A stretch of DNA of 64,000 nucleotides from Alkalicaulis satelles. GTDB lineage: Bacteria; Pseudomonadota; Alphaproteobacteria; Caulobacterales; Maricaulaceae. The position numbers and the translations under genes are program-made. The stretch spans positions 511,001 to 575,000 of the forward strand of contig NZ_VWOJ01000002.1 in assembly GCF_008630495.1 (NCBI RefSeq), read 5' to 3'. Position 1 is the first letter of the stretch. Each line of letters opens with the position of its first letter. The notes under the pieces are model-generated. The model did no database searches. It had not been told where the DNA came from and was given only the letters and a program-made list of their open reading frames with translations. Of the stretch, positions 1-64,000 are shown piece by piece.

Positions 1-16
1 CTGTCATTGGCGCCGA

Positions 17-208
17 TCAGCCGCGCCGGAAAACCGCCTCGGCGGCGCTGAGCTTGTCGCGTTTATGGGCGATCATCGCCTCGGCGCGCGCGATTTCGGC
101 GCGCAGGGTCTCGATGCGCGCCTCCAGCTCGGCCACCGCCAGAAGGCTGAGATCCTCGCCGGGACGGATGGCGCCGGCCGGTTCACGCTGCGGTTCATCC
201 TGAAACAT
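17..208 (-). CDS. DUF1192 family small protein
   Basis: A 63-aa protein. I start it at the ATG at 208 because family members are about 60 aa long and the longer frame runs back through the oppositely oriented oxidoreductase gene. The N-terminal third is acidic and loop-like. Residues about 25-58 form one amphipathic, Glu/Arg-rich helix predicted to be a coiled coil. The function of DUF1192 is unknown. It is transcribed divergently from the quinone oxidoreductase at 282, an arrangement I recall as common in alphaproteobacteria. Family assignment rests on length, the coiled-coil pattern and the neighbour. Confidence 0.75.
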   Translation of the reverse strand: MFQDEPQREPAGAIRPGEDLSLLAVAELEARIETLRAEIARAEAMIAHKRDKLSAAEAVFRRG

Positions 209-281
209 GGCTCGCCCCGCTTCCGCTTCACGTGGAAAGTCTGCCAATCTAACGCCAAACCGCTCCGGAGTCCCGCATTCC

Positions 282-1262
282 ATGTCCCGCCGCACACGGA
301 TCATCACCACGCCCGCACCCGGCGGGCCGGACGCCCTGAAGATCGAGACCCGCGAGCTGGACCCGCCGGGTCCGGGCGAAGTGCTGATCGATGTGGCCGC
401 CGCCGGGGTGAACCGTCCTGACGTGTTCGAGCGCATGGGCCTCTATCCGCCCCCGCCCGGCGCGCCCGAAGGGCTGGGCCTGGAAGTCTCCGGCCATGTG
501 CGCGAGACGGGCGAGGGCGTCGATCATCTGCGGCCCGGCGATGCGGTGGTCGCGCTGGCGGCGGGCGGGGGATACGCCGATATTGCACGCGCCGATATGG
601 GCTGCGTGCTGCACGCGCCGCAGGGCGTGGACCTTATCCACGCCGCAGGCCTGCCCGAGACCGTCTTTACCGTGTGGACCAATGTGTTCGACCGCGCGCG
701 CCTGCAGCCCGGCGAGCGCCTTCTGGTGCAGGGCGGGGCCAGCGGGATCGGCACCACCGCCATCCAGATGGCCGCCGCCCATGGCGCGCGCATCGCCGCC
801 ACCGCCGGGTCTGAAGACAAATGCGCCCTGTGCCGGGAACTGGGCGCGGAGCTGGCGCTCAACTATCGCAATGATGACTGGGAGACGGCCCTGCGCGAGA
901 GCGGCGGGGCGGATGTGATCCTGGATATGGTGGGCGGCGATTACACGGCCCGCCACCTCTCCCTGCTCAACACCGAAGGCCGGCTGGTGATGATCGCCTT
1001 CCTGAAAGGCGCGCGCGTTGAGCTCGATCTGATGCGGGTCATGCTCAAGCGCCTGACCCTGACCGGCTCCACCCTGCGCAGCCGCTCCAAAGACGAGAAG
1101 GCCGCCATTGCGCGCGCTGTGGAGACCCATGTCTGGCCATGGATTGCGCAAGGCAAGCTGCGCCCGGTGATCGATTCAGTGTTCACGCTTGAAAACGCAG
1201 CCAAGGCCCATGCCCGCATGGACGCCATGGCCCATGCGGGCAAAATCCTGCTCACCCCGTGA
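282..1262 (+). CDS. NAD(P)H quinone oxidoreductase, PIG3 family
   Basis: A 326-aa zinc-independent medium-chain dehydrogenase/reductase. The N-terminal GroES-like domain covers about residues 5-130. The Rossmann domain carries the nucleotide-binding motif GGASGIG at 151-157. No zinc-ligand cysteine cluster is present, which fits the quinone oxidoreductase branch and the TIGR02824/PIG3 group, enzymes that reduce quinones with NAD(P)H in the cytosol. The ATG at 282 is chosen because the protein then begins close to the first beta strand as in homologues; the longer frame back to 207 would overlap the divergent DUF1192 gene. The physiological substrate cannot be told from sequence. Confidence 0.88.
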   Translation: MSRRTRIITTPAPGGPDALKIETRELDPPGPGEVLIDVAAAGVNRPDVFERMGLYPPPPGAPEGLGLEVSGHVRETGEGVDHLRPGDAVVALAAGGGYADIARADMGCVLHAPQGVDLIHAAGLPETVFTVWTNVFDRARLQPGERLLVQGGASGIGTTAIQMAAAHGARIAATAGSEDKCALCRELGAELALNYRNDDWETALRESGGADVILDMVGGDYTARHLSLLNTEGRLVMIAFLKGARVELDLMRVMLKRLTLTGSTLRSRSKDEKAAIARAVETHVWPWIAQGKLRPVIDSVFTLENAAKAHARMDAMAHAGKILLTP

Positions 1263-1310
1263 CGCCGCCAGGGATTGCATTGCGCTGTTTTCAGCCGGGC
1301 GCTTGCGCGC

Positions 1311-1434
1311 TATAAGCGCCTTCAACAAATCCTTTCATCGCTGGATCGCTAATAGCGCCGCTGATGAAGGGTCGGTCGACGGAAAGCCCGGCGGTCCGCG
1401 CCGGGTTTTTTGTATTCAAGCGAGGTTTGACGAC
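1311..1434 (+). promoter_or_regulatory. Structured leader upstream of trcR with intrinsic terminator
   Basis: A TATAAG box at 1311-1316 is a possible -10; no convincing -35 is seen. Downstream, CCTTTCATC (1331-1339) can pair with GATGAAGG (1363-1370), enclosing a small CGCT/AGCG hairpin (1347-1357). This is followed by a textbook intrinsic terminator: CCCGGCG (1387-1393), a 5-nt loop, CGCCGGG (1399-1405) and six T (1406-1411). The trcR start codon lies only 24 nt further on. It could be a free small RNA of roughly 90 nt or an attenuated 5' leader. No known riboswitch class was recognised. Confidence 0.55.
1387..1411 (+). terminator. Intrinsic terminator just before trcR
   Basis: A 7-bp GC stem (1387-1393 with 1399-1405), 5-nt loop and six consecutive T. 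It is too far from the oxidoreductase stop (1262) to be its obvious terminator and it sits 24 nt before the trcR start. A role as attenuator or as the 3' end of a small RNA is inferred. Confidence 0.7.
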
Positions 1435-2121
1435 ATGGCTGACATTCTCATGCCCAAAGCGACGGCGGTCTGGCTGGTGGACAATACCGGCCTGACTTTC
1501 GAGCAGATCGCCGATTTCACCGGCCTGCATCATCTCGAGGTCAAGGGCATCGCCGACGGGGATGTGGCTGCGGGCGTGCGCGGCTCCGATCCGGTGGCCG
1601 CCGGCCAGCTGGCGCGCGAGGAGCTGGACAAGGCCGAGGCCGATCCGGCCTACCGCATGCAGGCCAGCAAGCCCAAATACGCCGAGTATCAGGAAACCAC
1701 TCGCAAGGGCCCGCGCTACACCCCGCTGTCGCGCCGCCAGAACCGGCCCGACGCCATCGCCTGGCTGGTGCGCAATCACCCCGAGCTGACCGACGGCCAG
1801 ATCTCCAAGCTGATCGGCACCACCAAATCCACCATTGAGTCGGTGCGCAATCGCGAGCACTGGAACTCGGCCAATATCAAGCCCACCGACCCGGTCTCGC
1901 TGGGCCTGTGCACCCAGATCGATCTGGACGCCCAGGTGACCAAGGCCTCGGCCCGCCGCGCCCAGATGGAAAAGGACGGCACGGTGAAGGTGGAAGAGGA
2001 CGTGCTCAAGCCTGCCGAAGAGCACGAAGCGCCCGTGAGTTCATCGCCGACCACGCTGGACGAGCTGTTTGGCAAGCCCAAGCGCGGCTCGCGCTATGAG
2101 GACGACGACGCCGACGACTGA
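1435..2121 (+). CDS. trcR: DUF1013 cell-cycle transcriptional regulator TrcR
   Basis: A 228-aa protein of the DUF1013 family, nearly confined to alphaproteobacteria. The Caulobacter crescentus member is named TrcR and was reported to associate with RNA polymerase and affect cell-cycle transcription. The N-terminal half has helix-turn-helix-like segments (around residues 8-40 and 115-150, the latter containing ITDGQISKL-like and IGTTKSTIESVRNR-like helices). The C-terminus is acidic (EDDDADD). The ATG at 1435 begins MADILMPKATAVWLVDNTGL, the conserved family start. Its last 28 bp overlap the 3' end of zapE on the other strand. The preceding leader suggests control at the RNA level. Confidence 0.88.
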   Translation: MADILMPKATAVWLVDNTGLTFEQIADFTGLHHLEVKGIADGDVAAGVRGSDPVAAGQLAREELDKAEADPAYRMQASKPKYAEYQETTRKGPRYTPLSRRQNRPDAIAWLVRNHPELTDGQISKLIGTTKSTIESVRNREHWNSANIKPTDPVSLGLCTQIDLDAQVTKASARRAQMEKDGTVKVEEDVLKPAEEHEAPVSSSPTTLDELFGKPKRGSRYEDDDADD

Positions 2122-3194
2122 ACCGTCCGCCGCTCGGCGGCGAGATAGTCATGGCTGCGCATCTCCATCAGGCGTGAGGCCGTGCGCTGGAACTCGAAGG
2201 CGTAATCGCCCTCGGTATAGAGCGCGTGAGGTTCCGCCCCGGCGCTCATCACCAGCTTGGCGCGCGCCTCGTAAAGCGCATCGACCAGCGTGGCGAAGCG
2301 CTTGGCCTGATCGCGCTTGCGCGGACCCAGCAGCGGGGCGTGGTCAATCATCACGGTGTGAAACCGCTCGGCGATGGCCAGATAGTCCGCCGGCCCCAGG
2401 GCGCGCGCGCACAAGTCCTCAAAGCTGAATCGCGCCACGCCCGCCGCCGCGCGCGCAACCTCCAGCGTGCGCCCGTTGACGCTCAGCGCATCACGGCGCG
2501 GCTGTGCGCCCAGGGTCAGGCGCTCGAAGGCCGCGTCCATGGCCGCATCGGCTTCAGGACCCAGCGGTGTGTAATAGACCGGCGCGGCCTCCAGCCGCTC
2601 CAGCCGGTAATCGCGCCCGCTATCGAGCCGGATCACGTCCAGCTTCGCCTTGATGGCGGCGATGAAGGGCAGGAAGAGCTGGCGGTTGATGCCGCCCTTG
2701 TAGAGCTCGTCCGGCGCCCGGTTGGAGGTGGCCACCAGCACCACGCCCGCCGCAAACAGATGGTCGATCAGCCGGCCCAGCACCATGGCGTCGCCCACAT
2801 CGGTGACCTGCAGCTCGTCAAAGCACAAGAGCCGGGTCTCGCGCGCGATGGCCTTGGCCACGCGCGGCAGCGGGTCGGACTGCTTGCGTGCACGCTCGGC
2901 GGTGATGCGCGCCTGCAGCTCCTGCAGGAAGTGATGGAAATGCACCCGGCGCCTGGCCGCGATCGGGGCGGTCTCGAAGAACAGATCCATCATCAGGGAC
3001 TTGCCCGTGCCCACCCCGCCCCACAGATACACCCCGCGCGGCGCAGGCCGGGGGACAAGACGCGCGCCGCCGCCTTTCCAGCGCGCGATATCGCGGGCGA
3101 GCGCGCTCAAGCGCTCAGCTGCAGCACGCTGGGCCGGATCGGGCTGCAGGCGCCCGGCGGTCACCGCCGCGTCCAGCGCATCAGTCACGCTCAT
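2094..3194 (-). CDS. zapE: Cell division protein ZapE (AFG1-like ATPase)
   Basis: A 366-aa AFG1/LACE1-type ATPase. It has the Walker A motif GGVGTGKS at residues 59-66, Walker B LLCFDE at about 122-127, and the family hallmark HFHHFL just after the first strand. In E. coli, ZapE binds FtsZ and destabilises Z-rings under stress. Eukaryotic and bacterial AFG1 proteins are also linked to handling of respiratory-chain subunits. The start codon overlaps the stop of a 31-codon ORF (ATGA), implying translational coupling. The 3' end overlaps trcR convergently by 28 bp, including the low-complexity SSASSSS tail. Confidence 0.93.
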   Translation of the reverse strand: MSVTDALDAAVTAGRLQPDPAQRAAAERLSALARDIARWKGGGARLVPRPAPRGVYLWGGVGTGKSLMMDLFFETAPIAARRRVHFHHFLQELQARITAERARKQSDPLPRVAKAIARETRLLCFDELQVTDVGDAMVLGRLIDHLFAAGVVLVATSNRAPDELYKGGINRQLFLPFIAAIKAKLDVIRLDSGRDYRLERLEAAPVYYTPLGPEADAAMDAAFERLTLGAQPRRDALSVNGRTLEVARAAAGVARFSFEDLCARALGPADYLAIAERFHTVMIDHAPLLGPRKRDQAKRFATLVDALYEARAKLVMSAGAEPHALYTEGDYAFEFQRTASRLMEMRSHDYLAAERRTVQSSASSSS

Positions 3195-3286
3195 GCGCCC
3201 AGCCAGACAAATATGGCGCCGGCCATCAGGGCCGCGGCCAGCGCGGCGGCGAGGATCAGAAGGGCGGGGCGTTCAATGCGGCGCAT
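3191..3286 (-). CDS. 31-aa single-pass membrane peptide upstream of zapE
   Basis: An ATG at 3286, preceded by the G-rich stretch GCGGGGGG, opens a 31-codon frame: a basic start (MRRIERP), one hydrophobic helix of Ala, Leu and Ile (about residues 8-28), and a stop that overlaps the zapE ATG as ATGA. Basic N-terminus plus single helix predicts a small inner-membrane protein or leader peptide. The overlap suggests coupling to zapE. No family was recognised, and the short length leaves real doubt whether it is translated. Confidence 0.45.
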   Translation of the reverse strand: MRRIERPALLILAAALAAALMAGAIFVWLGA

Positions 3287-3362
3287 GCCCCCCGCTTACC
3301 CTGCCCCGCCCGGCTTGGCAAAGCAGCGTCCCGGTTGCACAGTGTGCGCGGGAGAGGGGTGA

Positions 3363-3956
3363 ATGTTCCAGCGCGGCCTGAATGAGACTGAAATTGCGCT
3401 GCTGGAGGCGGCGGGATTTCCGCCCGAAGCCGTGCAAATGATTGTGCGTGAAGCCGAAGGCCTGCGCTGGCTGTTTCTGAAGCGGTCGGGAGCCGCGGCA
3501 ATATGGTGGATTGTCAGCATTATCGGGGCGGTCACTGTCGGCTCGCTATGGCAAGCCACAGGTCTATGGGGCAGCCTCGCCATACCGGTGCTGGCCATAG
3601 GGCTGCAAGCAGTCTCGGTTATGGCCGACCACGAGATCAACTTACCCAAATCCTCCGATCCGCCACGCTGGGCGGCGCGCATGCTCGCCGCCCACGTACT
3701 CAGGGCCGCCGGGCTGACCAAGCCCGAAACCAGCGATCCGTTCTTCGCCCTGCAAGCCCACGCCGAAGCGGTGCGGGGCGCCAGCGGCTGGGCGAGTTTC
3801 AGCCTCATCGCCCGGCGTCTGGCGCAGGAGGCCCGCAAGGACGGCTCACGCGATTCAGGCCCCTACAGCATCGCGGGCGCGCTGCGCTTCGGCCTGATCA
3901 TCCTGGCCATTAGCGCGATCATCGTCCTGCTGGCGCTGGGCGCGCGGCCGTTCTGA
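3363..3956 (+). CDS. Membrane protein, first of a tandem paralogue pair
   Basis: A 197-aa protein of unknown function. A soluble N-terminal segment (starting MFQRGLN) is followed by two central hydrophobic helices (about residues 44-62 and 68-88), a cytosolic-type linker with helices and charged residues, and a C-terminal membrane helix (about 173-192) ending in LALGARPF. The ORF at 4109 is a paralogue with the same start and nearly the same end. A good ribosome binding site (GAGAGGGG) precedes the ATG. No family is recognised. Confidence 0.72.
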   Translation: MFQRGLNETEIALLEAAGFPPEAVQMIVREAEGLRWLFLKRSGAAAIWWIVSIIGAVTVGSLWQATGLWGSLAIPVLAIGLQAVSVMADHEINLPKSSDPPRWAARMLAAHVLRAAGLTKPETSDPFFALQAHAEAVRGASGWASFSLIARRLAQEARKDGSRDSGPYSIAGALRFGLIILAISAIIVLLALGARPF

Positions 3957-4108
3957 AGAAGGATGCAATTGAGATGGCGAGCCCGGGCGCAACCCATGAA
4001 GGGCCCATGCAGCGCGCTGCTGCAGAGTTCGGTCCCGCCCTCATCGCAGCCGTTACGCGCGGGCTCCTGTCAGGCGGCCCGGCTGAACGATGGACGCTTG
4101 AGGGGTGA

Positions 4109-4720
4109 ATGTTCCAGCGTGGTCTGAATGACGGGGAGATCGCCCAGCTTGTAGCGGCGGGCTTCTCGTCTGCGCTCGCCACGGCCGTGGCGCGCGAGGC
4201 GCTGACCATGCGCTGGCTGTCCCTCCGGCGCGGCGTGTCCGGGGTATGGGCTGCAGTGACCGCAGCCCTGATCGGCTTAGCCCTCTTCCTCATATCCATG
4301 CAGAGCGCGGCGCTTGGGGTGCTGATCGCCGTGGCGGGCTCTATCCTGTCCTTTGTGCAGTATGCGCCGCATCTGGAAGCCTGGCGCCTGAAACACAGCA
4401 ATCCGGTCCGTTTCGCCGGGCGCACTTTGGCGATCATGGCGGTCATCGCGCAGCGAAATCCGAACCCTGAGACCAACCCTCAACTGCGACAGCTGCAGAC
4501 CTTGGCCGAGGGTCTGGACCCGCTGATGCATCCCCATTCCCAGCTGCGCGGGCTTGCCAGGGCGATGGAGACTGAGTCCGCCAGCGAGGCCGATGCCGGC
4601 AAGAGCGTCTCTCAGGCTTCAGGCCTCTACAGCGTCGCGGGCGCGCTGCGCTTAGGCCTTATCATTCTGGCCATCAGCGCGATCATCGTTCTGCTGGCGC
4701 TGGGCGCGCGGCCGTTCTGA
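4109..4720 (+). CDS. Membrane protein, second of a tandem paralogue pair
   Basis: A 203-aa paralogue of the protein at 3363. It has the same MFQRGLN start, the same layout (N-terminal soluble stretch, two central membrane helices, soluble linker, C-terminal membrane helix) and a C-terminus almost identical from GLYSVAGALR to LALGARPF. The final 103 nt differ from the first copy at only seven positions, mostly silent, whereas the middle is strongly diverged. The leader GAGGGGTGAATG is also shared. The function is unknown. Confidence 0.72.
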   Translation: MFQRGLNDGEIAQLVAAGFSSALATAVAREALTMRWLSLRRGVSGVWAAVTAALIGLALFLISMQSAALGVLIAVAGSILSFVQYAPHLEAWRLKHSNPVRFAGRTLAIMAVIAQRNPNPETNPQLRQLQTLAEGLDPLMHPHSQLRGLARAMETESASEADAGKSVSQASGLYSVAGALRLGLIILAISAIIVLLALGARPF

Positions 4721-4789
4721 GAGCGCGCCTTGCCGGGCGGGGCGGATTGCAGTGAAGTGCGCGCCCGGTTCCACCGCAGGAGTGCGCCC

Positions 4790-5422
4790 ATGTCCGCCCG
4801 TCCCGATCTGACCCTGTTTCACGCCCCCATGACCCGCTCCATCCGCCCGCGCTGGGCGCTGGAGGAGATGGGCCTGGACTATACGCTCGAACGCGTGGCC
4901 TTCGACCGGGGCAATGTGGGCGGGGACGCCTACCGGGCGGTCAATCCGATGCAGAAAGTGCCTGCGCTCAAGGACGGCGATCAGGTGATCCTGGAATCGA
5001 CCGCCATCCTTGAATACCTGGTCACCAAGCATGGCCCCACCGATCTGGCCGTGACGCCGGACGAGGCCGACTATGGCCGCTATCTCGAATGGCTGCATTT
5101 TGCTGAAGGCACCATGTCCATGTCGGTGAATTTGACGCTGGCCCATACCTTCCTTCTGCCCGAAGAGCAGCGCAATCCGGGCCTCGCCCAGTGGGCCATC
5201 GCCAATGTGAACCGCCAGCTGGTCCAGATATCCGAGCGGGGCCTGGGCGACGGGCGCCAATGGCTGGCCGCCGGACGCTTCACGGCGGCGGACATCTCGG
5301 TGGGCTATATGCTTTATCTTCTGAAGATCGTGAAACAGTTCGACGGCGCGCCGGAGCCGGTGAAAGCCTATTTCGGCCGCATCAAGACCCGCCCGGCCTG
5401 GATCAGGGCCAGCGCGGACTAA
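4790..5422 (+). CDS. Glutathione S-transferase family protein
   Basis: A 210-aa GST. The N-terminal thioredoxin-like domain (residues 1-80) includes the cis-proline region (MQKVPAL) and the glutathione-binding ES motif (ILESTAILEYL). An all-helical C-terminal domain follows, with FTAADISVGYML as the N-capping box region. It probably conjugates or reduces small molecules with glutathione in the cytosol; the substrate is unknown. The ATG at 4790 follows the site CAGGAG. folC starts about 12 bp after the stop, so the two are probably co-transcribed. Confidence 0.88.
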   Translation: MSARPDLTLFHAPMTRSIRPRWALEEMGLDYTLERVAFDRGNVGGDAYRAVNPMQKVPALKDGDQVILESTAILEYLVTKHGPTDLAVTPDEADYGRYLEWLHFAEGTMSMSVNLTLAHTFLLPEEQRNPGLAQWAIANVNRQLVQISERGLGDGRQWLAAGRFTAADISVGYMLYLLKIVKQFDGAPEPVKAYFGRIKTRPAWIRASAD

Positions 5423-5436
5423 AAAGCGAGCTGATG

Positions 5437-6762
5437 ATGAGCCAGGGCGCGGAGACCATCGAGGCCGGGCTGGCGCGCCTGGCGCGCCTGCACCCCAAAT
5501 CCATCGATCTGTCGCTGGAGCGCATCAACCGGCTGCTGGCCGCGCTGGACGATCCGCATCTGCGCCTGCCGCCCGTGATCCATATCGCGGGCACCAATGG
5601 CAAGGGCTCCACCGCGGCCTTCCTCAAGGCCATTGGCGAGGCGGCCGGCGAGCGCGTACATGTCTACACCTCGCCCCATCTGGTGCGCTTCAACGAGCGC
5701 ATCGTGCTGGCCGGCCAGGTCGTGGACGATGACCGGCTGCGCGACGCCTTTGCGCGCTGTGAGGCGGCCAATGGCGCAGCGGAGATCACCTTTTTCGAGA
5801 TCACCACCGCCGCCGCCTTCCTGTTGTTCGCCGAAACGCCTGCCGACCGGGTGATCCTGGAGACAGGCCTTGGCGGGCGGGTGGACGCCACCAATGTGAT
5901 CGCCGCCCCCCAATGCACGGTGATCACGCCTGTGGGTCTCGATCATCAGGGCTTTCTGGGCGAGACCATAAGCGAAATCGCAGGCGAGAAGGCCGGGATC
6001 ATCAAGCCGGGCGTTCCGGTGATCTGCGCGCCCCAGACGCCCGAGGCCATGCGGGCGATCGAGCTGGCCGCCGCGAAGGCGCGCGCGCCGCTGACCGTGT
6101 GGGAGCGTGATTTCACCGTCCGGCCCGAGCATGGCGGACTGGTCTATGAGGCCGAGAACCTGCTCTGGGATCTGCCCGCGCCAGGACTCCTGGGGCCGCA
6201 CCAGATCGTCAATGCGGGTGTCGCCGCCGCCGCAGCGCGCGCATGCGGCTATGAGCAGGACGCTGTGCGGGCGGGAATCGCGAATGCGCGCTGGCCGGCC
6301 CGGCTGCAGCGCCTGACATCCGGCCCGCTGGCCGATATCGCGCAAGCCGGTCAGGCCGAGCTGTGGCTGGATGGCGGGCATAACCCCGCCGCCGCCGAAG
6401 CGCTGGCGTCGGCGCTGGGCGAGATGGAGGCGGCGCGCGAGCGCCCGCTGGTGCTGATCTGCGCCATGTCGAGGAACAAGGACGCAAAAGCGTTCTTGCG
6501 CTGGTTTTCCACCCTGGCCGCCCGGGTGATCGCGGTGACATTCTCCGGCGGACGCGAAGGCGCGCTCACAGCCCAGGAACTGGCTGAGGCCGCGCGCGCC
6601 GCGGGCCTTCCCGCCCAGACCTGCGCGGGGCTGATCGAGGCGGTGCATGACGCGCTGGAAGACTATGTTTCCCCGCGCATCGTCATCTGCGGCTCGCTCT
6701 ATCTGGCCGGCGAGGTGCTGGCGCTGGAGGGCGGGGACCGCGTGCAGGCCACGCCGGGTTAG
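5437..6762 (+). CDS. folC: Bifunctional folylpolyglutamate / dihydrofolate synthase FolC
   Basis: A Mur-ligase family enzyme of 441 aa that adds glutamate to dihydropteroate and folates in the cytosol. The P-loop GTNGKGST lies near residue 52. SPHLVRFNERI and the loop LETGLGGRVDATN are typical of FolC, and the C-terminal domain carries the conserved DGGHNP. Two ATG codons are adjacent (5434 and 5437); the second has better spacing from GCGAG. In many alphaproteobacteria folC follows accD and trp genes; here it follows a GST gene. An intergenic hairpin begins 16 bp after the stop. Confidence 0.93.
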   Translation: MSQGAETIEAGLARLARLHPKSIDLSLERINRLLAALDDPHLRLPPVIHIAGTNGKGSTAAFLKAIGEAAGERVHVYTSPHLVRFNERIVLAGQVVDDDRLRDAFARCEAANGAAEITFFEITTAAAFLLFAETPADRVILETGLGGRVDATNVIAAPQCTVITPVGLDHQGFLGETISEIAGEKAGIIKPGVPVICAPQTPEAMRAIELAAAKARAPLTVWERDFTVRPEHGGLVYEAENLLWDLPAPGLLGPHQIVNAGVAAAAARACGYEQDAVRAGIANARWPARLQRLTSGPLADIAQAGQAELWLDGGHNPAAAEALASALGEMEAARERPLVLICAMSRNKDAKAFLRWFSTLAARVIAVTFSGGREGALTAQELAEAARAAGLPAQTCAGLIEAVHDALEDYVSPRIVICGSLYLAGEVLALEGGDRVQATPG

Positions 6763-6768
6763 GGCCGC

Positions 6769-6810
6769 AAAAAAGAAAGGGCCGGTCCCGCAGATCGCGG
6801 TGACCGGCCC
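6769..6810 (-). terminator. Intrinsic terminator, minus strand, folC-dinB intergenic region
   Basis: The stem GGGCCGGTC pairs with GACCGGCCC (9 bp) around an inner CCGC/GCGG pairing. Read on the minus strand it is followed by TTTCTTTTTT. In the plus direction, after folC, the hairpin is followed by only AGTTT, so it is a much better minus-strand terminator although no minus-strand protein gene precedes it. Confidence 0.65.
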
Positions 6811-6876
6811 AGTTTAGCATACCTGTTCGGGGAGGAGACGGTATGCACAAAGGGGAAAGACGGAAAACCCGCCGTT
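6769..6876 (-). ncRNA. Candidate anti-Shine-Dalgarno small RNA
   Basis: On the minus strand, TTGAAA (6908-6913) and TATACA (6883-6888, spacer 19) or CATATA (6885-6890, spacer 17) form a credible sigma-70 promoter. About 110 nt downstream lies a strong intrinsic terminator (9-bp stem 6779-6787/6802-6810 followed by TTTCTTTTTT). Between them a 7-bp hairpin (6817-6823 with 6840-6846) displays the loop sequence CUCCUCCC, the anti-Shine-Dalgarno motif seen in alphaproteobacterial alpha-r14/'cuckoo'-type small RNAs. The competing reading is that this motif is just the complement of a real ribosome binding site on the plus strand (see 6843). Confidence 0.45.
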
Positions 6877-6929
6877 CGGGGATGTATATGCGCGCCCGCC
6901 CAGTGGGTTTCAAGGCCGCCAGAGGATAG
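6843..6929 (+). CDS. Possible 28-codon arginine-rich ORF
   Basis: An ATG at 6843 lies exactly 5 nt after GGAGGAG, a near-perfect ribosome binding site, and opens a 28-codon frame rich in Arg and Lys (start MHKGERRKTRRSG). The ribosome binding site sits in the loop, and the ATG in the 3' arm, of the GCATACC/GGTATGC hairpin, so initiation could depend on structure. AGA codons, unusual here, occur twice. No family is recognised. It is antisense to the candidate small RNA; only one of the two may be real. Confidence 0.3.
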   Translation: MHKGERRKTRRSGMYMRARPVGFKAARG

Positions 6930-7087
6930 CAGCCATGCAAAATTGCCGCACCGCAACATTGCCGTCACAAGCCTGCCGCAAAGGCGTCATGATCTGGCTG
7001 CGCGCTGGCGCGCGGGGCTTCGCACCCGGCCCGGTTATGGGCTATGGCTGTATCTGACAGCTTGATGATGTGAAGGAATGCCCCCTC

Positions 7088-7585
7088 GTGCTGGACCATT
7101 TCAAACGCTTTGCGGCCTATAACGCCTGGGCCAATGCCCGGCTTTACGACGCGGCCACGGCGCTCAAGGACACCGAGCGCAAGAAGGATGTGAGGGCGTA
7201 TTTCCGCAGCCTGCACGGCACGCTGGGTCATATCCTGACCGCTGACCGCATCTGGCTGCATCGCCTGACCGGCGAGGGGCCGCTGCCCGCGCGCCTGGAC
7301 GAGGAGCCCTATGCCCAGTTCCCAGAGCTGCGCGCGGCGCGTGAGGCCGAGGACCAGCGCCTGATCGCCTATGTGGGCTCCCTGGACGCAGCGGCGCTGG
7401 AGCGGGTGCTGGAGTACGGCAATACGCGCGGCGAGGCCAAGTCACTGGCGGTGAAGGTGATCCTGGCTCATGTCTTCAATCACCAGACCCATCACCGCGG
7501 CCAGGCCACCCATATCCTGCGCCAGCTGGGGGTGGCCGAACCGCCGGCTCTGGATCTGCTCTATTTCGCCTTGCCGTCCGCCTGA
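7088..7585 (+). CDS. DinB family protein
   Basis: About 165 aa. A four-helix-bundle DinB/YfiT-like protein with the conserved metal-site histidines in HGTLGHILTADRIW and in NHQTHHRGQ near the C-terminus. Such proteins are putative metal-dependent, often thiol-dependent, enzymes of unknown substrate; the name comes from Bacillus damage-inducible DinB and does not imply a DNA polymerase. A GTG at 7088 (VLDHFKRFAAYNAWAN) is preferred with AAGGA 10 nt upstream; an in-frame GTG at 7070 adds six residues. The gene ends convergently inside the DUF1499 gene (25-bp overlap). Confidence 0.82.
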   Translation: MLDHFKRFAAYNAWANARLYDAATALKDTERKKDVRAYFRSLHGTLGHILTADRIWLHRLTGEGPLPARLDEEPYAQFPELRAAREAEDQRLIAYVGSLDAAALERVLEYGNTRGEAKSLAVKVILAHVFNHQTHHRGQATHILRQLGVAEPPALDLLYFALPSA

Positions 7586-7971
7586 CGCGCGGCGGCGATC
7601 CAGCGCTCCAGCCGGCGCTGATTGACCTTGAAATCATAATATCCCACTTGCGCGCGCGAATAGGCCGCCAGCGCCGACCCGCCCTCGTGCGCGAAGGCCT
7701 GCAGGGTGATCAGGTCGGCAAAGCGGAACACTTTCGAGCGCTGGACATATTCGGCCTGGCCGCCGTCCTGACGCCGGCGCTGCGTGCGCGGCTCTCCCAG
7801 CGCGATCGAGTCCAGCGCCGCCATCAGCGCCTGCGGGGCCATGGCGAACACCGGGCTTACCGCATCCGGCTCGGCCCTGGCCTGGAAACCCGGCGGCAGC
7901 ACCAGAAAGCGGCGCGGGTGGGCGTCCGGGACCAGGCTGGCGAAATCGAGCGGGGCGGGATCATGCGTCAT
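7561..7971 (-). CDS. DUF1499 family protein
   Basis: A 136-aa protein starting at ATG 7971 (MTHDPAPLDFASL). The central and C-terminal parts have the DUF1499 pattern: a strand-rich stretch with YVQRSKVFRFADL, then an Ala/Ser/Arg-rich helix with SALAAYSRAQVGYYDFKVN and an RLERWI tail. The family is usually secreted or membrane-linked in plants and bacteria and has no proven function; no signal peptide is visible here. The 3' end overlaps dinB by 25 bp. Confidence 0.75.
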   Translation of the reverse strand: MTHDPAPLDFASLVPDAHPRRFLVLPPGFQARAEPDAVSPVFAMAPQALMAALDSIALGEPRTQRRRQDGGQAEYVQRSKVFRFADLITLQAFAHEGGSALAAYSRAQVGYYDFKVNQRRLERWIAAARQADGKAK

Positions 7972-8090
7972 GGCAGGGCTCCAGGCGCACATGGCGCTTG
8001 ATGGGGTTTCTGTCACAGACTTAACTGGAAATGGCGCGCGGACCACCCTAAACAGCGCGCTTCGACGCACCGGCCGGGGACTATTACTGC

Positions 8091-9035
8091 ATGACCGAAT
8101 ACGCCCTTGAGGTTGACGGCCTGACCAAGAGCTTTGGCGGCCGCACGGTAGTGCGCGACGTGTCGTTCCGGGCGCGCCGCGGGGAGATCACCGGATTTCT
8201 GGGCCCCAATGGCGCGGGCAAGACCACCACGCTGCGCATGTCGCTGGGCGTGATCACGCCTGATACCGGGACCGCGCGCCTGTTCGGCCAGGCGCCCGAT
8301 GCCGCCGGCATGGACCGGGTCGGCTTCCTGCCTGAAGAGCGCGGCGTCTACCGCAAGATGACCGCTGAAGCCGTGATCGTCTTCTTCGCCCGGCTCAAGG
8401 GCGTGCCCGCAGGCGAGGCGCGCAAGCGCGCGCGCACCTATCTGGAGCGCTTCGGCCTGGCCGATGCGGGACGCAAGAAGATCAAGGAATTGTCCAAGGG
8501 CATGGCCCAGAAGGTCCAGATCATCGCGGCCATCGTGCATGAGCCGGACTTCATCATTCTCGACGAGCCGTTTTCCGGCCTTGATCCGGTCAATCAGGCC
8601 CTGCTGGAACAGGTGATCCGCGACCAGGCCGAGGCCGGGCGCACGGTGCTGTTCTCCACTCATGTGATGGAGCACGCCGAGCGCCTGTGCGACCGCATCA
8701 TCCTGATGGCGCGCGGCCAGAAAGTGTTTGACGGCCGGGTCGAAGAGGCGCTGGCCCGCGTGCCGCGCCAGATCATCCTGGGCGCGCCTGCCGACTATGA
8801 TCTGGAAACCGTGCTGTCCGGCCTGGGCGCGCTGGAGCGCATGGGCGAGGAGGACGGCTCGGTGATCTGGCGGCTCGCCCTGGCGCCCGGCGCGGACGCG
8901 CAAGGCGTCCTGCGCGCCCTGGTGGACGCGGGCGTGCGCCTGACCCGGTTCGAGCCGCGCCGGGCCCATCTGCATGACGCCTTCGTGGCGCTGGTGGGCG
9001 AGGACGCCGCCCGTCCTGAACCGGTGGAGGCCTGA
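8091..9035 (+). CDS. ABC transporter ATP-binding protein (NatA-like)
   Basis: A 314-aa cytosolic ATPase subunit. It has Walker A GPNGAGKT at 38-45, an LSKGMAQK signature, Walker B FIILDEPFSGLDP, and the H-loop in FSTHVMEHAE. A C-terminal extension of about 80 aa is the DUF4162 domain typical of NatA-type exporters. It forms an operon with the permease 3 bp downstream. Such pairs export ions, lipids, peptides or drugs; the substrate is not evident. The ATG at 8091 begins MTEYALEVDGLTKSFGG. Confidence 0.92.
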   Translation: MTEYALEVDGLTKSFGGRTVVRDVSFRARRGEITGFLGPNGAGKTTTLRMSLGVITPDTGTARLFGQAPDAAGMDRVGFLPEERGVYRKMTAEAVIVFFARLKGVPAGEARKRARTYLERFGLADAGRKKIKELSKGMAQKVQIIAAIVHEPDFIILDEPFSGLDPVNQALLEQVIRDQAEAGRTVLFSTHVMEHAERLCDRIILMARGQKVFDGRVEEALARVPRQIILGAPADYDLETVLSGLGALERMGEEDGSVIWRLALAPGADAQGVLRALVDAGVRLTRFEPRRAHLHDAFVALVGEDAARPEPVEA

Positions 9036-9038
9036 GCC

Positions 9039-10502
9039 ATGCGCGCGCTGTTTCTGATCGCCCGGCGGGAATATCTCTCCTATGTGGCCACCTGGGGCTT
9101 CTGGCTGTCGCTGCTGGCCGTGCCGGTCTTCGCTGCTATCGGCGCAGGCGTGCCCGCCCTGATCGAGGGCTCCCAGCCGGTGCGCTATTTCGCCGTCATC
9201 GACGAGACCGGGCGCGGCCTGGATCAGGTGATCCGCGACGCCCAGAACGCCGGACGGCGCGAAGCGGTGCGCGACAATCTGGAAATGATGGCCCGAACCA
9301 CGGGCGGCGACGCGGCGGCGCAGGCCGCCCTGGAGGCGTTCGATTCCGACCCTGACGGGCTCTCTGGCCTGGATGAGGCGCTGGACGCGGCGGGCCTCAC
9401 CGGCGCCGAAGCCGCACTGGCGGCGGGCGCGCGCAGCGTGATGGTGAGCGCTCCGGGCGCCACGCTGGAGGATCTGCGCCCCTATCTCACCGGCGAAGCC
9501 ACAGTGGATACGCCCGAGGGAGAACGCGCCCTGTTCGCCGTCTTCGTGCTGCGTCCCCACGAGACCCGCTCGGTGGCCATCGACTATCTCTCGGCCAATC
9601 TGACCAGCACGGGCCTGCGCAGCGAGATCACCGGCCATGTGCGCGAGTATTTGCGCCGCGACGCGCTGGTCAATCTCGGCCTCAGCGCCGACGAGGCCCG
9701 CGGCCTGCTGACCTTGAGTCCGGAAGTGACCACGCTGGACGCGCGCCCCGGCGCGGCGGCGGATGCGGAAGTGACCGAAGCCGACCGCGCGCCCTTCGTC
9801 ATCGCGGTGATCATGGCCTTCGTATTGTGGATGGCGGTGTTCTCGGTCGCCAACATGCTCCTGACCAGCCTCATCGAGGAGAAGGGCGGCAAGATCATCG
9901 AGGTGCTTTTGTCCACCGCCCGCTTCCAGGACATTCTGATCGGCAAACTGGCCGGTGTGGCGGCGGTGTCCATGACCCTGTTTGCGGTCTGGGGCCTTGT
10001 GGGCGCAGGGCTGGCGGTGTTCGCCGGGACCATGCTGGCGGGCGTGGATCCGCGCCTGATGGAGATATTGCTGGCCATCGCCGATCCCGGCCTGTTGCTG
10101 GCCGCCTTCGTCTTCTTCATCGCCGGCTATCTGATGTTCGGCGCGATCTTCCTGGCGCTGGGCTCGCTGTGCGACACGCTGCAGGACGCCCAGACACTGA
10201 TGGGGCCGGTGATCTGGACCCTGATTCTGCCGCTCCTTTTCCTGTTCTTCTCGCTGGAGGCGTCCGATTCCCTGGTGGTGCGCGCCGCCAGCTGGGTGCC
10301 GCTATGGACGCCTTTCCTGATGATGGCGCGCCTGCCGTCGGAACCGCCCCTGTGGGAGCTCCTTGGTTCCGGCGCGCTGATGGTGGCGACCACCGCCCTG
10401 GTGCTGTGGGGTGCGGCCAGCGTGTTCCGCCAGGGCGCGCTGCGCCAGGCTGACGCCGACAGCTTCAAGCGCTGGTTCCGGTTCGGGCGCAAGAAGAGCT
10501 GA
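9039..10502 (+). CDS. ABC transporter permease (ABC-2 family, NatB-like)
   Basis: A 487-aa inner-membrane permease. It has one N-terminal membrane helix (about 20-42), a large periplasmic domain (about 45-250), then a cluster of five or six helices (about 255-470) that includes the EEKGGKIIEVLLST motif of ABC-2 type permeases, and a basic C-terminus. The start, GCC-ATG 3 bp after the ATPase stop, uses GGAGG within the end of that gene. Together the two genes encode an exporter of unknown substrate. Confidence 0.9.
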   Translation: MRALFLIARREYLSYVATWGFWLSLLAVPVFAAIGAGVPALIEGSQPVRYFAVIDETGRGLDQVIRDAQNAGRREAVRDNLEMMARTTGGDAAAQAALEAFDSDPDGLSGLDEALDAAGLTGAEAALAAGARSVMVSAPGATLEDLRPYLTGEATVDTPEGERALFAVFVLRPHETRSVAIDYLSANLTSTGLRSEITGHVREYLRRDALVNLGLSADEARGLLTLSPEVTTLDARPGAAADAEVTEADRAPFVIAVIMAFVLWMAVFSVANMLLTSLIEEKGGKIIEVLLSTARFQDILIGKLAGVAAVSMTLFAVWGLVGAGLAVFAGTMLAGVDPRLMEILLAIADPGLLLAAFVFFIAGYLMFGAIFLALGSLCDTLQDAQTLMGPVIWTLILPLLFLFFSLEASDSLVVRAASWVPLWTPFLMMARLPSEPPLWELLGSGALMVATTALVLWGAASVFRQGALRQADADSFKRWFRFGRKKS

Positions 10503-10524
10503 TGCCCGCTCGCCTCCGAAACAG

Positions 10525-11616
10525 CTAGCCCCGCTTGCGCAGACGGCGCAGCCGCCGCCAGAAGCGCTTGCGCTCGGGGCGGGGCTGGGGCTTGAGATTG
10601 CGCACGAATTCTTCTGCGCAATTGCGCCAGGAGAAGCCTTCGGCGTATTCGCGGCAGCGCGCCCGGTCCATGGTCAGCGCTTCCAGGCAGGCCGTGCGCA
10701 GATCATCATTGACTGCGCCCGCACCGGAACCGGGGATGATGTCCTTCGGCCCCGGGGCCACATAGGCCGCCACCGGCGTGCCGCAGGCCATGGCCTCAAG
10801 GATCACCAGGCCGAACGTGTCGGTGAAGCTGGGAAACACCATCACATCGGCGTCGGCGAAATAGCGCGCCAGCTCCACGCCCGATTTGCCGCCGGGGAAC
10901 ACCACATCGGGATATTTGCGCTTGAGCTCTTCCAGCTGGGGGCCGGGCCCGACCACCACCTTGGTTCCGGGCAGATCGGTCTTGAGGAAAGACTCGATAT
11001 TCTTCTCCACCGCCACCCGGCCGATATAGGCGAAGACCGGCCCCTCAAGGCCGGCATAGACGCTTTCGCCGTCCATATGGCGCTTGCCGGGGTGGAACAG
11101 CTCGGTGTCCACGCCACGCGTCCAGGCGGTGATATTGTTGAAGCCGCGCTTGGCCAGCTCGTCACGCATGGTGGGCGTGGCCACCATCATCCGGTTGCCG
11201 GCATTGTGGAAACGGCGCATGAAGGCATAACCCGCCGAGAGCGGGATGAAGGGGAAGCGCGCGTTCACATACTCGGGAAACTGGGTGTGGTAGCTGGTGG
11301 AGAAGGGCAGCTTCCAGTCCATGCAGATGCGCCGCGCCACATGGCCCAGCGTGCCTTCGGTGGCGATATGGATGGCTTCAGGCTCGAACGCCTTGAAGCG
11401 CGCCTCGAGATCGGAGCGCGCGCCCAGCGCCAGCTTGATGTCGGGATAGGTGGGCAGCGGGATGGTCCGGAAACCCAGGCCGGGATGGATCACCTCCACC
11501 TCATGGCCCATGGCCCGGCACTCATCGACCGTGCGCGACAGGGTGCGCACCACGCCATTGACCTGGGGTTCCCAGGCATCGGTGACTACGAGGATGCGCA
11601 GCGGTGAATCGTCCAT
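10525..11616 (-). CDS. GT4-family glycosyltransferase
   Basis: A 363-aa GT-B fold glycosyltransferase. The N-terminal acceptor domain begins RILVVTDAWEPQVNGVVRT, the hallmark of the MgtA/SQD2/alpha-mannosyltransferase group. The C-terminal donor domain has GPGPQLEELKRKYPDV, FPSFTDTFGLVILEAMACGTPV (the EX7E motif) and a basic tail. Relatives transfer mannose or another hexose to lipid acceptors at the cytosolic face of the membrane. It stands alone, divergent from putA with 173 bp between them. The acceptor and sugar are not determined. Confidence 0.88.
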   Translation of the reverse strand: MDDSPLRILVVTDAWEPQVNGVVRTLSRTVDECRAMGHEVEVIHPGLGFRTIPLPTYPDIKLALGARSDLEARFKAFEPEAIHIATEGTLGHVARRICMDWKLPFSTSYHTQFPEYVNARFPFIPLSAGYAFMRRFHNAGNRMMVATPTMRDELAKRGFNNITAWTRGVDTELFHPGKRHMDGESVYAGLEGPVFAYIGRVAVEKNIESFLKTDLPGTKVVVGPGPQLEELKRKYPDVVFPGGKSGVELARYFADADVMVFPSFTDTFGLVILEAMACGTPVAAYVAPGPKDIIPGSGAGAVNDDLRTACLEALTMDRARCREYAEGFSWRNCAEEFVRNLKPQPRPERKRFWRRLRRLRKRG

Positions 11617-11789
11617 CAGGCAGGCTCCGGCCCTGTTTTCACAAGCAAGGCCGGTGTCTAGCGCGTTTTCCCGCCAAGGCGAAGCGATCCCGGCGCCGCA
11701 GGGGCGGGGCCAGAGCGTGATTCACTTGCGTGGCGGCGGTGCGCGTGCGCAATGTCGCCTATAAAAACGCTCGTTGGGAGGTTCACGTC

Positions 11790-14700
11790 ATGGCTGCACC
11801 CGCCGCTGCTTACCCGCGCCCCGCCGCAATCGACTGGGACTTGCTGGACGTCCTGAAATTTACAGATGAGCGCGAAGCGGCCCGGAAGCTGGACGCGGCT
11901 GTGGGGCTGGATGCGCGCGCCCGGGCCGGCGTGGGCGAAGCGGCGGTGGCGCTGGTGGAGCGCGCGCGCAGCGCCAAGCGGTCAGCCGGGCTGATGGAAA
12001 GCTTCCTCCAGGAGTTCGGCCTGTCCAACAAGGAGGGCCTGGCGCTGATGTGCCTGGCCGAGGCGCTCCTGCGCGTGCCTGACGCCAAGACCGCCGACGC
12101 GCTGATCGCGGAAAAGCTGGGCTCCGGCGCCTGGGCCGAACACGCCTGGAAGTCGGACAGCTGGCTGGTCAACGCCTCCACGCTGGGCCTGATGCTCACC
12201 GGCTCGCTGGTGGATGTGGACCCGGCGGCCAAGCGCGACCCGGCGGGCTATTTCAAGCGCCTGACCGGCAAGATGGGCGAGCCGGTGATCCGCGGCGCGG
12301 TGCGTCAGGCCATGCGCATTCTGGGCGAGCAATTCGTGCTCGGGCGCACCATGGCCGGGGCCATCAAGCGCGGGCGGGCGTGGAAGAGCGCCGGCGGCAT
12401 CGCGCCGCTATTCAGCTTCGACATGCTGGGCGAGGGCGCGCGCACCCATGAGGACGCCGCGCGCTATCATCAGCGCTATCTGGGCGCCATCGCCGCCGTC
12501 GCCGCCAAGCGCCAGGACGGGCCGGTGGAGCAGGTCGACGGGGTCAGCGTGAAGCTCTCCGCCCTGCACCCGCGCTATCACATGGTCAAGCTGGCCGATC
12601 TGATGGACCAGCTCTATCCCATGGTGCTGGAACAGGCTGAAGCCGCGCGCGCGGCCGATATCGGCTTCTGCCTCGACGCCGAGGAATCCGACCGGCTGGT
12701 GCTGCAGCTGAATATTCTGGAACGCCTGGCCCATGAGCCCTCCCTGGCGGGCTGGAACGGGCTGGGACTGGCCGTGCAGGCCTATCAGAAACGCGCTGCA
12801 TCAGTGATCGAACGTTTGATCGATTTGGCGGAGCTGAGCGGCCGGCGCCTCATGGTGCGCCTGGTCAAGGGCGCTTACTGGGACACCGAGATCAAATACG
12901 CCCAGATCGCGGGCCATCCCGATTTTCCGGTCTGGAGCACCAAGCCGGCCACCGATCTCAATTATCTGGCCTGCGCGCGCCTGATGCTGGGCGCGCCCGG
13001 CGCCATCTACGCCCAGTTCGCCACCCATAACGCCCACACCCTGGCCGCCGTGCGCGCACTGGCCGCTGAAGCAGGCGGGCCCGATTACGAATTCCAGCGC
13101 CTGCACGGCATGGGCGAGCCGCTCTATAACGCCGCCGCCGCATCCTATGGCGATATGAACCGCGTGCGCGTCTACGCGCCGGTGGGCAGTCATGAAGATT
13201 TGCTGCCCTATCTGGTGCGCCGCCTCCTGGAGAACGGCGCCAACACCTCCTTCGTGCACAGCTTCCTGGACCCGGACGTGCCCGCCGCCGACGTGGCGCG
13301 CGGCCCGTTCGAGGCGGCCGCAAGCCTGGACCGCCATCCCTTCATCCCGGCGCCACCCGCGCTGTACGGCGCCGGCCGGGTCAATGCGGCGGGAACCGAT
13401 CTCACACAGGCCGGGGTGCGCGCCGCGCTCGCAGACGCCCAGAAACACGTTGACGCCAGGGCGCCCTGGCCGTGCGGCCCGGTGATCAGCGGCGAAGCGC
13501 TGACGAAAGACGCCAAGCTCACCCTCTCCAGCCCCGCTGATCTCTCTTTCCCCATGGTGCGCCTGCGCGAAGCGAACAAGAATGATATCGCGCGCGCGCT
13601 GAAAGCGGCCCGCGCCGCCCAGCCGGGCTGGAACGCGCTGGGCGGGGCCAAACGCGCGCACGTTCTGCGCGCCATGGCCGATGCGCTGGAGGCCGACACC
13701 AACCGCCTGATCGCCCTGATGGCGCGCGAGACCGGCAAGACGCTGTCCGATGGCGTGGCCGAAGTGCGCGAGGCGGTGGATTTCCTGCGCTATTACGCCG
13801 CCGAGGCTGAAACAAAGTTCGCCGGCCCCGCGCGCCTGCCCGGCCCGGCGGGCGAGACCAATCATCTCGAGCTCTCCGGTCGCGGCGTGTTTGTGTGCAT
13901 CAGCCCGTGGAACTTCCCGCTGGCGATTTTCACCGGCCAGGTCGCCGCAGCGCTGGCGGCGGGCAATACCGTGCTGGCCAAGCCCGCCGAGCAAAGCCCG
14001 CTGATCGCGTTCGAGGCGGTCAAACTCTATCTCAAGGCCGGCCTGCCCGCAGATGCGCTCCATCTCCTGCCCGGCGGGGCGGATGTGGGCATTGCGCTCA
14101 CCGGGCTGGAGCATATTGAGGGTGTGGCGTTCACCGGCTCGACGCTGGTGGCGCGCCTGATCAACCGGGCGCTGGCGGCCAAGGACGGGCCGATCATTCC
14201 GCTGATCGCCGAGACCGGCGGGCTCAACGCCATGTTTGTCGACACCTCGGCCCTCAAGGAACAGGTGATTGACGACACCATCCTCTCCGCCTTCGGATCG
14301 GCGGGACAGCGCTGCTCGGCCATGCGCCTGCTGTTCGTTCCGAAGGAAACCGCTGGCGGCCTGATCGAAGGGCTGAAGGGCGCCATGAATGCGCTGACCC
14401 TGGGCGATCCGTCCGATCCGGCCACGGATATCGGTCCGGTCATTGATGCCGACGCTTGCGCCATGCTGGAAGAGCATGTCGAGGCCATCACCGCCGCTGG
14501 CGCGCGCGTTCTGCACCGCGCGCCCCTGAGCGATGATCTCAAGGCGAAGGGCCGCTATTTCGCCCCGGCGCTCATAGAGATCGACAGCCTGGACCAGCTC
14601 ACCGAGGAGAAATTCGGACCCATCCTCCATGTGCTGCGCTACAAGCGCGCCGACCTGCCCAAACTCTCCCGCCAGTTGGCCGACAAGGGCTATGGGCTGA

Positions 14701-14951
14701 CGCTGGGCGTGCACTCGCGTCTGGAGCGGTTCGTGGGAACGGTGCGTGCGGCGGTGCCGGCGGGCAATCTCTATGTCAACCGCTCCATGACCGGCGCGGT
14801 GGTGGGCGTCCAGCCCTTTGGCGGGGAAGGCCTGTCAGGCACAGGGCCGAAAGCGGGCGGGCCGAACTATCTCGTCCGCTTCGCCGCCGAGCGCGCTGTC
14901 ACGGTCAATATCGCCGCCCAGGGCGGGGACCCGGAGCTGTTAAACCTGTAG
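11790..14951 (+). CDS. putA: Bifunctional proline dehydrogenase / P5C dehydrogenase PutA
   Basis: A 1053-aa enzyme oxidising proline to glutamate at the membrane face. The N-terminal helical PutA domain spans about 30-140. The FAD barrel (about 150-460) has [11 protein letters not shown] and [14 protein letters not shown]. The aldehyde dehydrogenase domain (about 560-1030) has [14 protein letters not shown], catalytic Glu in AETGG and catalytic Cys in GQRCSA. There is no N-terminal ribbon-helix-helix, so this is the short, non-DNA-binding type. ATG 11790 follows GGGAGG; TATAAA at 11760 may be a -10. It ends convergently with a phytase-like remnant. Confidence 0.95.
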
Positions 14952-14967
14952 GGAGCGCGCGCCACCC

Positions 14968-15112
14968 CTATTGCGGCAGATCAAAGCTCATCAGGAGCGT
15001 GCGCTGGGAGGCGCTGAAATTGTCGTCGGAGATGAGATGGAGCCGCTGCCGGCCATCCACCGTCACCACTGCGGCGCCTTCGATATTGTCCACCGTCATG
15101 CCCGGCGTGATC
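14968..15112 (-). pseudogene. 3' remnant of a phytase-like esterase gene
   Basis: Only about 47 codons remain: the frame reads [16 protein letters not shown], then LHLISDDNFSASQRTLL and a final FDLPQ stop. This matches the C-terminal end of the 'esterase-like activity of phytase' family (PF13449), whose members are about 300-400 aa with a signal peptide. No start codon, signal peptide or upstream domain exists; the homology begins right at the cobS stop codon at 15111. From memory, related genomes have cobT and then a phytase-like gene after cobS, so a deletion that removed cobT and most of this gene is likely. Confidence 0.65.
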
Positions 15113-16100
15113 AGGCAGCCGCCACCGGCTTGACCGCGCTTTCGGGCAGATCCTCGCCAAAGACGCGCTGGTAAAACTCGGCCAGGATCGGGCGCTCCAG
15201 CTCGTCGCACTTGTTGACGAAGGTGAGCCGGAAGGCCAGGCCCGCATCGCCGAAAATCTCGGCGTTTTCCGCCCAGGTGAGCACGGTGCGCGGGCTCATC
15301 ACGGTGGACAGATCGCCCGCCATGAAGGCGGTGCGGGTCATCTCGGCCACCTTGACCATGTCGGCGATGCGCTTGGCGCCCTCGGGCGTCTGGCCCGAAG
15401 CGCCGATCTTGGCGGCCACGATGGCGCGCTCGGTCTCGGCGGGCAGATAGTTCAGCGTCGCCACCAGCGACCAGCGGTCCATCTGGCCCTGATTGATCTG
15501 CTGGGTGCCGTGATAAAGACCCGTGGTGTCGCCCAGACCCACCGTATTGGTGGTGGCGAACAGGCGGAAATGGGGGTGGGGACGGATCACCCGGTTCTGG
15601 TCCAGCAAGGTCAGCGAGCCCGACGCCTCCAGCACACGCTGGATGACGAACATCACGTCCGGGCGCCCGGCGTCGTATTCGTCAAACAGGAGCGCCACCG
15701 GGCGCTGCACGGCCCAGGGCAGGATGCCTTCCTGGAACTCGGTCACCTGCTGGCCGTCGCGGACCACGATGGCGTCCTTGCCCACCATGTCGATGCGGCT
15801 GACATGGCTGTCGAGATTGACCCGGATCATCGGCCAGTTCAGGCGCGCGGCCACCTGCTCCACATGGGTCGACTTGCCGGTGCCGTGATAGCCCTGGATC
15901 ATCACGCGCCGGTTGAAGGCGAACCCGGCCAGGATCGCCCGCGTGGTCGCCGGATCGAACACATAGGCCTCATCAATTGCCGGCACATGGGTGTCGCGCG
16001 CGGAGAAGGCCGGGACCTTGAAGCCGGGATCAAACCCGAACAGGGCCTTGCAGTCGGCGGTCGTGTCAGGTTGGGCGGAAATCAGGGCGTCTTCGGTCAT
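15111..16100 (-). CDS. cobS: Cobaltochelatase CobS-like AAA+ ATPase
   Basis: A 329-aa MoxR/CobS-type AAA+ ATPase. Walker A GYHGTGKS, Walker B LLFDEYDA and the sensor region [16 protein letters not shown] are all intact. In aerobic B12 synthesis CobS works with CobT and CobN to insert cobalt; CobS/CobT pairs also persist in alphaproteobacteria without the full pathway. Here no cobT follows; the phytase-like remnant abuts the stop instead. The ATG at 16100 ([10 protein letters not shown]) is chosen over a longer frame lacking similarity. The J-domain and BolA genes upstream match the usual alphaproteobacterial context. Confidence 0.88.
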
Positions 16101-16207
16101 GAGCGGTCCGGCTGGCGGGAAGTGAGGGCCGTAAAGCGGCTGTCCCGCCTTACCTAGCGCGCACACGCCCGTGGCGCCACCGTCAAGGCGCCATCAGCCA
16201 TGCGCCC

Positions 16208-16831
16208 TCACGCCATGCCGGCGTTTTTCAGGATCTGGTAGGCGCCCACCACTTTCTGGAGCTGTTCTTCCATGGAGCGGTCGCCGCCATTGGCGTCGGG
16301 GTGATAGGCGCGCACCAGTTCGGCATAGCGCCGGCGCACCTCGGCGCGGGTTGCGCTGCGCTCCAGGCGCAGGGTTTCCAGCGCCCGCTGGTGCAACCGG
16401 CCAATGGACGGCTCGGCTTGTTTGGGCGTGGTGCGCTCGGCGCCGGGCGGGCGGTCGCCGAACAGCGAGAAGGGATCGAAAAAACCCTCATGGAAGCTTT
16501 TGGCGGCCCGCTCGGCCTTGCGCCGGGCGCTGGAGCCGGCCGAGAAGCTCCAGGTGGGGCGGTGACCGTAGTGATCGGCGGCGATATGGGCGCGCGCCTC
16601 GTCCTCGCTCATACCCTCGAAATAGTTCCACGCCTTGTTGTACTCGGCCGCATGGGCCTGACAGAAATGATAGAACTCGCCCGGCATGCCGGCGTTTTTC
16701 GGCGAGCGCGCAGTGGCCTTGGCCCGGCATCCGGGGTATTCGCACACGCGTTCGCGCGGCCCCGCCTGGTCGCGCGGCGGCTTGATGCGGATGTCGACGA
16801 ACCGCGGGCGGTATTTGTAATCGCCGTCCAT
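16208..16831 (-). CDS. J-domain (DnaJ-like) molecular chaperone protein
   Basis: A 207-aa cytosolic co-chaperone. The J domain is at the C-terminus (about residues 140-205), with the HPD tripeptide in AYHPDANGG preceded by helix II (EVRRRYAELVRAYH). The N-terminal part (KYRPRFVDIRIKPP, then the cysteines of CEYPGCRAKA and HFC) suggests a small metal-binding module. This architecture is typical of the alphaproteobacterial protein encoded beside bolA and cobS. The start ATG at 16831 is 43 bp from the divergent bolA start, so the promoters share a short region. Confidence 0.85.
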   Translation of the reverse strand: MDGDYKYRPRFVDIRIKPPRDQAGPRERVCEYPGCRAKATARSPKNAGMPGEFYHFCQAHAAEYNKAWNYFEGMSEDEARAHIAADHYGHRPTWSFSAGSSARRKAERAAKSFHEGFFDPFSLFGDRPPGAERTTPKQAEPSIGRLHQRALETLRLERSATRAEVRRRYAELVRAYHPDANGGDRSMEEQLQKVVGAYQILKNAGMA

Positions 16832-16874
16832 GCCTACAAGTATGGGGCGCTGCGGGTTTGCGGGCAATGAACGG

Positions 16875-17153
16875 ATGATGACAATGACCACAGTGGCGCA
16901 GCAGATAGAGGCCGCCCTGAGCGCGGCCCTCTCCCCCGATCACCTGGCCGTCATTGACGACAGCCACTTGCACGCCGGTCATGCCGGGGCGCGCCCGGGC
17001 GGGGAAAGCCATTTCACCGTGGAGATCACCGCCGCCGCCTTTACAGGCCGGAGCCGGGTGGCGCGCCACCGCCTGGTCAATACCGCGCTGGCGGATCTGC
17101 TGGCCGGGCCGGTGCATGCGCTTGTGATCAAGGCGAAAGCGCCCGGGGAGTGA
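16875..17153 (+). CDS. bolA: BolA family protein
   Basis: A 92-aa class II KH-like BolA protein. The conserved core is present: helix (QQIEAALSAAL), strand with DDSHLHAGHAGA, the SHF(T)VE strand, and the FTGRSRVARHRLVN segment with the conserved RHRLV motif. BolA proteins partner with monothiol glutaredoxins in Fe-S handling and can act in transcription. Three in-frame ATG codons lie close together (16875, 16878, 16884); the first is used here but the true start is unclear. The stop is immediately followed by the stop of the convergent LysR gene. Confidence 0.88.
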   Translation: MMTMTTVAQQIEAALSAALSPDHLAVIDDSHLHAGHAGARPGGESHFTVEITAAAFTGRSRVARHRLVNTALADLLAGPVHALVIKAKAPGE

Positions 17154-18044
17154 TCAGTCCTGCCAGCGGCGGGCTTCCTCGATGACGAAGCTGGCGAAGG
17201 CGGCCACGCGCCGCGAGCCGCGCAGCTCCTCGGGATAGATCAGATAGGTCTCGAAATCCGGCCCGCTGACCTCGGGCAGAACGACCTCCAGATTCGGGTT
17301 CTCCCGCGCCACATAGGCGGGCAGGCCGGCAATGCCGATCCCGGCCTCGCACAGGCGCATCACGCCCTTGATGGTGTTGACCTCGGCTACAGGCTCGCGC
17401 GGCGCCTTGCCCGCCCGGCCCAGCGCCAGCGGCCAGCCCAGCTGCGGAATCGGCGCCAGATGGCGCGGCCCGTAGGCGATGAAGGCGTGGGCGTCGAGAT
17501 CGCCCTCGCTCTGGGGCGTTCCCTTGCGGGCGAGATAGGACGGGGCGGCGTAGAGGTGCTGGCTGGCGTCCATGAGCTTGCGCTGGATCACATCCTTCTG
17601 GGTCGGCGCCCAGGGACGGATCGCCACGTCGGCTTCCAGCCGGGCGATATCCAGCTCGTGATCGGTCAGCAACAGGCGCAGACGGATATTGGGATAGGCC
17701 TCATGAAAGCGCGCCAGGCGCGGGGCCAGCCAGATGGAGCCCAGCGCGGTGGGCGCCGTGACGCGCAACAGCCCGCTGGGCTCGTCGCGCACGTCCTGCA
17801 CCGCGCCTTCGGCCAGCGCCACGCGGCCCGCGATCTCGCCGGCGGCTTCAAACAGCACCCGGCCCGGCTCGGTCAGCAGAAGCCCGCGGGTATGGCGGTG
17901 GAACAGCTTCACGCCAAGCGAGTCCTCCAGCGCGGAGATCTGCCGGCTTACCGCCGACTGGGACAGGTTGAGCGTTTCCGCCGCTCCGGTGAGCGAGCGC
18001 GCCTCGGCCGCAGCGTGGAAAGTCTTGAGCTTGTCCCAGTCCAT
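17154..18044 (-). CDS. LysR-family regulator, LsrB/VtlR-like
   Basis: A 296-aa LysR regulator. The N-terminal winged helix-turn-helix starts MDWDKLKTFHAAAEARSLTG and includes LSQSAVSRQISALE; a periplasmic-binding-like effector domain follows (about 92-290). The N-terminus and the position near trxB match the LsrB/VtlR branch that in Rhizobiales controls small RNAs, envelope and redox genes. Here trxB is 3.3 kb away, with an ABC transporter and DUF547 gene between. The effector is unknown. It starts 15 bp after the permease stop and could be co-transcribed with those genes. Confidence 0.85.
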   Translation of the reverse strand: MDWDKLKTFHAAAEARSLTGAAETLNLSQSAVSRQISALEDSLGVKLFHRHTRGLLLTEPGRVLFEAAGEIAGRVALAEGAVQDVRDEPSGLLRVTAPTALGSIWLAPRLARFHEAYPNIRLRLLLTDHELDIARLEADVAIRPWAPTQKDVIQRKLMDASQHLYAAPSYLARKGTPQSEGDLDAHAFIAYGPRHLAPIPQLGWPLALGRAGKAPREPVAEVNTIKGVMRLCEAGIGIAGLPAYVARENPNLEVVLPEVSGPDFETYLIYPEELRGSRRVAAFASFVIEEARRWQD

Positions 18045-18059
18045 GGTGCGCGCCTTATG

Positions 18060-19319
18060 TCAAACCCGGATCGTCATGCCATCGGCCAGCGACTGGCGAT
18101 AGGCCCGCCAGGCGGGAAACGCGCCCAGCACGGCGGCCGCCAGCGTCACGCCCGCCACCACCACCGCATCGGTAAGCCCCGGCGCCAGCCCCGCGATGAG
18201 AATGCCGTAGCGCGCTTCCAGCACCGGCGCGCCCAGCTGCAGCGCGCCATGGGTCAGGCCGGCGCCGATCAGGGCGCCGGCCAGCGCCAGCAGGGCCGCT
18301 TCCATCACCAGAAGTGCAAAGATATGACCGGGGCGCGCGCCCAGCGCGCGCAGGATCGCCATTTCGCGCCGGCGCTCATTGAGGCTGGTGAGGATGGAGA
18401 TGAGGATGGAGATCAGACCGGTCAGCACCACAAAGGCCGCCACGGCCGCCAGCGTGGTTTCGGCTGCGCCGACCACCTGCCAGAGCTGGGCCAGCGCCAC
18501 GCCGGGCATGATCGCCTGCAAGGGTTCACGCGGATAGGTGTTGACCGCCCGCTGCAGGCGCAAAGCGCCCACCGGACTGTCCAGTCCCACCAGAAATGCG
18601 GTGATCTGGTCAGGCCGCAGGTCCATCGCCTCCAGCTCTTCCAGCGAACGCGCCGTGCCCCGCCCCGTGGCGCCGTCGAGATGGATCGCCTCGATGGCCT
18701 CCAGAGAAACAAAGACCGAACGGTCGACCGGTGTTCCTGTCGGCGCCAGAATGCCGGTGATGGTGAAGGGGTTCAGGTCATGCTCGATGAAGCTGACCGC
18801 GCCTGCGCCATGGGCGACGATGATCTCGTCCCCTGTCTGATAACCCAGCTGGCGCGCCACTGTGGCGCCGACAACCGCATCGAACAAACGTTCGAACGGC
18901 TGCCCCTCGTTAAAGCGTAGCGGCCGGCGCCCAGCGTATTGATAGCGCTCGAAAAAGCCTTGCGTCGTGCCCACCACCCGGTAGCCGCGATGGGAATCGC
19001 CCAGGCTGATGGGCACGGTCCAGGCCACGCCCGGCGCGTTCGCCACCTCTTGATAGCTGTCCCAGGTGATGTTGTTGGTGGCGTCGCCGATATGGAACAC
19101 CGAATAGAGCAGGAGATTGACCGGGCTGGAGCGCGCGCCGACGATCAGGTCCACGCCTGAAATCGTGTTTTCAAAGCTCGCCCGGGCGCCGTGGCGGGCC
19201 TTTTCCACGCTCAGGAACAGCATTACCGAGACCGCCACCGTGGCCACGGTCAGAAGCGCGGTGACGCCCCGGCTGAGGATGGAGCGCCAGGCCAGCGACA
19301 GGATCGGCGCCGCGCTCAT
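18060..19319 (-). CDS. ABC transporter permease, FtsX/MacB type
   Basis: A 419-aa inner-membrane protein. One N-terminal helix (about 17-38) is followed by a large periplasmic domain (about 40-275) and three C-terminal helices (about 280-305, 330-360, 375-400). The cytosolic loop ERRREMAILRALGARPGHI is the FtsX-family coupling motif. It belongs to the lipoprotein/macrolide-exporter-like mechanotransmission group; the substrate is unknown. The start ATG overlaps the ATPase stop as ATGA, so both subunits are translated together. Confidence 0.9.
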   Translation of the reverse strand: MSAAPILSLAWRSILSRGVTALLTVATVAVSVMLFLSVEKARHGARASFENTISGVDLIVGARSSPVNLLLYSVFHIGDATNNITWDSYQEVANAPGVAWTVPISLGDSHRGYRVVGTTQGFFERYQYAGRRPLRFNEGQPFERLFDAVVGATVARQLGYQTGDEIIVAHGAGAVSFIEHDLNPFTITGILAPTGTPVDRSVFVSLEAIEAIHLDGATGRGTARSLEELEAMDLRPDQITAFLVGLDSPVGALRLQRAVNTYPREPLQAIMPGVALAQLWQVVGAAETTLAAVAAFVVLTGLISILISILTSLNERRREMAILRALGARPGHIFALLVMEAALLALAGALIGAGLTHGALQLGAPVLEARYGILIAGLAPGLTDAVVVAGVTLAAAVLGAFPAWRAYRQSLADGMTIRV

Positions 19320-20044
19320 GACGCCGCCTCGGCGAGGCCCGCGCGGTTGAGAACGGCCAGATCCTCGGCCCGGTCGAAATGGCGCGCCAGCGCGCCATCA
19401 TGGCTGACAAAGATCAAAGCTGCGCCCGAGGCGGCGCATTCCTCCATCAACAAGGCGATGAAGGCGTCCCGGCTGTCGGCGTCCAGGGCGCTGGTGGGCT
19501 CGTCAGCCAGGATCAGGCCAGGCCGGCCGATGAGGGCGCGCGCGGCGGCAACGCGCTGCTGCTGGCCCACCGACAGGGCGCGGGCCGGGCGATCCCACAC
19601 CGCCTGCGGGTCCAGTCCGAGCCGGGTCAGAAGCCTGCGGCCTTCAGCCTCCAGTCCGCCCGCACGCCGGGCCGGCGAAAACCGTCCGGGCAGGACGATA
19701 TTGGCGCCCACGGGCAGCCAGGGCAGCAGGTTGAACATCTGGAAAATCACGCCTAAGCGCTCGGCCCGGAACCGGTCGCGGCGCGCCGCGCTCAGGGCCG
19801 AGAGGTCTTCGCCGAGCACCCGCACCGCCCCGGAGCGGGCGTCCAGAATACCTGCGATCAGGCCCAGAAGGGTGGATTTGCCCGATCCGCTCGCGCCTTT
19901 CAGGAAGACGCGCTCACCGGCGGCGGCGGTGAAGCGGGGGATGTCGATCACGTCCGGCCCCTTGCGCTCATAGGCGAAGCGCAGGGCCTCCAGATCCACG
20001 GCGGGCGCTGAACCGGGCGTTGGTGAGGCGGCGGAACGGGTCAT
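19316..20044 (-). CDS. ABC transporter ATP-binding protein (LolD/MacB-like)
   Basis: A 242-aa ATPase. It has Walker A GASGSGKST, signature LSVGQQQRVAAARAL, Walker B LILADEPTSALD and the H-loop FVSHD. The family is the one that pairs with FtsX-type permeases. ATG 20044 (MTRSAASPTPG) is used; the frame can be extended 12 codons upstream without support. It overlaps the permease by 4 bp. The pair interrupts the expected closeness of the LysR gene and trxB. Confidence 0.9.
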   Translation of the reverse strand: MTRSAASPTPGSAPAVDLEALRFAYERKGPDVIDIPRFTAAAGERVFLKGASGSGKSTLLGLIAGILDARSGAVRVLGEDLSALSAARRDRFRAERLGVIFQMFNLLPWLPVGANIVLPGRFSPARRAGGLEAEGRRLLTRLGLDPQAVWDRPARALSVGQQQRVAAARALIGRPGLILADEPTSALDADSRDAFIALLMEECAASGAALIFVSHDGALARHFDRAEDLAVLNRAGLAEAAS

Positions 20045-20110
20045 GGTCTTTGAACTACCCCGGACCGCCTGCCCCGCCAAGGGCTTGCGCGGCGCGCCCC
20101 CGCCATGGCC

Positions 20111-21277
20111 TCAACGCGATTCGCCGTCGCCTTCGCTGTCGCCGCGTTCGCTTGCAGTGGGAACGTCACGGATGGTGACCTGGCCCAGACGGCCCTGACG
20201 CAAGAACTCCAGGCGGCGGTTCACGACAACCTCGACCAGGGCGCGGGCCTGGACGGGCAAAACGCGGCAATCAATCGCATTCGATGTGGAGCCGCCCGAG
20301 CTGACAACCGTGACCGGACTTGTATTGATCGCGCCCTCGCAACCCATACGCCCATTGGTCAGATCCGCGATCGCCCAGTCATAATTGATGTAGGCCGGCT
20401 CCCCTTCAAAGGGGGCGAGATCATCGGAGGCCGCCGCAGCGATTGATGACAGATGGGCGTAAAGCCCCATGGGCCAGTCCGCAAACAGATCGCGATGTTC
20501 GCCATAGAGCGGCGAGATCATGGTCTGGCGCCGGTTCGTGTCGATGCCGCGCAGGGCGTTGACGAACTCGCGCGCATTCAGACGCAGCTGATCCCAGACC
20601 CGAGCGCCGGTGAAGGCCTCGTTGCGCACGGCCGGACCGCCAATGGCGCCGGAGAAGAAGCCGTACATGACAAGCGGGTCGTCCCAGCCCGCCCCGACAA
20701 TGCGCAGGCGGATATCATTGAGGCTGAGCGGCACGCCCTCGATGGTGATCAGCTTGGCGTCATGGAAGGGTTGGCCATTAATGCGCAGCGTGTCCAGCCG
20801 GCGCACCGGGTAACGCTGGGCCAGCTCGTCAATCACCACCACATTGTGCAGGTTGAGCCAGTAAGCCAGCTGCTCGTTCGGGCTCAGCCCGGACAGGGGG
20901 GTCTGGGAGGGCAGAGCCTCCAGCTCGGCCCGGTAGGCCGAAATCAGCTCGCGGTGGTCATCCTCCATGAGGTGATAAACCACGCGGTTGTTCTCATAGC
21001 GGTACCGGCTGTTGGTCTCCGGCGACAGCAAGGAGCCGGTCACCTGGGCGCGGCCCATGGCCGGGCGGCGGTTGGAATGGCCCACATCGAACACGATGCC
21101 GTTGAGAAGCTCGGTCCAGACATTGTAGTCAATCACCACCCGGCTGCGCTCATCGGCGTCAGCAAAACGCGCGAATTCGCCCGAGGGCTGGGCCAGGGCG
21201 GCGGGCGAAACAGCGAGCGCACAACCCGCCAGAACAGAAGCGGCGAAGCGCCGGACGGTGCGGATAGAGCTTGGCAT
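20111..21277 (-). CDS. DUF547 domain secreted protein
   Basis: A 388-aa exported protein. The signal peptide (basic start, hydrophobic core to about residue 25, cleavage around ALAQ) is followed by the DUF547 domain, with QLAYWLNLHNVVVIDELAQRYPV and the segment FHDAKLITIEGVPLSLNDI. DUF547 is a papain-like-fold or thiol-protease-related domain of unknown activity found in periplasmic proteins. The C-terminus is low in complexity and charged. It lies between trxB and the ABC genes on the same strand. Confidence 0.83.
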   Translation of the reverse strand: MPSSIRTVRRFAASVLAGCALAVSPAALAQPSGEFARFADADERSRVVIDYNVWTELLNGIVFDVGHSNRRPAMGRAQVTGSLLSPETNSRYRYENNRVVYHLMEDDHRELISAYRAELEALPSQTPLSGLSPNEQLAYWLNLHNVVVIDELAQRYPVRRLDTLRINGQPFHDAKLITIEGVPLSLNDIRLRIVGAGWDDPLVMYGFFSGAIGGPAVRNEAFTGARVWDQLRLNAREFVNALRGIDTNRRQTMISPLYGEHRDLFADWPMGLYAHLSSIAAAASDDLAPFEGEPAYINYDWAIADLTNGRMGCEGAINTSPVTVVSSGGSTSNAIDCRVLPVQARALVEVVVNRRLEFLRQGRLGQVTIRDVPTASERGDSEGDGESR

Positions 21278-21374
21278 GTCGCATTCCCCGATAATGGCTG
21301 TTTCGCGGCTTATACGCAGGCGGTGCGCGCTTAGATGTTACATGGTCATGAAATCTGCGTAACCCGGCGCGGAT

Positions 21375-22935
<1,561 letters not shown>

Positions 22936-23328
22936 GGCGGACAGCTCCTGTCGTCAAGAATGGCGGCGCATGCACAGGGCACATGTCGCAGCGCCAAGGC
23001 GGGATTTCAAGCCGGACCCGTGCGCCCTTCCGGCTTTGTGAACGCCAGACATAGACCGGAGACCGCCTGGGCCCAGGCGTGAGGGGCGGACCGCGCAGCG
23101 CCTTGAACATCCGAGCCCGGCCTGGCCAGCTGCCGCGCTGCGCCCCCCGGCGGCGCCTGAGCATGCGCCCAGTCGCGGCACAGACGCCGCCGCGTAACCT
23201 GCTGTACTCGCCGCGCTGAAACGGCCAGCGATTACTGGTGCAAGACTGGCCGGGCCGCCGGGCTTGGTTGACCGCCATATCCGCCCGCTATAAAGCCGGA
23301 ACCTGTTTTATTGCCAAGGGGACACGCC
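22936..23328 (+). other. Intergenic region without a recognised gene
   Basis: 393 bp between the secreted phosphatase-like gene and the oxygenase gene. Open frames on the minus strand (up to 134 codons) lack any recognisable domain and look like GC-driven shadows. Near the right end TTGACC (23268-23273) and TATAAA (23289-23294) resemble a promoter for the oxygenase gene, but the 15-bp spacer is short. Confidence 0.4.
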
Positions 23329-23988
23329 ATGAGCCGGGTCGACGCGGTCAAATCCGCGCTACGCGCCGCCTTCGCGGCCGCAGATATGCGCGAAACGCCC
23401 TACCGGCACTGGTTCCTGGACGGGCTCTTGCCGGACGATATCGTCAGCGAGCTGCAGGCTGTGCCCCTGCCCGCGCAGGAAGTCGATGTGTCCGGCACGC
23501 GTGAGGCCAACAACTCCACCCGCCAGTATTTCGACACGCCAAACCAGGCGCGCTTCCCCGCCTTCGCCGATGTGGCCGGCGCCTTCCAGGCGCCTGACAT
23601 GATCGCCACGCTCAATGACATGTTCGGCGCCTCTCTGGACGGCAATTATCTGCGCATTGAATACGCCCAGGATACGGACGGCTTCTGGCTTCATCCCCAT
23701 ACCGATATCGGGGTGAAGGTGTTCACCATGCTGCTCTATCTGTCCGGCGCGCCGGGCCATGACGATCTGGGCACCGATATCTATCTCGACCGCGACACCC
23801 ACGCCGCGCGCACCGCCTTCCGGCCCAATCACGCCATGGTGTTCATTCCGTCGGACCGCACCTGGCACGGCTTCGAGCCCCGCCCGATCCCGGGCGTGCG
23901 CCAGTCCATCATCATCAATTATGTCACGCCTGAATGGCGCGCTCGCGATCAGCTGGCCTTCCCCGAATCGCTGGTCAAAGCCGCCTGA
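23329..23988 (+). CDS. 2-oxoglutarate/Fe(II)-dependent oxygenase family protein
   Basis: A 219-aa protein with the double-stranded beta-helix signature: iron ligands HxD in FWLHPHTDIG and the distal His in TWHGFEPRPI, followed by the oxoglutarate-binding Arg in PGVRQSIIINY. The N-terminal segment YRHWFLDGLLPDDIV is typical of the 2OG-FeII_Oxy/P4Hc group. The substrate is unknown; related genes often lie in polysaccharide loci, but none is here. ATG 23329 follows AAGGGGACAC. It ends back to back with the stop of the ELM1-like gene. Confidence 0.85.
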   Translation: MSRVDAVKSALRAAFAAADMRETPYRHWFLDGLLPDDIVSELQAVPLPAQEVDVSGTREANNSTRQYFDTPNQARFPAFADVAGAFQAPDMIATLNDMFGASLDGNYLRIEYAQDTDGFWLHPHTDIGVKVFTMLLYLSGAPGHDDLGTDIYLDRDTHAARTAFRPNHAMVFIPSDRTWHGFEPRPIPGVRQSIIINYVTPEWRARDQLAFPESLVKAA

Positions 23989-24942
23989 TCAGCCGGGCAG
24001 AAGCGCGCGCGCGCGCGCCGCGGCCGGCTCGCACGGATCAACAGGGCCGGTTCCCGCATGGGCCAGATTCAGCACGCCGCCGGTGAGGCGCGAGATCAGA
24101 CCATCATCCTGAAGCTTTTCCAGAAACGCCAGATGGCGCCCGCGCACGCCCGGCAGCCAGAGCGTATGGACCGGCGCGCCTGCGCTCAACGCCTCTGACA
24201 CCATGGACACCGACTCGCCCGTGACCAGGAACCGGTCGCAGCACGCCAGCATGCCGGCGTAAGGATTGGGCCCCTCACCGTTCCACACCTCGACCAGCGG
24301 GTCCGGCGCGGCCAGTTCCATCAGGCGGGCGCGCGCGCCTTCAGGCGTGCGGCGGGAGGGCGTGACCCTCACCCGGCCATCGGTCTGATTGCGAAAACCG
24401 GTAATGGCGGCGAGGATTTCATCCACCGCGCCTTCCGTCAGCTCCATGCGCCCGGCCGGGCCGCCGACCATGACACCCAGCAGCGGGCGCGCATCAGGCT
24501 TGAGCGTGTGCGCCCACTCATTACGCGCTTGCGCCAGAGCGTCCGGCGTGAACGGGTGCAGGGCGGTGGCCACCGGCAGGATATTGGGCCCCTCCAGCCG
24601 GTCATGGATCATGGGGATGACCAGATCGAACAGATGCAGCGGCGCTTGCGGGTTCTGGATGTGGACCAGGCGCGTGCGGCCGCCGGACGCCTTGCGGATC
24701 GCCAGCGCGGCGGCCACCGAGCGGCGCCCGCATGTGATCAGGAGATCGGGCCAGGGCGCGGCAAGCCCGTGGGGCGCGGCGCGCATCAGCGCAAACGGCG
24801 CCAGATGGCCCGGCATCCACGACCAGGGCGCGGGCAGGGGAAACACCTTCTCTTCAAACGCCTCGCCGGTCCGCAGCGCCAGTCCGCGCGCCTGGCTGCG
24901 CATCCCCGCCTCGCCTGTCGTCAACGCCCAGACCCTGGTCAT
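23989..24942 (-). CDS. Mitochondrial-fission ELM1 family protein
   Basis: A 317-aa protein of the DUF1022/ELM1 family, shared by plants and alphaproteobacteria. The fold is glycosyltransferase-B-like: LLITCGRRSVAAALAIRKASGG, LVHIQNPQAPLHLFDLVI, then LLGVMVGGPAGRMELTEG and FLVTGESVSMVSEALSAGAPV. Plant ELM1 recruits a dynamin to mitochondria; the bacterial role is unknown and may be glycosyl transfer. It is downstream of greA (about 27 bp apart), likely in the carB-greA transcript. Confidence 0.85.
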   Translation of the reverse strand: MTRVWALTTGEAGMRSQARGLALRTGEAFEEKVFPLPAPWSWMPGHLAPFALMRAAPHGLAAPWPDLLITCGRRSVAAALAIRKASGGRTRLVHIQNPQAPLHLFDLVIPMIHDRLEGPNILPVATALHPFTPDALAQARNEWAHTLKPDARPLLGVMVGGPAGRMELTEGAVDEILAAITGFRNQTDGRVRVTPSRRTPEGARARLMELAAPDPLVEVWNGEGPNPYAGMLACCDRFLVTGESVSMVSEALSAGAPVHTLWLPGVRGRHLAFLEKLQDDGLISRLTGGVLNLAHAGTGPVDPCEPAAARARALLPG

Positions 24943-24969
24943 GACGGCGATCCTTCCTGAGGTTCGGCG

Positions 24970-25443
24970 CTAGACCCACTCCACCTTCAGGATTTCGTAG
25001 CTCTTTACGCCGCCCGGCGCGGCCACTTCGACCACATCGCCGGTTTCCTTGTTGATCAGGGCGCGTGCGATGGGCGAGGAGATGGAGATCTTGCCCGATT
25101 TCACGTCCGCCTCGTCATCGCCGACGATCTTGTAGGTGGCTTCTGCGTCGGTGTCCTCGTCCACAACAGTGACGGTGGCGCCGAACTTGACCGTATCGCC
25201 GGACAGCTTGGTGATGTCGATCACCTGGGCGCGCGCCAGCTTGTCCTCAAGCTCCTGCACCCGGCCCTCGATCCAGCCCTGGCGCTCCTTGGCGGCGTGG
25301 TATTCGGCGTTTTCCGACAGGTCACCGTGGTCGCGCGCCTCGGAAATGGCCTGGATCACGGCCGGGCGCTCCACGGTTTTGAGGTGGCGGAGTTCTTCGT
25401 CGAGCGCCTTATGGCCCTCGCCGGTCATGGGGATCTTCTGCAT
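24970..25443 (-). CDS. greA: Transcription elongation factor GreA
   Basis: A 157-aa factor that rescues backtracked RNA polymerase by stimulating transcript cleavage. An N-terminal coiled coil (about 1-75), with the tip acidic residues in [20 protein letters not shown], is followed by the FKBP-like C-terminal domain ending [16 protein letters not shown] 25443 ([21 protein letters not shown]) is the standard start. The order carB-greA is conserved in alphaproteobacteria; a terminator-like hairpin lies in the 71-bp gap. Confidence 0.95.
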
Positions 25444-25472
25444 GGATGTCCCGTTTCGCGTATATCGACGCC

Positions 25473-25504
25473 TGAAAATCAAAGCCTGCCCGGCAGGGGC
25501 AGGC
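25473..25504 (-). terminator. Terminator between carB and greA
   Basis: GCCTGCCC (25484-25491) pairs with GGGCAGGC (25497-25504). On the minus strand the hairpin is followed by TTTGATTTTCA, a broken U tract. It lies right after the carB stop (25515) and could reduce read-through into greA. Confidence 0.55.
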
Positions 25505-25514
25505 CTCAATACGA

Positions 25515-28500
25515 TTACCTAGAATAGGATTGCAGCGAGCGCGGTTCAAGCTGGCCGGCATCAATCACCGCAATCGACTTTATCGCCGCACGCGAGGCCG
25601 AGGCCGTGGTGTAGCACGGCACGCGCATTTCCAGCGCCGTGCGGCGGATGGAGGCGCTGTCGATCATCGAGCGCTGGCCTTCGGTTGTGTTGAAGACCAG
25701 CTGCACCTCGCCATTCTTGATGGCGTCCACGATATGGGGCCGGCCCTCATAAACCTTGAGCACCCGCCGCACCGGCACGCCGGCCGCCTCCAGCGCCTCC
25801 GCCGTGCCGCCGGTGGCCAGCAGGCTGAAGCCCAGCTCGGTAAGCGTGCGGCAGGGCTCGATCATCCCCGCCTTGTCGGAATCTTTCAACGAGACAAACA
25901 CCGCGCCCGAGCGCGGCAGCTTCACCCCGGCGCCCAGCTGGGCCTTGGCGAAGGCGGCCTCGAAGCGCGCATCAATGCCCATCACCTCGCCGGTGGAACG
26001 CATTTCCGGGCCCAGCACCGGATCGACGCCGGGAAAGCGGGCGAACGGCATCACCGCTTCTTTCACCGAAACATGATCAGGATCGCCCTGGGGCAGGTCA
26101 AACGCATCCAGCATGCGCCCGGCCATCACCTGAGCGGCGATGCGCGCCACCGGCGCGCCAATGGCCTTGGCCACGAAGGGCACGGTGCGGCTGGCGCGCG
26201 GATTGACCTCGAGGAGGAAAATCTCGCCGTCCTTGACCGCGAACTGCACGTTCATGAGGCCCTTCACGCCAATGGCGCGCGCCAGCGCCTCGGTCTCGCG
26301 CCTGATCTCGGCCACGGTCTCCGGCGGCAGGGAATAGGGCGGCAGGGCGCAGGCGCTGTCGCCTGAATGCACCCCGGCCTCCTCGATATGCTCCATCACA
26401 CCTGCGACCCAGACGCGCTCGCCATCGCACACCGCGTCCACATCCACTTCCGAAGCGTCAGAGAGATAGCGGTCCAGCAGGAGCGGCGCCTTGCCCGAGA
26501 CATGCACCGCCTCGCGGATATAGCGCTCGAAGCTCTCGGTCTCGCGCACAATCTCCATGCCGCGCCCGCCCAGCACGTGGGAGGGGCGCAGCACCAGCGG
26601 AAAGCCCAGCGACTGGGCCGCTTCGGCGGCCTCTTCCACCGAGCGGGCGATGACGTTGGGCGGCTGTTTGAGCTCCAGCTCGTCCAGAAGCGCCTTGAAG
26701 CGCTCGCGGTCCTCGGCCAGATCGATGGCGTCCGGGCTGGTGCCCAGGATGGGAATGCCCGCCGCTTCCAGATCGGCTGACAGCTTCAGGGGCGTCTGGC
26801 CGCCAAACTGCACCACCACGCCGATCAGCTCGCCGCGAGCGCGCTCGGCCTCGATCAGCTCGATCACGTCCTCGGCGGTGAGCGGCTCGAAATACAGCCG
26901 GTCGGCGGTGTCATAGTCGGTGGAGACGGTTTCGGGATTGCAGTTGACCATGATGGACTCGATGTCCATGTCGGCGAACGCAAATGCGGCGTGGCAGCAG
27001 CAATAGTCAAACTCGATGCCCTGTCCGATCCGGTTCGGCCCGCCGCCCAGGATCACGGCCTTTTTGCGGCCCGTAGGCTCGCTCTCGCACGCCCCGCCGG
27101 TCTCGTAAGTGGAATACATATAGGGCGTCACCGCCGCGAACTCGGCCGCACAGGTGTCCACCCGCTTGTAGACCGGGCGCACGCCCAGCGCCCGGCGCGC
27201 CGCCGCCACATCGGTTTCGGCCTGGCCCGTCAGCACCGCCAGGCGGGCATCGGAAAAACCCATGGACTTGAGCCGGCGCATGCCTTGCGCATCGCCGGGC
27301 AGGCCCAGCATGCGCACGTCTTCCTCGACCGCCACGATCTCCTCGATCTGGCGCAGGAACCAGGGCTCATAGGCGCAGGCCGCATGAATCTCGTCCACGC
27401 TGAGCCCCTCGCGGAAAGCCTGGGCGATGACGCGCAGCCGGTCCGGGGTGGGCTCGGCCAGCGCCGCCAGCACCGCCTGGCGGCGCGCGGCGGCGTCCTC
27501 GGCGGCGTCCAGCCGGTCGATCACCGCCTCGTCAAACCCGCTCAGGCCGGTCTCCAGGCTTCGCAGCGCCTTCTGCACGCTCTCCTGGAAAGTGCGCCCG
27601 ATGGACATGGCCTCGCCCACCGATTTCATGGAGGTGGTCAGGGACGCCTTGGCGCCAGGATATTTCTCGAACGCGAAGCGCGGGATTTTGGTGACCACAT
27701 AATCAATCGCCGGCTCGAAGCTGGCGGGCATGGCGCCGCCGGTGATGTCATTATCGATCTCGTCGAGCGTATAGCCCACCGCCAGCTTGGCTGCGACGCG
27801 CGCAATGGGAAAGCCGGTGGCCTTGGAGGCCAGCGCCGAGGAGCGCGACACGCGCGGGTTCATCTCGATCACCACCATGCGCCCGTCCGCGGGATTGACC
27901 GCGAACTGCACGTTGGAGCCGCCGGTCTCCACCCCGATCTCGCGCAGCACCGCGATGGAGGCCGAGCGCATGCGCTGGAACTCCTTGTCGGTGAGGGTCA
28001 GGGCCGGCGCCACGGTGATGGAATCGCCGGTATGCACGCCCATGGGATCGATATTCTCAATGGAGCATACGATGATGCAATTGTCCGCGCGGTCGCGGAC
28101 CACCTCCATCTCGAACTCCTTCCAGCCGACCACGCTTTCTTCGATCAGCACTTCGGTGACCGGCGAGTTGTACAGGCCCGAGGCGACGATCTCTCGAAAT
28201 TCCTCGATATTATAGGCGATGCCCCCGCCCGTGCCGCCCATGGTGAAGGAGGGCCGGATCACGGCCGGAAGGCCCAGCTCCTCCAGCACGATCTCGGCTT
28301 CGGCCAGGGTATGGGCGGTGCGCGAACGCGGGCTTTCCAGCCCGATGGAATCCATGGCGTTGCGGAAGCGCTCGCGGTTTTCCGCCTTGTCGATGACATC
28401 GGCCTTGGCGCCGATCATCTCCACCCCGAACAGCTCCAGCACGCCGCGCCGGTCCAGCTCCAGCGCGCAATTGAGCGCGGTCTGGCCGCCCATGGTGGGC

Positions 28501-28760
28501 AGAAGCGCGTCCGGGCGCTCCTTCTCGATCACCTTGGCGACCATGTCCGGCGTGATCGGCTCCACATAAGTGGCGTCGGCCAGGCCCGGATCGGTCATGA
28601 TGGTGGCCGGGTTGGAGTTGACCAGAATGACCCGGTAGCCCTCTTCTTTCAGCGCCTTGACCGCCTGCACCCCGGAATAGTCGAACTCGCAGGCCTGACC
28701 GATCACGATAGGCCCGGCGCCGATGATCAGGATGGACTGGATATCAGTGCGTCTGGGCAT
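25515..28760 (-). CDS. carB: Carbamoyl-phosphate synthase large subunit CarB
   Basis: A 1081-aa subunit that makes carbamoyl phosphate from bicarbonate, ATP and glutamine-derived ammonia for pyrimidine and arginine synthesis. It holds two homologous ATP-grasp halves. The first starts [21 protein letters not shown] and the second [20 protein letters not shown], each with a glycine-rich ATP loop ([17 protein letters not shown]). The C-terminal MGS-like allosteric domain includes [16 protein letters not shown]. The length is normal. Its partner carA is 5.7 kb upstream on the same strand, separated by three unrelated genes. Confidence 0.97.
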
Positions 28761-28903
28761 GGGGGAGGCCTTTTCACGTCAGGCGCGCGCACGCCCGGCC
28801 CCCGGAGCGGTCCGGGAGGAGCATGCGGCGCGGGTTCGGTCGCTGAAATCCGTGTCTAGCGCCTGCGGACCCGCTTGGCGAGTGCCGGTTTACAGGGGCG
28901 CCC

Positions 28904-30460
28904 CTACCCCAGCCGCAAATCGCGCCACAGATGCGGCGGGATGTCGTCTCGGGCGCGCACGCGCGGGCCCACCAGCCACCAGGCGCGCTCGTGCAGGAGC
29001 GGGATATTGGGCATGTCAGCGAGCAACTCGGCTTCGGCCTCGCGGTGCAGGGCGGCGCGGGCGGCGCGATCCAGCTCGCCGCGCGCTGCGCCCATCAGCC
29101 GGTCAAATTCGGGCCGGCGCCCGCCCTCCCAATTGGTGTTGTCGGCGAAGCCTTCCCGGGCGAAGGGCTGGAGCATGAAGTCGGGATCGGTCTTCAGCCC
29201 GCGGTCATAGCGCGCCAGCGCCAGGTCATAATCACCGCCATCCACCGCCGCGTAGAGATCCAGCGGATAGGTGGACAAGAGCTCGGCGTCCACGCCTGCA
29301 CGCCGCCAGTCATCAATGATGGCCAGCGCCACCCGGTCGCGGTCCCCGGCCGTTGCGCGCAGTGTGACGCGCAGGCGGTTGTCCGGCCCGTGCCCGGCCT
29401 GGGCCAAAAGATCGCGCGCCTGATCGGGGTCTGGCGCCGGAGACGGCGCCTCGGGATCGGGGATCACCAGCGCGGCGGGGCGCGCCTCGCCATGGAAGAA
29501 ATGGGTATTGATATGGTCCCGGTCGATGGCCAGGCTCAGCGCCCGGCGCACGCGCGCATCGCGCAGGCGGGGGCTGGCGCAATTGACCTTGATATAGGTG
29601 AGGATCGGCGCCGGGAAGCTGCGCAGCTGGGCGCCCACGCGCTCGCGCAAAAGGCCGATCTGGTCGCCTGGCGGCCGGTCGGCGAGATCATAATCGCCCG
29701 CCCGGAACCGCCGCGCGCGCGCCGCCGCATCATCGATCACATCCACCCGGATGGATTTGATGCGCACCCCCGCCGCGCCGGCGAAATTGGGGTTTTTCTC
29801 CAGCCGCCAGGTGAGCGCGCCCTGCTCGGCCAGCACGTAAGGCCCCGCCCCGACCCAGTGGCGCGCACGCGTCCAGTCATCGGGCCGGGCCTCCACGGCA
29901 TGACGCGGCAGCGGATAAAACTCGCGCATCAGCACCGGGAACAGGCTCACCGGGCGGTCGAGCTCGAACACCACGGTGGTGTCGTCCGGGGCGCTGACGG
30001 CGATCTGGTCGGGCGGGATCTGGCCCAGGAGCGCCTCGCGCGCGCCGATCACCGCGAAGAAATCGCCCAGATCGGCAAAGCCCGTGCGCGGGTCCACCGC
30101 CCGCCGGGCGGTCCAGACCACATCATCCGATGTGATGGGCGCCCCGTCCGACCACATCAGGCCCGGGGTCAGCTTGAAGGTCCAGCTGCGCGCATCCGCG
30201 CTGCGCCAGGATTCAGCCAGCCCCGGCGCCAGCCCGCCCGAAGGCGAGTATTCGGTCAGCGGGGCATGGAGCTGCTTGTACATCAGCGCCGCGGACGCGA
30301 ACTGGCCCTTGATGGGGTCCAGGCTGTCGGGCTCGCCATCAATGGCCACGCGCAGGAGGTCAGCCTCTTCCCCGCCGCGCGGCCCGCACGCCGCGGCGCC
30401 CGCCAGCGCCAGCGATGACGCCATTACGCCCCGGCGCGACCAGCCTGCCCGTCCCGTCAT
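28904..30460 (-). CDS. Extracellular solute-binding lipoprotein, family 5 (OppA-like)
   Basis: A 518-aa lipoprotein. The N-terminus has a twin-arginine-like WSRRGVMASSLALAG stretch and a lipobox AAAC around residue 25. The mature part has the family 5 pattern: LRVAIDGEPDSLDPIKG, SWTFKLTPGLMWSDGAPITSDDV, VRRALSLAIDRDHIN. Relatives bind peptides or similar solutes for ABC uptake. No permease or ATPase gene adjoins it, so it either serves a transporter elsewhere or has another role. It sits between carA and carB. Confidence 0.88.
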   Translation of the reverse strand: MTGRAGWSRRGVMASSLALAGAAACGPRGGEEADLLRVAIDGEPDSLDPIKGQFASAALMYKQLHAPLTEYSPSGGLAPGLAESWRSADARSWTFKLTPGLMWSDGAPITSDDVVWTARRAVDPRTGFADLGDFFAVIGAREALLGQIPPDQIAVSAPDDTTVVFELDRPVSLFPVLMREFYPLPRHAVEARPDDWTRARHWVGAGPYVLAEQGALTWRLEKNPNFAGAAGVRIKSIRVDVIDDAAARARRFRAGDYDLADRPPGDQIGLLRERVGAQLRSFPAPILTYIKVNCASPRLRDARVRRALSLAIDRDHINTHFFHGEARPAALVIPDPEAPSPAPDPDQARDLLAQAGHGPDNRLRVTLRATAGDRDRVALAIIDDWRRAGVDAELLSTYPLDLYAAVDGGDYDLALARYDRGLKTDPDFMLQPFAREGFADNTNWEGGRRPEFDRLMGAARGELDRAARAALHREAEAELLADMPNIPLLHERAWWLVGPRVRARDDIPPHLWRDLRLG

Positions 30461-30560
30461 TGCTTGCTCCCGTCGATCATGACCTGTCCAGGCTGCATGC
30501 TAGCGCGATCCGCACAAACGCGGAAAGCACCCGCAGGCAGGACGCGGGGAGCCGTGAGCG

Positions 30561-30741
30561 CGCCTACCACCGCGTCCTGACCCCCGCCCAGAGCAGGCCT
30601 TCGGGGCGGGCGCCGGCGATATGGCCGGGTTCGCGGGTCAGGCGCGCAGCGAAGCTGGCCACGGCCTCATCGCTGAGCTGCACGCGCCAGGCGGCCTCCA
30701 TGGAGATCTCCCGGCCCGACGGGGCCAGGCTGGCATGGCGG
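30561..30741. repeat. 181-bp direct repeat, distal copy (S8 protease 3' end)
   Basis: A perfect copy of 31922-32102, 1,361 bp away in the same orientation. It contains the last 59 codons and stop of the S8 protease gene plus 3 bp after the stop. Comparing base by base, I found no difference in 181 positions; identity ends at once on both sides. The fragment has an open frame (30564-30752) beginning with junction codons, but it is a gene end, not a gene. Confidence 0.95.
30564..30741 (-). pseudogene. Orphan 3' fragment of the S8 protease gene
   Basis: This 59-codon fragment encodes exactly the C-terminus of the protease at 31925, from RHASLAPSG to the final VRTRW and stop. It lacks any start of its own; the in-frame ATG at 30752 lies in the junction sequence. 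It is the duplicated end left beyond the inserted glycosyltransferase segment. Confidence 0.85.
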
Positions 30742-31921
30742 GTTGGGTCCAATATGGTGCGACATCCTACCTCAGCTCCGGCAGCCTATACCTCACAGAG
30801 GTCAACAATCTTTTCAGGCGGTTGCCAATTGTCTGCTGCTTGCCGCCATCGACGAAGCGGGTTCCGCTAGTCTCTTCCAGATGGGCCAAAATCTGCTGAT
30901 GCCGGTCATACTGATGAATGACAGCCGGGACGAAGCCATCCGGGCGCGCAAGAGGCTCACCGGCCGCCGCCGTCAATTGCGGGGCCGTCGCGCCCACCGT
31001 GGCCACGCGCCCGTAATTTTCGGCAATATCCGCATCGATCAGCCCAAGATGTATCGCAACATTGAATGCCGCTTGATCGGCTCCAAAACTACCGCCGACC
31101 GAATAGCGGGGTATGGCCATCAGGAATTCCATCGCGGCGCAAATTTGAAGCATGCCCTTGCGTGTGCCCAGCATTGTCCCGGCACACAGCGCAGGTCTGT
31201 GGTGAATGCGTTCTAGAATGTCGGCTCCAAAACAGCGCCGTATCCACTTGCTGGTCGCCGCATGATCGCTCAAGACGCCAACCTCGCGCTCGATATGTGC
31301 TTCCAGCTCTCCTTGAAGAGGGTCCTCAAACGGGCTGCGCTGAAAGGCGACATCCCGGCTGTCGCACATGAAAACATGCGTCCATTCCGGCCTCTGCTCT
31401 ATGAAAGCCGCCGCAAAGGCGATGCGCTGCACGACAATGTGCGGTTCATTCCATCGCGACCGCGGCACAATCATGACGTCAATTGCCAGCTCGTCCAGCC
31501 TTGCCAGCAACGCCTCATCATTATGGACAACAAGCCCGATAGGGCCGTCATGATGCGCACGCAGCGTGTGCAGGAACACGGCGAGCTGTTCGAAAGAGTA
31601 CCCGGTTGCACATGCGAGGACGGCTTTGCCAGGTAGCACATGCCGTCCGATCCACGACACGCAGTCTGACGCCAGGGCGCGGGCTCGCCACCTGAAGTAT
31701 GGAGCGCAGGTCACCGCAGACGTCCAAAAGGGAGGGCCGTGAGCGCGCGCGCCCAGCCTGTCACACCAGCGACAGGCGCCGCACGGACAGTCGTAAGATA
31801 GGGTTGATCCAAACGAACACCCATGCGCCGCAATTTCACCAATTCCCCCCGGTCTGGCAATCCACACCGCGGGCAGGGCGCGCTAAAGCCCATTTGCCCG
31901 ATTTAACAGGGCTGGAAGCTC
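30742..31921. mobile_element. Inserted segment carrying a glycosyltransferase-like gene
   Basis: 1,180 bp between two perfect 181-bp direct repeats. A 60-base sample at 31321-31380 has 36 G/C, below most flanking sequence. It contains one clear coding frame and no transposase, integrase or terminal inverted repeat. With one repeat copy the unit is 1,361 bp, as expected if a circle or donor fragment entered by a single recombination event at the end of the protease gene. A 13-bp sequence (GCCGTGAGCGCGC) occurs both at 30551-30563, across the repeat edge, and at 31736-31748 inside. Confidence 0.6.
30767..31660 (-). CDS. Glycosyltransferase-like protein
   Basis: About 297 aa from the GTG at 31660; the frame stays open back to 31867, with GTG 31714 as another option, so the start is uncertain. 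After KAVLACATGYSFEQLAVFLH comes a GT-A-like layout: strands with IGLVVHNDEAL and VMIVPRSRW, then WTHVFMCDSRDVAFQRSPF, where DSRD may be the metal-binding DxD-type motif, and FGADQAAFNVAIHLG further on. This resembles nucleotide-sugar transferases that modify surface glycans, but the family is not certain. Codon use is less GC-rich than in neighbours. Confidence 0.65.
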   Translation of the reverse strand: MSWIGRHVLPGKAVLACATGYSFEQLAVFLHTLRAHHDGPIGLVVHNDEALLARLDELAIDVMIVPRSRWNEPHIVVQRIAFAAAFIEQRPEWTHVFMCDSRDVAFQRSPFEDPLQGELEAHIEREVGVLSDHAATSKWIRRCFGADILERIHHRPALCAGTMLGTRKGMLQICAAMEFLMAIPRYSVGGSFGADQAAFNVAIHLGLIDADIAENYGRVATVGATAPQLTAAAGEPLARPDGFVPAVIHQYDRHQQILAHLEETSGTRFVDGGKQQTIGNRLKRLLTSVRYRLPELR

Positions 31922-32102
31922 CGCCTACCACCGCGTCCTGACCCCCGCCCAGAGCAGGCCTTCGGGGCGGGCGCCGGCGATATGGCCGGGTTCGCGGGTC
32001 AGGCGCGCAGCGAAGCTGGCCACGGCCTCATCGCTGAGCTGCACGCGCCAGGCGGCCTCCATGGAGATCTCCCGGCCCGACGGGGCCAGGCTGGCATGGC
32101 GG
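31922..32102. repeat. 181-bp direct repeat, copy within the S8 protease gene
   Basis: The proximal copy of the perfect repeat, forming the actual 3' end of the protease gene. It extends 3 bp past the stop codon (stop at 31925-31927). Its partner is at 30561-30741. Confidence 0.95.
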
Positions 32103-34276
32103 CGCTCGAACACCGTCACATCGTCCTCGTCCACCAGCACCGGCACCAGCGCCGACACCGCCCCGCGCTCCACGCGCAGCGGCTGGGCCAGCGTCAGTCC
32201 GAACCGGCCGCCCGCCAGCGCCCGGTCCGCGCCCAGGCTCCAGGCGCTCGCGCCCAGGGCCTGTTCGCGCTGCAGCGCCAGGGGCAGGCTCAGCTCGCCC
32301 GTAATGTGCTCGACACGCGCCGCGCCGCGCCAGCCCAGGGGCAGGGCGCCGGACCACAGCCCGGCCACGAAGCGCGTGTCCGATCCGTCCTGCTCGCCGA
32401 AGCGCGCCGCCAGGAAGCCGCCCAGCGCGCGGTGATTCTCCCGGCCCGAGCCGGTCTCGAAACCGAATGTCTGGCCCTCGCGGGTATAGGTCAGGGCCGT
32501 GGCCTGGAAGGCTGAAGCCTCCCCGCCCGAAGCGCGCACATGGAAACCCAGCGCGCCGCCCATGGCCGCCACGTCATAGCTGATCGCCGCCCAGTCGCGC
32601 TGACTGGTCAGACGCGCCAGCGCGCCGGAGAACTGGGTCTCGGAGAGCACCGACATCCCCGCTCCGCCCGCCGGCGACGGCGCGGCGAAACCGCGGCCCG
32701 CCTGCAGGTTCAGCCCGCCCTGGCGGAAGGAGAAGGACAGATCGGGCTGAGCGTGGTAGAGCTCTTCAGGCAGGTTGCGCAGGGCATGGGGCCGGTCAGG
32801 CGTCATGCGCATCATCACCTGGGCGGGGCCGGCGCGCGTCACGCCGGTCCGGGCGAGACTGGCCGCGGCCGCGCTTTCCATGGCGTCCATGGCGCCGTCG
32901 ATGGCGCCGGTCTCCGGCCGGGCCGCATCAAAGCGGAACGGGCGGCGGAACCTGTCGCGCAGAACTGCGCCGTCCACCAGCCCGCTGCGCCACATCCAGT
33001 CGCCGTAAGGCCCGGACGGCGCCTGCAACAGCGCGCCCAGCGGCACGGCTTCACCCGTCGCGAAGCTCACCGAGGAATTGCCCACAGGCTGGAAGGCGGC
33101 GGCCAGATCGATCAGGCCCCACCCGTAAATCTCGTCAACCCCCGGCTCACCGAGATCGAGCGCGGTTTCGAACAGGATCTGGAGCGCTTCATTGCCCTGC
33201 AGATTGGGGAAGGCCTGCAATAGCAGCGCCAGCGCGCCGGCCACATGCGGCGCGGAGAAGCTGGTGCCCGAATAGCGCGCCAGCTGCGGATTGCCCTCTT
33301 CAGAATCCAGGAAGGGCGTCAATATGCTGCGGCCCGGGGCCACCAGAAACGCAGCCGCCGAATCGCCCGCCCGGTTGGAGAAATTGGTGAGCACCGTCTC
33401 ACCGGGTTCGCAGCCGCCCTGGGGCTGGCCCGGGCAGCCCACCGCGCCGACAGCGACGGCGAAGCCCAGTGAATCCGCCCGGATGGCGAAATTCGCCGGG
33501 AAATTGGGATTGCTGGCGTCCTTATCCTCATCATCCCCGTCATTGCCTGCGGAGATGACCATGAAAATGCCCGCCTGCGCCGCCCGGCGCATGGCGGCGA
33601 AGGTCTGGGTGAGCGCGTCAGTGGCGCCCACATCCCGGCCCAGTGACAGATTGATCACCCGCGCGCCATTGGCCACGGCATAGTCAATGGCTGCGGCGAT
33701 ATTGGCGTCGGAATACCGGCAGCCGCCATCATCGGGATCGTCATCTTCGCACGTGCCCGGCGTGTCCGCACGCAAGGCCAGGATCGTGCTCTGAAAAGCC
33801 ACGCCATGGCCGCCAATATTGTTCTTGTTGGCCGCAATGACGCCGGCCACGCCCGTGCCGTGACCGTCAATATCCTCAAGATCATCACGTGAACCGACGA
33901 TGTCGCGGCTATTGGGATCTATGCGCCCGGTAAATTCGGGATGATCCTGAACAATGCCGGTATCGACCACCGCCACGATTATGCCCTCACCCGTCGCCCC
34001 TTCGGCATAGGCCGTGGAGGCGTTGATCAGGCCCAGCCCGTACTGGCGATTGTATTCTGCGGTTTCGAAATCCGCCGGATTGCCCGATGGCGGCGGAGGC
34101 GGCGGTGGCGGGGGAGGCGGAGGTGGCGGTGGCGGAGGCGGCGGAGGGGGCGGCGTGGGACTGGTGATGGGACCGGACGCGCCGCCCCCGCCGCCACACC
34201 CTGTCACCACGACTGCGGCCGCAGCGGTGAACACAGCCGCCATCAGTGCATGGCGCAGCTTTCTTGAACGGGTCAT
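31925..34276 (-). CDS. S8 subtilisin-family autotransporter-type serine protease (lipoprotein)
   Basis: 783 aa from ATG 34276. The signal sequence ends in a lipobox (VTGC, Cys27). Then follow a Gly-rich stretch, 22 consecutive prolines (42-63), and the S8 domain with Asp105 (VVDTGI), His139 (DGHGTG) and Ser339 (GTSFSAPH). Residues about 440-783 are strand-rich with aromatic and Gly repeats, like the C-terminal region of Caulobacterales S8 'autotransporter' proteases. Probably exposed at the outer membrane. The last 59 codons are duplicated downstream at 30561. Confidence 0.88.
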   Translation of the reverse strand: MTRSRKLRHALMAAVFTAAAAVVVTGCGGGGGASGPITSPTPPPPPPPPPPPPPPPPPPPPPPSGNPADFETAEYNRQYGLGLINASTAYAEGATGEGIIVAVVDTGIVQDHPEFTGRIDPNSRDIVGSRDDLEDIDGHGTGVAGVIAANKNNIGGHGVAFQSTILALRADTPGTCEDDDPDDGGCRYSDANIAAAIDYAVANGARVINLSLGRDVGATDALTQTFAAMRRAAQAGIFMVISAGNDGDDEDKDASNPNFPANFAIRADSLGFAVAVGAVGCPGQPQGGCEPGETVLTNFSNRAGDSAAAFLVAPGRSILTPFLDSEEGNPQLARYSGTSFSAPHVAGALALLLQAFPNLQGNEALQILFETALDLGEPGVDEIYGWGLIDLAAAFQPVGNSSVSFATGEAVPLGALLQAPSGPYGDWMWRSGLVDGAVLRDRFRRPFRFDAARPETGAIDGAMDAMESAAAASLARTGVTRAGPAQVMMRMTPDRPHALRNLPEELYHAQPDLSFSFRQGGLNLQAGRGFAAPSPAGGAGMSVLSETQFSGALARLTSQRDWAAISYDVAAMGGALGFHVRASGGEASAFQATALTYTREGQTFGFETGSGRENHRALGGFLAARFGEQDGSDTRFVAGLWSGALPLGWRGAARVEHITGELSLPLALQREQALGASAWSLGADRALAGGRFGLTLAQPLRVERGAVSALVPVLVDEDDVTVFERRHASLAPSGREISMEAAWRVQLSDEAVASFAARLTREPGHIAGARPEGLLWAGVRTRW
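34088..34153 (-). repeat. Polyproline tract, 22 codons
   Basis: On the plus strand this is a run of NGG triplets; on the coding strand 22 successive CCN codons using all four proline codons. The mixture of codons argues that the length is kept by selection or is old, not a fresh slippage product. It separates the lipoprotein anchor from the protease domain, presumably as a stiff spacer. Such a run would stall ribosomes without EF-P. Confidence 0.9.
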
Positions 34277-34419
34277 ATTCTGTCTCCGGTCAGCGCCGCG
34301 GCCCCTCGCCCGCGCGCATTGCGCCCCTGTCACATCCAAGGCTAGCCCGGCCCGGCGCGCGCGCCAAACGAATAGTGCGCCAGCCAAGGCCGTGCGATGA
34401 CAGGATAATTGACGCCCGG

Positions 34420-35619
34420 TTAGCGCAGCCCGCCCACAAACCGGTCAAACACGCCGAAACTGTCCTGGGGGCCGGGGCTGGCTTCGGGGTGGTGCTGGAC
34501 GGCCATGACCGGCTTCGAGGTCAGGCGGAAACCGCAATTGGAGCCGTCAAACAGCGAGACATGGGTCTCCACCGCGTCTGCAGGCAGGCTGTCGCGGTCC
34601 ACGGCGAAGCCATGGTTCATGGACACGATCTCGACCTGGCCGGTTTCGATATTCTTGACCGGGTGATTGGCGCCGTGATGGCCCTGGGCCATTTTCACGG
34701 TCTTCGCCCCGATGGCCAGCGCCAGCATCTGATGGCCCAGGCAAATGCCCAGCACCGGCACGCCCGCCGTGATCACGCCGCGCAGCGTCTCCAGCGCATA
34801 CTCGCCTGTGGCCGACGGATCTCCCGGCCCGTTGGAGACCACCACGCCCGCCGGCTTGAGCGCCAGCACGTCAGCGGCCGGGGTGGAGCCGGGGACCACG
34901 CGCACCCGAGCGCCCGCGCTCACCAGCCGGCGCAGGATATTGGCCTTAACCCCGTAATCGAGCACCACCACCAGCGGGCCGTTCTCCGGCCCGGCCATAT
35001 GGCCTGCAGGCCAGTCCCATCCCGCCTCGTCCCAGTCGGCGATATCGGTGCGCGAGACCGGGCGGGCCAGCTCGCGCCCTTCCATGGACGGCGCGCCGGC
35101 GGCCAGGGCCTTGAGGGCGGCAATGTCCAGCTTGCCGTCGCGCGCGTGCTGGATAGCGGCCAGGGGCATGCCGGTCTCGCGGATGCGCCGCGTGATGGCC
35201 CGGGTGTCCACCCCGGTGATGGCGGCGATGCCGCGCGCGGCCAGCCATTCATCAAAGCTCTGGGCGGCGCGCCAATTGGCCGGCGGCGTGATCGCTGCGC
35301 GCGAGACCATGCCCACGGCGGCCTGGCGCGCCGGATCGCTGGCGGCTTCCTCGTCCTCGCTATTGGCGCCCACATTACCCACATGGGGGAAGGTGAAGCA
35401 CACGATCTGGCCGGCATAGGACGGATCGGCGAGAATTTCCTGATGGCCGGTCATGGCTGTGTTGAAGCACAGCTCGCCGGTGACCATGCCCGACGCGCCC
35501 GCGCCCTGGCCGTAGAACACCGTGCCGTCAGCCAGCACCAGGGCCGCGCTGGCGCCAGCATGGCCTGCCCCGTCCGCGCCAGTCGTGCTGAGGTCTTGAT
35601 TCTCGACCGCTGATGCCAT
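34420..35619 (-). CDS. carA: Carbamoyl-phosphate synthase small subunit CarA
   Basis: A 399-aa glutamine amidotransferase subunit that passes ammonia to CarB. The N-terminal CarA domain starts AALVLADGTVFYGQGAG. The class I amidotransferase domain has the nucleophile Cys in VLGICLGHQMLA and the catalytic His in AVQHHPEASPGP. The N-terminus has about 20 extra residues before the first strand. ATG 35619 follows GGAGGCGGTGAGGT. It is divergent from yqeY, a common alphaproteobacterial arrangement. Confidence 0.96.
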   Translation of the reverse strand: MASAVENQDLSTTGADGAGHAGASAALVLADGTVFYGQGAGASGMVTGELCFNTAMTGHQEILADPSYAGQIVCFTFPHVGNVGANSEDEEAASDPARQAAVGMVSRAAITPPANWRAAQSFDEWLAARGIAAITGVDTRAITRRIRETGMPLAAIQHARDGKLDIAALKALAAGAPSMEGRELARPVSRTDIADWDEAGWDWPAGHMAGPENGPLVVVLDYGVKANILRRLVSAGARVRVVPGSTPAADVLALKPAGVVVSNGPGDPSATGEYALETLRGVITAGVPVLGICLGHQMLALAIGAKTVKMAQGHHGANHPVKNIETGQVEIVSMNHGFAVDRDSLPADAVETHVSLFDGSNCGFRLTSKPVMAVQHHPEASPGPQDSFGVFDRFVGGLR

Positions 35620-35790
35620 ACCTCACCGCCTCCGCGACCGGATGCGCAAGGACGGACGCCCTCGCGGACAAACGCGCGGAACCTACGCGCGCACGGCGCC
35701 CCGGTCAAGCATGGCTGACCGGCATGAACACCAAGGTTTTCAAGGGCTTGGCCGCCATATGCAGGCCACCCGCAAATCGGACACGCTTAC

Positions 35791-36258
35791 ATGACCCTGC
35801 GTGAGCAGATCACCCACGACCTCAAGGACGCCATGCGCGCGCGCGACGAGGTGCGCCTGTCGACCCTGCGCCTGATCCAGGCGGCCATCAAGGATCGCGA
35901 TATCGCCGCGCGCGCCGAGGACCGCTGCGAGGGCTGCGGGCATGAGGAAATCCTCGCCCTGCTGCAAAAGCTGGTCAAACAGCGCGAGGAGAGCGCAGGC
36001 GTTTACGAGACCGCCGGACGGCTCGATCTGGCCGAGCGCGAGCGCCGCGAGGCGGAAATCGTACGCGCCTATCTGCCCGAACCCATGGACGGCAAGGCCA
36101 TCGCTGAAGCGGCCCGCACTGTGGTGGACGAGCTGGGCGCCGAGGGCCTCAAGGATATGGGCAAATGCATGGGCGCCCTGAAAGAGCGCTATGCCGGGCG
36201 TATGGATTTCTCCCGCGCAGGCAAGGAGATCCGCGCCCTGTTGCAAAACGCGTCCTGA
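35791..36258 (+). CDS. GatB/YqeY domain-containing protein
   Basis: A 155-aa YqeY-type protein: an N-terminal helical part (TLREQITHDLKDAMRARDEVRLSTLRLI) and the GatB/YqeY tRNA-binding-like tail ending in KDMGKCMGALKERYAGRMDF. Function is unproven; it is usually found before dnaG and rpoD, as here (68 bp gap), as part of the macromolecular-synthesis operon. The RCEGCGHEEI insertion with two cysteines is a normal feature of the alphaproteobacterial group as far as I recall. Confidence 0.9.
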   Translation: MTLREQITHDLKDAMRARDEVRLSTLRLIQAAIKDRDIAARAEDRCEGCGHEEILALLQKLVKQREESAGVYETAGRLDLAERERREAEIVRAYLPEPMDGKAIAEAARTVVDELGAEGLKDMGKCMGALKERYAGRMDFSRAGKEIRALLQNAS

Positions 36259-36325
36259 CGCACCCGGCGCGGATGCGCTCGCCCCCGCGCGGGCGTATAC
36301 TGGGCCAGAGCAAGCGGCGGCAGGC

Positions 36326-38155
36326 ATGGCGATACCCGACGGTTTCATCGACGAGATCAAGGCGCGCATCCGCCCGTCCGAGCTGATCGGCCGGACGGTG
36401 GCGCTCAAGCGTCAGGGCCGTGAGTTCGCCGGGCTCTCGCCGTTCAAGAAAGAGCGTACGCCCTCGTTTTTCGTCAATGACGAGAAGGGCTTCTATCATT
36501 GCTTCGCCAGCCAGGAACATGGCGACATCTTCACCTGGCTGCAAAAGACCCAAGGGCTGAGCTTCATGGAGGCCGTCGAGGCGCTGGCCCGCGAGGCCGG
36601 GCTGGACGTGCCCCGGGATCAGCCCGCCGATCCCGAACGCGAGGCCCGCCGCCAGCGCGCGCTGGACTGGATGGAGGCCGCCCATGCCTGGTTTGCGCGC
36701 CAGCTGCAAAGCCCGGCGGGCGCCCATGCGCGCGCCTATCTGGAAAGCCGGGGCCTCACGCCCGCAGACTGCGAACGCTTCGAGCTGGGCTTCGCGCCGG
36801 ACCAGCGCCGGGGCCTGACCCAGGCGCTGATGCAGAAAGGCGCCAGCGTCAGCGATCTGCAGACGGCGGGGCTCATCATTACGCCCGATGATGGCGGCGA
36901 GGCCTATGACCGGTTCCGCGGACGCATCACATTCGCCATCCGCGATCCGCGCGGGCGCCTGACCGCCTTCGGCGCGCGCGCCCTGTCCAAGGATCAGCGC
37001 GCCAAATATCTCAACTCGCCCGAGACCGCCCTGTTCCACAAGGGCTCGACCCTGTACCGCTATCGCGAGGCGCGCGCGGCGGCGAACGATCCCAAATCCG
37101 GCGCCGGCGGCCTCATTGTGGCCGAAGGCTATATGGACGTGATCGCGTTCGCCCGCGCCGGGCTCGCCCATGCGGTGGCGCCGCTGGGCACGGCGCTGAC
37201 GGAAAACCAGATGGCGCTGCTCTGGCGCGCGGGCGGCGAGCCGGTGGTGTGCCTGGATGGCGATGGCGCCGGTCAGCGCGCCGCGGCGCTGGCCGCCGAT
37301 CGCGCCCTGCCTTTGCTGGCGCCGGGCAAGACGCTGCGCTTTGTGTTCCTGCCTGACGGAGCGGACCCCGACGATTTGTTGCGCGACAAGGGGCCCGAGG
37401 CCCTGCAGGCAGCGCTCGCCAAGCCCCGCCCGCTGATTGATGTCTTGTGGGAGCGTGAGGTGCAGGCCGGCCCGCTGGACGATCCCGACCGGCGCGCCGC
37501 CTTCCGCAAGCGCCTGCGCGCCCTGTGCGCGCGCATCGCCGACCCTGACGTGCGCGCCGAATACCGCGCCGAGTTCGACGCCCGGCTCAATACGCTGTTC
37601 GCCCGCACGCCCGCCCGGCGCGGCGGATCTGGGCGGCGCGCCGGCGAGTATCAGCCGCCCGCCGCCCCCAGCCGCGACCTGGTGGAGGCGGCGCGCAAGC
37701 CGCGCCCGGAGCGCGCCGCGCCCCTGGCCCGCCAACTGCTCGCCGGGGCTGTCGAATTCCCCGAAATCGCCTGCAGCGAAGCCGAAACTCTCGCAGAGCT
37801 GGACTTCGGACCGCTTGACAGCCTTAGGGACGCGGTTCTAGACGCCTGCCTCGATCCGGCGTTTTCGCCGGAAGAGGGGCTGGGCGCCCGACTCGCCGCA
37901 CGCGGCATGACGGGCGCTCTGGCGCGTTTATCCGCCGACCGGGCCGCCGCGCGCGCGGCTCTTGGCGGTGAGGAATCGGACGCCCGCAGCCGCGCCGAGG
38001 CTTGGCGCAGGCTGTCGGCTTCCTATATGGAGCAAGTTGCGCACGACGTCCGTAAAGCCGAGGATCGCGCCCGCCTTGAGGATGCGTTCAACAGCGGCGA
38101 TCCTGACGCCTTCAAATCCTGCCTCGCCGCCGTGCGGCGGGGCAAACTGCGTTAG
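36326..38155 (+). CDS. dnaG: DNA primase DnaG
   Basis: A 609-aa primase that makes RNA primers at the fork. The N-terminal domain aligns with the CHC2 zinc domain, but the ligands are replaced: [12 protein letters not shown] (about 36-47) and [11 protein letters not shown] (about 56-66) keep one Cys of the usual set. The TOPRIM domain is intact: VAEGYMD (acidic Glu) and VCLDGDGAG (DxD). The C-terminal helicase-interaction region is less conserved. Loss of zinc ligands is known from related alphaproteobacteria, so the gene is judged functional. ATG 36326 follows CGGCGGCAGG. Confidence 0.95.
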
Positions 38156-38202
38156 CGCGCGACAGCCGCGCTGTAAGCCGCCCTCTGGGAGCCCGCCGCC
38201 GC

Positions 38203-40287
<2,085 letters not shown>

Positions 40288-40344
40288 GGTGAACACGAAG
40301 AATTTACAGTTGCGCCCCATTACTGAATCGCGTCATATGGGAAC

Positions 40345-40650
40345 ATGAAAGTGACGTCTATGTTTGAGCATCAAAAGCCCTCGAGCGCTGCTGCTGTTGT
40401 TGCCGAGCGCATGCGAAAAGTCGCAAAGGTCGAACGTGTTCGGCATGATCCCCACCTTGGCATCATCTATCGTGTAACTTTTGAAGATGGAAAGGTTGCG
40501 CTGGTTCGCAAGTATCGCGGGCGTTATCAGTCAATAGACGCCAAATTCGCCAGCTTGCCGGTCAAGAAGCTTTCCGGGCGTCCATCTATAAACCCTTATC
40601 AGGCTCGTGGGCGCGGGAAGTTGATTTATGAACGGAATTTCCGAAAATAA
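40345..40650 (+). CDS. Small basic protein, first gene of the rpoD cassette
   Basis: A 101-aa protein of unknown function. ATG 40345 has little ribosome binding site; ATG 40360 (MFEHQKPSS) is an alternative. It is rich in Lys and Arg, with a helix (about 15-30), a strand-rich core (HLGIIYRVTFEDGKVALVRKY) and a basic C-terminal tail (GRGKLIYERNFRK), which would suit nucleic-acid or nucleotide-related partner binding. The last 23 nt overlap the start of the next gene, implying coupled translation. Codon use is AT-rich. No family is recognised. Confidence 0.6.
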   Translation: MKVTSMFEHQKPSSAAAVVAERMRKVAKVERVRHDPHLGIIYRVTFEDGKVALVRKYRGRYQSIDAKFASLPVKKLSGRPSINPYQARGRGKLIYERNFRK

Positions 40651-41266
40651 GTTCGTATTTATAAATTGTCCATTTGATGAGAACTACAGGCAGCTTTTCT
40701 ACCTTGCAGCCTTTACGATATTTGCATGCGGCTATACTCCTCGCTGTGCTTGGGAGCTCGGTGACGCTGCAGCACAGAGAGTCACAGGAATCCTGGGACT
40801 GATCGACCAATGCCGCCTGTCTGTCCACGATCTCTGCCGCGCAAAGACTGGAGAGGACATCCGGTTCAATATGCCATTTGAACTGGGATTGTTCGTGGCG
40901 GCGCGCCATTTTGGCGGATCGGAGCACGAGGCCAAAAAGGCCATGGTGCTGCACGAAAAAGCCTATGAATATCAACGCTTTCTGTCAGATATGGCTGGCA
41001 GCGATTTTCATGCCTATGACGGACGCTCGGACCTTTATTGCAAGCATATCCGTGATTTCCTAGCCAAGGACTGCGCGGCGGATAGGGCGCTATACGGCCA
41101 CAAGATAATCATTGAGAAAATGGAAGCCTTCGAAGTCAGGCTTGCCAGTGCCGCTGATGCAGATGGCCTCGACATCGAAAATCTCCAATTTGTCGATTAC
41201 ATGCATATACTGACAGAGAATGATGTGTTTGAGTGCGCAGTGAAACCCGGAAATCGTAAAAATTGA
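40628..41266 (+). CDS. TIR/nucleoside-deoxyribosyltransferase-like effector candidate
   Basis: A 212-aa protein. It opens with a strand FVFINCPFDENYR (9-21), then FTIFACGYTPRCAWELGD, a second strand-turn SVHDLCRA (65-72) and the loop RFNMPFELGLFVAARHFG (79-96). Such a layout, with a conserved Glu (E85) in FELG, is seen in TIR-like and nucleoside-deoxyribosyltransferase-like Rossmann folds that bind or cleave NAD or nucleotides. I recall similar stand-alone proteins in scattered bacterial genomes, often in variable regions. The C-terminal 80 residues are helical. Low GC. A defence or nucleotide-signalling role is inferred, not shown. Confidence 0.6.
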   Translation: MNGISENKFVFINCPFDENYRQLFYLAAFTIFACGYTPRCAWELGDAAAQRVTGILGLIDQCRLSVHDLCRAKTGEDIRFNMPFELGLFVAARHFGGSEHEAKKAMVLHEKAYEYQRFLSDMAGSDFHAYDGRSDLYCKHIRDFLAKDCAADRALYGHKIIIEKMEAFEVRLASAADADGLDIENLQFVDYMHILTENDVFECAVKPGNRKN

Positions 41267-41498
41267 CCCCTAAAAATTCACTGGCAATATATTGAGCTAT
41301 CAATACTAGTGGTAGCATCGACCTAAATCCGTAACGCCGATTTAAAGCGAATTCCTAGGCTGAGGTCTTCGCCTTCCTAGCCGAAACTCTCGTCTTCATG
41401 GGAGATGAAGCGCACCTGAGCGCCCAAGGGCGCTTGATAAGACAGGTTGAAAAATGCCAGGGCGAAGGAATCCTCAAGGCTAAAGTTTAATTGCGACG
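41267..41498. other. Non-coding or decayed end of the rpoD cassette
   Basis: 232 bp between the effector candidate and the displaced rpoD end. The first 80 bp are very AT-rich. The rest has short open frames on both strands; the minus-strand one ends ISHEDESFG-stop (stop at 41377) and continues rightwards into the rpoD copy, so it is not an intact gene. It may hold recombination-site arms or a degraded gene end. Confidence 0.5.
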
Positions 41499-41540
41499 CC
41501 CAGCCGAAGCCGCAAGCTGCGCAGCTTCCTGGACAGCTAG
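41499..41540 (+). repeat. attR-like displaced original rpoD 3' end
   Basis: 42 bp that encode the same 13 residues and stop as the rpoD terminus, in the same orientation, with GC-rich synonymous codons (CGC AGC TTC CTG GAC AGC TAG) after the 12-bp core at 41508-41519. It has no start and no upstream homology, so it is a displaced gene end. It lies 4 bp before the arsC stop, where an undisturbed rpoD gene would be expected to end. Confidence 0.88.
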
Positions 41541-41544
41541 GCGC

Positions 41545-41886
41545 TCAGATCAGCGCCAGCACCCGTTCGGGCGGGCGTCCGATCACGGCGCGCGCGCCGG
41601 CGATCAGCACCGGGCGCTCGATCAGGCGCGGGGCTTCGGCCATGGCCGCGATCAGGGTTTCCTCATCCAACGAGGCCGACAGGGCGCGCTCCTTGTACTC
41701 GGCCTCGCCGGTGCGCATGAGATCATGAGCGCTGGCCAGATCCAGCGCGGCCACCAGCCGGCGCAATTCATCCGCCGTGGGCGGGGCGTCGAGATAGGCG
41801 CGCACATCGGGCTCCACCCCGCGCTCGCGCAGGAGGGCCAGCGCCTGGCGCGATTTTGAACAGCGCGGATTGTGCCAGAATTCCAT
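41545..41886 (-). CDS. arsC: ArsC-family reductase (arsenate reductase, glutaredoxin type)
   Basis: A 113-aa ArsC/Spx-fold protein. The N-terminal FWHNPRCSKSRQAL holds the catalytic Cys (Cys9) followed by the Ser/Lys/Ser/Arg loop, and the C-terminal part has LIERPVLIAGARAVIGRPPE with the conserved Arg-Pro. Enzymes of this group reduce arsenate with glutathione and glutaredoxin. No arsenic resistance genes adjoin, so a true arsenate role is unproven. Its start overlaps the stop of the CitE-like gene by ATGA, indicating an operon. Confidence 0.88.
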   Translation of the reverse strand: MEFWHNPRCSKSRQALALLRERGVEPDVRAYLDAPPTADELRRLVAALDLASAHDLMRTGEAEYKERALSASLDEETLIAAMAEAPRLIERPVLIAGARAVIGRPPERVLALI

Positions 41887-42797
41887 CAGCTCTCTCCTGT
41901 GTGTGCCTGGTCCGGGTCCAGCCCGGCGGCGGCCAGCGTCAGCCGCGCAGCGTCAAGATGCAGCCGCTCGATCATGCCGCCTCGAAACGCCAGCGCCCCG
42001 CGCCCGGCGGCGCCCGGCGCGGCGAAGGCGGCGATGATGGCGCGCGCCCGCGCGATCTCGTCCGGCGAGGGGGCGAACACGTCGTGGCAGGGCCCGGCCT
42101 GGGACGGGTGGATCAGCGTCTTGCCGTCAAATCCCATGGCCCGGCCTTCCGCAGCCTCGGCCCTGAAGCCGTCTTCATCACCATAGGCGTTCCATACCCC
42201 GTCCAGCACGCCAAGCCCCGCCACGCGGGCCGCCAGCACCAGCCGGGAGAGATGAGGGAGCAGCGCGGCGCGCCGCCCCGCGCCTTCAGGCAGGCGCAGG
42301 CCCTCGGCCAGATCATTGCTCCCGGCCACCATTACGCTGGCGCCCAGCACGTGAACGAGCGAACGATCGGTCGCCATCCGGTCGGCGAGATACATCCCCA
42401 AAGGGGTTTCGATCATCAGCCAGAGCGGGCCGCTCCAGCCCTGTGATTGCAGGCGCTGGCGCACTTGCGCGAGCGCGCCGGCATCCTCGGCCTTGGCGGC
42501 AAGGACCGCATCAGGGCGGGCGGCGGCGGCGCAGGCCAGATCGGCCTCATGGCCGGTTTCGCCCGGCGCGCAGATGCGCAGAACGCTATAGGCGCCCGCC
42601 TTGCGAAACGCCGTGATGGCGTCCGGCGCCGCAGCGCGCGCTGCATGCTTGGCCTCGGGCGCAACGGCGTCTTCGAGATCCAGGATCAGCGCGTCCGCGC
42701 CGAGATCCTGCGCCTTTGCAATCGCGCGCGGCTTGTCGCCGGGCACATAAAGCGCCGAGCGCAGCCGCGCGGGTGGGGAGAACGCCTCGCCAGTCAT
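41886..42797 (-). CDS. CoA-ester lyase, CitE/HpcH-HpaI aldolase family
   Basis: A 303-aa TIM-barrel enzyme. ALYVPGDKPRAIAKA, the acidic loop LILDLEDAVAP, the metal and substrate region LWLMIETPLGM and the C-terminal HPSQ loop mark the citrate-lyase-beta/malyl-CoA-lyase group. It probably cleaves or hydrolyses a CoA ester such as malyl- or citramalyl-CoA; the exact substrate is open. ATG 42797 (MTGEAFSPPARLRSALYVPG) is used. It is divergent from the kinase/DUF429 fusion, 24 bp apart. Confidence 0.87.
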   Translation of the reverse strand: MTGEAFSPPARLRSALYVPGDKPRAIAKAQDLGADALILDLEDAVAPEAKHAARAAAPDAITAFRKAGAYSVLRICAPGETGHEADLACAAAARPDAVLAAKAEDAGALAQVRQRLQSQGWSGPLWLMIETPLGMYLADRMATDRSLVHVLGASVMVAGSNDLAEGLRLPEGAGRRAALLPHLSRLVLAARVAGLGVLDGVWNAYGDEDGFRAEAAEGRAMGFDGKTLIHPSQAGPCHDVFAPSPDEIARARAIIAAFAAPGAAGRGALAFRGGMIERLHLDAARLTLAAAGLDPDQAHTGES

Positions 42798-42821
42798 CCT
42801 TGTCAGGATTACAAGAGGGCG

Positions 42822-44447
42822 ATGAGCCGCGCCAGCCTCCCCCCGCACCCGTCCTCACCCTCCGGCCCCGCCGGTCCGGTGATCGTGATCAGCTCGCAGC
42901 TGGCCGGCAGCCCGGTGGGCGGGAGTTTGAGCGTGCGCGTGCTGCATGGCGCCGGGATCGAAACCTGCCTGGCGCCCACGGTCAGTTTCGGCCGCCATCC
43001 CGGCCTTGGCGCGCCCGGCGGCGCGGTGATGGACGACGCGGCCTTTGCGAGCCTTCTGGACGCGCTCAAGGCCACCGGCGCGCCGCAACGCGCCCGCGCC
43101 ATCCTCACCGGCTATATCGCCAGCCCGGGTCAGGCCCGGGCGGCGGCGGACTTCATCCGCGCAGCCCGCGCCGTCAATCCGGGCGTTCTGGTGATGGCGG
43201 ACCCCATTCTGGGTGACGGCGCGCCGGACGGGCGCGATGCCGGGCTGTACTTGCGCCGCGACGCCGCCCGGGCGCTGGCCGAGGAGATCGTCCCGCTCGC
43301 CGACATCATCACGCCCAATCTCTATGAGCTGTCCTGGCTGGCCGGACGCGCCATCACCAGCCGGGAGGGCGCTGAAGCCGCCGCCCGTGCGTTGGCGCCC
43401 GCCGCCCTTGTCACCTCGGCCCCGGCGCGCGACGGCGCCATCGGCATGCTCGCCATTGAGCCCGGCGATTGCGTGCATCTGGAAACCCCGGACGCCGCGC
43501 CGGGCGGGCGCGCGCCCAACGGGACGGGTGATCTGTTCGCCGCCAGCGCGCTCGCCGCACAGCTGGCCGGCGCGAGCTGGACCGACGCCGCGCGCGCCGC
43601 CGCCGGGCGGGTCAGCCATGTGCTGGCCCATACCCCTGCAGGCGATCGGGCGCTGGCGATCTCCCGCGAGACGCTGGAGGCGCCCGCTGTCTTCCGGCCC
43701 ATGCCCTTTACCCATGCGCGCACCGGGCGTGCGGCGCGGCCCGCCTATGCGCTGGGACTGGACGGCGCGCCGGGCGGCTGGGCCGGGGTGTTTTATGATC
43801 TCAACGCCCTTGAACCGCCCCGCACCGCCCTTTTCGCCCGCTTCCAGGACGCGCTGGACACCGGCGCGCAACTGATCGCGGTGGACATGCCCATCGGCCT
43901 GCCCGACCAGCCCCTGCCCGATGGCCGGGCGGGGCGGGCGTGCGAGCAGGCGGCGCGTGAGCGTCTGGGCGTGCGGCGCAATTCCATCTTCCCTACGCCC
44001 CTGCGCGCCGCCTTCGCGGGCGCCAGCCGGGCGGAAGCCGATGCGCTGAGCCGGGCGGCCGGGGGCAAGGGCGTGGCCGCCCAATCCTTCGCCCTGTTTT
44101 CGAAAATCCGCGAGATCGATGCGCTCATGACCGCGCAGCTTGAGGGCTGCGTGCACGAGACCCACCCCGAAACCCTGATCGCGGTGCTCACCGGCGCCCC
44201 GGCGGTACACGGCAAGACCACGCCCGAAGGCCGGGCCGAACGGCTGGCGCTTCTGGAGGCGCACGGCCTGCCGCGCACCCTGTTCGAGCCCCACCCGTTC
44301 AACACCAGGCAGGCCAGGCCCGATGACCTGGTGGATGCCGGGCTGTGCCTGCTGACCGCCCTGCGCATCGCTGCAGCCCAAGCGATATGTCTGCCGGACG
44401 ATCCGCCGCGCGATGGCCGGGGCCTGCGCATGGCGATCTGGGTCTGA
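42822..44447 (+). CDS. Fusion of pyridoxal-kinase-like and DUF429 domains
   Basis: 541 aa in one uninterrupted frame. Residues about 18-290 form a ribokinase-like pyridoxal/hydroxymethylpyrimidine kinase (VIVISSQLAGSPVGGSL, ADPILGDGAPDGRDAG, ITPNLYELSWLAG, catalytic NGTGDLFAAS near 235). Residues about 305-541 form a DUF429 domain (ALGLDGAPGGWAGVFYD, LIAVDMPIGLPD, HETHPETL, DDLVDAGLCLLTALRI), a predicted RNase H-like nuclease fold. The kinase part should phosphorylate vitamin B6 vitamers. ATG 42822 follows AAGAGGGCG. The fusion is unusual to me, and the role of the second domain is unknown. Confidence 0.8.
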   Translation: MSRASLPPHPSSPSGPAGPVIVISSQLAGSPVGGSLSVRVLHGAGIETCLAPTVSFGRHPGLGAPGGAVMDDAAFASLLDALKATGAPQRARAILTGYIASPGQARAAADFIRAARAVNPGVLVMADPILGDGAPDGRDAGLYLRRDAARALAEEIVPLADIITPNLYELSWLAGRAITSREGAEAAARALAPAALVTSAPARDGAIGMLAIEPGDCVHLETPDAAPGGRAPNGTGDLFAASALAAQLAGASWTDAARAAAGRVSHVLAHTPAGDRALAISRETLEAPAVFRPMPFTHARTGRAARPAYALGLDGAPGGWAGVFYDLNALEPPRTALFARFQDALDTGAQLIAVDMPIGLPDQPLPDGRAGRACEQAARERLGVRRNSIFPTPLRAAFAGASRAEADALSRAAGGKGVAAQSFALFSKIREIDALMTAQLEGCVHETHPETLIAVLTGAPAVHGKTTPEGRAERLALLEAHGLPRTLFEPHPFNTRQARPDDLVDAGLCLLTALRIAAAQAICLPDDPPRDGRGLRMAIWV

Positions 44448-44486
44448 AGGCTTGCAGAGGCCGCGCGCGCGCGTTAGCTCGCATCC

Positions 44487-45620
44487 ATGAGCATCACGGT
44501 CCATGGCGCGCTGGCGCCCGGCTTCGAGCCGGTTCGCGCGGCGTTTGAAGACAATGTCGCCGAACGCGGCGAGCTGGGCGCGGCCTTTGCGCTGATGCGT
44601 GACGGGGAGATCCTGTGCGATCTGCGCGCCGGCTGGGCCGACAAGGCCCGCACCCGGCCCTGGAGCGCCGATACGCTGGTCCCGGTCTTCTCCACCGGCA
44701 AGGCGGTAACGGCCCTGGTTGTGGCCTGGATGGTTGATCAGGGGCGTCTTGATTATGACGCGCCGCTGAGCGCGGTGTGGCCGGACTTCGCCGCCCAGGG
44801 CAAGGGCGCGGTGACGCTTGCCGAGGCGCTGTCCCATCAGGCCGGCCTGTCCGGTCCGGGCGATGACATCGCGCCCGATGACTGGTTCGACCGCGAGAAG
44901 ATGGAAGCCCATTTCGCCGCCCGCGCGCCCATGTGGCCGCTGGGCAAGGGGTCGGGCTATCACCCGCTGAGCTTTGGCGTGCTGGCCGACGCCGCCGTGC
45001 GCCGCGCCGACCCGGAAGGACGCACGGTGGGCGAGCTGTTGCGCGAGGTGATCGCAGGCCCGCGCGCGATTGATTGTCATATCGGCCTGCCCGAAAGCGA
45101 GCACGCGCGCGCCGCCGAGCATGTCCTGCCGCCGCGCCCGCCCCATCTGGGGAAGATCAATGCGGAAAAGACCGCCGCCTTCCTGCGCCCGGGTGCGTCT
45201 CCGGGCCGCCGGGGCGCCGCGGCCTGGCGCAGCGCCGAGCTGCCCGCCGCCAACGCCCACGCCACAGCGCTGTCGCTGGCCCGGCTGATGGCGCCTTTCG
45301 CTTGCAACGGGCGCCTCGACGGCGAGACTTTCCTCGGCGCTGACACCCTCGCCGCCGCGCTGAAGCCGCGGATCTCGGGACCGGACCGGGTGCTGCCCTT
45401 TGATCTGAGCTTTGCGGCGGGCGTGATGATCAACCGGGACAGCGCCGCCTTCGGGCCAGAACCGTCTGCAGTGGGCCATTACGGGTTTGGCGGCAGCTGC
45501 GCCTTCGCCGATCCGGTGCGCGGTCTGTCGGGCGCCTATGTGATGAACCGCCAGATGGACGTGCTGGTGGGCGATGCGCGGGCCAGGGCGCTGATCGAGG
45601 CGGCCTATCGCTGCCTGTGA
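44487..45620 (+). CDS. Serine hydrolase, beta-lactamase/EstB family
   Basis: A 377-aa class-C-like serine hydrolase. The SxxK motif is STGK at residues 69-72, the YxN-like motif reads YHP in GSGYHPLSFG, and the third motif region is HYGFGGSCAF. No signal peptide is present, which argues for a cytosolic esterase or D-aminopeptidase-type enzyme and against resistance to beta-lactams. It follows the kinase fusion gene by 39 bp on the same strand and may be co-transcribed. Confidence 0.87.
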   Translation: MSITVHGALAPGFEPVRAAFEDNVAERGELGAAFALMRDGEILCDLRAGWADKARTRPWSADTLVPVFSTGKAVTALVVAWMVDQGRLDYDAPLSAVWPDFAAQGKGAVTLAEALSHQAGLSGPGDDIAPDDWFDREKMEAHFAARAPMWPLGKGSGYHPLSFGVLADAAVRRADPEGRTVGELLREVIAGPRAIDCHIGLPESEHARAAEHVLPPRPPHLGKINAEKTAAFLRPGASPGRRGAAAWRSAELPAANAHATALSLARLMAPFACNGRLDGETFLGADTLAAALKPRISGPDRVLPFDLSFAAGVMINRDSAAFGPEPSAVGHYGFGGSCAFADPVRGLSGAYVMNRQMDVLVGDARARALIEAAYRCL

Positions 45621-45634
45621 CCGGCTCCATGGCC

Positions 45635-47188
45635 CTATCCGGCCCGTCCCGCAGGCGCGGCGGCGGCCGGCATGCCGGGCCTCGACACGGCCTGGGGCGC
45701 TGACCGCACCCGGCGCGCGCTCAGCGCTTCGGCCACATGAATGCGGCGCACGCCCCCGGCTCCGTCCAGATCGGCGATGGTGCGCGCCACCCGCAGCACC
45801 CGGTGATAGGCGCGCGCGGTCAGGCCCATGGCCTCGCTGGCCCGGGCCAACAGATCGCGCCCCGCCGCATCGGGCGCCGTGGCGCGGTCCAGCAGCTCCC
45901 CTGACAATCGCGCATTGAGCTCGCCGCGTTCTGTCTGGGCGTCGCGCGCCCTGGCGACCCGGGCCGCCGCCTCCGCCGTGCCTTCTTGCGCGGGCGGCAG
46001 GGCGAGGTCTGCGGGCGTCACCGGCGGCACGTCGATCTGCAGATCGATGCGGTCCATCATCGGGCCGGACACGCGCGCCTGATAGGACTCCACGCAGCGC
46101 GGCCCGCGCCCGCAGGCCTGCCCGTTCTGGCCGGCCCAGCCGCAGCGGCAGGGATTCATCGCCGCGATGAGCTGGAAACGCGCCGGAAAAGTGACGCGCT
46201 GATTGGCCCGCGCCACGGCGATCTCTCCGGTCTCCAGAGGCTGGCGCAGGCTGTCGAGCACCTGGGGGTGAAATTCGGGCAGCTCATCCAGGAAGAGCAC
46301 GCCATGATGGGCCAGCGAGGCCTCGCCTGGCCTGATGCGCGAGCCGCCGCCCACCATGGCGGCCATGGAGGCCGAGTGATGCGGCGCGCGGAAGGGCCGG
46401 GTGCGCGAGAGCCGGCCGCGCTCCACCAGCCCGGCCACGGACTGGATCATGGACAATTCGAGCAATTCGCGCGCATCCAGCGGCGGCAACAGGCCCGGCG
46501 CGCGGGCCGCCAGCATGGACTTGCCCGCGCCGGGCGGACCGACCATCAAGAGGTTATGACCGCCCGCCGCCGCGATCTCCAGCGACCGTTTGGCGGTTTC
46601 CTGGCCGCGCACATCGCACAGATCGGGCGCCGGACCGCCCTCGATCAGATCGCCCGGCGCCGGGCGGGCGATCACCTGTGCGCCCTTGAAATGATTGACC
46701 AGCGCGATGAGCGAGCCCGGCGCCAGTATGGCCAGATCCCCGCCCGCCCAGGCCGCTTCCGGCCCGCTGGCTTCAGGGCAAATGAAGGCGAGCTCCATCT
46801 CGCTGGCCAGCATGGCGGCGGGCAAGGCGCCCGGACACGGCGCTATGGAGCCGTCCAGCCCCAGCTCGCCCATCACCAGATGGCCCTCCAGCGCATCGCG
46901 CGGCAAGACGCCCACGGCCGCCAGCAGGCCCATGGCGATGGGCAGGTCGTAATGGGCGCCTTCCTTGGGCCGGTCGGCCGGGGCGAGATTGACGATCAGG
47001 CGCTTGCTGGGCAGGGCCAGCCCGATGGCCGCGAAGGCCGCGCGTATGCGTTCGCGGCTTTCGGCCACCGCCTTGTCACCCAGCCCCACCACCATGAAAT
47101 TCGGCTGACCGCCTGCGATCTGGACCTGCACGTCCACAGGCCGCGCCAGCGCGCCTTCAAAAGCGGCGGAATGGGTGCGGTAGCTCAT
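45635..47188 (-). CDS. comM: ComM/YifB family Mg chelatase-like AAA+ ATPase
   Basis: About 517 aa. An N-terminal Lon-like ChlI domain (about 1-170) is followed by the Mg-chelatase AAA+ core with Walker A GPPGAGKSML and Walker B LFLDELPEF, an insertion with Cys motif NPCRCGWAGQNGQACGRGPRC, and the C-terminal ChlI-like domain. In competent bacteria ComM is a branch-migration helicase that aids integration of foreign DNA. Two ATGs are adjacent (47191, 47188); the second has better spacing from GGAG. A LexA box overlaps its promoter (47278-47311). Confidence 0.93.
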   Translation of the reverse strand: MSYRTHSAAFEGALARPVDVQVQIAGGQPNFMVVGLGDKAVAESRERIRAAFAAIGLALPSKRLIVNLAPADRPKEGAHYDLPIAMGLLAAVGVLPRDALEGHLVMGELGLDGSIAPCPGALPAAMLASEMELAFICPEASGPEAAWAGGDLAILAPGSLIALVNHFKGAQVIARPAPGDLIEGGPAPDLCDVRGQETAKRSLEIAAAGGHNLLMVGPPGAGKSMLAARAPGLLPPLDARELLELSMIQSVAGLVERGRLSRTRPFRAPHHSASMAAMVGGGSRIRPGEASLAHHGVLFLDELPEFHPQVLDSLRQPLETGEIAVARANQRVTFPARFQLIAAMNPCRCGWAGQNGQACGRGPRCVESYQARVSGPMMDRIDLQIDVPPVTPADLALPPAQEGTAEAAARVARARDAQTERGELNARLSGELLDRATAPDAAGRDLLARASEAMGLTARAYHRVLRVARTIADLDGAGGVRRIHVAEALSARRVRSAPQAVSRPGMPAAAAPAGRAG

Positions 47189-47277
47189 CATGCGCTCCGT
47201 TCAATGAACGTGTTTTCAGATGTGGGCGCTGCACCGCAGCTTTCCACAGCCCGCCCCTCACGGAGCGATCAAAGCAC

Positions 47278-47311
47278 GAACATTAATGGAACAGAGCCGG
47301 GAGCCTGTCAA
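47278..47311 (-). promoter_or_regulatory. comM promoter with LexA (SOS) box
   Basis: Minus strand: TTGACA (47306-47311), 17-bp spacer, CATTAA (47283-47288). The alphaproteobacterial SOS motif GTTC-N7-GTTC lies at 47278-47292 (GAAC-ATTAATG-GAAC on the plus strand) and covers the -10, so LexA binding would block transcription. Leader to the start codon is about 90 nt. Confidence 0.7.
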
Positions 47312-47344
47312 CCCGAGGGGGAAAATTAACCCGGTCTCACCCCC

Positions 47345-48019
47345 TCAGGGCGTGCCGGCGTCTGTGTCCGGCGCGCCGGATTCTTCCGCCGGCGTCAGGG
47401 GTTCGCCCCGGGCCACAGCGTCGCACAGCTCCGCGCGCATCTCCCCGCGCGGCGGCAGGTCGGGCGCCTCGCCGCCGGTGCGCACCAGCACCACCACCCG
47501 CTCCACCCCGCCCACCAGCGAGGCCAGCTGTGCGGCGCGGTCACGCTCGGTGGCGTCGCGGGCGAACCCCAGGAGATAGACCACGCCGCGATGGGTCTCG
47601 ATATTGTAATTGACCGAGCGCACCGAGCCGTCCCCGGCCAGGCGCGCGCGCACGCGCTGGGTGATCCACACATCCCCCGCCGCCCGGCGCATGCCGCGCC
47701 CTTCGCCCACCTTGAGGTGATTGGCCACGCTGCGCACCGCCGGGGCGGACCAGGCCAGGCATTCGGCATAGACCCGGTCTTCCTCGCGCGGGACGCTCCC
47801 GCCCAGCAGCGCCACGCCTTCGGTCACCTCCACATCCACGCCCGAGAGCGCGAAGCCTTCCGCACGCAGCATCGCCGACTTGATGGCGATGGAGGCGTTG
47901 GCGTCATCCACCTGGCGCACGGCCGAGCGCTGGTCCTGCATGGCCGCGCAGGCGGGCAGGATGAATATGCACGCTGCGAGCACGAGAAACGGTCTGGATG
48001 GCATGAATCTGGGCGGCAT
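47345..48019 (-). CDS. BON-domain lipoprotein
   Basis: About 224 aa from ATG 48019 (others: 48049, 48004). The signal sequence ends in a lipobox LPAC. Two BON domains follow (about 40-115 and 120-190), each with the pattern of a short helix and strands: ASIAIKSAMLRAEGF...EGVALLGGSV and ITQRVRARLAGD...HRGVVYLLGFA. It resembles OsmY/YraP/DolP, envelope lipoproteins that help outer-membrane integrity. The yraN and LpoA-like neighbours match the gammaproteobacterial yraM-yraN-yraP cluster, which supports the assignment. Confidence 0.85.
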   Translation of the reverse strand: MPPRFMPSRPFLVLAACIFILPACAAMQDQRSAVRQVDDANASIAIKSAMLRAEGFALSGVDVEVTEGVALLGGSVPREEDRVYAECLAWSAPAVRSVANHLKVGEGRGMRRAAGDVWITQRVRARLAGDGSVRSVNYNIETHRGVVYLLGFARDATERDRAAQLASLVGGVERVVVLVRTGGEAPDLPPRGEMRAELCDAVARGEPLTPAEESGAPDTDAGTP

Positions 48020-48133
48020 TTGTGTGAACCCTTCCGGCGCTATGCGCATTTCCCCCCGGAATTCAGTCTCGCGCGGCTTCGCGAAAAAGCGGTTAACGCG
48101 CTGTTCACCCTGCGGGCGCGGGCGGGCGCCGCC

Positions 48134-48538
48134 TCAGATCAGATCGCGCAGCCCCGGCGCATCGGCGTCAAACGCGCCGGTCACGTGCAAGGGCCAGCGC
48201 CAGGGCGCGATCACCATCAGGTCATAGCGCGGCTGCAAGCGGGCCAGATCATCGCGCCGGGCCCGCCAGAGAGAGCCCGCGCGGATCAGGCGCGCACGCT
48301 GGCGCGTCCCCACCGCCTCCAGCCCCGCCTCTACAGTGGCGCGCTCCTTGACCTCGATGAAAGCCAGCACATCGCCGCGGCGCGCCACCAGGTCGAGCTC
48401 GCCTGCCGCCGTGCGCGCGCGCCGGGCCAGAATGCGCCAGCCCGTCAGCTGCAGCCAGAGTGCGGCCAGCGCCTCGGCGCGCCGGCCCCGGCGTTCGGCG
48501 GCCCGCCGGTCCCTGCGTGTCCCAGCCGGACGGTTCAT
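48134..48538 (-). CDS. YraN family (UPF0102) protein
   Basis: A 134-aa restriction-endonuclease-like fold protein: helix with AERRGRRAEALAALWLQL, strand GWRILARRART, and the catalytic-type motif GELDLVARRGDVLAFIEVKER with the conserved D-x(n)-E-x-K residues. Function is unproven; it is a predicted nuclease that in many genomes neighbours rsmI and the LpoA gene. It is divergent from the LpoA-like gene at 48641 (102 bp). Confidence 0.88.
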   Translation of the reverse strand: MNRPAGTRRDRRAAERRGRRAEALAALWLQLTGWRILARRARTAAGELDLVARRGDVLAFIEVKERATVEAGLEAVGTRQRARLIRAGSLWRARRDDLARLQPRYDLMVIAPWRWPLHVTGAFDADAPGLRDLI

Positions 48539-48640
48539 GGGCGCCGTTCCCGGGCGCCGCGCGGTTGCCCCTCAACGCGCGCGCGGTTAGCTTCAGGCCG
48601 GCAGGGGCGCGCCGCGCAGACGGCGCTCAGACGAGACGGG

Positions 48641-50104
48641 ATGCGCATCATGACAGGGCCAGTGTCCACCACTCCGCACGTGCGGCCAAGCCTGACCGCG
48701 ATCATGGCGGGCGCCGCGCTGCTGGCGCTGTCCGCCTGCGGCGCGGCCGGGCCGGGCGCGCAAACGCCGCTGGAGCCTGTACGCCCGGTGATCGGCGCGC
48801 CGCCCGAACCGGCGGTCGCCGCGGTGGAGATGACCGACCGGGCCTATACGCCGGCGCATCTGGCCGGGCGCGAGCGCGATCTGTTGCGCGTGGGCCTGCT
48901 CTTGCCGTTCGGCGCGCGCAGCGAGGCGGCGCGCTCGGAGGCCTCCCAGATCCTGCGCGCAGCGGAACTGTCCCTGTTCGAACAGGGTGCTGATAACGTG
49001 CTGCTTCTGCCCAAGGACACGCGCGGCACGGCCGAAGGCGGGCGCGATGCGGCTGAAGCGGCGCTGGCCGATGGCGCCGATCTGATCATCGGACCGCTGT
49101 TCAGCGCCGCCGCCGAGGCCGCCGGCGAGGCGGCCCGGGCCGCGCGCAAGCCGCTGATCGCCTTCTCCACCGATCTGGCCATCGCAGGGGACGGGCTTTA
49201 TCTGTTGAGCTTTCCGCCCCAGGAAGAGGTGCGCCGGGTGACCGAGCATGTGCTCGATCAGGGTGCAACCCGCTTCGCCGTGGTGGCGCCGGACACCGCC
49301 TATGGCCGGGTGGCGCGCGACGCTTACGCCCAAACCATCACCGCCCGGCTGGGATCCGACCCGCTGCCGGAAATCTCCACGGTGACCATCCCCCCGCCCG
49401 ACGGGGCGCCGGAGGACGCTGAGCCGCGCCGTATCGAGCGCAGCTTCCGCACCGGCCTGGTGGCCAGTGAATTCTATGAAGGCGGGGTGGACTCCATGAC
49501 CCAGGCCGCCCGACGCCTGGCCCGGCTGGGCGTGGAGCGGCTGGATCCGCGCGAGGCGGCGCGCATGAGCGGCGCCAACTGGACCCCCACGCCCGGCTCG
49601 GCCTTCCAGGTGGTGCTGTTGCCCGAGGGCGGCGACCGGCTGCGCATGCTGGGGCCGGTGCTGGTGTTTGAAAACATTGACCCCCTGCTGGTGAAATTCA
49701 TCGGCACGGGCCTGTGGCGCGATAATGCGCTGGTGCGCGAGCCCGCCCTGGCCCATGGCTGGTTCGCCGGCCCCGAGCCGGAAGCCCGCGCGCGCTTTGA
49801 AAGCGTGTTTCAGTCCATGTATGGCGAACGCCCCTCGCGCCTGGCGGGTCTGGGCTATGACGCCGTGGCGCTGGCGGCGATGATGGCGCGGGAGCCGGGC
49901 GGGGATCCGCGCAGCCTGCTGGAGCGCCCCAGCGGGTTTGACGGGGTGGACGGGCTGTTCCGCTTCCGCCCTGACGGCACGATCGAGCGGGCGCTGGCGG
50001 TCTATACCATACAGGGCGGTCAGTTCCGGGTGATCTCGCCGGCGCCCGAGCAATTCGAGGACGCGCCCCCGCCGCAGATCATGGACCCGGCGGGGCCGAG
50101 CTGA
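48641..50104 (+). CDS. Penicillin-binding protein activator-like lipoprotein (LpoA-like)
   Basis: A 487-aa lipoprotein. The signal sequence ends [10 protein letters not shown] (lipobox LSAC), followed by a proline/alanine linker and a type-I periplasmic-binding fold ([64 protein letters not shown]). LpoA of E. coli activates PBP1a from the outer membrane; alphaproteobacterial relatives are annotated the same way, although some may bind other ligands. ATG 48641 or 48650 can start. It overlaps queG convergently by 26 bp. Confidence 0.85.
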
Positions 50105-51218
50105 GCGCCCACTCCTCACGCACGTCTGGATCGCCTTCAGCGCCCTGCCGCGCTGCGCGCTCGGCCTCGAAGCGCCCAGGATCGAGCCGGGAGAGCGCCC
50201 AGACCGCCGCGCCGCGCACCAGCGCGCTCTCATCATCAAGACGCGCCGCCGCCGCATCGGCCAGATCACCCGCGCCGGAATTGCCCAGCGCATAGAGCAC
50301 GTTGCGCACGAAGCGCTCGCGCCCGATGCGCTTGACCGGAGACGCCGTGAACAGCGCCCGGAAGCCCGCATCATCGAGCTCGCAGAGCCCCGCCAGGGTC
50401 AGCCCCGTCAGGCTTTCGCGCGGCTGGAAGGCCATCTCGGCGCTGACGCGGGCGAACTTGTTCCACGGACACACCGCCAGGCAGTCATCACAGCCATAGA
50501 TGCGATTGCCCATGAGAGGCCGCAGATGGCGCGCCACCGGCCCCTTGTGCTCGATGGTGAGGTAGGAGATGCACAGACGCGCATCGAGCTGATAGGGGGC
50601 CGGAAAGGCGTTGGTGGGGCAGATATCAAGGCAGGCCCGGCATGAGCCGCAATGATCGGTTTCGGGCGCATCGGGCGCCAGATCAGCCTCGGTGAGCATG
50701 ACGCCCAGAAACAGCCAGGAGCCGAATTCACGGCTGACCAGATTGGTGTGCTTGCCCTGCCAGCCCAGCCCCGAGCGATGGGCCAGCGGCTTTTCCATCA
50801 GCGGGGCGGTGTCGACGAACACTTTGACGCCCGCGCCTGTCTCGGCGTGAAAGGCGCGCGCCAGCGCCTTGAGGCGCTTCTTCATCAGGTCGTGATAATC
50901 GCGGTTCTGCGCATAGACCGAAATCACCGGCTCGCGCGTGCGCTGCAGGGCCTCCAGCGGATCATGCTCGGGCCCGTAGTCGAGCCCCACCACCAGCGCC
51001 GATTTCGCCTGCGGCCACATGGCGGTGGGATGGACGCGCCGCTCCAGCGTCTCCTCCATCCAGCCCATGGCGCCGTGACGGCCCGCGGCGACAAAGTCGC
51101 GCAAATGCGCCCCCGCCGCCCAGGGCGCGTCCGCCCGCGCGATGCGCGCGGTGGAGAAGCCGGCCTCCAGCGCGAGGGCGCGGGCGCGGCTGGCGAGGGA
51201 TTCAGCGGCGGCGGTCAT
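50079..51218 (-). CDS. queG: Epoxyqueuosine reductase QueG
   Basis: A 379-aa cobalamin- and 4Fe-4S-dependent enzyme for the last step of queuosine synthesis in tRNA. DUF1730 N-terminal part includes [20 protein letters not shown]; the cofactor region has the proton donor in [22 protein letters not shown]. Two ferredoxin motifs follow, [16 protein letters not shown] and [14 protein letters not shown], then a short C-terminal HEAT-like repeat. A B12-requiring enzyme is notable beside the orphan cobS at 15 kb. Confidence 0.95.
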
Positions 51219-51428
51219 GTGGCTTCATCAAAGTCAGCCCACACTGTCTTCCCGGCCGACCGGAGGGAGAGCCGGGATCCATCCACCAGCCCGCTCCGCC
51301 GCCAGAGCGGTTCAGATGCGCCGGGATGGGTCCCGGATATCCGCTGCGCGGATTCCGGGAAGGCAGTATGGAGAGGCTGCACATTCATCCGCCCTCTCTA
51401 GCCGTATGAAGCCCCCTTGCTGGAGCCC
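51219..51428. repeat. Intergenic palindromic repeat
   Basis: The 210-bp gap between queG and the GST gene holds a large palindrome at 51331-51360: TCCCGGA-T-ATCCGC-TGC-GCGGAT-TCCGGGA, and a related GCCGGGATCCATC stretch at 51272. It resembles the dispersed palindromic intergenic repeats of several alphaproteobacteria. No open frame or promoter is seen. A second copy is not present in this window, so its repeated nature rests on memory. Confidence 0.45.
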
Positions 51429-52115
51429 TCAAAAATCCAGGTCCTGATAGCCGTCTGCGGGCGCCAGGCCGGGCAGGCGGTCGGCCAGGATGGCGCGGAA
51501 GGACGGGCGGCACTTGATGCGTTGATACCACGCCTTGGCCGGAGGGCAGGAGTCCCAGGGCGCCTCGCCGAGATAATCGGCGCAGGACAAATGCGCCGCC
51601 GCCGCTATATCAGCCAGCGAAAAACGCGGCCCGGCCAGCCCCTCGCGCGTCTCCAGAAGGGCGCCGACATAATCGAGATGCCAGCGCAGGGCGTCGCGGC
51701 CCGCCCGGATCGCCGCCGGATCGGGCGCGCCCAGCCCTTGCAGGCGCTTTTCGATCTTCTCGTGCAAGAGCCAGGCGTTCACCTCGCCATCATATTTGCG
51801 GTCAAACCAGTCTATGAGGCGGCGCGTCTCGGCGCGCTCGGCCGGCCCGCCGGGCAGGAGCGCAGGCTCGGGCGAGATCTCTTCGAGATATTCCAAAATG
51901 GCGCGCGATCCGCAGATGCGCAGCATCCCGCCCTCGTCCTCATGCTCCAGCACCGGCGGCAGGCCGGCCGGGTTGAGCGCGGCCAGCGCGCTATCGGCCT
52001 CCCAGGGCGAGGCGGGCACGGGCTCGAAAGCCGCGCCTTTTTCCGCCAGCGCCAGGCGCGCCTGGCGCGAGGCGGGGTCGAGGGCGAAATGATAAAGACG
52101 CGCTGCGCCGGTCAC
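51429..52115 (-). CDS. Glutathione S-transferase family protein
   Basis: A 228-aa GST (FZLF/beta-like). Its N-terminal thioredoxin-like domain starts ARLYHFALDPASRQARLALAEKG and holds the SRAILEYLEE motif with the glutathione-binding Ser; the helical domain has FSLADIAAAAHLSCADYL. I use the GTG at 52115, whose first bases overlap the dapB stop (GTGA), giving the expected N-terminus; a longer frame to 52172 adds unrelated residues inside dapB. It is probably co-translated with dapB. Confidence 0.83.
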   Translation of the reverse strand: MTGAARLYHFALDPASRQARLALAEKGAAFEPVPASPWEADSALAALNPAGLPPVLEHEDEGGMLRICGSRAILEYLEEISPEPALLPGGPAERAETRRLIDWFDRKYDGEVNAWLLHEKIEKRLQGLGAPDPAAIRAGRDALRWHLDYVGALLETREGLAGPRFSLADIAAAAHLSCADYLGEAPWDSCPPAKAWYQRIKCRPSFRAILADRLPGLAPADGYQDLDF

Positions 52116-52933
52116 GCCGCCCCCAGAAGGTCCTGCATGGAATAGAGTCCGGCCGGGCGGTCCTTCAGCCAAAGCGCGGCCTCCACGGCCCCGCGCGCAA
52201 AGATATAGCGGTCAAACGCGCGGTGGGTGAGGGTGATTTCCTCGAACGCGGCCAGGAAACGGGCCTCGTGCTCGCCCGTCACGCCGCCGCCGCGCACCGC
52301 GCTGAACCCGATCTCGCCGCTCTTGCGCGCGCCGCCTGTGCGCGGACGGGCATAGACGGCCCGGTCTTCCAGCGCCTCGCCGCGCGCGCGCGCCGCCGCG
52401 CGGCCCAGCATCAGCGCGGTGCCCGAGGGCGCATCGGTCTTGCGCCGGTGATGAGTCTCCACGATTTCCAGATCAAACTCGCTGGCGGGCAGAAGCCGGG
52501 CGGCGTCCGCGAGCAGGCGCTCCATCACCGCCACGCCCAGCGAGAAATTGCTCGCCTGGAGCACCGGGATCATGCGCGCCGCCGTTTCGACGGCCTTTTG
52601 CTGCTCAGACGAGAGCCCCGTCACGCCGGTCACCAGTCCCGGCCCGCCGCGCGCGGCCAGGCGCCCGGCCATGGCGGCGGTGAAATCGGGCAGGCTGGCG
52701 TCGATCACCATGTCCGCGCCCTCACAAGCGGTTTCCAGCGACACTACCGCCTCCAGCCCGAGAAAGCCGGTCCCGGCGATTTCGCCCGCATCGGCCCCGC
52801 GATGGACCGAATCAGCGCTGACCAGCGCGCCGGTCAGTACGGTGTCGAGCCGGCGGATCACCTCATGGGCGATGGAGCGGCCCAGCCGCCCGGACACGCC
52901 GGCGACGCAGATTTTGAATGGGGTGTCGGTCAT
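52112..52933 (-). CDS. dapB: 4-hydroxy-tetrahydrodipicolinate reductase DapB
   Basis: A 273-aa NAD(P)H enzyme of lysine and diaminopimelate synthesis. The nucleotide motif is VAGVSGRLGRSIA; the catalytic region ETHHRRKTDAPSGTAL holds the His-His pair and substrate Lys; ASNFSLGVAV and the closing IFARGAVEAALWL are standard. ATG 52933 begins MTDTPFKICVAG. It is followed on the same strand by a GST gene with a 4-bp overlap, and dnaJ lies upstream 82 bp away. Confidence 0.95.
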   Translation of the reverse strand: MTDTPFKICVAGVSGRLGRSIAHEVIRRLDTVLTGALVSADSVHRGADAGEIAGTGFLGLEAVVSLETACEGADMVIDASLPDFTAAMAGRLAARGGPGLVTGVTGLSSEQQKAVETAARMIPVLQASNFSLGVAVMERLLADAARLLPASEFDLEIVETHHRRKTDAPSGTALMLGRAAARARGEALEDRAVYARPRTGGARKSGEIGFSAVRGGGVTGEHEARFLAAFEEITLTHRAFDRYIFARGAVEAALWLKDRPAGLYSMQDLLGAA

Positions 52934-53015
52934 GCGCTCCTCACCAGGTCATGAGGCTCAAGTCCTCGCCCGAAGCGGTGAAGAAAGCGTATCCCGCCCG
53001 CGCTTGCGGCCGCCC

Positions 53016-54197
53016 TTAAGCCCCCGTCCTCGGCCCGTCGGGATGGTCTTCGCCGCGCACATCGTCCCAGAAGCGGCGCACCTTGCGCAGGAAGCCGTCG
53101 CTTTCGGGATTGCAGCCCTCGCCGGAGATGTCACAGAACTCGCGCAGGATCTCGCGCTGGCGCTCGGTGAGCTTGCGCGGGGTCTCCACGAACAGCTCCA
53201 CATACATGTCGCCGCGCGCGCCGCCGCCATTGAGCCGCACCATGCCCTTCTGTTTCAGGCGCATGCGCTCGCCGGTCTGGGCGCCTTCGGGCACCTTGAT
53301 CTGCACCTTGCCGCCATCAATCGTGGGCGCATCGATACTCCCGCCTAGCGCCGCGGTGACCATGGGCACCGGCGCGCGGCAATAGAGATTGGGCCCGTCG
53401 CGCTCATAGAGATCGTGCGGGCGCACCGACACGAAGATGTAGAGATCGCCGCGCGGCCCGCCCTGGGCGCCCGCCTCGCCCTCGCCGGACAGGCGGATGC
53501 GCATGCCGTCCTCGACGCCGGCCGGGATCTGCACGCGCAGATCGCGGGTCTGGCGCACGCGCCCCGCCCCGTCGCAGGCGCGGCAAGGCGTTTCCACATA
53601 GGAGCCGCGCCCGCCACAGGTCGGACAGGTCTGCTCCATGGTGAAGAAGCCCTGGGTGCGCCGGATGCGCCCTGTGCCCGAACACGTGGTGCAGGTGGTC
53701 ACGCCCGTGCCCGGCTCGGCGCCCGAGCCTTCGCAGCGTTCGCAGGTCACCGTGGTGGGCACGCGGATCACGGTGTCCTTGCCGTTGAACGCCTCTTCCA
53801 GCGTGATTTCCATGTCATAGCGCAGGTCCGAGCCGCGCGACGGCCCGCCGCGCCGGGCGCCGCCGCGCCGGCCCATGCCGAAGGCGTCGCCGAACACCTG
53901 CTCGAAAATGTCTGCAAAATCAGCCGCAGAGGCCCCGCCGCCCCCGAAGGGCCCGCGCCCGCCGCCGCCATTCTGGAAGGCGGCATGGCCCATACGGTCA
54001 TAGGCGGCGCGCTTGTCGGCATCGGACAGGACCGCATAGGCCTCGCCCACTTCCTTGAACCTGGCTTCGGCCTCGGGATTGTCCGGGTTCTGGTCGGGGT
54101 GGAACTGCATGGCGAGCTTGCGATAGGCGCTCTTGACCGCCTTCGCGTCCGCATCGCGGGCGACGCCCAGAACCTCGTAATAATCACGCTTGCTCAT
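53016..54197 (-). CDS. dnaJ: Chaperone DnaJ
   Basis: A 393-aa type I J protein. The J domain (1-70) has HPD in [11 protein letters not shown] Gly/Phe-rich linker (about 75-120) precedes the zinc domain of four CxxCxGxG modules ([32 protein letters not shown]), and two beta-sandwich substrate domains close the protein. It delivers clients to DnaK and stimulates its ATPase. It is downstream of dnaK with a 91-bp gap that contains a hairpin. Confidence 0.97.
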
Positions 54198-54233
54198 AAA
54201 CCCGTCCGATCACGCCAGCCTTGTCATGGCGAG

Positions 54234-54261
54234 CGGCCCCGCCCCACCCGGGACGGGGCCG
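54234..54261. terminator. GC hairpin between dnaK and dnaJ
   Basis: CGGCCCCG (54234-54241) pairs with CGGGGCCG (54254-54261) around a 12-nt loop. There is no T tract on either side, so it is not a classic terminator; it may trim read-through or protect the dnaK message, as hairpins between these genes do in other bacteria. Confidence 0.35.
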
Positions 54262-54288
54262 CCCGTCAGGCTCTGCCCTGAAACGCCC

Positions 54289-56202
<1,914 letters not shown>

Positions 56203-56353
56203 CGCGTGCGTGTCTCCTGTTTGTGCGGCGGGGCGGGGCCGTGCGCCAGGCCCGAAGCGCCTGCGTCCGGCCGGGAGCCGCCCCCCGGTTTGGCTCGCGT
56301 TCGTGTTCGGGCGCGGGCATGAAACAGTCAATACCCACGCGCGTCATGCGGCG

Positions 56354-56382
56354 ATTTAGGTAGCAGCGCGCCGCAGCGCAAG
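56354..56382 (-). promoter_or_regulatory. Possible heat-shock (sigma-32) promoter of dnaK
   Basis: On the minus strand CTTGCG (56377-56382), a 16-bp spacer and CCTAAAT (56354-56360) lie about 150 bp before the dnaK start and right after the upstream gene's end. The CTTG-type -35 is typical of heat-shock promoters; the -10 is only a partial match. Confidence 0.35.
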
Positions 56383-56388
56383 AGCCCG

Positions 56389-56742
56389 TCAGGAAATCGG
56401 CGCCCGCCGCGTCAGCGCCCAGCGCGCGATCACCGCCAGGGCGGCGAGAACAAAGACCGGGATGCACACCGCCATGGTGTTCACCGCCACGATCTCGGGC
56501 AGGAAGAGGATATCGCGCGCCCAGCCGTCCTCCACGCCGGTCAGCGCCCGCGCCCAGGTTTGCAGAATGCAGCGATTGCCGTTGGCCAGATAGCCCGCCA
56601 GGATCGCCAGCGGATATCCCAGAAACAGCGGGATATAGCGCGCCAGGCGCCCGCTGAGCGCATAAACCGCCATGCCCGCCAGCATGGCCAGCGCCGCCAC
56701 ATAGATCAGGAAATGCGCCAACTGGATAGCGAACAGGAGCAT
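56389..56742 (-). CDS. Hypothetical three-helix membrane protein
   Basis: A 117-aa protein with three hydrophobic helices (about 5-27, 33-52 and 84-108) and a loop containing RCILQTWARALTGVEDGWARD between the second and third. Periplasmic or cytosolic sides cannot be fixed. The CILQ and WARD residues are reminiscent of small uncharacterised membrane proteins of proteobacteria, but I do not recognise the family. It lies upstream of dnaK on the same strand. Confidence 0.7.
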   Translation of the reverse strand: MLLFAIQLAHFLIYVAALAMLAGMAVYALSGRLARYIPLFLGYPLAILAGYLANGNRCILQTWARALTGVEDGWARDILFLPEIVAVNTMAVCIPVFVLAALAVIARWALTRRAPIS

Positions 56743-56864
56743 GGCGCCAAGCTAGGCCGCGCGCACGGCCACGGGCAAGGCGACCCGGAACGTCAAAGCA
56801 GGGTTGATTGACTTGACCGGTCTGAAGCCCGACCCTTTGGCCCTCGACCGCATGGGAGGCCGCC

Positions 56865-57527
56865 ATCGCCCGCTTCATCCCCGTCCTGATCGCATCCCTG
56901 AGCGCCGCCTTCGCCCTCACCGCCTGTCTCAGCCAGCATGAATACGCCCTGGCGCCCAACAGCGCCGGCCATGTCATCGGCCCGGACGGCGCGCCGGTTG
57001 AAGGGGCGCAGGTGCGCTATGACGGGCTGGAGGATGCGCAAATTGTCCAGACCGGCCCCGATGGCGCATTTGCCCTGAGCGCGCGCATGGGCGAGCGGCG
57101 GCGCATTTTCGGCGTCGGCGGGGTGTTTGCGGACGCCGCCCCGGTGCGCGTCAGCGCGCCCGGCATGCCGGACGGATGGGGTCATGCCTTTTACATCAAC
57201 GGGCTGGGCGAGCCGGACGCCAGCATGGATGTGGTCGTTGTGATGCTGGACGATCTCGCGCTGGCGCCGGAGATCGACACGCTCAGCGCCGATTGCCTGG
57301 AGCGGCCGGTCCAGCGCCATGCGCTGGCCCTGACCGGCTGGGCGGGCGGGCTGGACGCCGCAGCGCCGCCCGAATGGCTGACGCCAGAACGCGCGCGCTA
57401 TCTCTATGAGCATCTCAAAGCGGCGCTCACATCAGGCGCGGTTGTGCAGTGCACGGATTCCTACGCCCTCCATGACGCCCTCTACCCGCGCCAGCGCGTG
57501 CTGTCAGATATTGGCCATGGCCGCTGA
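56865..57527 (+). CDS. Secreted lipoprotein with a possible AUC start codon
   Basis: No ATG, GTG or TTG precedes the signal sequence in frame after the stop at 56823. A strong ribosome binding site GGGAGG (56854-56859) lies exactly 5 nt before the ATC at 56865, which would give ARFIPVLIASLSAAFALTAC: a complete lipoprotein signal with lipobox LTAC. The mature part opens with a carboxypeptidase-regulatory-like strand pattern (GHVIGPDGAPVEGAQVRYDG); the rest is of unknown function. About 220 aa. The 3' end overlaps alkB by 11 bp. A GTG at 57012 would yield a protein without signal. Confidence 0.6.
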   Translation: MARFIPVLIASLSAAFALTACLSQHEYALAPNSAGHVIGPDGAPVEGAQVRYDGLEDAQIVQTGPDGAFALSARMGERRRIFGVGGVFADAAPVRVSAPGMPDGWGHAFYINGLGEPDASMDVVVVMLDDLALAPEIDTLSADCLERPVQRHALALTGWAGGLDAAAPPEWLTPERARYLYEHLKAALTSGAVVQCTDSYALHDALYPRQRVLSDIGHGR

Positions 57528-58167
57528 AGCAGGAGCGCAAACGGACAGACCGCGCTTCCAGACCCCGGACGGCTTCCGCCTTTTGCCGGGCTTTCTCGGT
57601 CCTGATGAGCAGCGAAAGCTGGCCGATGACGTGATCGCGGCCATCGCGCACGCGCCCCTCTACCGCCCGTCCATGCCGCGCACCGGCGCGTCGCTGAGCG
57701 TCGAGATGACCAATCTTGGCCCGCTGGGCTGGATCAGCGACCGGGGCGGCTATCGCTATGAGCCGGCCCACCCGGTGACCGGCCGGCCCTGGCCGCCCAT
57801 GCCGGACGCCCTGCTGGCGCTTTGGGCGGCCGTATCGGACTGGCCGGACCCGCCGCAGGCCTGCCTGGTCAATGTCTATGGCGCGGACAGCCGGCTGGGC
57901 CTTCATGTGGACGCTGATGAGGATGCGCGCGATGCGCCGGTGGTCTCGGTGAGCCTGGGCGACCGGGCCCGGTTCCGCATCGGGGGCCTGCGCCGCACTG
58001 ATCCCACGCGCTCGCTGGTGCTGTCGTCAGGCGATGTAGTGGTGCTGGGCGGCGCGGCCCGGCGCTGCCATCACGGCGTGGACCGGATTTATCCGGCAAG
58101 CTCCGCCCTGCTGCCGGAGGCCTGGCGGCCCGGGCGCATCAATCTGACCCTGCGCCGGGTGCGGTAG
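57517..58167 (+). CDS. alkB: Alpha-ketoglutarate-dependent dioxygenase AlkB
   Basis: A 216-aa Fe(II)/2-oxoglutarate DNA-repair dioxygenase that removes alkyl groups from bases. The iron ligands are HVDADE and the distal His in RRCHHGVDRIYP; the nucleotide-flip region is LVNVYGADSRLGLHVD, and the oxoglutarate-binding RINLTLRRVR closes the protein. ATG 57517 sits inside the end of the lipoprotein gene (11-bp overlap). No LexA or Ada-type box is seen upstream. Confidence 0.92.
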   Translation: MAAEAGAQTDRPRFQTPDGFRLLPGFLGPDEQRKLADDVIAAIAHAPLYRPSMPRTGASLSVEMTNLGPLGWISDRGGYRYEPAHPVTGRPWPPMPDALLALWAAVSDWPDPPQACLVNVYGADSRLGLHVDADEDARDAPVVSVSLGDRARFRIGGLRRTDPTRSLVLSSGDVVVLGGAARRCHHGVDRIYPASSALLPEAWRPGRINLTLRRVR

Positions 58168-58288
58168 TTTTTTGCCCGCGTGAAACCATTCAGCCTCAAT
58201 TCAGCCTTGGACGTGATAGAGTATGCCCTGACGGTCGGGCGCGTCCGGCCGCTAGAGAACCCATTCGCGACCAACAAAGAGGGTCCCA

Positions 58289-58657
58289 ATGATCCGCATG
58301 CTAGCTCTCGCCGCCGCCGCTCCCCTCGTGCTGACGGCCTGCGCCACCACCTCCCCCGCCGTGGGCGGGGCCGCCACCGGCGCCGCCATCGGCGCAGCCG
58401 GCGGCGCCATCATCGGCAATAATACCGGCCGCGGCGACGCACGCACCGGCGCCCTGATCGGCGCGGTGGGCGGCGCGGTCGCCGGCGCGGCCATCGCCTG
58501 CCAGCGCCAGGGCGGGTGCTCGCACAACCCCAACAATCCGCGCCACTCGCAGCTCTATTACGACCAGTATTCGGGCCGCTACTGGTATGAGGATTACGAC
58601 ACCGGCGCCACCTTCTGGCAGAACGGCGAACCGCGCACTGCAGCCCGCCGCCGCTAG
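58289..58657 (+). CDS. Glycine-zipper lipoprotein
   Basis: A 122-aa lipoprotein. Signal with lipobox LTAC (residues 15-18), then two glycine-zipper helices (GGAATGAAIGAAGGAIIG and TGALIGAVGGAVAGAAIA, about 26-70), and a Tyr-rich tail (YYDQYSGRYWYEDYD). Glycine-zipper proteins of this SlyB/17-kDa type sit in the outer membrane and are often stress-induced. ATG 58289 follows AAAGAGGG. It is followed by a strong bidirectional terminator. Confidence 0.85.
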   Translation: MIRMLALAAAAPLVLTACATTSPAVGGAATGAAIGAAGGAIIGNNTGRGDARTGALIGAVGGAVAGAAIACQRQGGCSHNPNNPRHSQLYYDQYSGRYWYEDYDTGATFWQNGEPRTAARRR

Positions 58658-58690
58658 AGGCTTTTGCCGCTTTACTCCCCCGATGACGTG

Positions 58691-58720
58691 AACAGGGCGG
58701 CCCTCAAGGGCCGCCCTGTT
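58691..58720. terminator. Bidirectional terminator between glycine-zipper gene and grpE
   Basis: Perfect 13-bp inverted repeat AACAGGGCGGCCC (58691-58703) / GGGCCGCCCTGTT (58708-58720) with loop TCAA. It serves the convergent lipoprotein gene and grpE; T runs beyond the stem are short on both sides. Confidence 0.8.
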
Positions 58721-58757
58721 TGCATTAGAAGCGATCGGCTGAGTAGCGGGGCGCGCT

Positions 58758-59411
58758 TCAGGCGCTCACATCCACACCGCCATTGGGGCGGGCGGGGCGC
58801 TGGGACTCGTCGGCGGAGCTTGCTTCGCCCTCGGCAGGCCCCGCACTCACCACCACCATGGCGGCGCGCAGCGTGCGTTCGCCGATCACATAGCCCGGCT
58901 GCATCACATGGGCGATGGCGCCCTTGGGCTGGGGCGCGGGGACCTGGGCGGCGGCCTGATGGCGGTTGGGGTCCAGCGGCTCGCCCGGCTGGGGCTCCAC
59001 CTTGCGCACGCCATGGCGCTCCAGCGTGCTGGCCAGCCGGCGCTCGGTCAGCTCCACCCCCTCCAGCAGCGTGGTCAGGGCGGGACCGGCCGAGGCGCGC
59101 GCTTCCTCGCTGACTGCGCCGAGAGCGCGGGCGAGATTGTCGGCGATATCCAGCATGTCGCGGGCAAAGCCCGTGACGGCGTATTCGCGCGCATCCTTCA
59201 CATCGCGCTGGGCGCGCTTGCGGGCATTGTCGGCTTCGGCCAGCGCCCGCAGCAACTGATCGCGCAGGCCCGCGATCACCGCTTCAGGGTCCGGCATGGC
59301 CTCATCGGCGTCAGGCTCAGCCGCCTCAGCCTCTTCGGCCGCAGCGTCTTGCGCCTCAAGCTCTTCCGGGGCGGCGTCCATGTCGGGGGTCTCTGGATCG
59401 GTCTGGGTCAT
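58758..59411 (-). CDS. grpE: Nucleotide exchange factor GrpE
   Basis: A 217-aa GrpE that releases ADP from DnaK. The N-terminus is acidic (EELEAQDAAAEEAEAAEPDADE), followed by the long dimer coiled coil (DQLLRALAEADNARKRAQRDV) and the beta domain with FNPNRHQA-like DPNRHQAAAQV and VMQPGYVIGERTLRAAMVVV. ATG 59411 begins MTQTDPETPDMDA. It lies 47 bp downstream of hrcA on the same strand. Confidence 0.95.
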   Translation of the reverse strand: MTQTDPETPDMDAAPEELEAQDAAAEEAEAAEPDADEAMPDPEAVIAGLRDQLLRALAEADNARKRAQRDVKDAREYAVTGFARDMLDIADNLARALGAVSEEARASAGPALTTLLEGVELTERRLASTLERHGVRKVEPQPGEPLDPNRHQAAAQVPAPQPKGAIAHVMQPGYVIGERTLRAAMVVVSAGPAEGEASSADESQRPARPNGGVDVSA

Positions 59412-59458
59412 GGGATGTGGTCTTGATGCGAGCAGGCGTTGAGGTCAAGGGCCGTGCC

Positions 59459-60520
59459 TCAGCGTGAGGCGAGCAGCCGACCGACGACGCGGGCGGTGTA
59501 ATCGACCAGCGGGATCACCCGGGCATAGTTCAGCCGGGTGGGGCCGATGACGCCGATGGCGCCGATGATGCGATTATCGCGATTGCGGTAGGGCGCCACG
59601 ATGACGCTGGAGCCCGACAGCGAAAAGAGCGGGTTTTCCGAGCCGATGAACAGGCGCACGCCCTGGCCGTTGCGCGCCTCGTCCAGCAGGGCCAGCAGCC
59701 CCTCCTTGCGCTCGATATCCTCAAACAGCATGCGGATGCGTTCGAGATCGCCCGCCGCCTCCACCGATTCCAGCAGGCGCGCCTGGCCGCGCACGATCAG
59801 CTGGCGGGTTTCCGGCCCGCTCCAGTCGGCCACGCCCTGCTCCACCAGTTCGGCGGCCGCCTCGTCCAGCTGGGCGCGGCGCTCGGCGATCTCGGTCTGG
59901 ATCTCGGCCAGCGCCTCGGCCAGCGTGCGCCCGCGCAGGCGCGCGGAGAGATAATTGCCCGCCTCGATCAGGGCTGCGGGCGGCAGGCCGGACGGCGCGC
60001 GCATCAGCCGGTTCTCCACCGACCCGCCCTCGCTCACCAGCACCGCCAGCACCTCGCCCGGCGCCAGGGTGACGAATTCCACATGGCGCAAAGGCGCCTC
60101 GCTGGCGGGCGAGGCCACCAGACCTGCGCCGCCGGCGAGCCCGGACAGAAGCGTTGAGGCCTCGCCCAGCACGTCCTCGGTGCGCCGGCCTGCCGCGGCC
60201 ACGCGCTCGTCAATCTCGCGCCGGTCGTCGGAATCGAGATCGCCAATCTGCAGCAACCCGTCCACGAACAAGCGCAGGCCTGCATGGGTGGGCATGCGCC
60301 CCGCCGAGGCGTGGGGCGCGGTCAGCAGCCCTGCCGAGGCCAGATCGGCCATGGTGTTGCGGATAGAGGCCGGCGAAAGCGTGAAAGCGCCCTTGCGCGA
60401 CAGGGTGCGCGAACCCACCGGCTCGCCGGTGTCCAGATAGGTCTCCACCAGCTCGCGGAACACGTCGCGCGAGCGCGCATCAAGCTCGGCAAGACTGGGC
60501 AGACGGACCGGATCGCTCAT
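59459..60520 (-). CDS. hrcA: Heat-inducible transcription repressor HrcA
   Basis: A 353-aa repressor that binds CIRCE operators. N-terminal winged helix ([26 protein letters not shown]), HrcA GAF-like core and the C-terminal helix. ATG 60520 ([15 protein letters not shown]) is chosen over an in-frame TTG at 60529. No CIRCE element (TTAGCACTC-N9-GAGTGCTAA) was seen in this window; groESL, its usual target, is not here. Confidence 0.94.
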
Positions 60521-60581
60521 CACATTCAAGAGTTAGGGCCTTGCGCGCGCCAGCGCAATCGCCCGGCGAACACCCCTGGCT

Positions 60582-63356
60582 TTAATGCGCCTGGCCCCAG
60601 GTGGCGGCCGCGCGCGCATCCACATCCAGCGGCACGGACAGGGATATGACCGGCAAGGGCGCCTGGCTCATGACCTCGCGGGCCAGCGCGATCAGGGCGT
60701 CGGCTTCGTTCTCGGGCGCTTCGAACACCAGCTCGTCATGGACCTGCAACAGCATGCGCGCGCTCAGGCCCGCCTTCGCCATCGCCGCATCCATGCGCGC
60801 CATGGCCCGGCGGATGATGTCGGCGGCGGCCCCCTGTATGGGCGCATTGATGGCCTGGCGCTCGGCGAACTGGCGCATGGACGGGTTCTTGTCGCGTATG
60901 GACGGCAGATGGATGCGCCGCCCGAACAGGGTCTGCACATAGCCGCGCTCGCGCGCCTCGGCTTTCATCGCCTCCATATAATCGGCGATCCCGGGGAACT
61001 TCTTGAAATAGTTGTCGATATAGGTTTTGGCCTCGTCGCGGGAGATGCCCAGATTATTGGCCAGCCCAAAGGCGGAAATGCCGTAGATAATGCCGAAATT
61101 GATGGCCTTGGCGTTGCGCCGCACCATCGGATCCATGCCCTCCAGCGGCACGCCGAACATTTCCGACGCGGTCATGGCGTGAATGTCCTGCCCGGCGCGG
61201 AAGGCGTCTTTGAGCGCCTCCACCCCGGCGATATGGGCCAGCAGGCGCAGCTCGATCTGGGAATAGTCCGCCGCCACGATCACATGGCCGGGCTCAGCCA
61301 CGAAAGCCTCGCGGATCTTGCGCCCCTCCTCGGTGCGGATGGGGATGTTCTGCAGATTGGGGTCGGAGCTCGACAGACGCCCGGTATTGGTGGCCGCCAG
61401 GGCAAAGCTGGTGTGCACCCGCCCCGTCTGGGGATTGATGGCGTCTTTCAAGGCGTCGGCATAGGTGGATTTGAGCTTGGCGAACTGACGCCAGGTCAGA
61501 AGCGCGCGCGGCAGATCATAGCCCTGGGCGGCCAGCTCCTCAAGCACGGCCGCATCGGTGGACCAGGCGCCCGACTTGGTTTTCTTGCCGCCGGGCAGGC
61601 CCATCTCGCCGAACAATATGTCGCCGATCTGCTTGGGGCTGCCCGGATTGAAGCGGGTTCCGGCAGCCTCGAAGGCGGCCTCCTCGGCCTCGGCCATTTT
61701 CTGGGCGAATTCCGACGACAGGCGCGAGAGCTGGGCCACGTCCACCTTGATTCCGCTCAGCTCCATGCGCGCCAGCACGGCCGGCAGGGGCCGCTCAAGC
61801 GTTTCGTAGACGGTGGAGAGCCCTGAGCGCGCCAGCGCCGGCTTGAGGATCTCCCACAGGCGCAAGGTCACGTCGGCGTCTTCGGCGGCGTACTGCGTGG
61901 CGGTCTTGAGATCGATCTCGTCGAACGATTTCTGCGCCTTGCCAGACCCGCACACCTCCTTGAAACTCATGGGCTTGTGGCCGAGATGGCGTTCGGATAG
62001 CGCGTCCATGCCATGCCCGCCGGAAGCGCCCTCCTGCACGTAGGAGAGCAGCATGGTGTCGTCATAGGGCGCGGGGTGGATGTCATGGCGGGCGAACACC
62101 GCCAGATCATATTTGAAATTCTGGCCCAGCTTCAGGATCGCCGGGTCTTCCAAGAGCGGCTTGAGACGGCCCAACGCACTGGCCATATCGATCTGCTCGG
62201 GCCGCCCGCCCCCGTCGGCCAGATCGCCGCCCGAATGGCCCAGCGGGATATAGCAGGCCTCGCCCGGGCGCACCGCCAGCGATACGCCCACCAGGCGCGC
62301 CGCACTCGCCGACAGGGCGTCCGTCTCCACGTCCACCGCCACGACGCGCGCTGCTCGGGCGCGCGCGATCCAGGCGTCCAGCGCCTCCAGGGTCTGAACG
62401 GTCTTGTAGGCGGAGCGATCGATGGGCGCGGTGGCGTCGCCGGTCTCGTCCGCAGGGCCGGCGCCCAGCGCCTCCTCGATCCGGCGCGTCAGGGTGCGAA
62501 ATTCCATGGCCCTGAGGAAGCCCACCAGCCGCTCGCCATCGGGATCGGCGGCGCCAAAACTCTCCAGCGGCGCAGGCGTGGGCGTATCGGCCTTCAAGGT
62601 CACCAGCTGGCGCGACAGCCGGGCGTTCTCAGCGTGTTCGATCAGACTTTCGCGGCGTTTGGGCTGTTTGATCTCTTCGGCGCGCGCCAACAGCGTATCG
62701 AGATCGCCATATTCGGTGATCAGCTGGGCGGCGGTCTTGATCCCGATGCCCGGCACGCCGGGCACATTGTCCACGCTGTCGCCGGCCAGGGCCTGCACAT
62801 CGATGACCTTTTCGGGCGGCACGCCGAATTTCTCGATCACCTCCTCGCGCCCGATGCGGCGTACTTTCATGGGATCGAGCAGGGTCACCTGGTCATTGAC
62901 CAGCTGCATGAGGTCCTTGTCGGAAGACGCAATGGAGACGCGCGCCCCGGCCTCGGCGGCCTGGCGCGCATAGGCGGCGATCAGATCATCGGCCTCATAG
63001 CCCTCCAGCTCGATGCAGGGCAGGTCAAAGGCCCCGGTGGCGTCCCGGATCAGCGCAAATTGCGGCACCAGGTCTTCGGGCGGCTCGGGCCTGTTGGCCT
63101 TGTAGCCGTCATAGAGCGCGTTGCGGAAGGTGACGCCGGAATGGTCGAAAATCACCGCCAGATGGGTCGGCGCATCCTCGCCCTTGAGGTCTTTCAACAG
63201 CTTCCAGACCATGGCGCAAAAGCCCTGCACCGCGCCCACCGGCGCGCCGTCGGAGCGGGTCAGGGCCGGCAGGGCGTGATAGGCGCGGAAGATGAAGCCC
63301 GACCCGTCCACCAGATAGACATGGGACTGGGCGTCAACGGGGCGGGTTACGGCCAT
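60582..63356 (-). CDS. polA: DNA polymerase I PolA
   Basis: A 924-aa polymerase. The 5'-3' nuclease domain (about 1-290) has VYLVDGSGFIFRAYHALP and SIASSDKDLMQLV. The 3'-5' exonuclease domain keeps its acidic residues (VVAVDVETDAL), so proofreading is probably active. Palm motifs are VVAADYSQIELRLLAH, the O-helix region RRNAKAINFGIIYG, and VHDELVFE. It is followed by the hrcA gene, 61 bp further, and preceded by the SOS-regulated small gene. Confidence 0.97.
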   Translation of the reverse strand: MAVTRPVDAQSHVYLVDGSGFIFRAYHALPALTRSDGAPVGAVQGFCAMVWKLLKDLKGEDAPTHLAVIFDHSGVTFRNALYDGYKANRPEPPEDLVPQFALIRDATGAFDLPCIELEGYEADDLIAAYARQAAEAGARVSIASSDKDLMQLVNDQVTLLDPMKVRRIGREEVIEKFGVPPEKVIDVQALAGDSVDNVPGVPGIGIKTAAQLITEYGDLDTLLARAEEIKQPKRRESLIEHAENARLSRQLVTLKADTPTPAPLESFGAADPDGERLVGFLRAMEFRTLTRRIEEALGAGPADETGDATAPIDRSAYKTVQTLEALDAWIARARAARVVAVDVETDALSASAARLVGVSLAVRPGEACYIPLGHSGGDLADGGGRPEQIDMASALGRLKPLLEDPAILKLGQNFKYDLAVFARHDIHPAPYDDTMLLSYVQEGASGGHGMDALSERHLGHKPMSFKEVCGSGKAQKSFDEIDLKTATQYAAEDADVTLRLWEILKPALARSGLSTVYETLERPLPAVLARMELSGIKVDVAQLSRLSSEFAQKMAEAEEAAFEAAGTRFNPGSPKQIGDILFGEMGLPGGKKTKSGAWSTDAAVLEELAAQGYDLPRALLTWRQFAKLKSTYADALKDAINPQTGRVHTSFALAATNTGRLSSSDPNLQNIPIRTEEGRKIREAFVAEPGHVIVAADYSQIELRLLAHIAGVEALKDAFRAGQDIHAMTASEMFGVPLEGMDPMVRRNAKAINFGIIYGISAFGLANNLGISRDEAKTYIDNYFKKFPGIADYMEAMKAEARERGYVQTLFGRRIHLPSIRDKNPSMRQFAERQAINAPIQGAAADIIRRAMARMDAAMAKAGLSARMLLQVHDELVFEAPENEADALIALAREVMSQAPLPVISLSVPLDVDARAAATWGQAH

Positions 63357-63440
63357 GGGAGGGCTCCGGCTGGCGAACAGGGCAGGGACGCCAAGCTAGG
63401 CCCGCCAGCCGGGAGGGGCAATCTGTGCGAGGCAGGCGCG

Positions 63441-63749
63441 TCAGGCGTGAGCGAACAGATCGCCCTGGGGGGCGCGCGCAGGCGCCATGGCCGGCGCAAT
63501 ATCCCGGCGCGGGGTGCGCGACAGGGTGCGCGACGGCGCAGGCGCGATCACCGGCTCGGCGTTCGACAGGGTCAGGCCCAGCTCGCCCGCCTTGGCGCGG
63601 ATGGCGCTGTCGGGCCGGCCCAGGCGCAGGCTGATCAGGCGCACCGGGGCGCCCTTGCGCGCCAGAGCCCGCAATTGCGCCAGATCCTCGCCACGCCAGC
63701 GCTTGCCGGCATTGCGCGCATATCCACCATTCGAAGCGCTGTAAGCCAT
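63441..63749 (-). CDS. SOS-controlled small basic protein
   Basis: 102 aa from ATG 63749, with GGAAGGAG 7 nt upstream. The N-terminal half is basic and helical (KRWRGEDLAQLRALARKGAPVRLIS, then LRLGRPDSAIRAKAGELGL) and resembles a small SANT/GcrA-like or helix-turn-helix DNA-binding module. The C-terminal half is Pro/Ala-rich and ends QGDLFAHA; QGDLF resembles a beta-clamp-binding motif. The promoter carries two LexA boxes (63771-63819). The gene is unnamed to me. A role in DNA-damage response is inferred. Confidence 0.75.
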   Translation of the reverse strand: MAYSASNGGYARNAGKRWRGEDLAQLRALARKGAPVRLISLRLGRPDSAIRAKAGELGLTLSNAEPVIAPAPSRTLSRTPRRDIAPAMAPARAPQGDLFAHA

Positions 63750-63770
63750 GAGTCTGCTCCTTCCAGAACA

Positions 63771-63819
63771 GAACATAGGCGGAACACGCGGCGCTGTCAA
63801 GGATGTTCGGTTAATGTTC
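63771..63819 (-). promoter_or_regulatory. Consensus promoter with two LexA (SOS) boxes
   Basis: Minus strand: TTGACA (63795-63800), 17-bp spacer, TATGTT (63772-63777). Box 1, GTTC-N7-GTTC, at 63771-63785 overlaps the -10 and spacer. Box 2, at 63805-63819, reads GTTC-GGTTAAT-GTTC on the plus strand and lies just upstream of the -35. GTTC-N7-GTTC is the alphaproteobacterial LexA motif. The tight promoter and double operator indicate strong, damage-inducible expression of the 102-aa protein. Confidence 0.82.
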
Positions 63820-63833
63820 CGTTTGCGCGGACT

Positions 63834-64000
63834 CTACCAGCTGCCGGTATTGTCCATGCTGGCCCAGGGCTCGGCGGGCGCCAGATGCTCGCCGCGCTGC
63901 AAAAGCTCGATGGAGATTCCATCCGGGCTGCGCACAAACGCCATATGCCCGTCGCGCGGCGGGCGGTGGATCACATAGCCCAGGGCCTGCAGCCGGGCGC
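63834..64000 (-). CDS. VOC family (glyoxalase-like) protein, partial
   Basis: The C-terminal 55 codons of a gene that continues past the right end of the window. The visible part reads [36 protein letters not shown] and a stop after NTGSW. A Glu in the SIELL strand is the metal ligand typical of VOC/glyoxalase I-like proteins. It may be a lactoylglutathione lyase-like enzyme, but most of the domain is outside the window. Confidence 0.75.

Follow-up and report, generated by a model that had tools for sequence, protein, structure and literature searches.

The small gene and its product

The 64,000-nucleotide stretch of Alkalicaulis satelles DNA analysed here (the window) carries, near its end and on the minus strand, a small open reading frame (ORF) whose promoter appears to assign it to the SOS response. 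The question raised by this locus is what so small a protein, devoid of any recognised enzymatic domain, would do after DNA damage. The positions of the ORF, of its promoter elements and of the regions of its product are listed in Table 1.

The ORF extends from an ATG at 63749-63747 to a stop codon at 63443-63441, is preceded by an AGGAG ribosome-binding site and encodes a product of 102 amino acids ending in QGDLFAHA. The gene, its promoter and the boxes around it were thus found at the positions given by an earlier sequence-only reading of the window. Whole-gene dN/dS values in the ORF family range from 0.06 to 0.23; therefore, purifying selection acts on the 102-aa protein, and the ORF is a real coding gene.

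Searches of Pfam and NCBIfam returned no matches for the window protein, and one of its orthologues matches GcrA (PF07750) at 16 bits, which is below the cut-off of 26.9. The protein is strongly basic, with a predicted pI of 11.6. By sequence it consists of a helix-turn-helix (HTH) domain, a linker and a short C-terminal motif only, and both sequence and structure model describe a soluble protein in which no membrane segment was found. These properties bear on the proposal, also made in the sequence-only reading, that the gene encodes a division inhibitor; SidA and SulA would be the proteins to compare. Small SOS-regulated proteins often inhibit division, but the high pI, the HTH fold, the lack of a membrane segment and the conserved clamp motif make such a function most improbable here, and the analysis gave the proposal no support.

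Table 1. Features of the small ORF and its surroundings (window coordinates)
Feature	Position	Strand	Remarks
Small ORF, 102 aa	63441..63749	-	ATG start; HTH, Pro/Ala linker and clamp motif
Sigma-70-type promoter TTGACA-17-TATGTT	63772..63800	-	Sole promoter-like match in 63300-63900
LexA-type box 1, GTTCCGCCTATGTTC	63771..63785	-	Covers the -10 hexamer; 23/23 orthologues; matrix (PWM) rank 4/40
LexA-type box 2, GTTCGGTTAATGTTC	63805..63819	+	34 bp upstream of box 1; PWM rank 6/40
polA	60582..63356	-	84 bp downstream of the small ORF; neighbour in the closest clade only
GcrA-type helix-turn-helix, residues about 12-60	63570..63716	-	AlphaFold, Foldseek, hhalign
Variable Pro/Ala/Arg-rich linker, residues about 61-94	63468..63569	-	Identity 0.38; low model confidence
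Putative beta-clamp-binding motif QGDLF, residues 95-99	63453..63467	-	Q, L and F invariant

Promoter and LexA-type boxes

The region upstream of the ORF contains a near-consensus promoter, as had been proposed, with box 1 containing its -10 element; shuffled sequences of the region gave a mean of 0.0 promoter-like matches. The boxes follow the pattern GTTC-N7-GTTC, which in its bare form occurs at 40 sites in the 2.89-Mb genome versus 42 for the reversed pattern used as a control. The bare pattern is not enriched genome-wide, and a single box alone means little; therefore, the case for regulation rests on conservation and on position relative to the promoter. Pairs of such boxes within 40 bp are expected about 0.02 times per genome.

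Boxes of the same type precede recA, lexA, ssb, uvrA, comM and the gene of a Y-family polymerase in this genome. A matrix trained on these six other SOS promoters, the genes having been recognised from their translations, placed box 1 fourth and box 2 sixth among the 40 genomic sites. All 23 orthologous loci possess a GTTC-N7-GTTC box that begins 35 to 41 bp upstream of the start codon, against a background of two boxes in the 52.7 kb making up the rest of these loci. The promoter pattern TTGAC-N-17/18-TA[TC]GTT fits 22 of the 23, and an alignment of 17 DNA sequences shows no variation in TTGAC or in either GTTC half of the core box. Box 2 is less constant: its exact form is found in 11 of 23 orthologues, at a spacing of 34-36 bp, and several of those without it have terminator-like or unrelated sequence instead. 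The "double" LexA control suggested earlier consequently fits this genome, where both boxes are present, but not the family as a whole, in which only the core box is kept throughout.

Judged from the promoter and the conserved boxes, membership of the gene in the LexA (SOS) regulon is near certain, and LexA very probably binds here as a repressor, in agreement with the sequence-only reading.

Other boxes in the genome

A further box inside polA (62625) received a low matrix score (13.8) and was treated as a chance occurrence. Elsewhere in the window, at 47278-47292 (L044), the box GTTCCATTAATGTTC precedes a ComM/YifB-like gene, which has a TTGACA promoter, by about 100 bp; its matrix score is high (20.6), but it belongs to the training set of six. 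The box of the Y-family polymerase gene, GTTCCGCATATGTTC (at 694 in L115, G000:C1:159000-163500), is nearly identical to that of the small ORF, and the polymerase has an internal QLDLF. Another box, GTTCTTTCTCTGTTC, is located about 160 bp upstream of mraZ (L037, G000:C1:981947), the first gene of the division/cell-wall cluster. A GTTC-N7-GTTC also stands at the start of a gene for a 124-aa protein consisting mostly of DnaA domain IV (PF08299, E 2.4e-14; L020/L167, G000:C1:94025-94421). SOS control of this protein was considered and rejected: among readable orthologues only that of genome G010 also has the box, which the closest relative lacks, and a chance match or a lineage-specific site is the probable explanation.

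A GcrA-type helix-turn-helix

The N-terminal part, previously described as basic and helical, is indeed so and can now be defined more precisely as a helix-turn-helix of the GcrA type. The AlphaFold model contains three helices (residues 20-32, 36-43 and 47-57), with pLDDT about 90 over residues 21-60. Among specific Foldseek matches the best is 5yiu, the DNA-binding domain of GcrA (probability 0.99, rmsd 0.9 A over 44 columns); E 0.001 was not reached by any match, which is to be expected of a domain this short. An hhalign comparison with an alignment of GcrA covered 48 columns, with 94% probability and E 1.4e-7. Nucleic-acid binding is further supported by a hit from a sequence search of the PDB, 2lvs, whose description is that of a CRISPR-repeat-binding protein. 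Pairwise identity among orthologues is 0.76 in this domain, and it probably binds DNA.

The protein shares with GcrA (PF07750) the HTH pattern W-x2-E/D-x3-L-x2-L ... LG ... A-[IV]-x2-K-x3-LGL. GcrA has its own C-terminal CxWP...FC...YC..H region, whereas in all orthologues of the small protein this region is absent and is replaced by the linker and the clamp motif. Therefore, the small protein is not GcrA.

Outside the clade, relatives share the HTH only. They comprise GcrA and a set of proteins from phages and proteobacteria, about 67 aa long, that end in PTNQSPYNR, such as ALP47880.1 of Pseudomonas phage YMC11/02/R656 and others resembling the phage family phrog_323. The HTH of these short proteins is 40-48% identical, but they have neither the linker nor the clamp motif, and no clamp motif was found in any of the HTH-only relatives read outside the clade. 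A LexA-type box is absent from all but one of those examined. The exception, in another family of the order (L095, G671), has an upstream GTTC-N7-GTTC at a non-comparable position, which may be due to chance. In Pseudomonas phages (L101:2986-3189, L100:2980-3180, L102:2986-3189) the gene for the 67-aa relative stands by itself within a group of tail genes, on the strand opposite to them, as in a moron-like cassette. The idea that the entire gene came from a phage or plasmid was rejected, since only the HTH part is found in such elements; a scan of viral contigs gave no relative.

Linker and putative C-terminal clamp motif

Downstream of the HTH the model loses confidence, mean pLDDT dropping from 70 to 49 across residues 61-90. 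The protein then ends in a motif of the Q-x-x-[LM]-F type, which is placed in a flexible, accessible segment after this low-confidence linker. The sequence-only reading had noted that QGDLF resembles a clamp-binding motif, and comparison with relatives bears this out: all 23 orthologues carry Q-x-[DE]-L-F, in the variants QGDLF, QPDLF, QMDLF or QLELF, with 0-3 residues between it and the C-terminus. Pairwise identity within the five residues is 0.76 versus 0.38 in the linker, making the motif the most constrained part of the protein outside the HTH.

Other proteins of the same genome carry comparable motifs, namely QVSLF at position 910 of DnaE1 and QLDLF at position 399 of the LexA-boxed Y-family polymerase. 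The bacterial clamp consensus is QL(S/D)LF and has been described as C-terminal (PMC9690074). Based on the invariant residues, the protein is likely to bind the beta-clamp. In QGDLF, the form present in this strain, Gly replaces the consensus Leu, so the affinity for the clamp may be weak.

In some members of the genus the motif is followed directly by a terminal -AA or -A (LFAAA, LFVAA, LFGAA). Such an end, which may represent a ClpXP-type degron that overlaps the motif, is absent in Glycocaulis and Marinicauda.

The presence of both domains allows the protein to be considered as a clamp-guided transcription factor, in which the HTH would regulate, in a sequence-specific manner, second-tier genes of the SOS response or the cell cycle, and the motif would merely concentrate the protein near forks or couple it to fork passage. 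The HTH is most similar to that of GcrA, a transcriptional regulator, and matches phrog_323, a phage family annotated as "D5-like transcriptional regulator". Such a function nevertheless appears rather unlikely, given that the GcrA C-terminal domain with its conserved Cys/Trp/His motif is missing and that the strongest constraint outside the HTH falls on the clamp motif.

Distribution and genomic neighbourhood

Of the 15 genomes searched from the genus of the window, its own included, 14 yielded a full-length orthologue; with nine more from three other genera of the family, the total is 23. Oceanicaulis, Marinicauda (Marinicauda salina), Glycocaulis and one further genus are represented, and the protein family is restricted to a small number of genera within a single family. 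Absence from genome G004 was not taken as gene loss and is uninformative, as the contig breaks off within the upstream gene. Sampled sister genera have no small ORF at the site that follows the upstream gene, except in genome G034, where a 60-aa HTH-only relative with neither motif nor box occupies this place. In the clade carrying the full-length gene, the clamp tail and the LexA promoter occur together.

Nearly all loci retain the same upstream neighbour, which codes for a protein judged by its sequence to be of the glyoxalase fold (VOC-like); the downstream gene varies. It is polA in 6 of 23 genomes, all belonging to the closest clade. No terminator was detected in a scan of the interval between the small ORF and polA, and a 13-bp hairpin region there folds no better than shuffled sequences. 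The adjacency to polA, from which co-induction had been proposed, is thus not a conserved property; co-regulation as a general feature was rejected, and any co-induction of polA is at most local. Comparison of neighbours across loci revealed no antitoxin-like, adaptor or conserved operon partner gene beside the ORF.

The latter result is relevant to the possibility of a growth-arrest toxin that would stop replication outright under LexA control. SocB of Caulobacter crescentus, the toxin of the SocAB system, blocks replication elongation by docking a clamp motif in the same beta-clamp cleft (PMC9690074), and SocB and pneumococcal RipA are both small proteins that hit this cleft (PMC9690074, PMC12795458). 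The small protein resembles SocB in being small and in its predicted mode of action, and a protein of this kind can evidently act on elongation, since SocB does so in a related bacterium (PMC9690074, PMC12795458). However, SocB is degraded by ClpXP and has an antitoxin partner, whereas the small ORF is LexA-controlled, encodes an HTH and lacks an evident partner gene. With no antitoxin or adaptor gene adjacent, the upstream VOC-like gene conserved and the downstream gene variable, a toxin of the SocB kind is quite improbable.

Distribution also bears on a role as a repair adaptor, recruiting a partner, for instance a Y-family polymerase or a factor of mismatch or excision repair, to clamps situated on damaged DNA, with no inhibition of DnaE1. 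LexA control is common to the small ORF and the Y-family polymerase, which has its own QLDLF, and in Caulobacter MutS and MutL are recruited by clamp motifs (PMC8034640). Against this, the protein has no conserved protein-interaction surface besides the HTH and the motif, and its presence does not track DnaE2. Overall, this role is not very probable. Dependence on an ImuB-DnaE2 mutasome was rejected, the gene being found in genomes with one or with two DnaE; this genome itself has a single DnaE and lacks DnaE2, in contrast to several others of its genus.

Proposed role

Most SOS genes known to act via the sliding clamp encode polymerases or polymerase accessory proteins. The clamp-binding polymerases induced in the SOS response (DinB/Pol IV, ImuB, Y-family) are, like the small ORF, LexA-controlled and carry a Q-x-x-L-F type motif, and the Y-family polymerase of this genome shares with it both such a motif and a near-identical box. 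They differ in having a polymerase domain, whereas the small protein, about 100 aa long, has a DNA-binding domain only.

The best reading of these data, tentative and with somewhat less than an even chance, is that the gene encodes an SOS-induced DNA-binding ligand of the beta-clamp that competes with DnaE1 at damaged forks. LexA would occupy the -10 element, and in this clade also the site 34 bp upstream, keeping the gene silent until DNA damage. The protein would then most likely gather on clamps at forks or gaps, where its DNA-binding domain would anchor it, and compete for the clamp with the QVSLF of DnaE1. Replication may be slowed or remodelled as a result, and the competition would give repair or Y-family polymerases access. 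The predicted effect on replication may be that of a brake, a recruiter or a regulator.

Regarding its origin, it is possible, at a lower level of confidence, that the protein is a non-enzymatic bridge between DNA and clamp, composed of an HTH and a clamp peptide and serving as a damage-induced fork brake or polymerase-exchange factor, which arose in one clade by combination of a widespread, partly phage-borne HTH with a clamp tail under LexA control. SOS-controlled clamp ligands are known, but this architecture of HTH plus clamp peptide is not known to us. In a literature search whose coverage excluded most subscription papers, no LexA-controlled protein with an HTH and a clamp motif was found, nor any paper specific to the genus Oceanicaulis on SOS or LexA.

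The gene is small and conserved in the cultured genera Oceanicaulis, Glycocaulis and Marinicauda, and three key residues have been identified. If the proposed role is correct, a LexA-controlled DNA-binding domain joined to a clamp peptide would constitute a minimal and easily tested modulator of the replication fork induced by damage, and the family would show how an HTH of the GcrA/phage type can be rewired into the DNA damage response.
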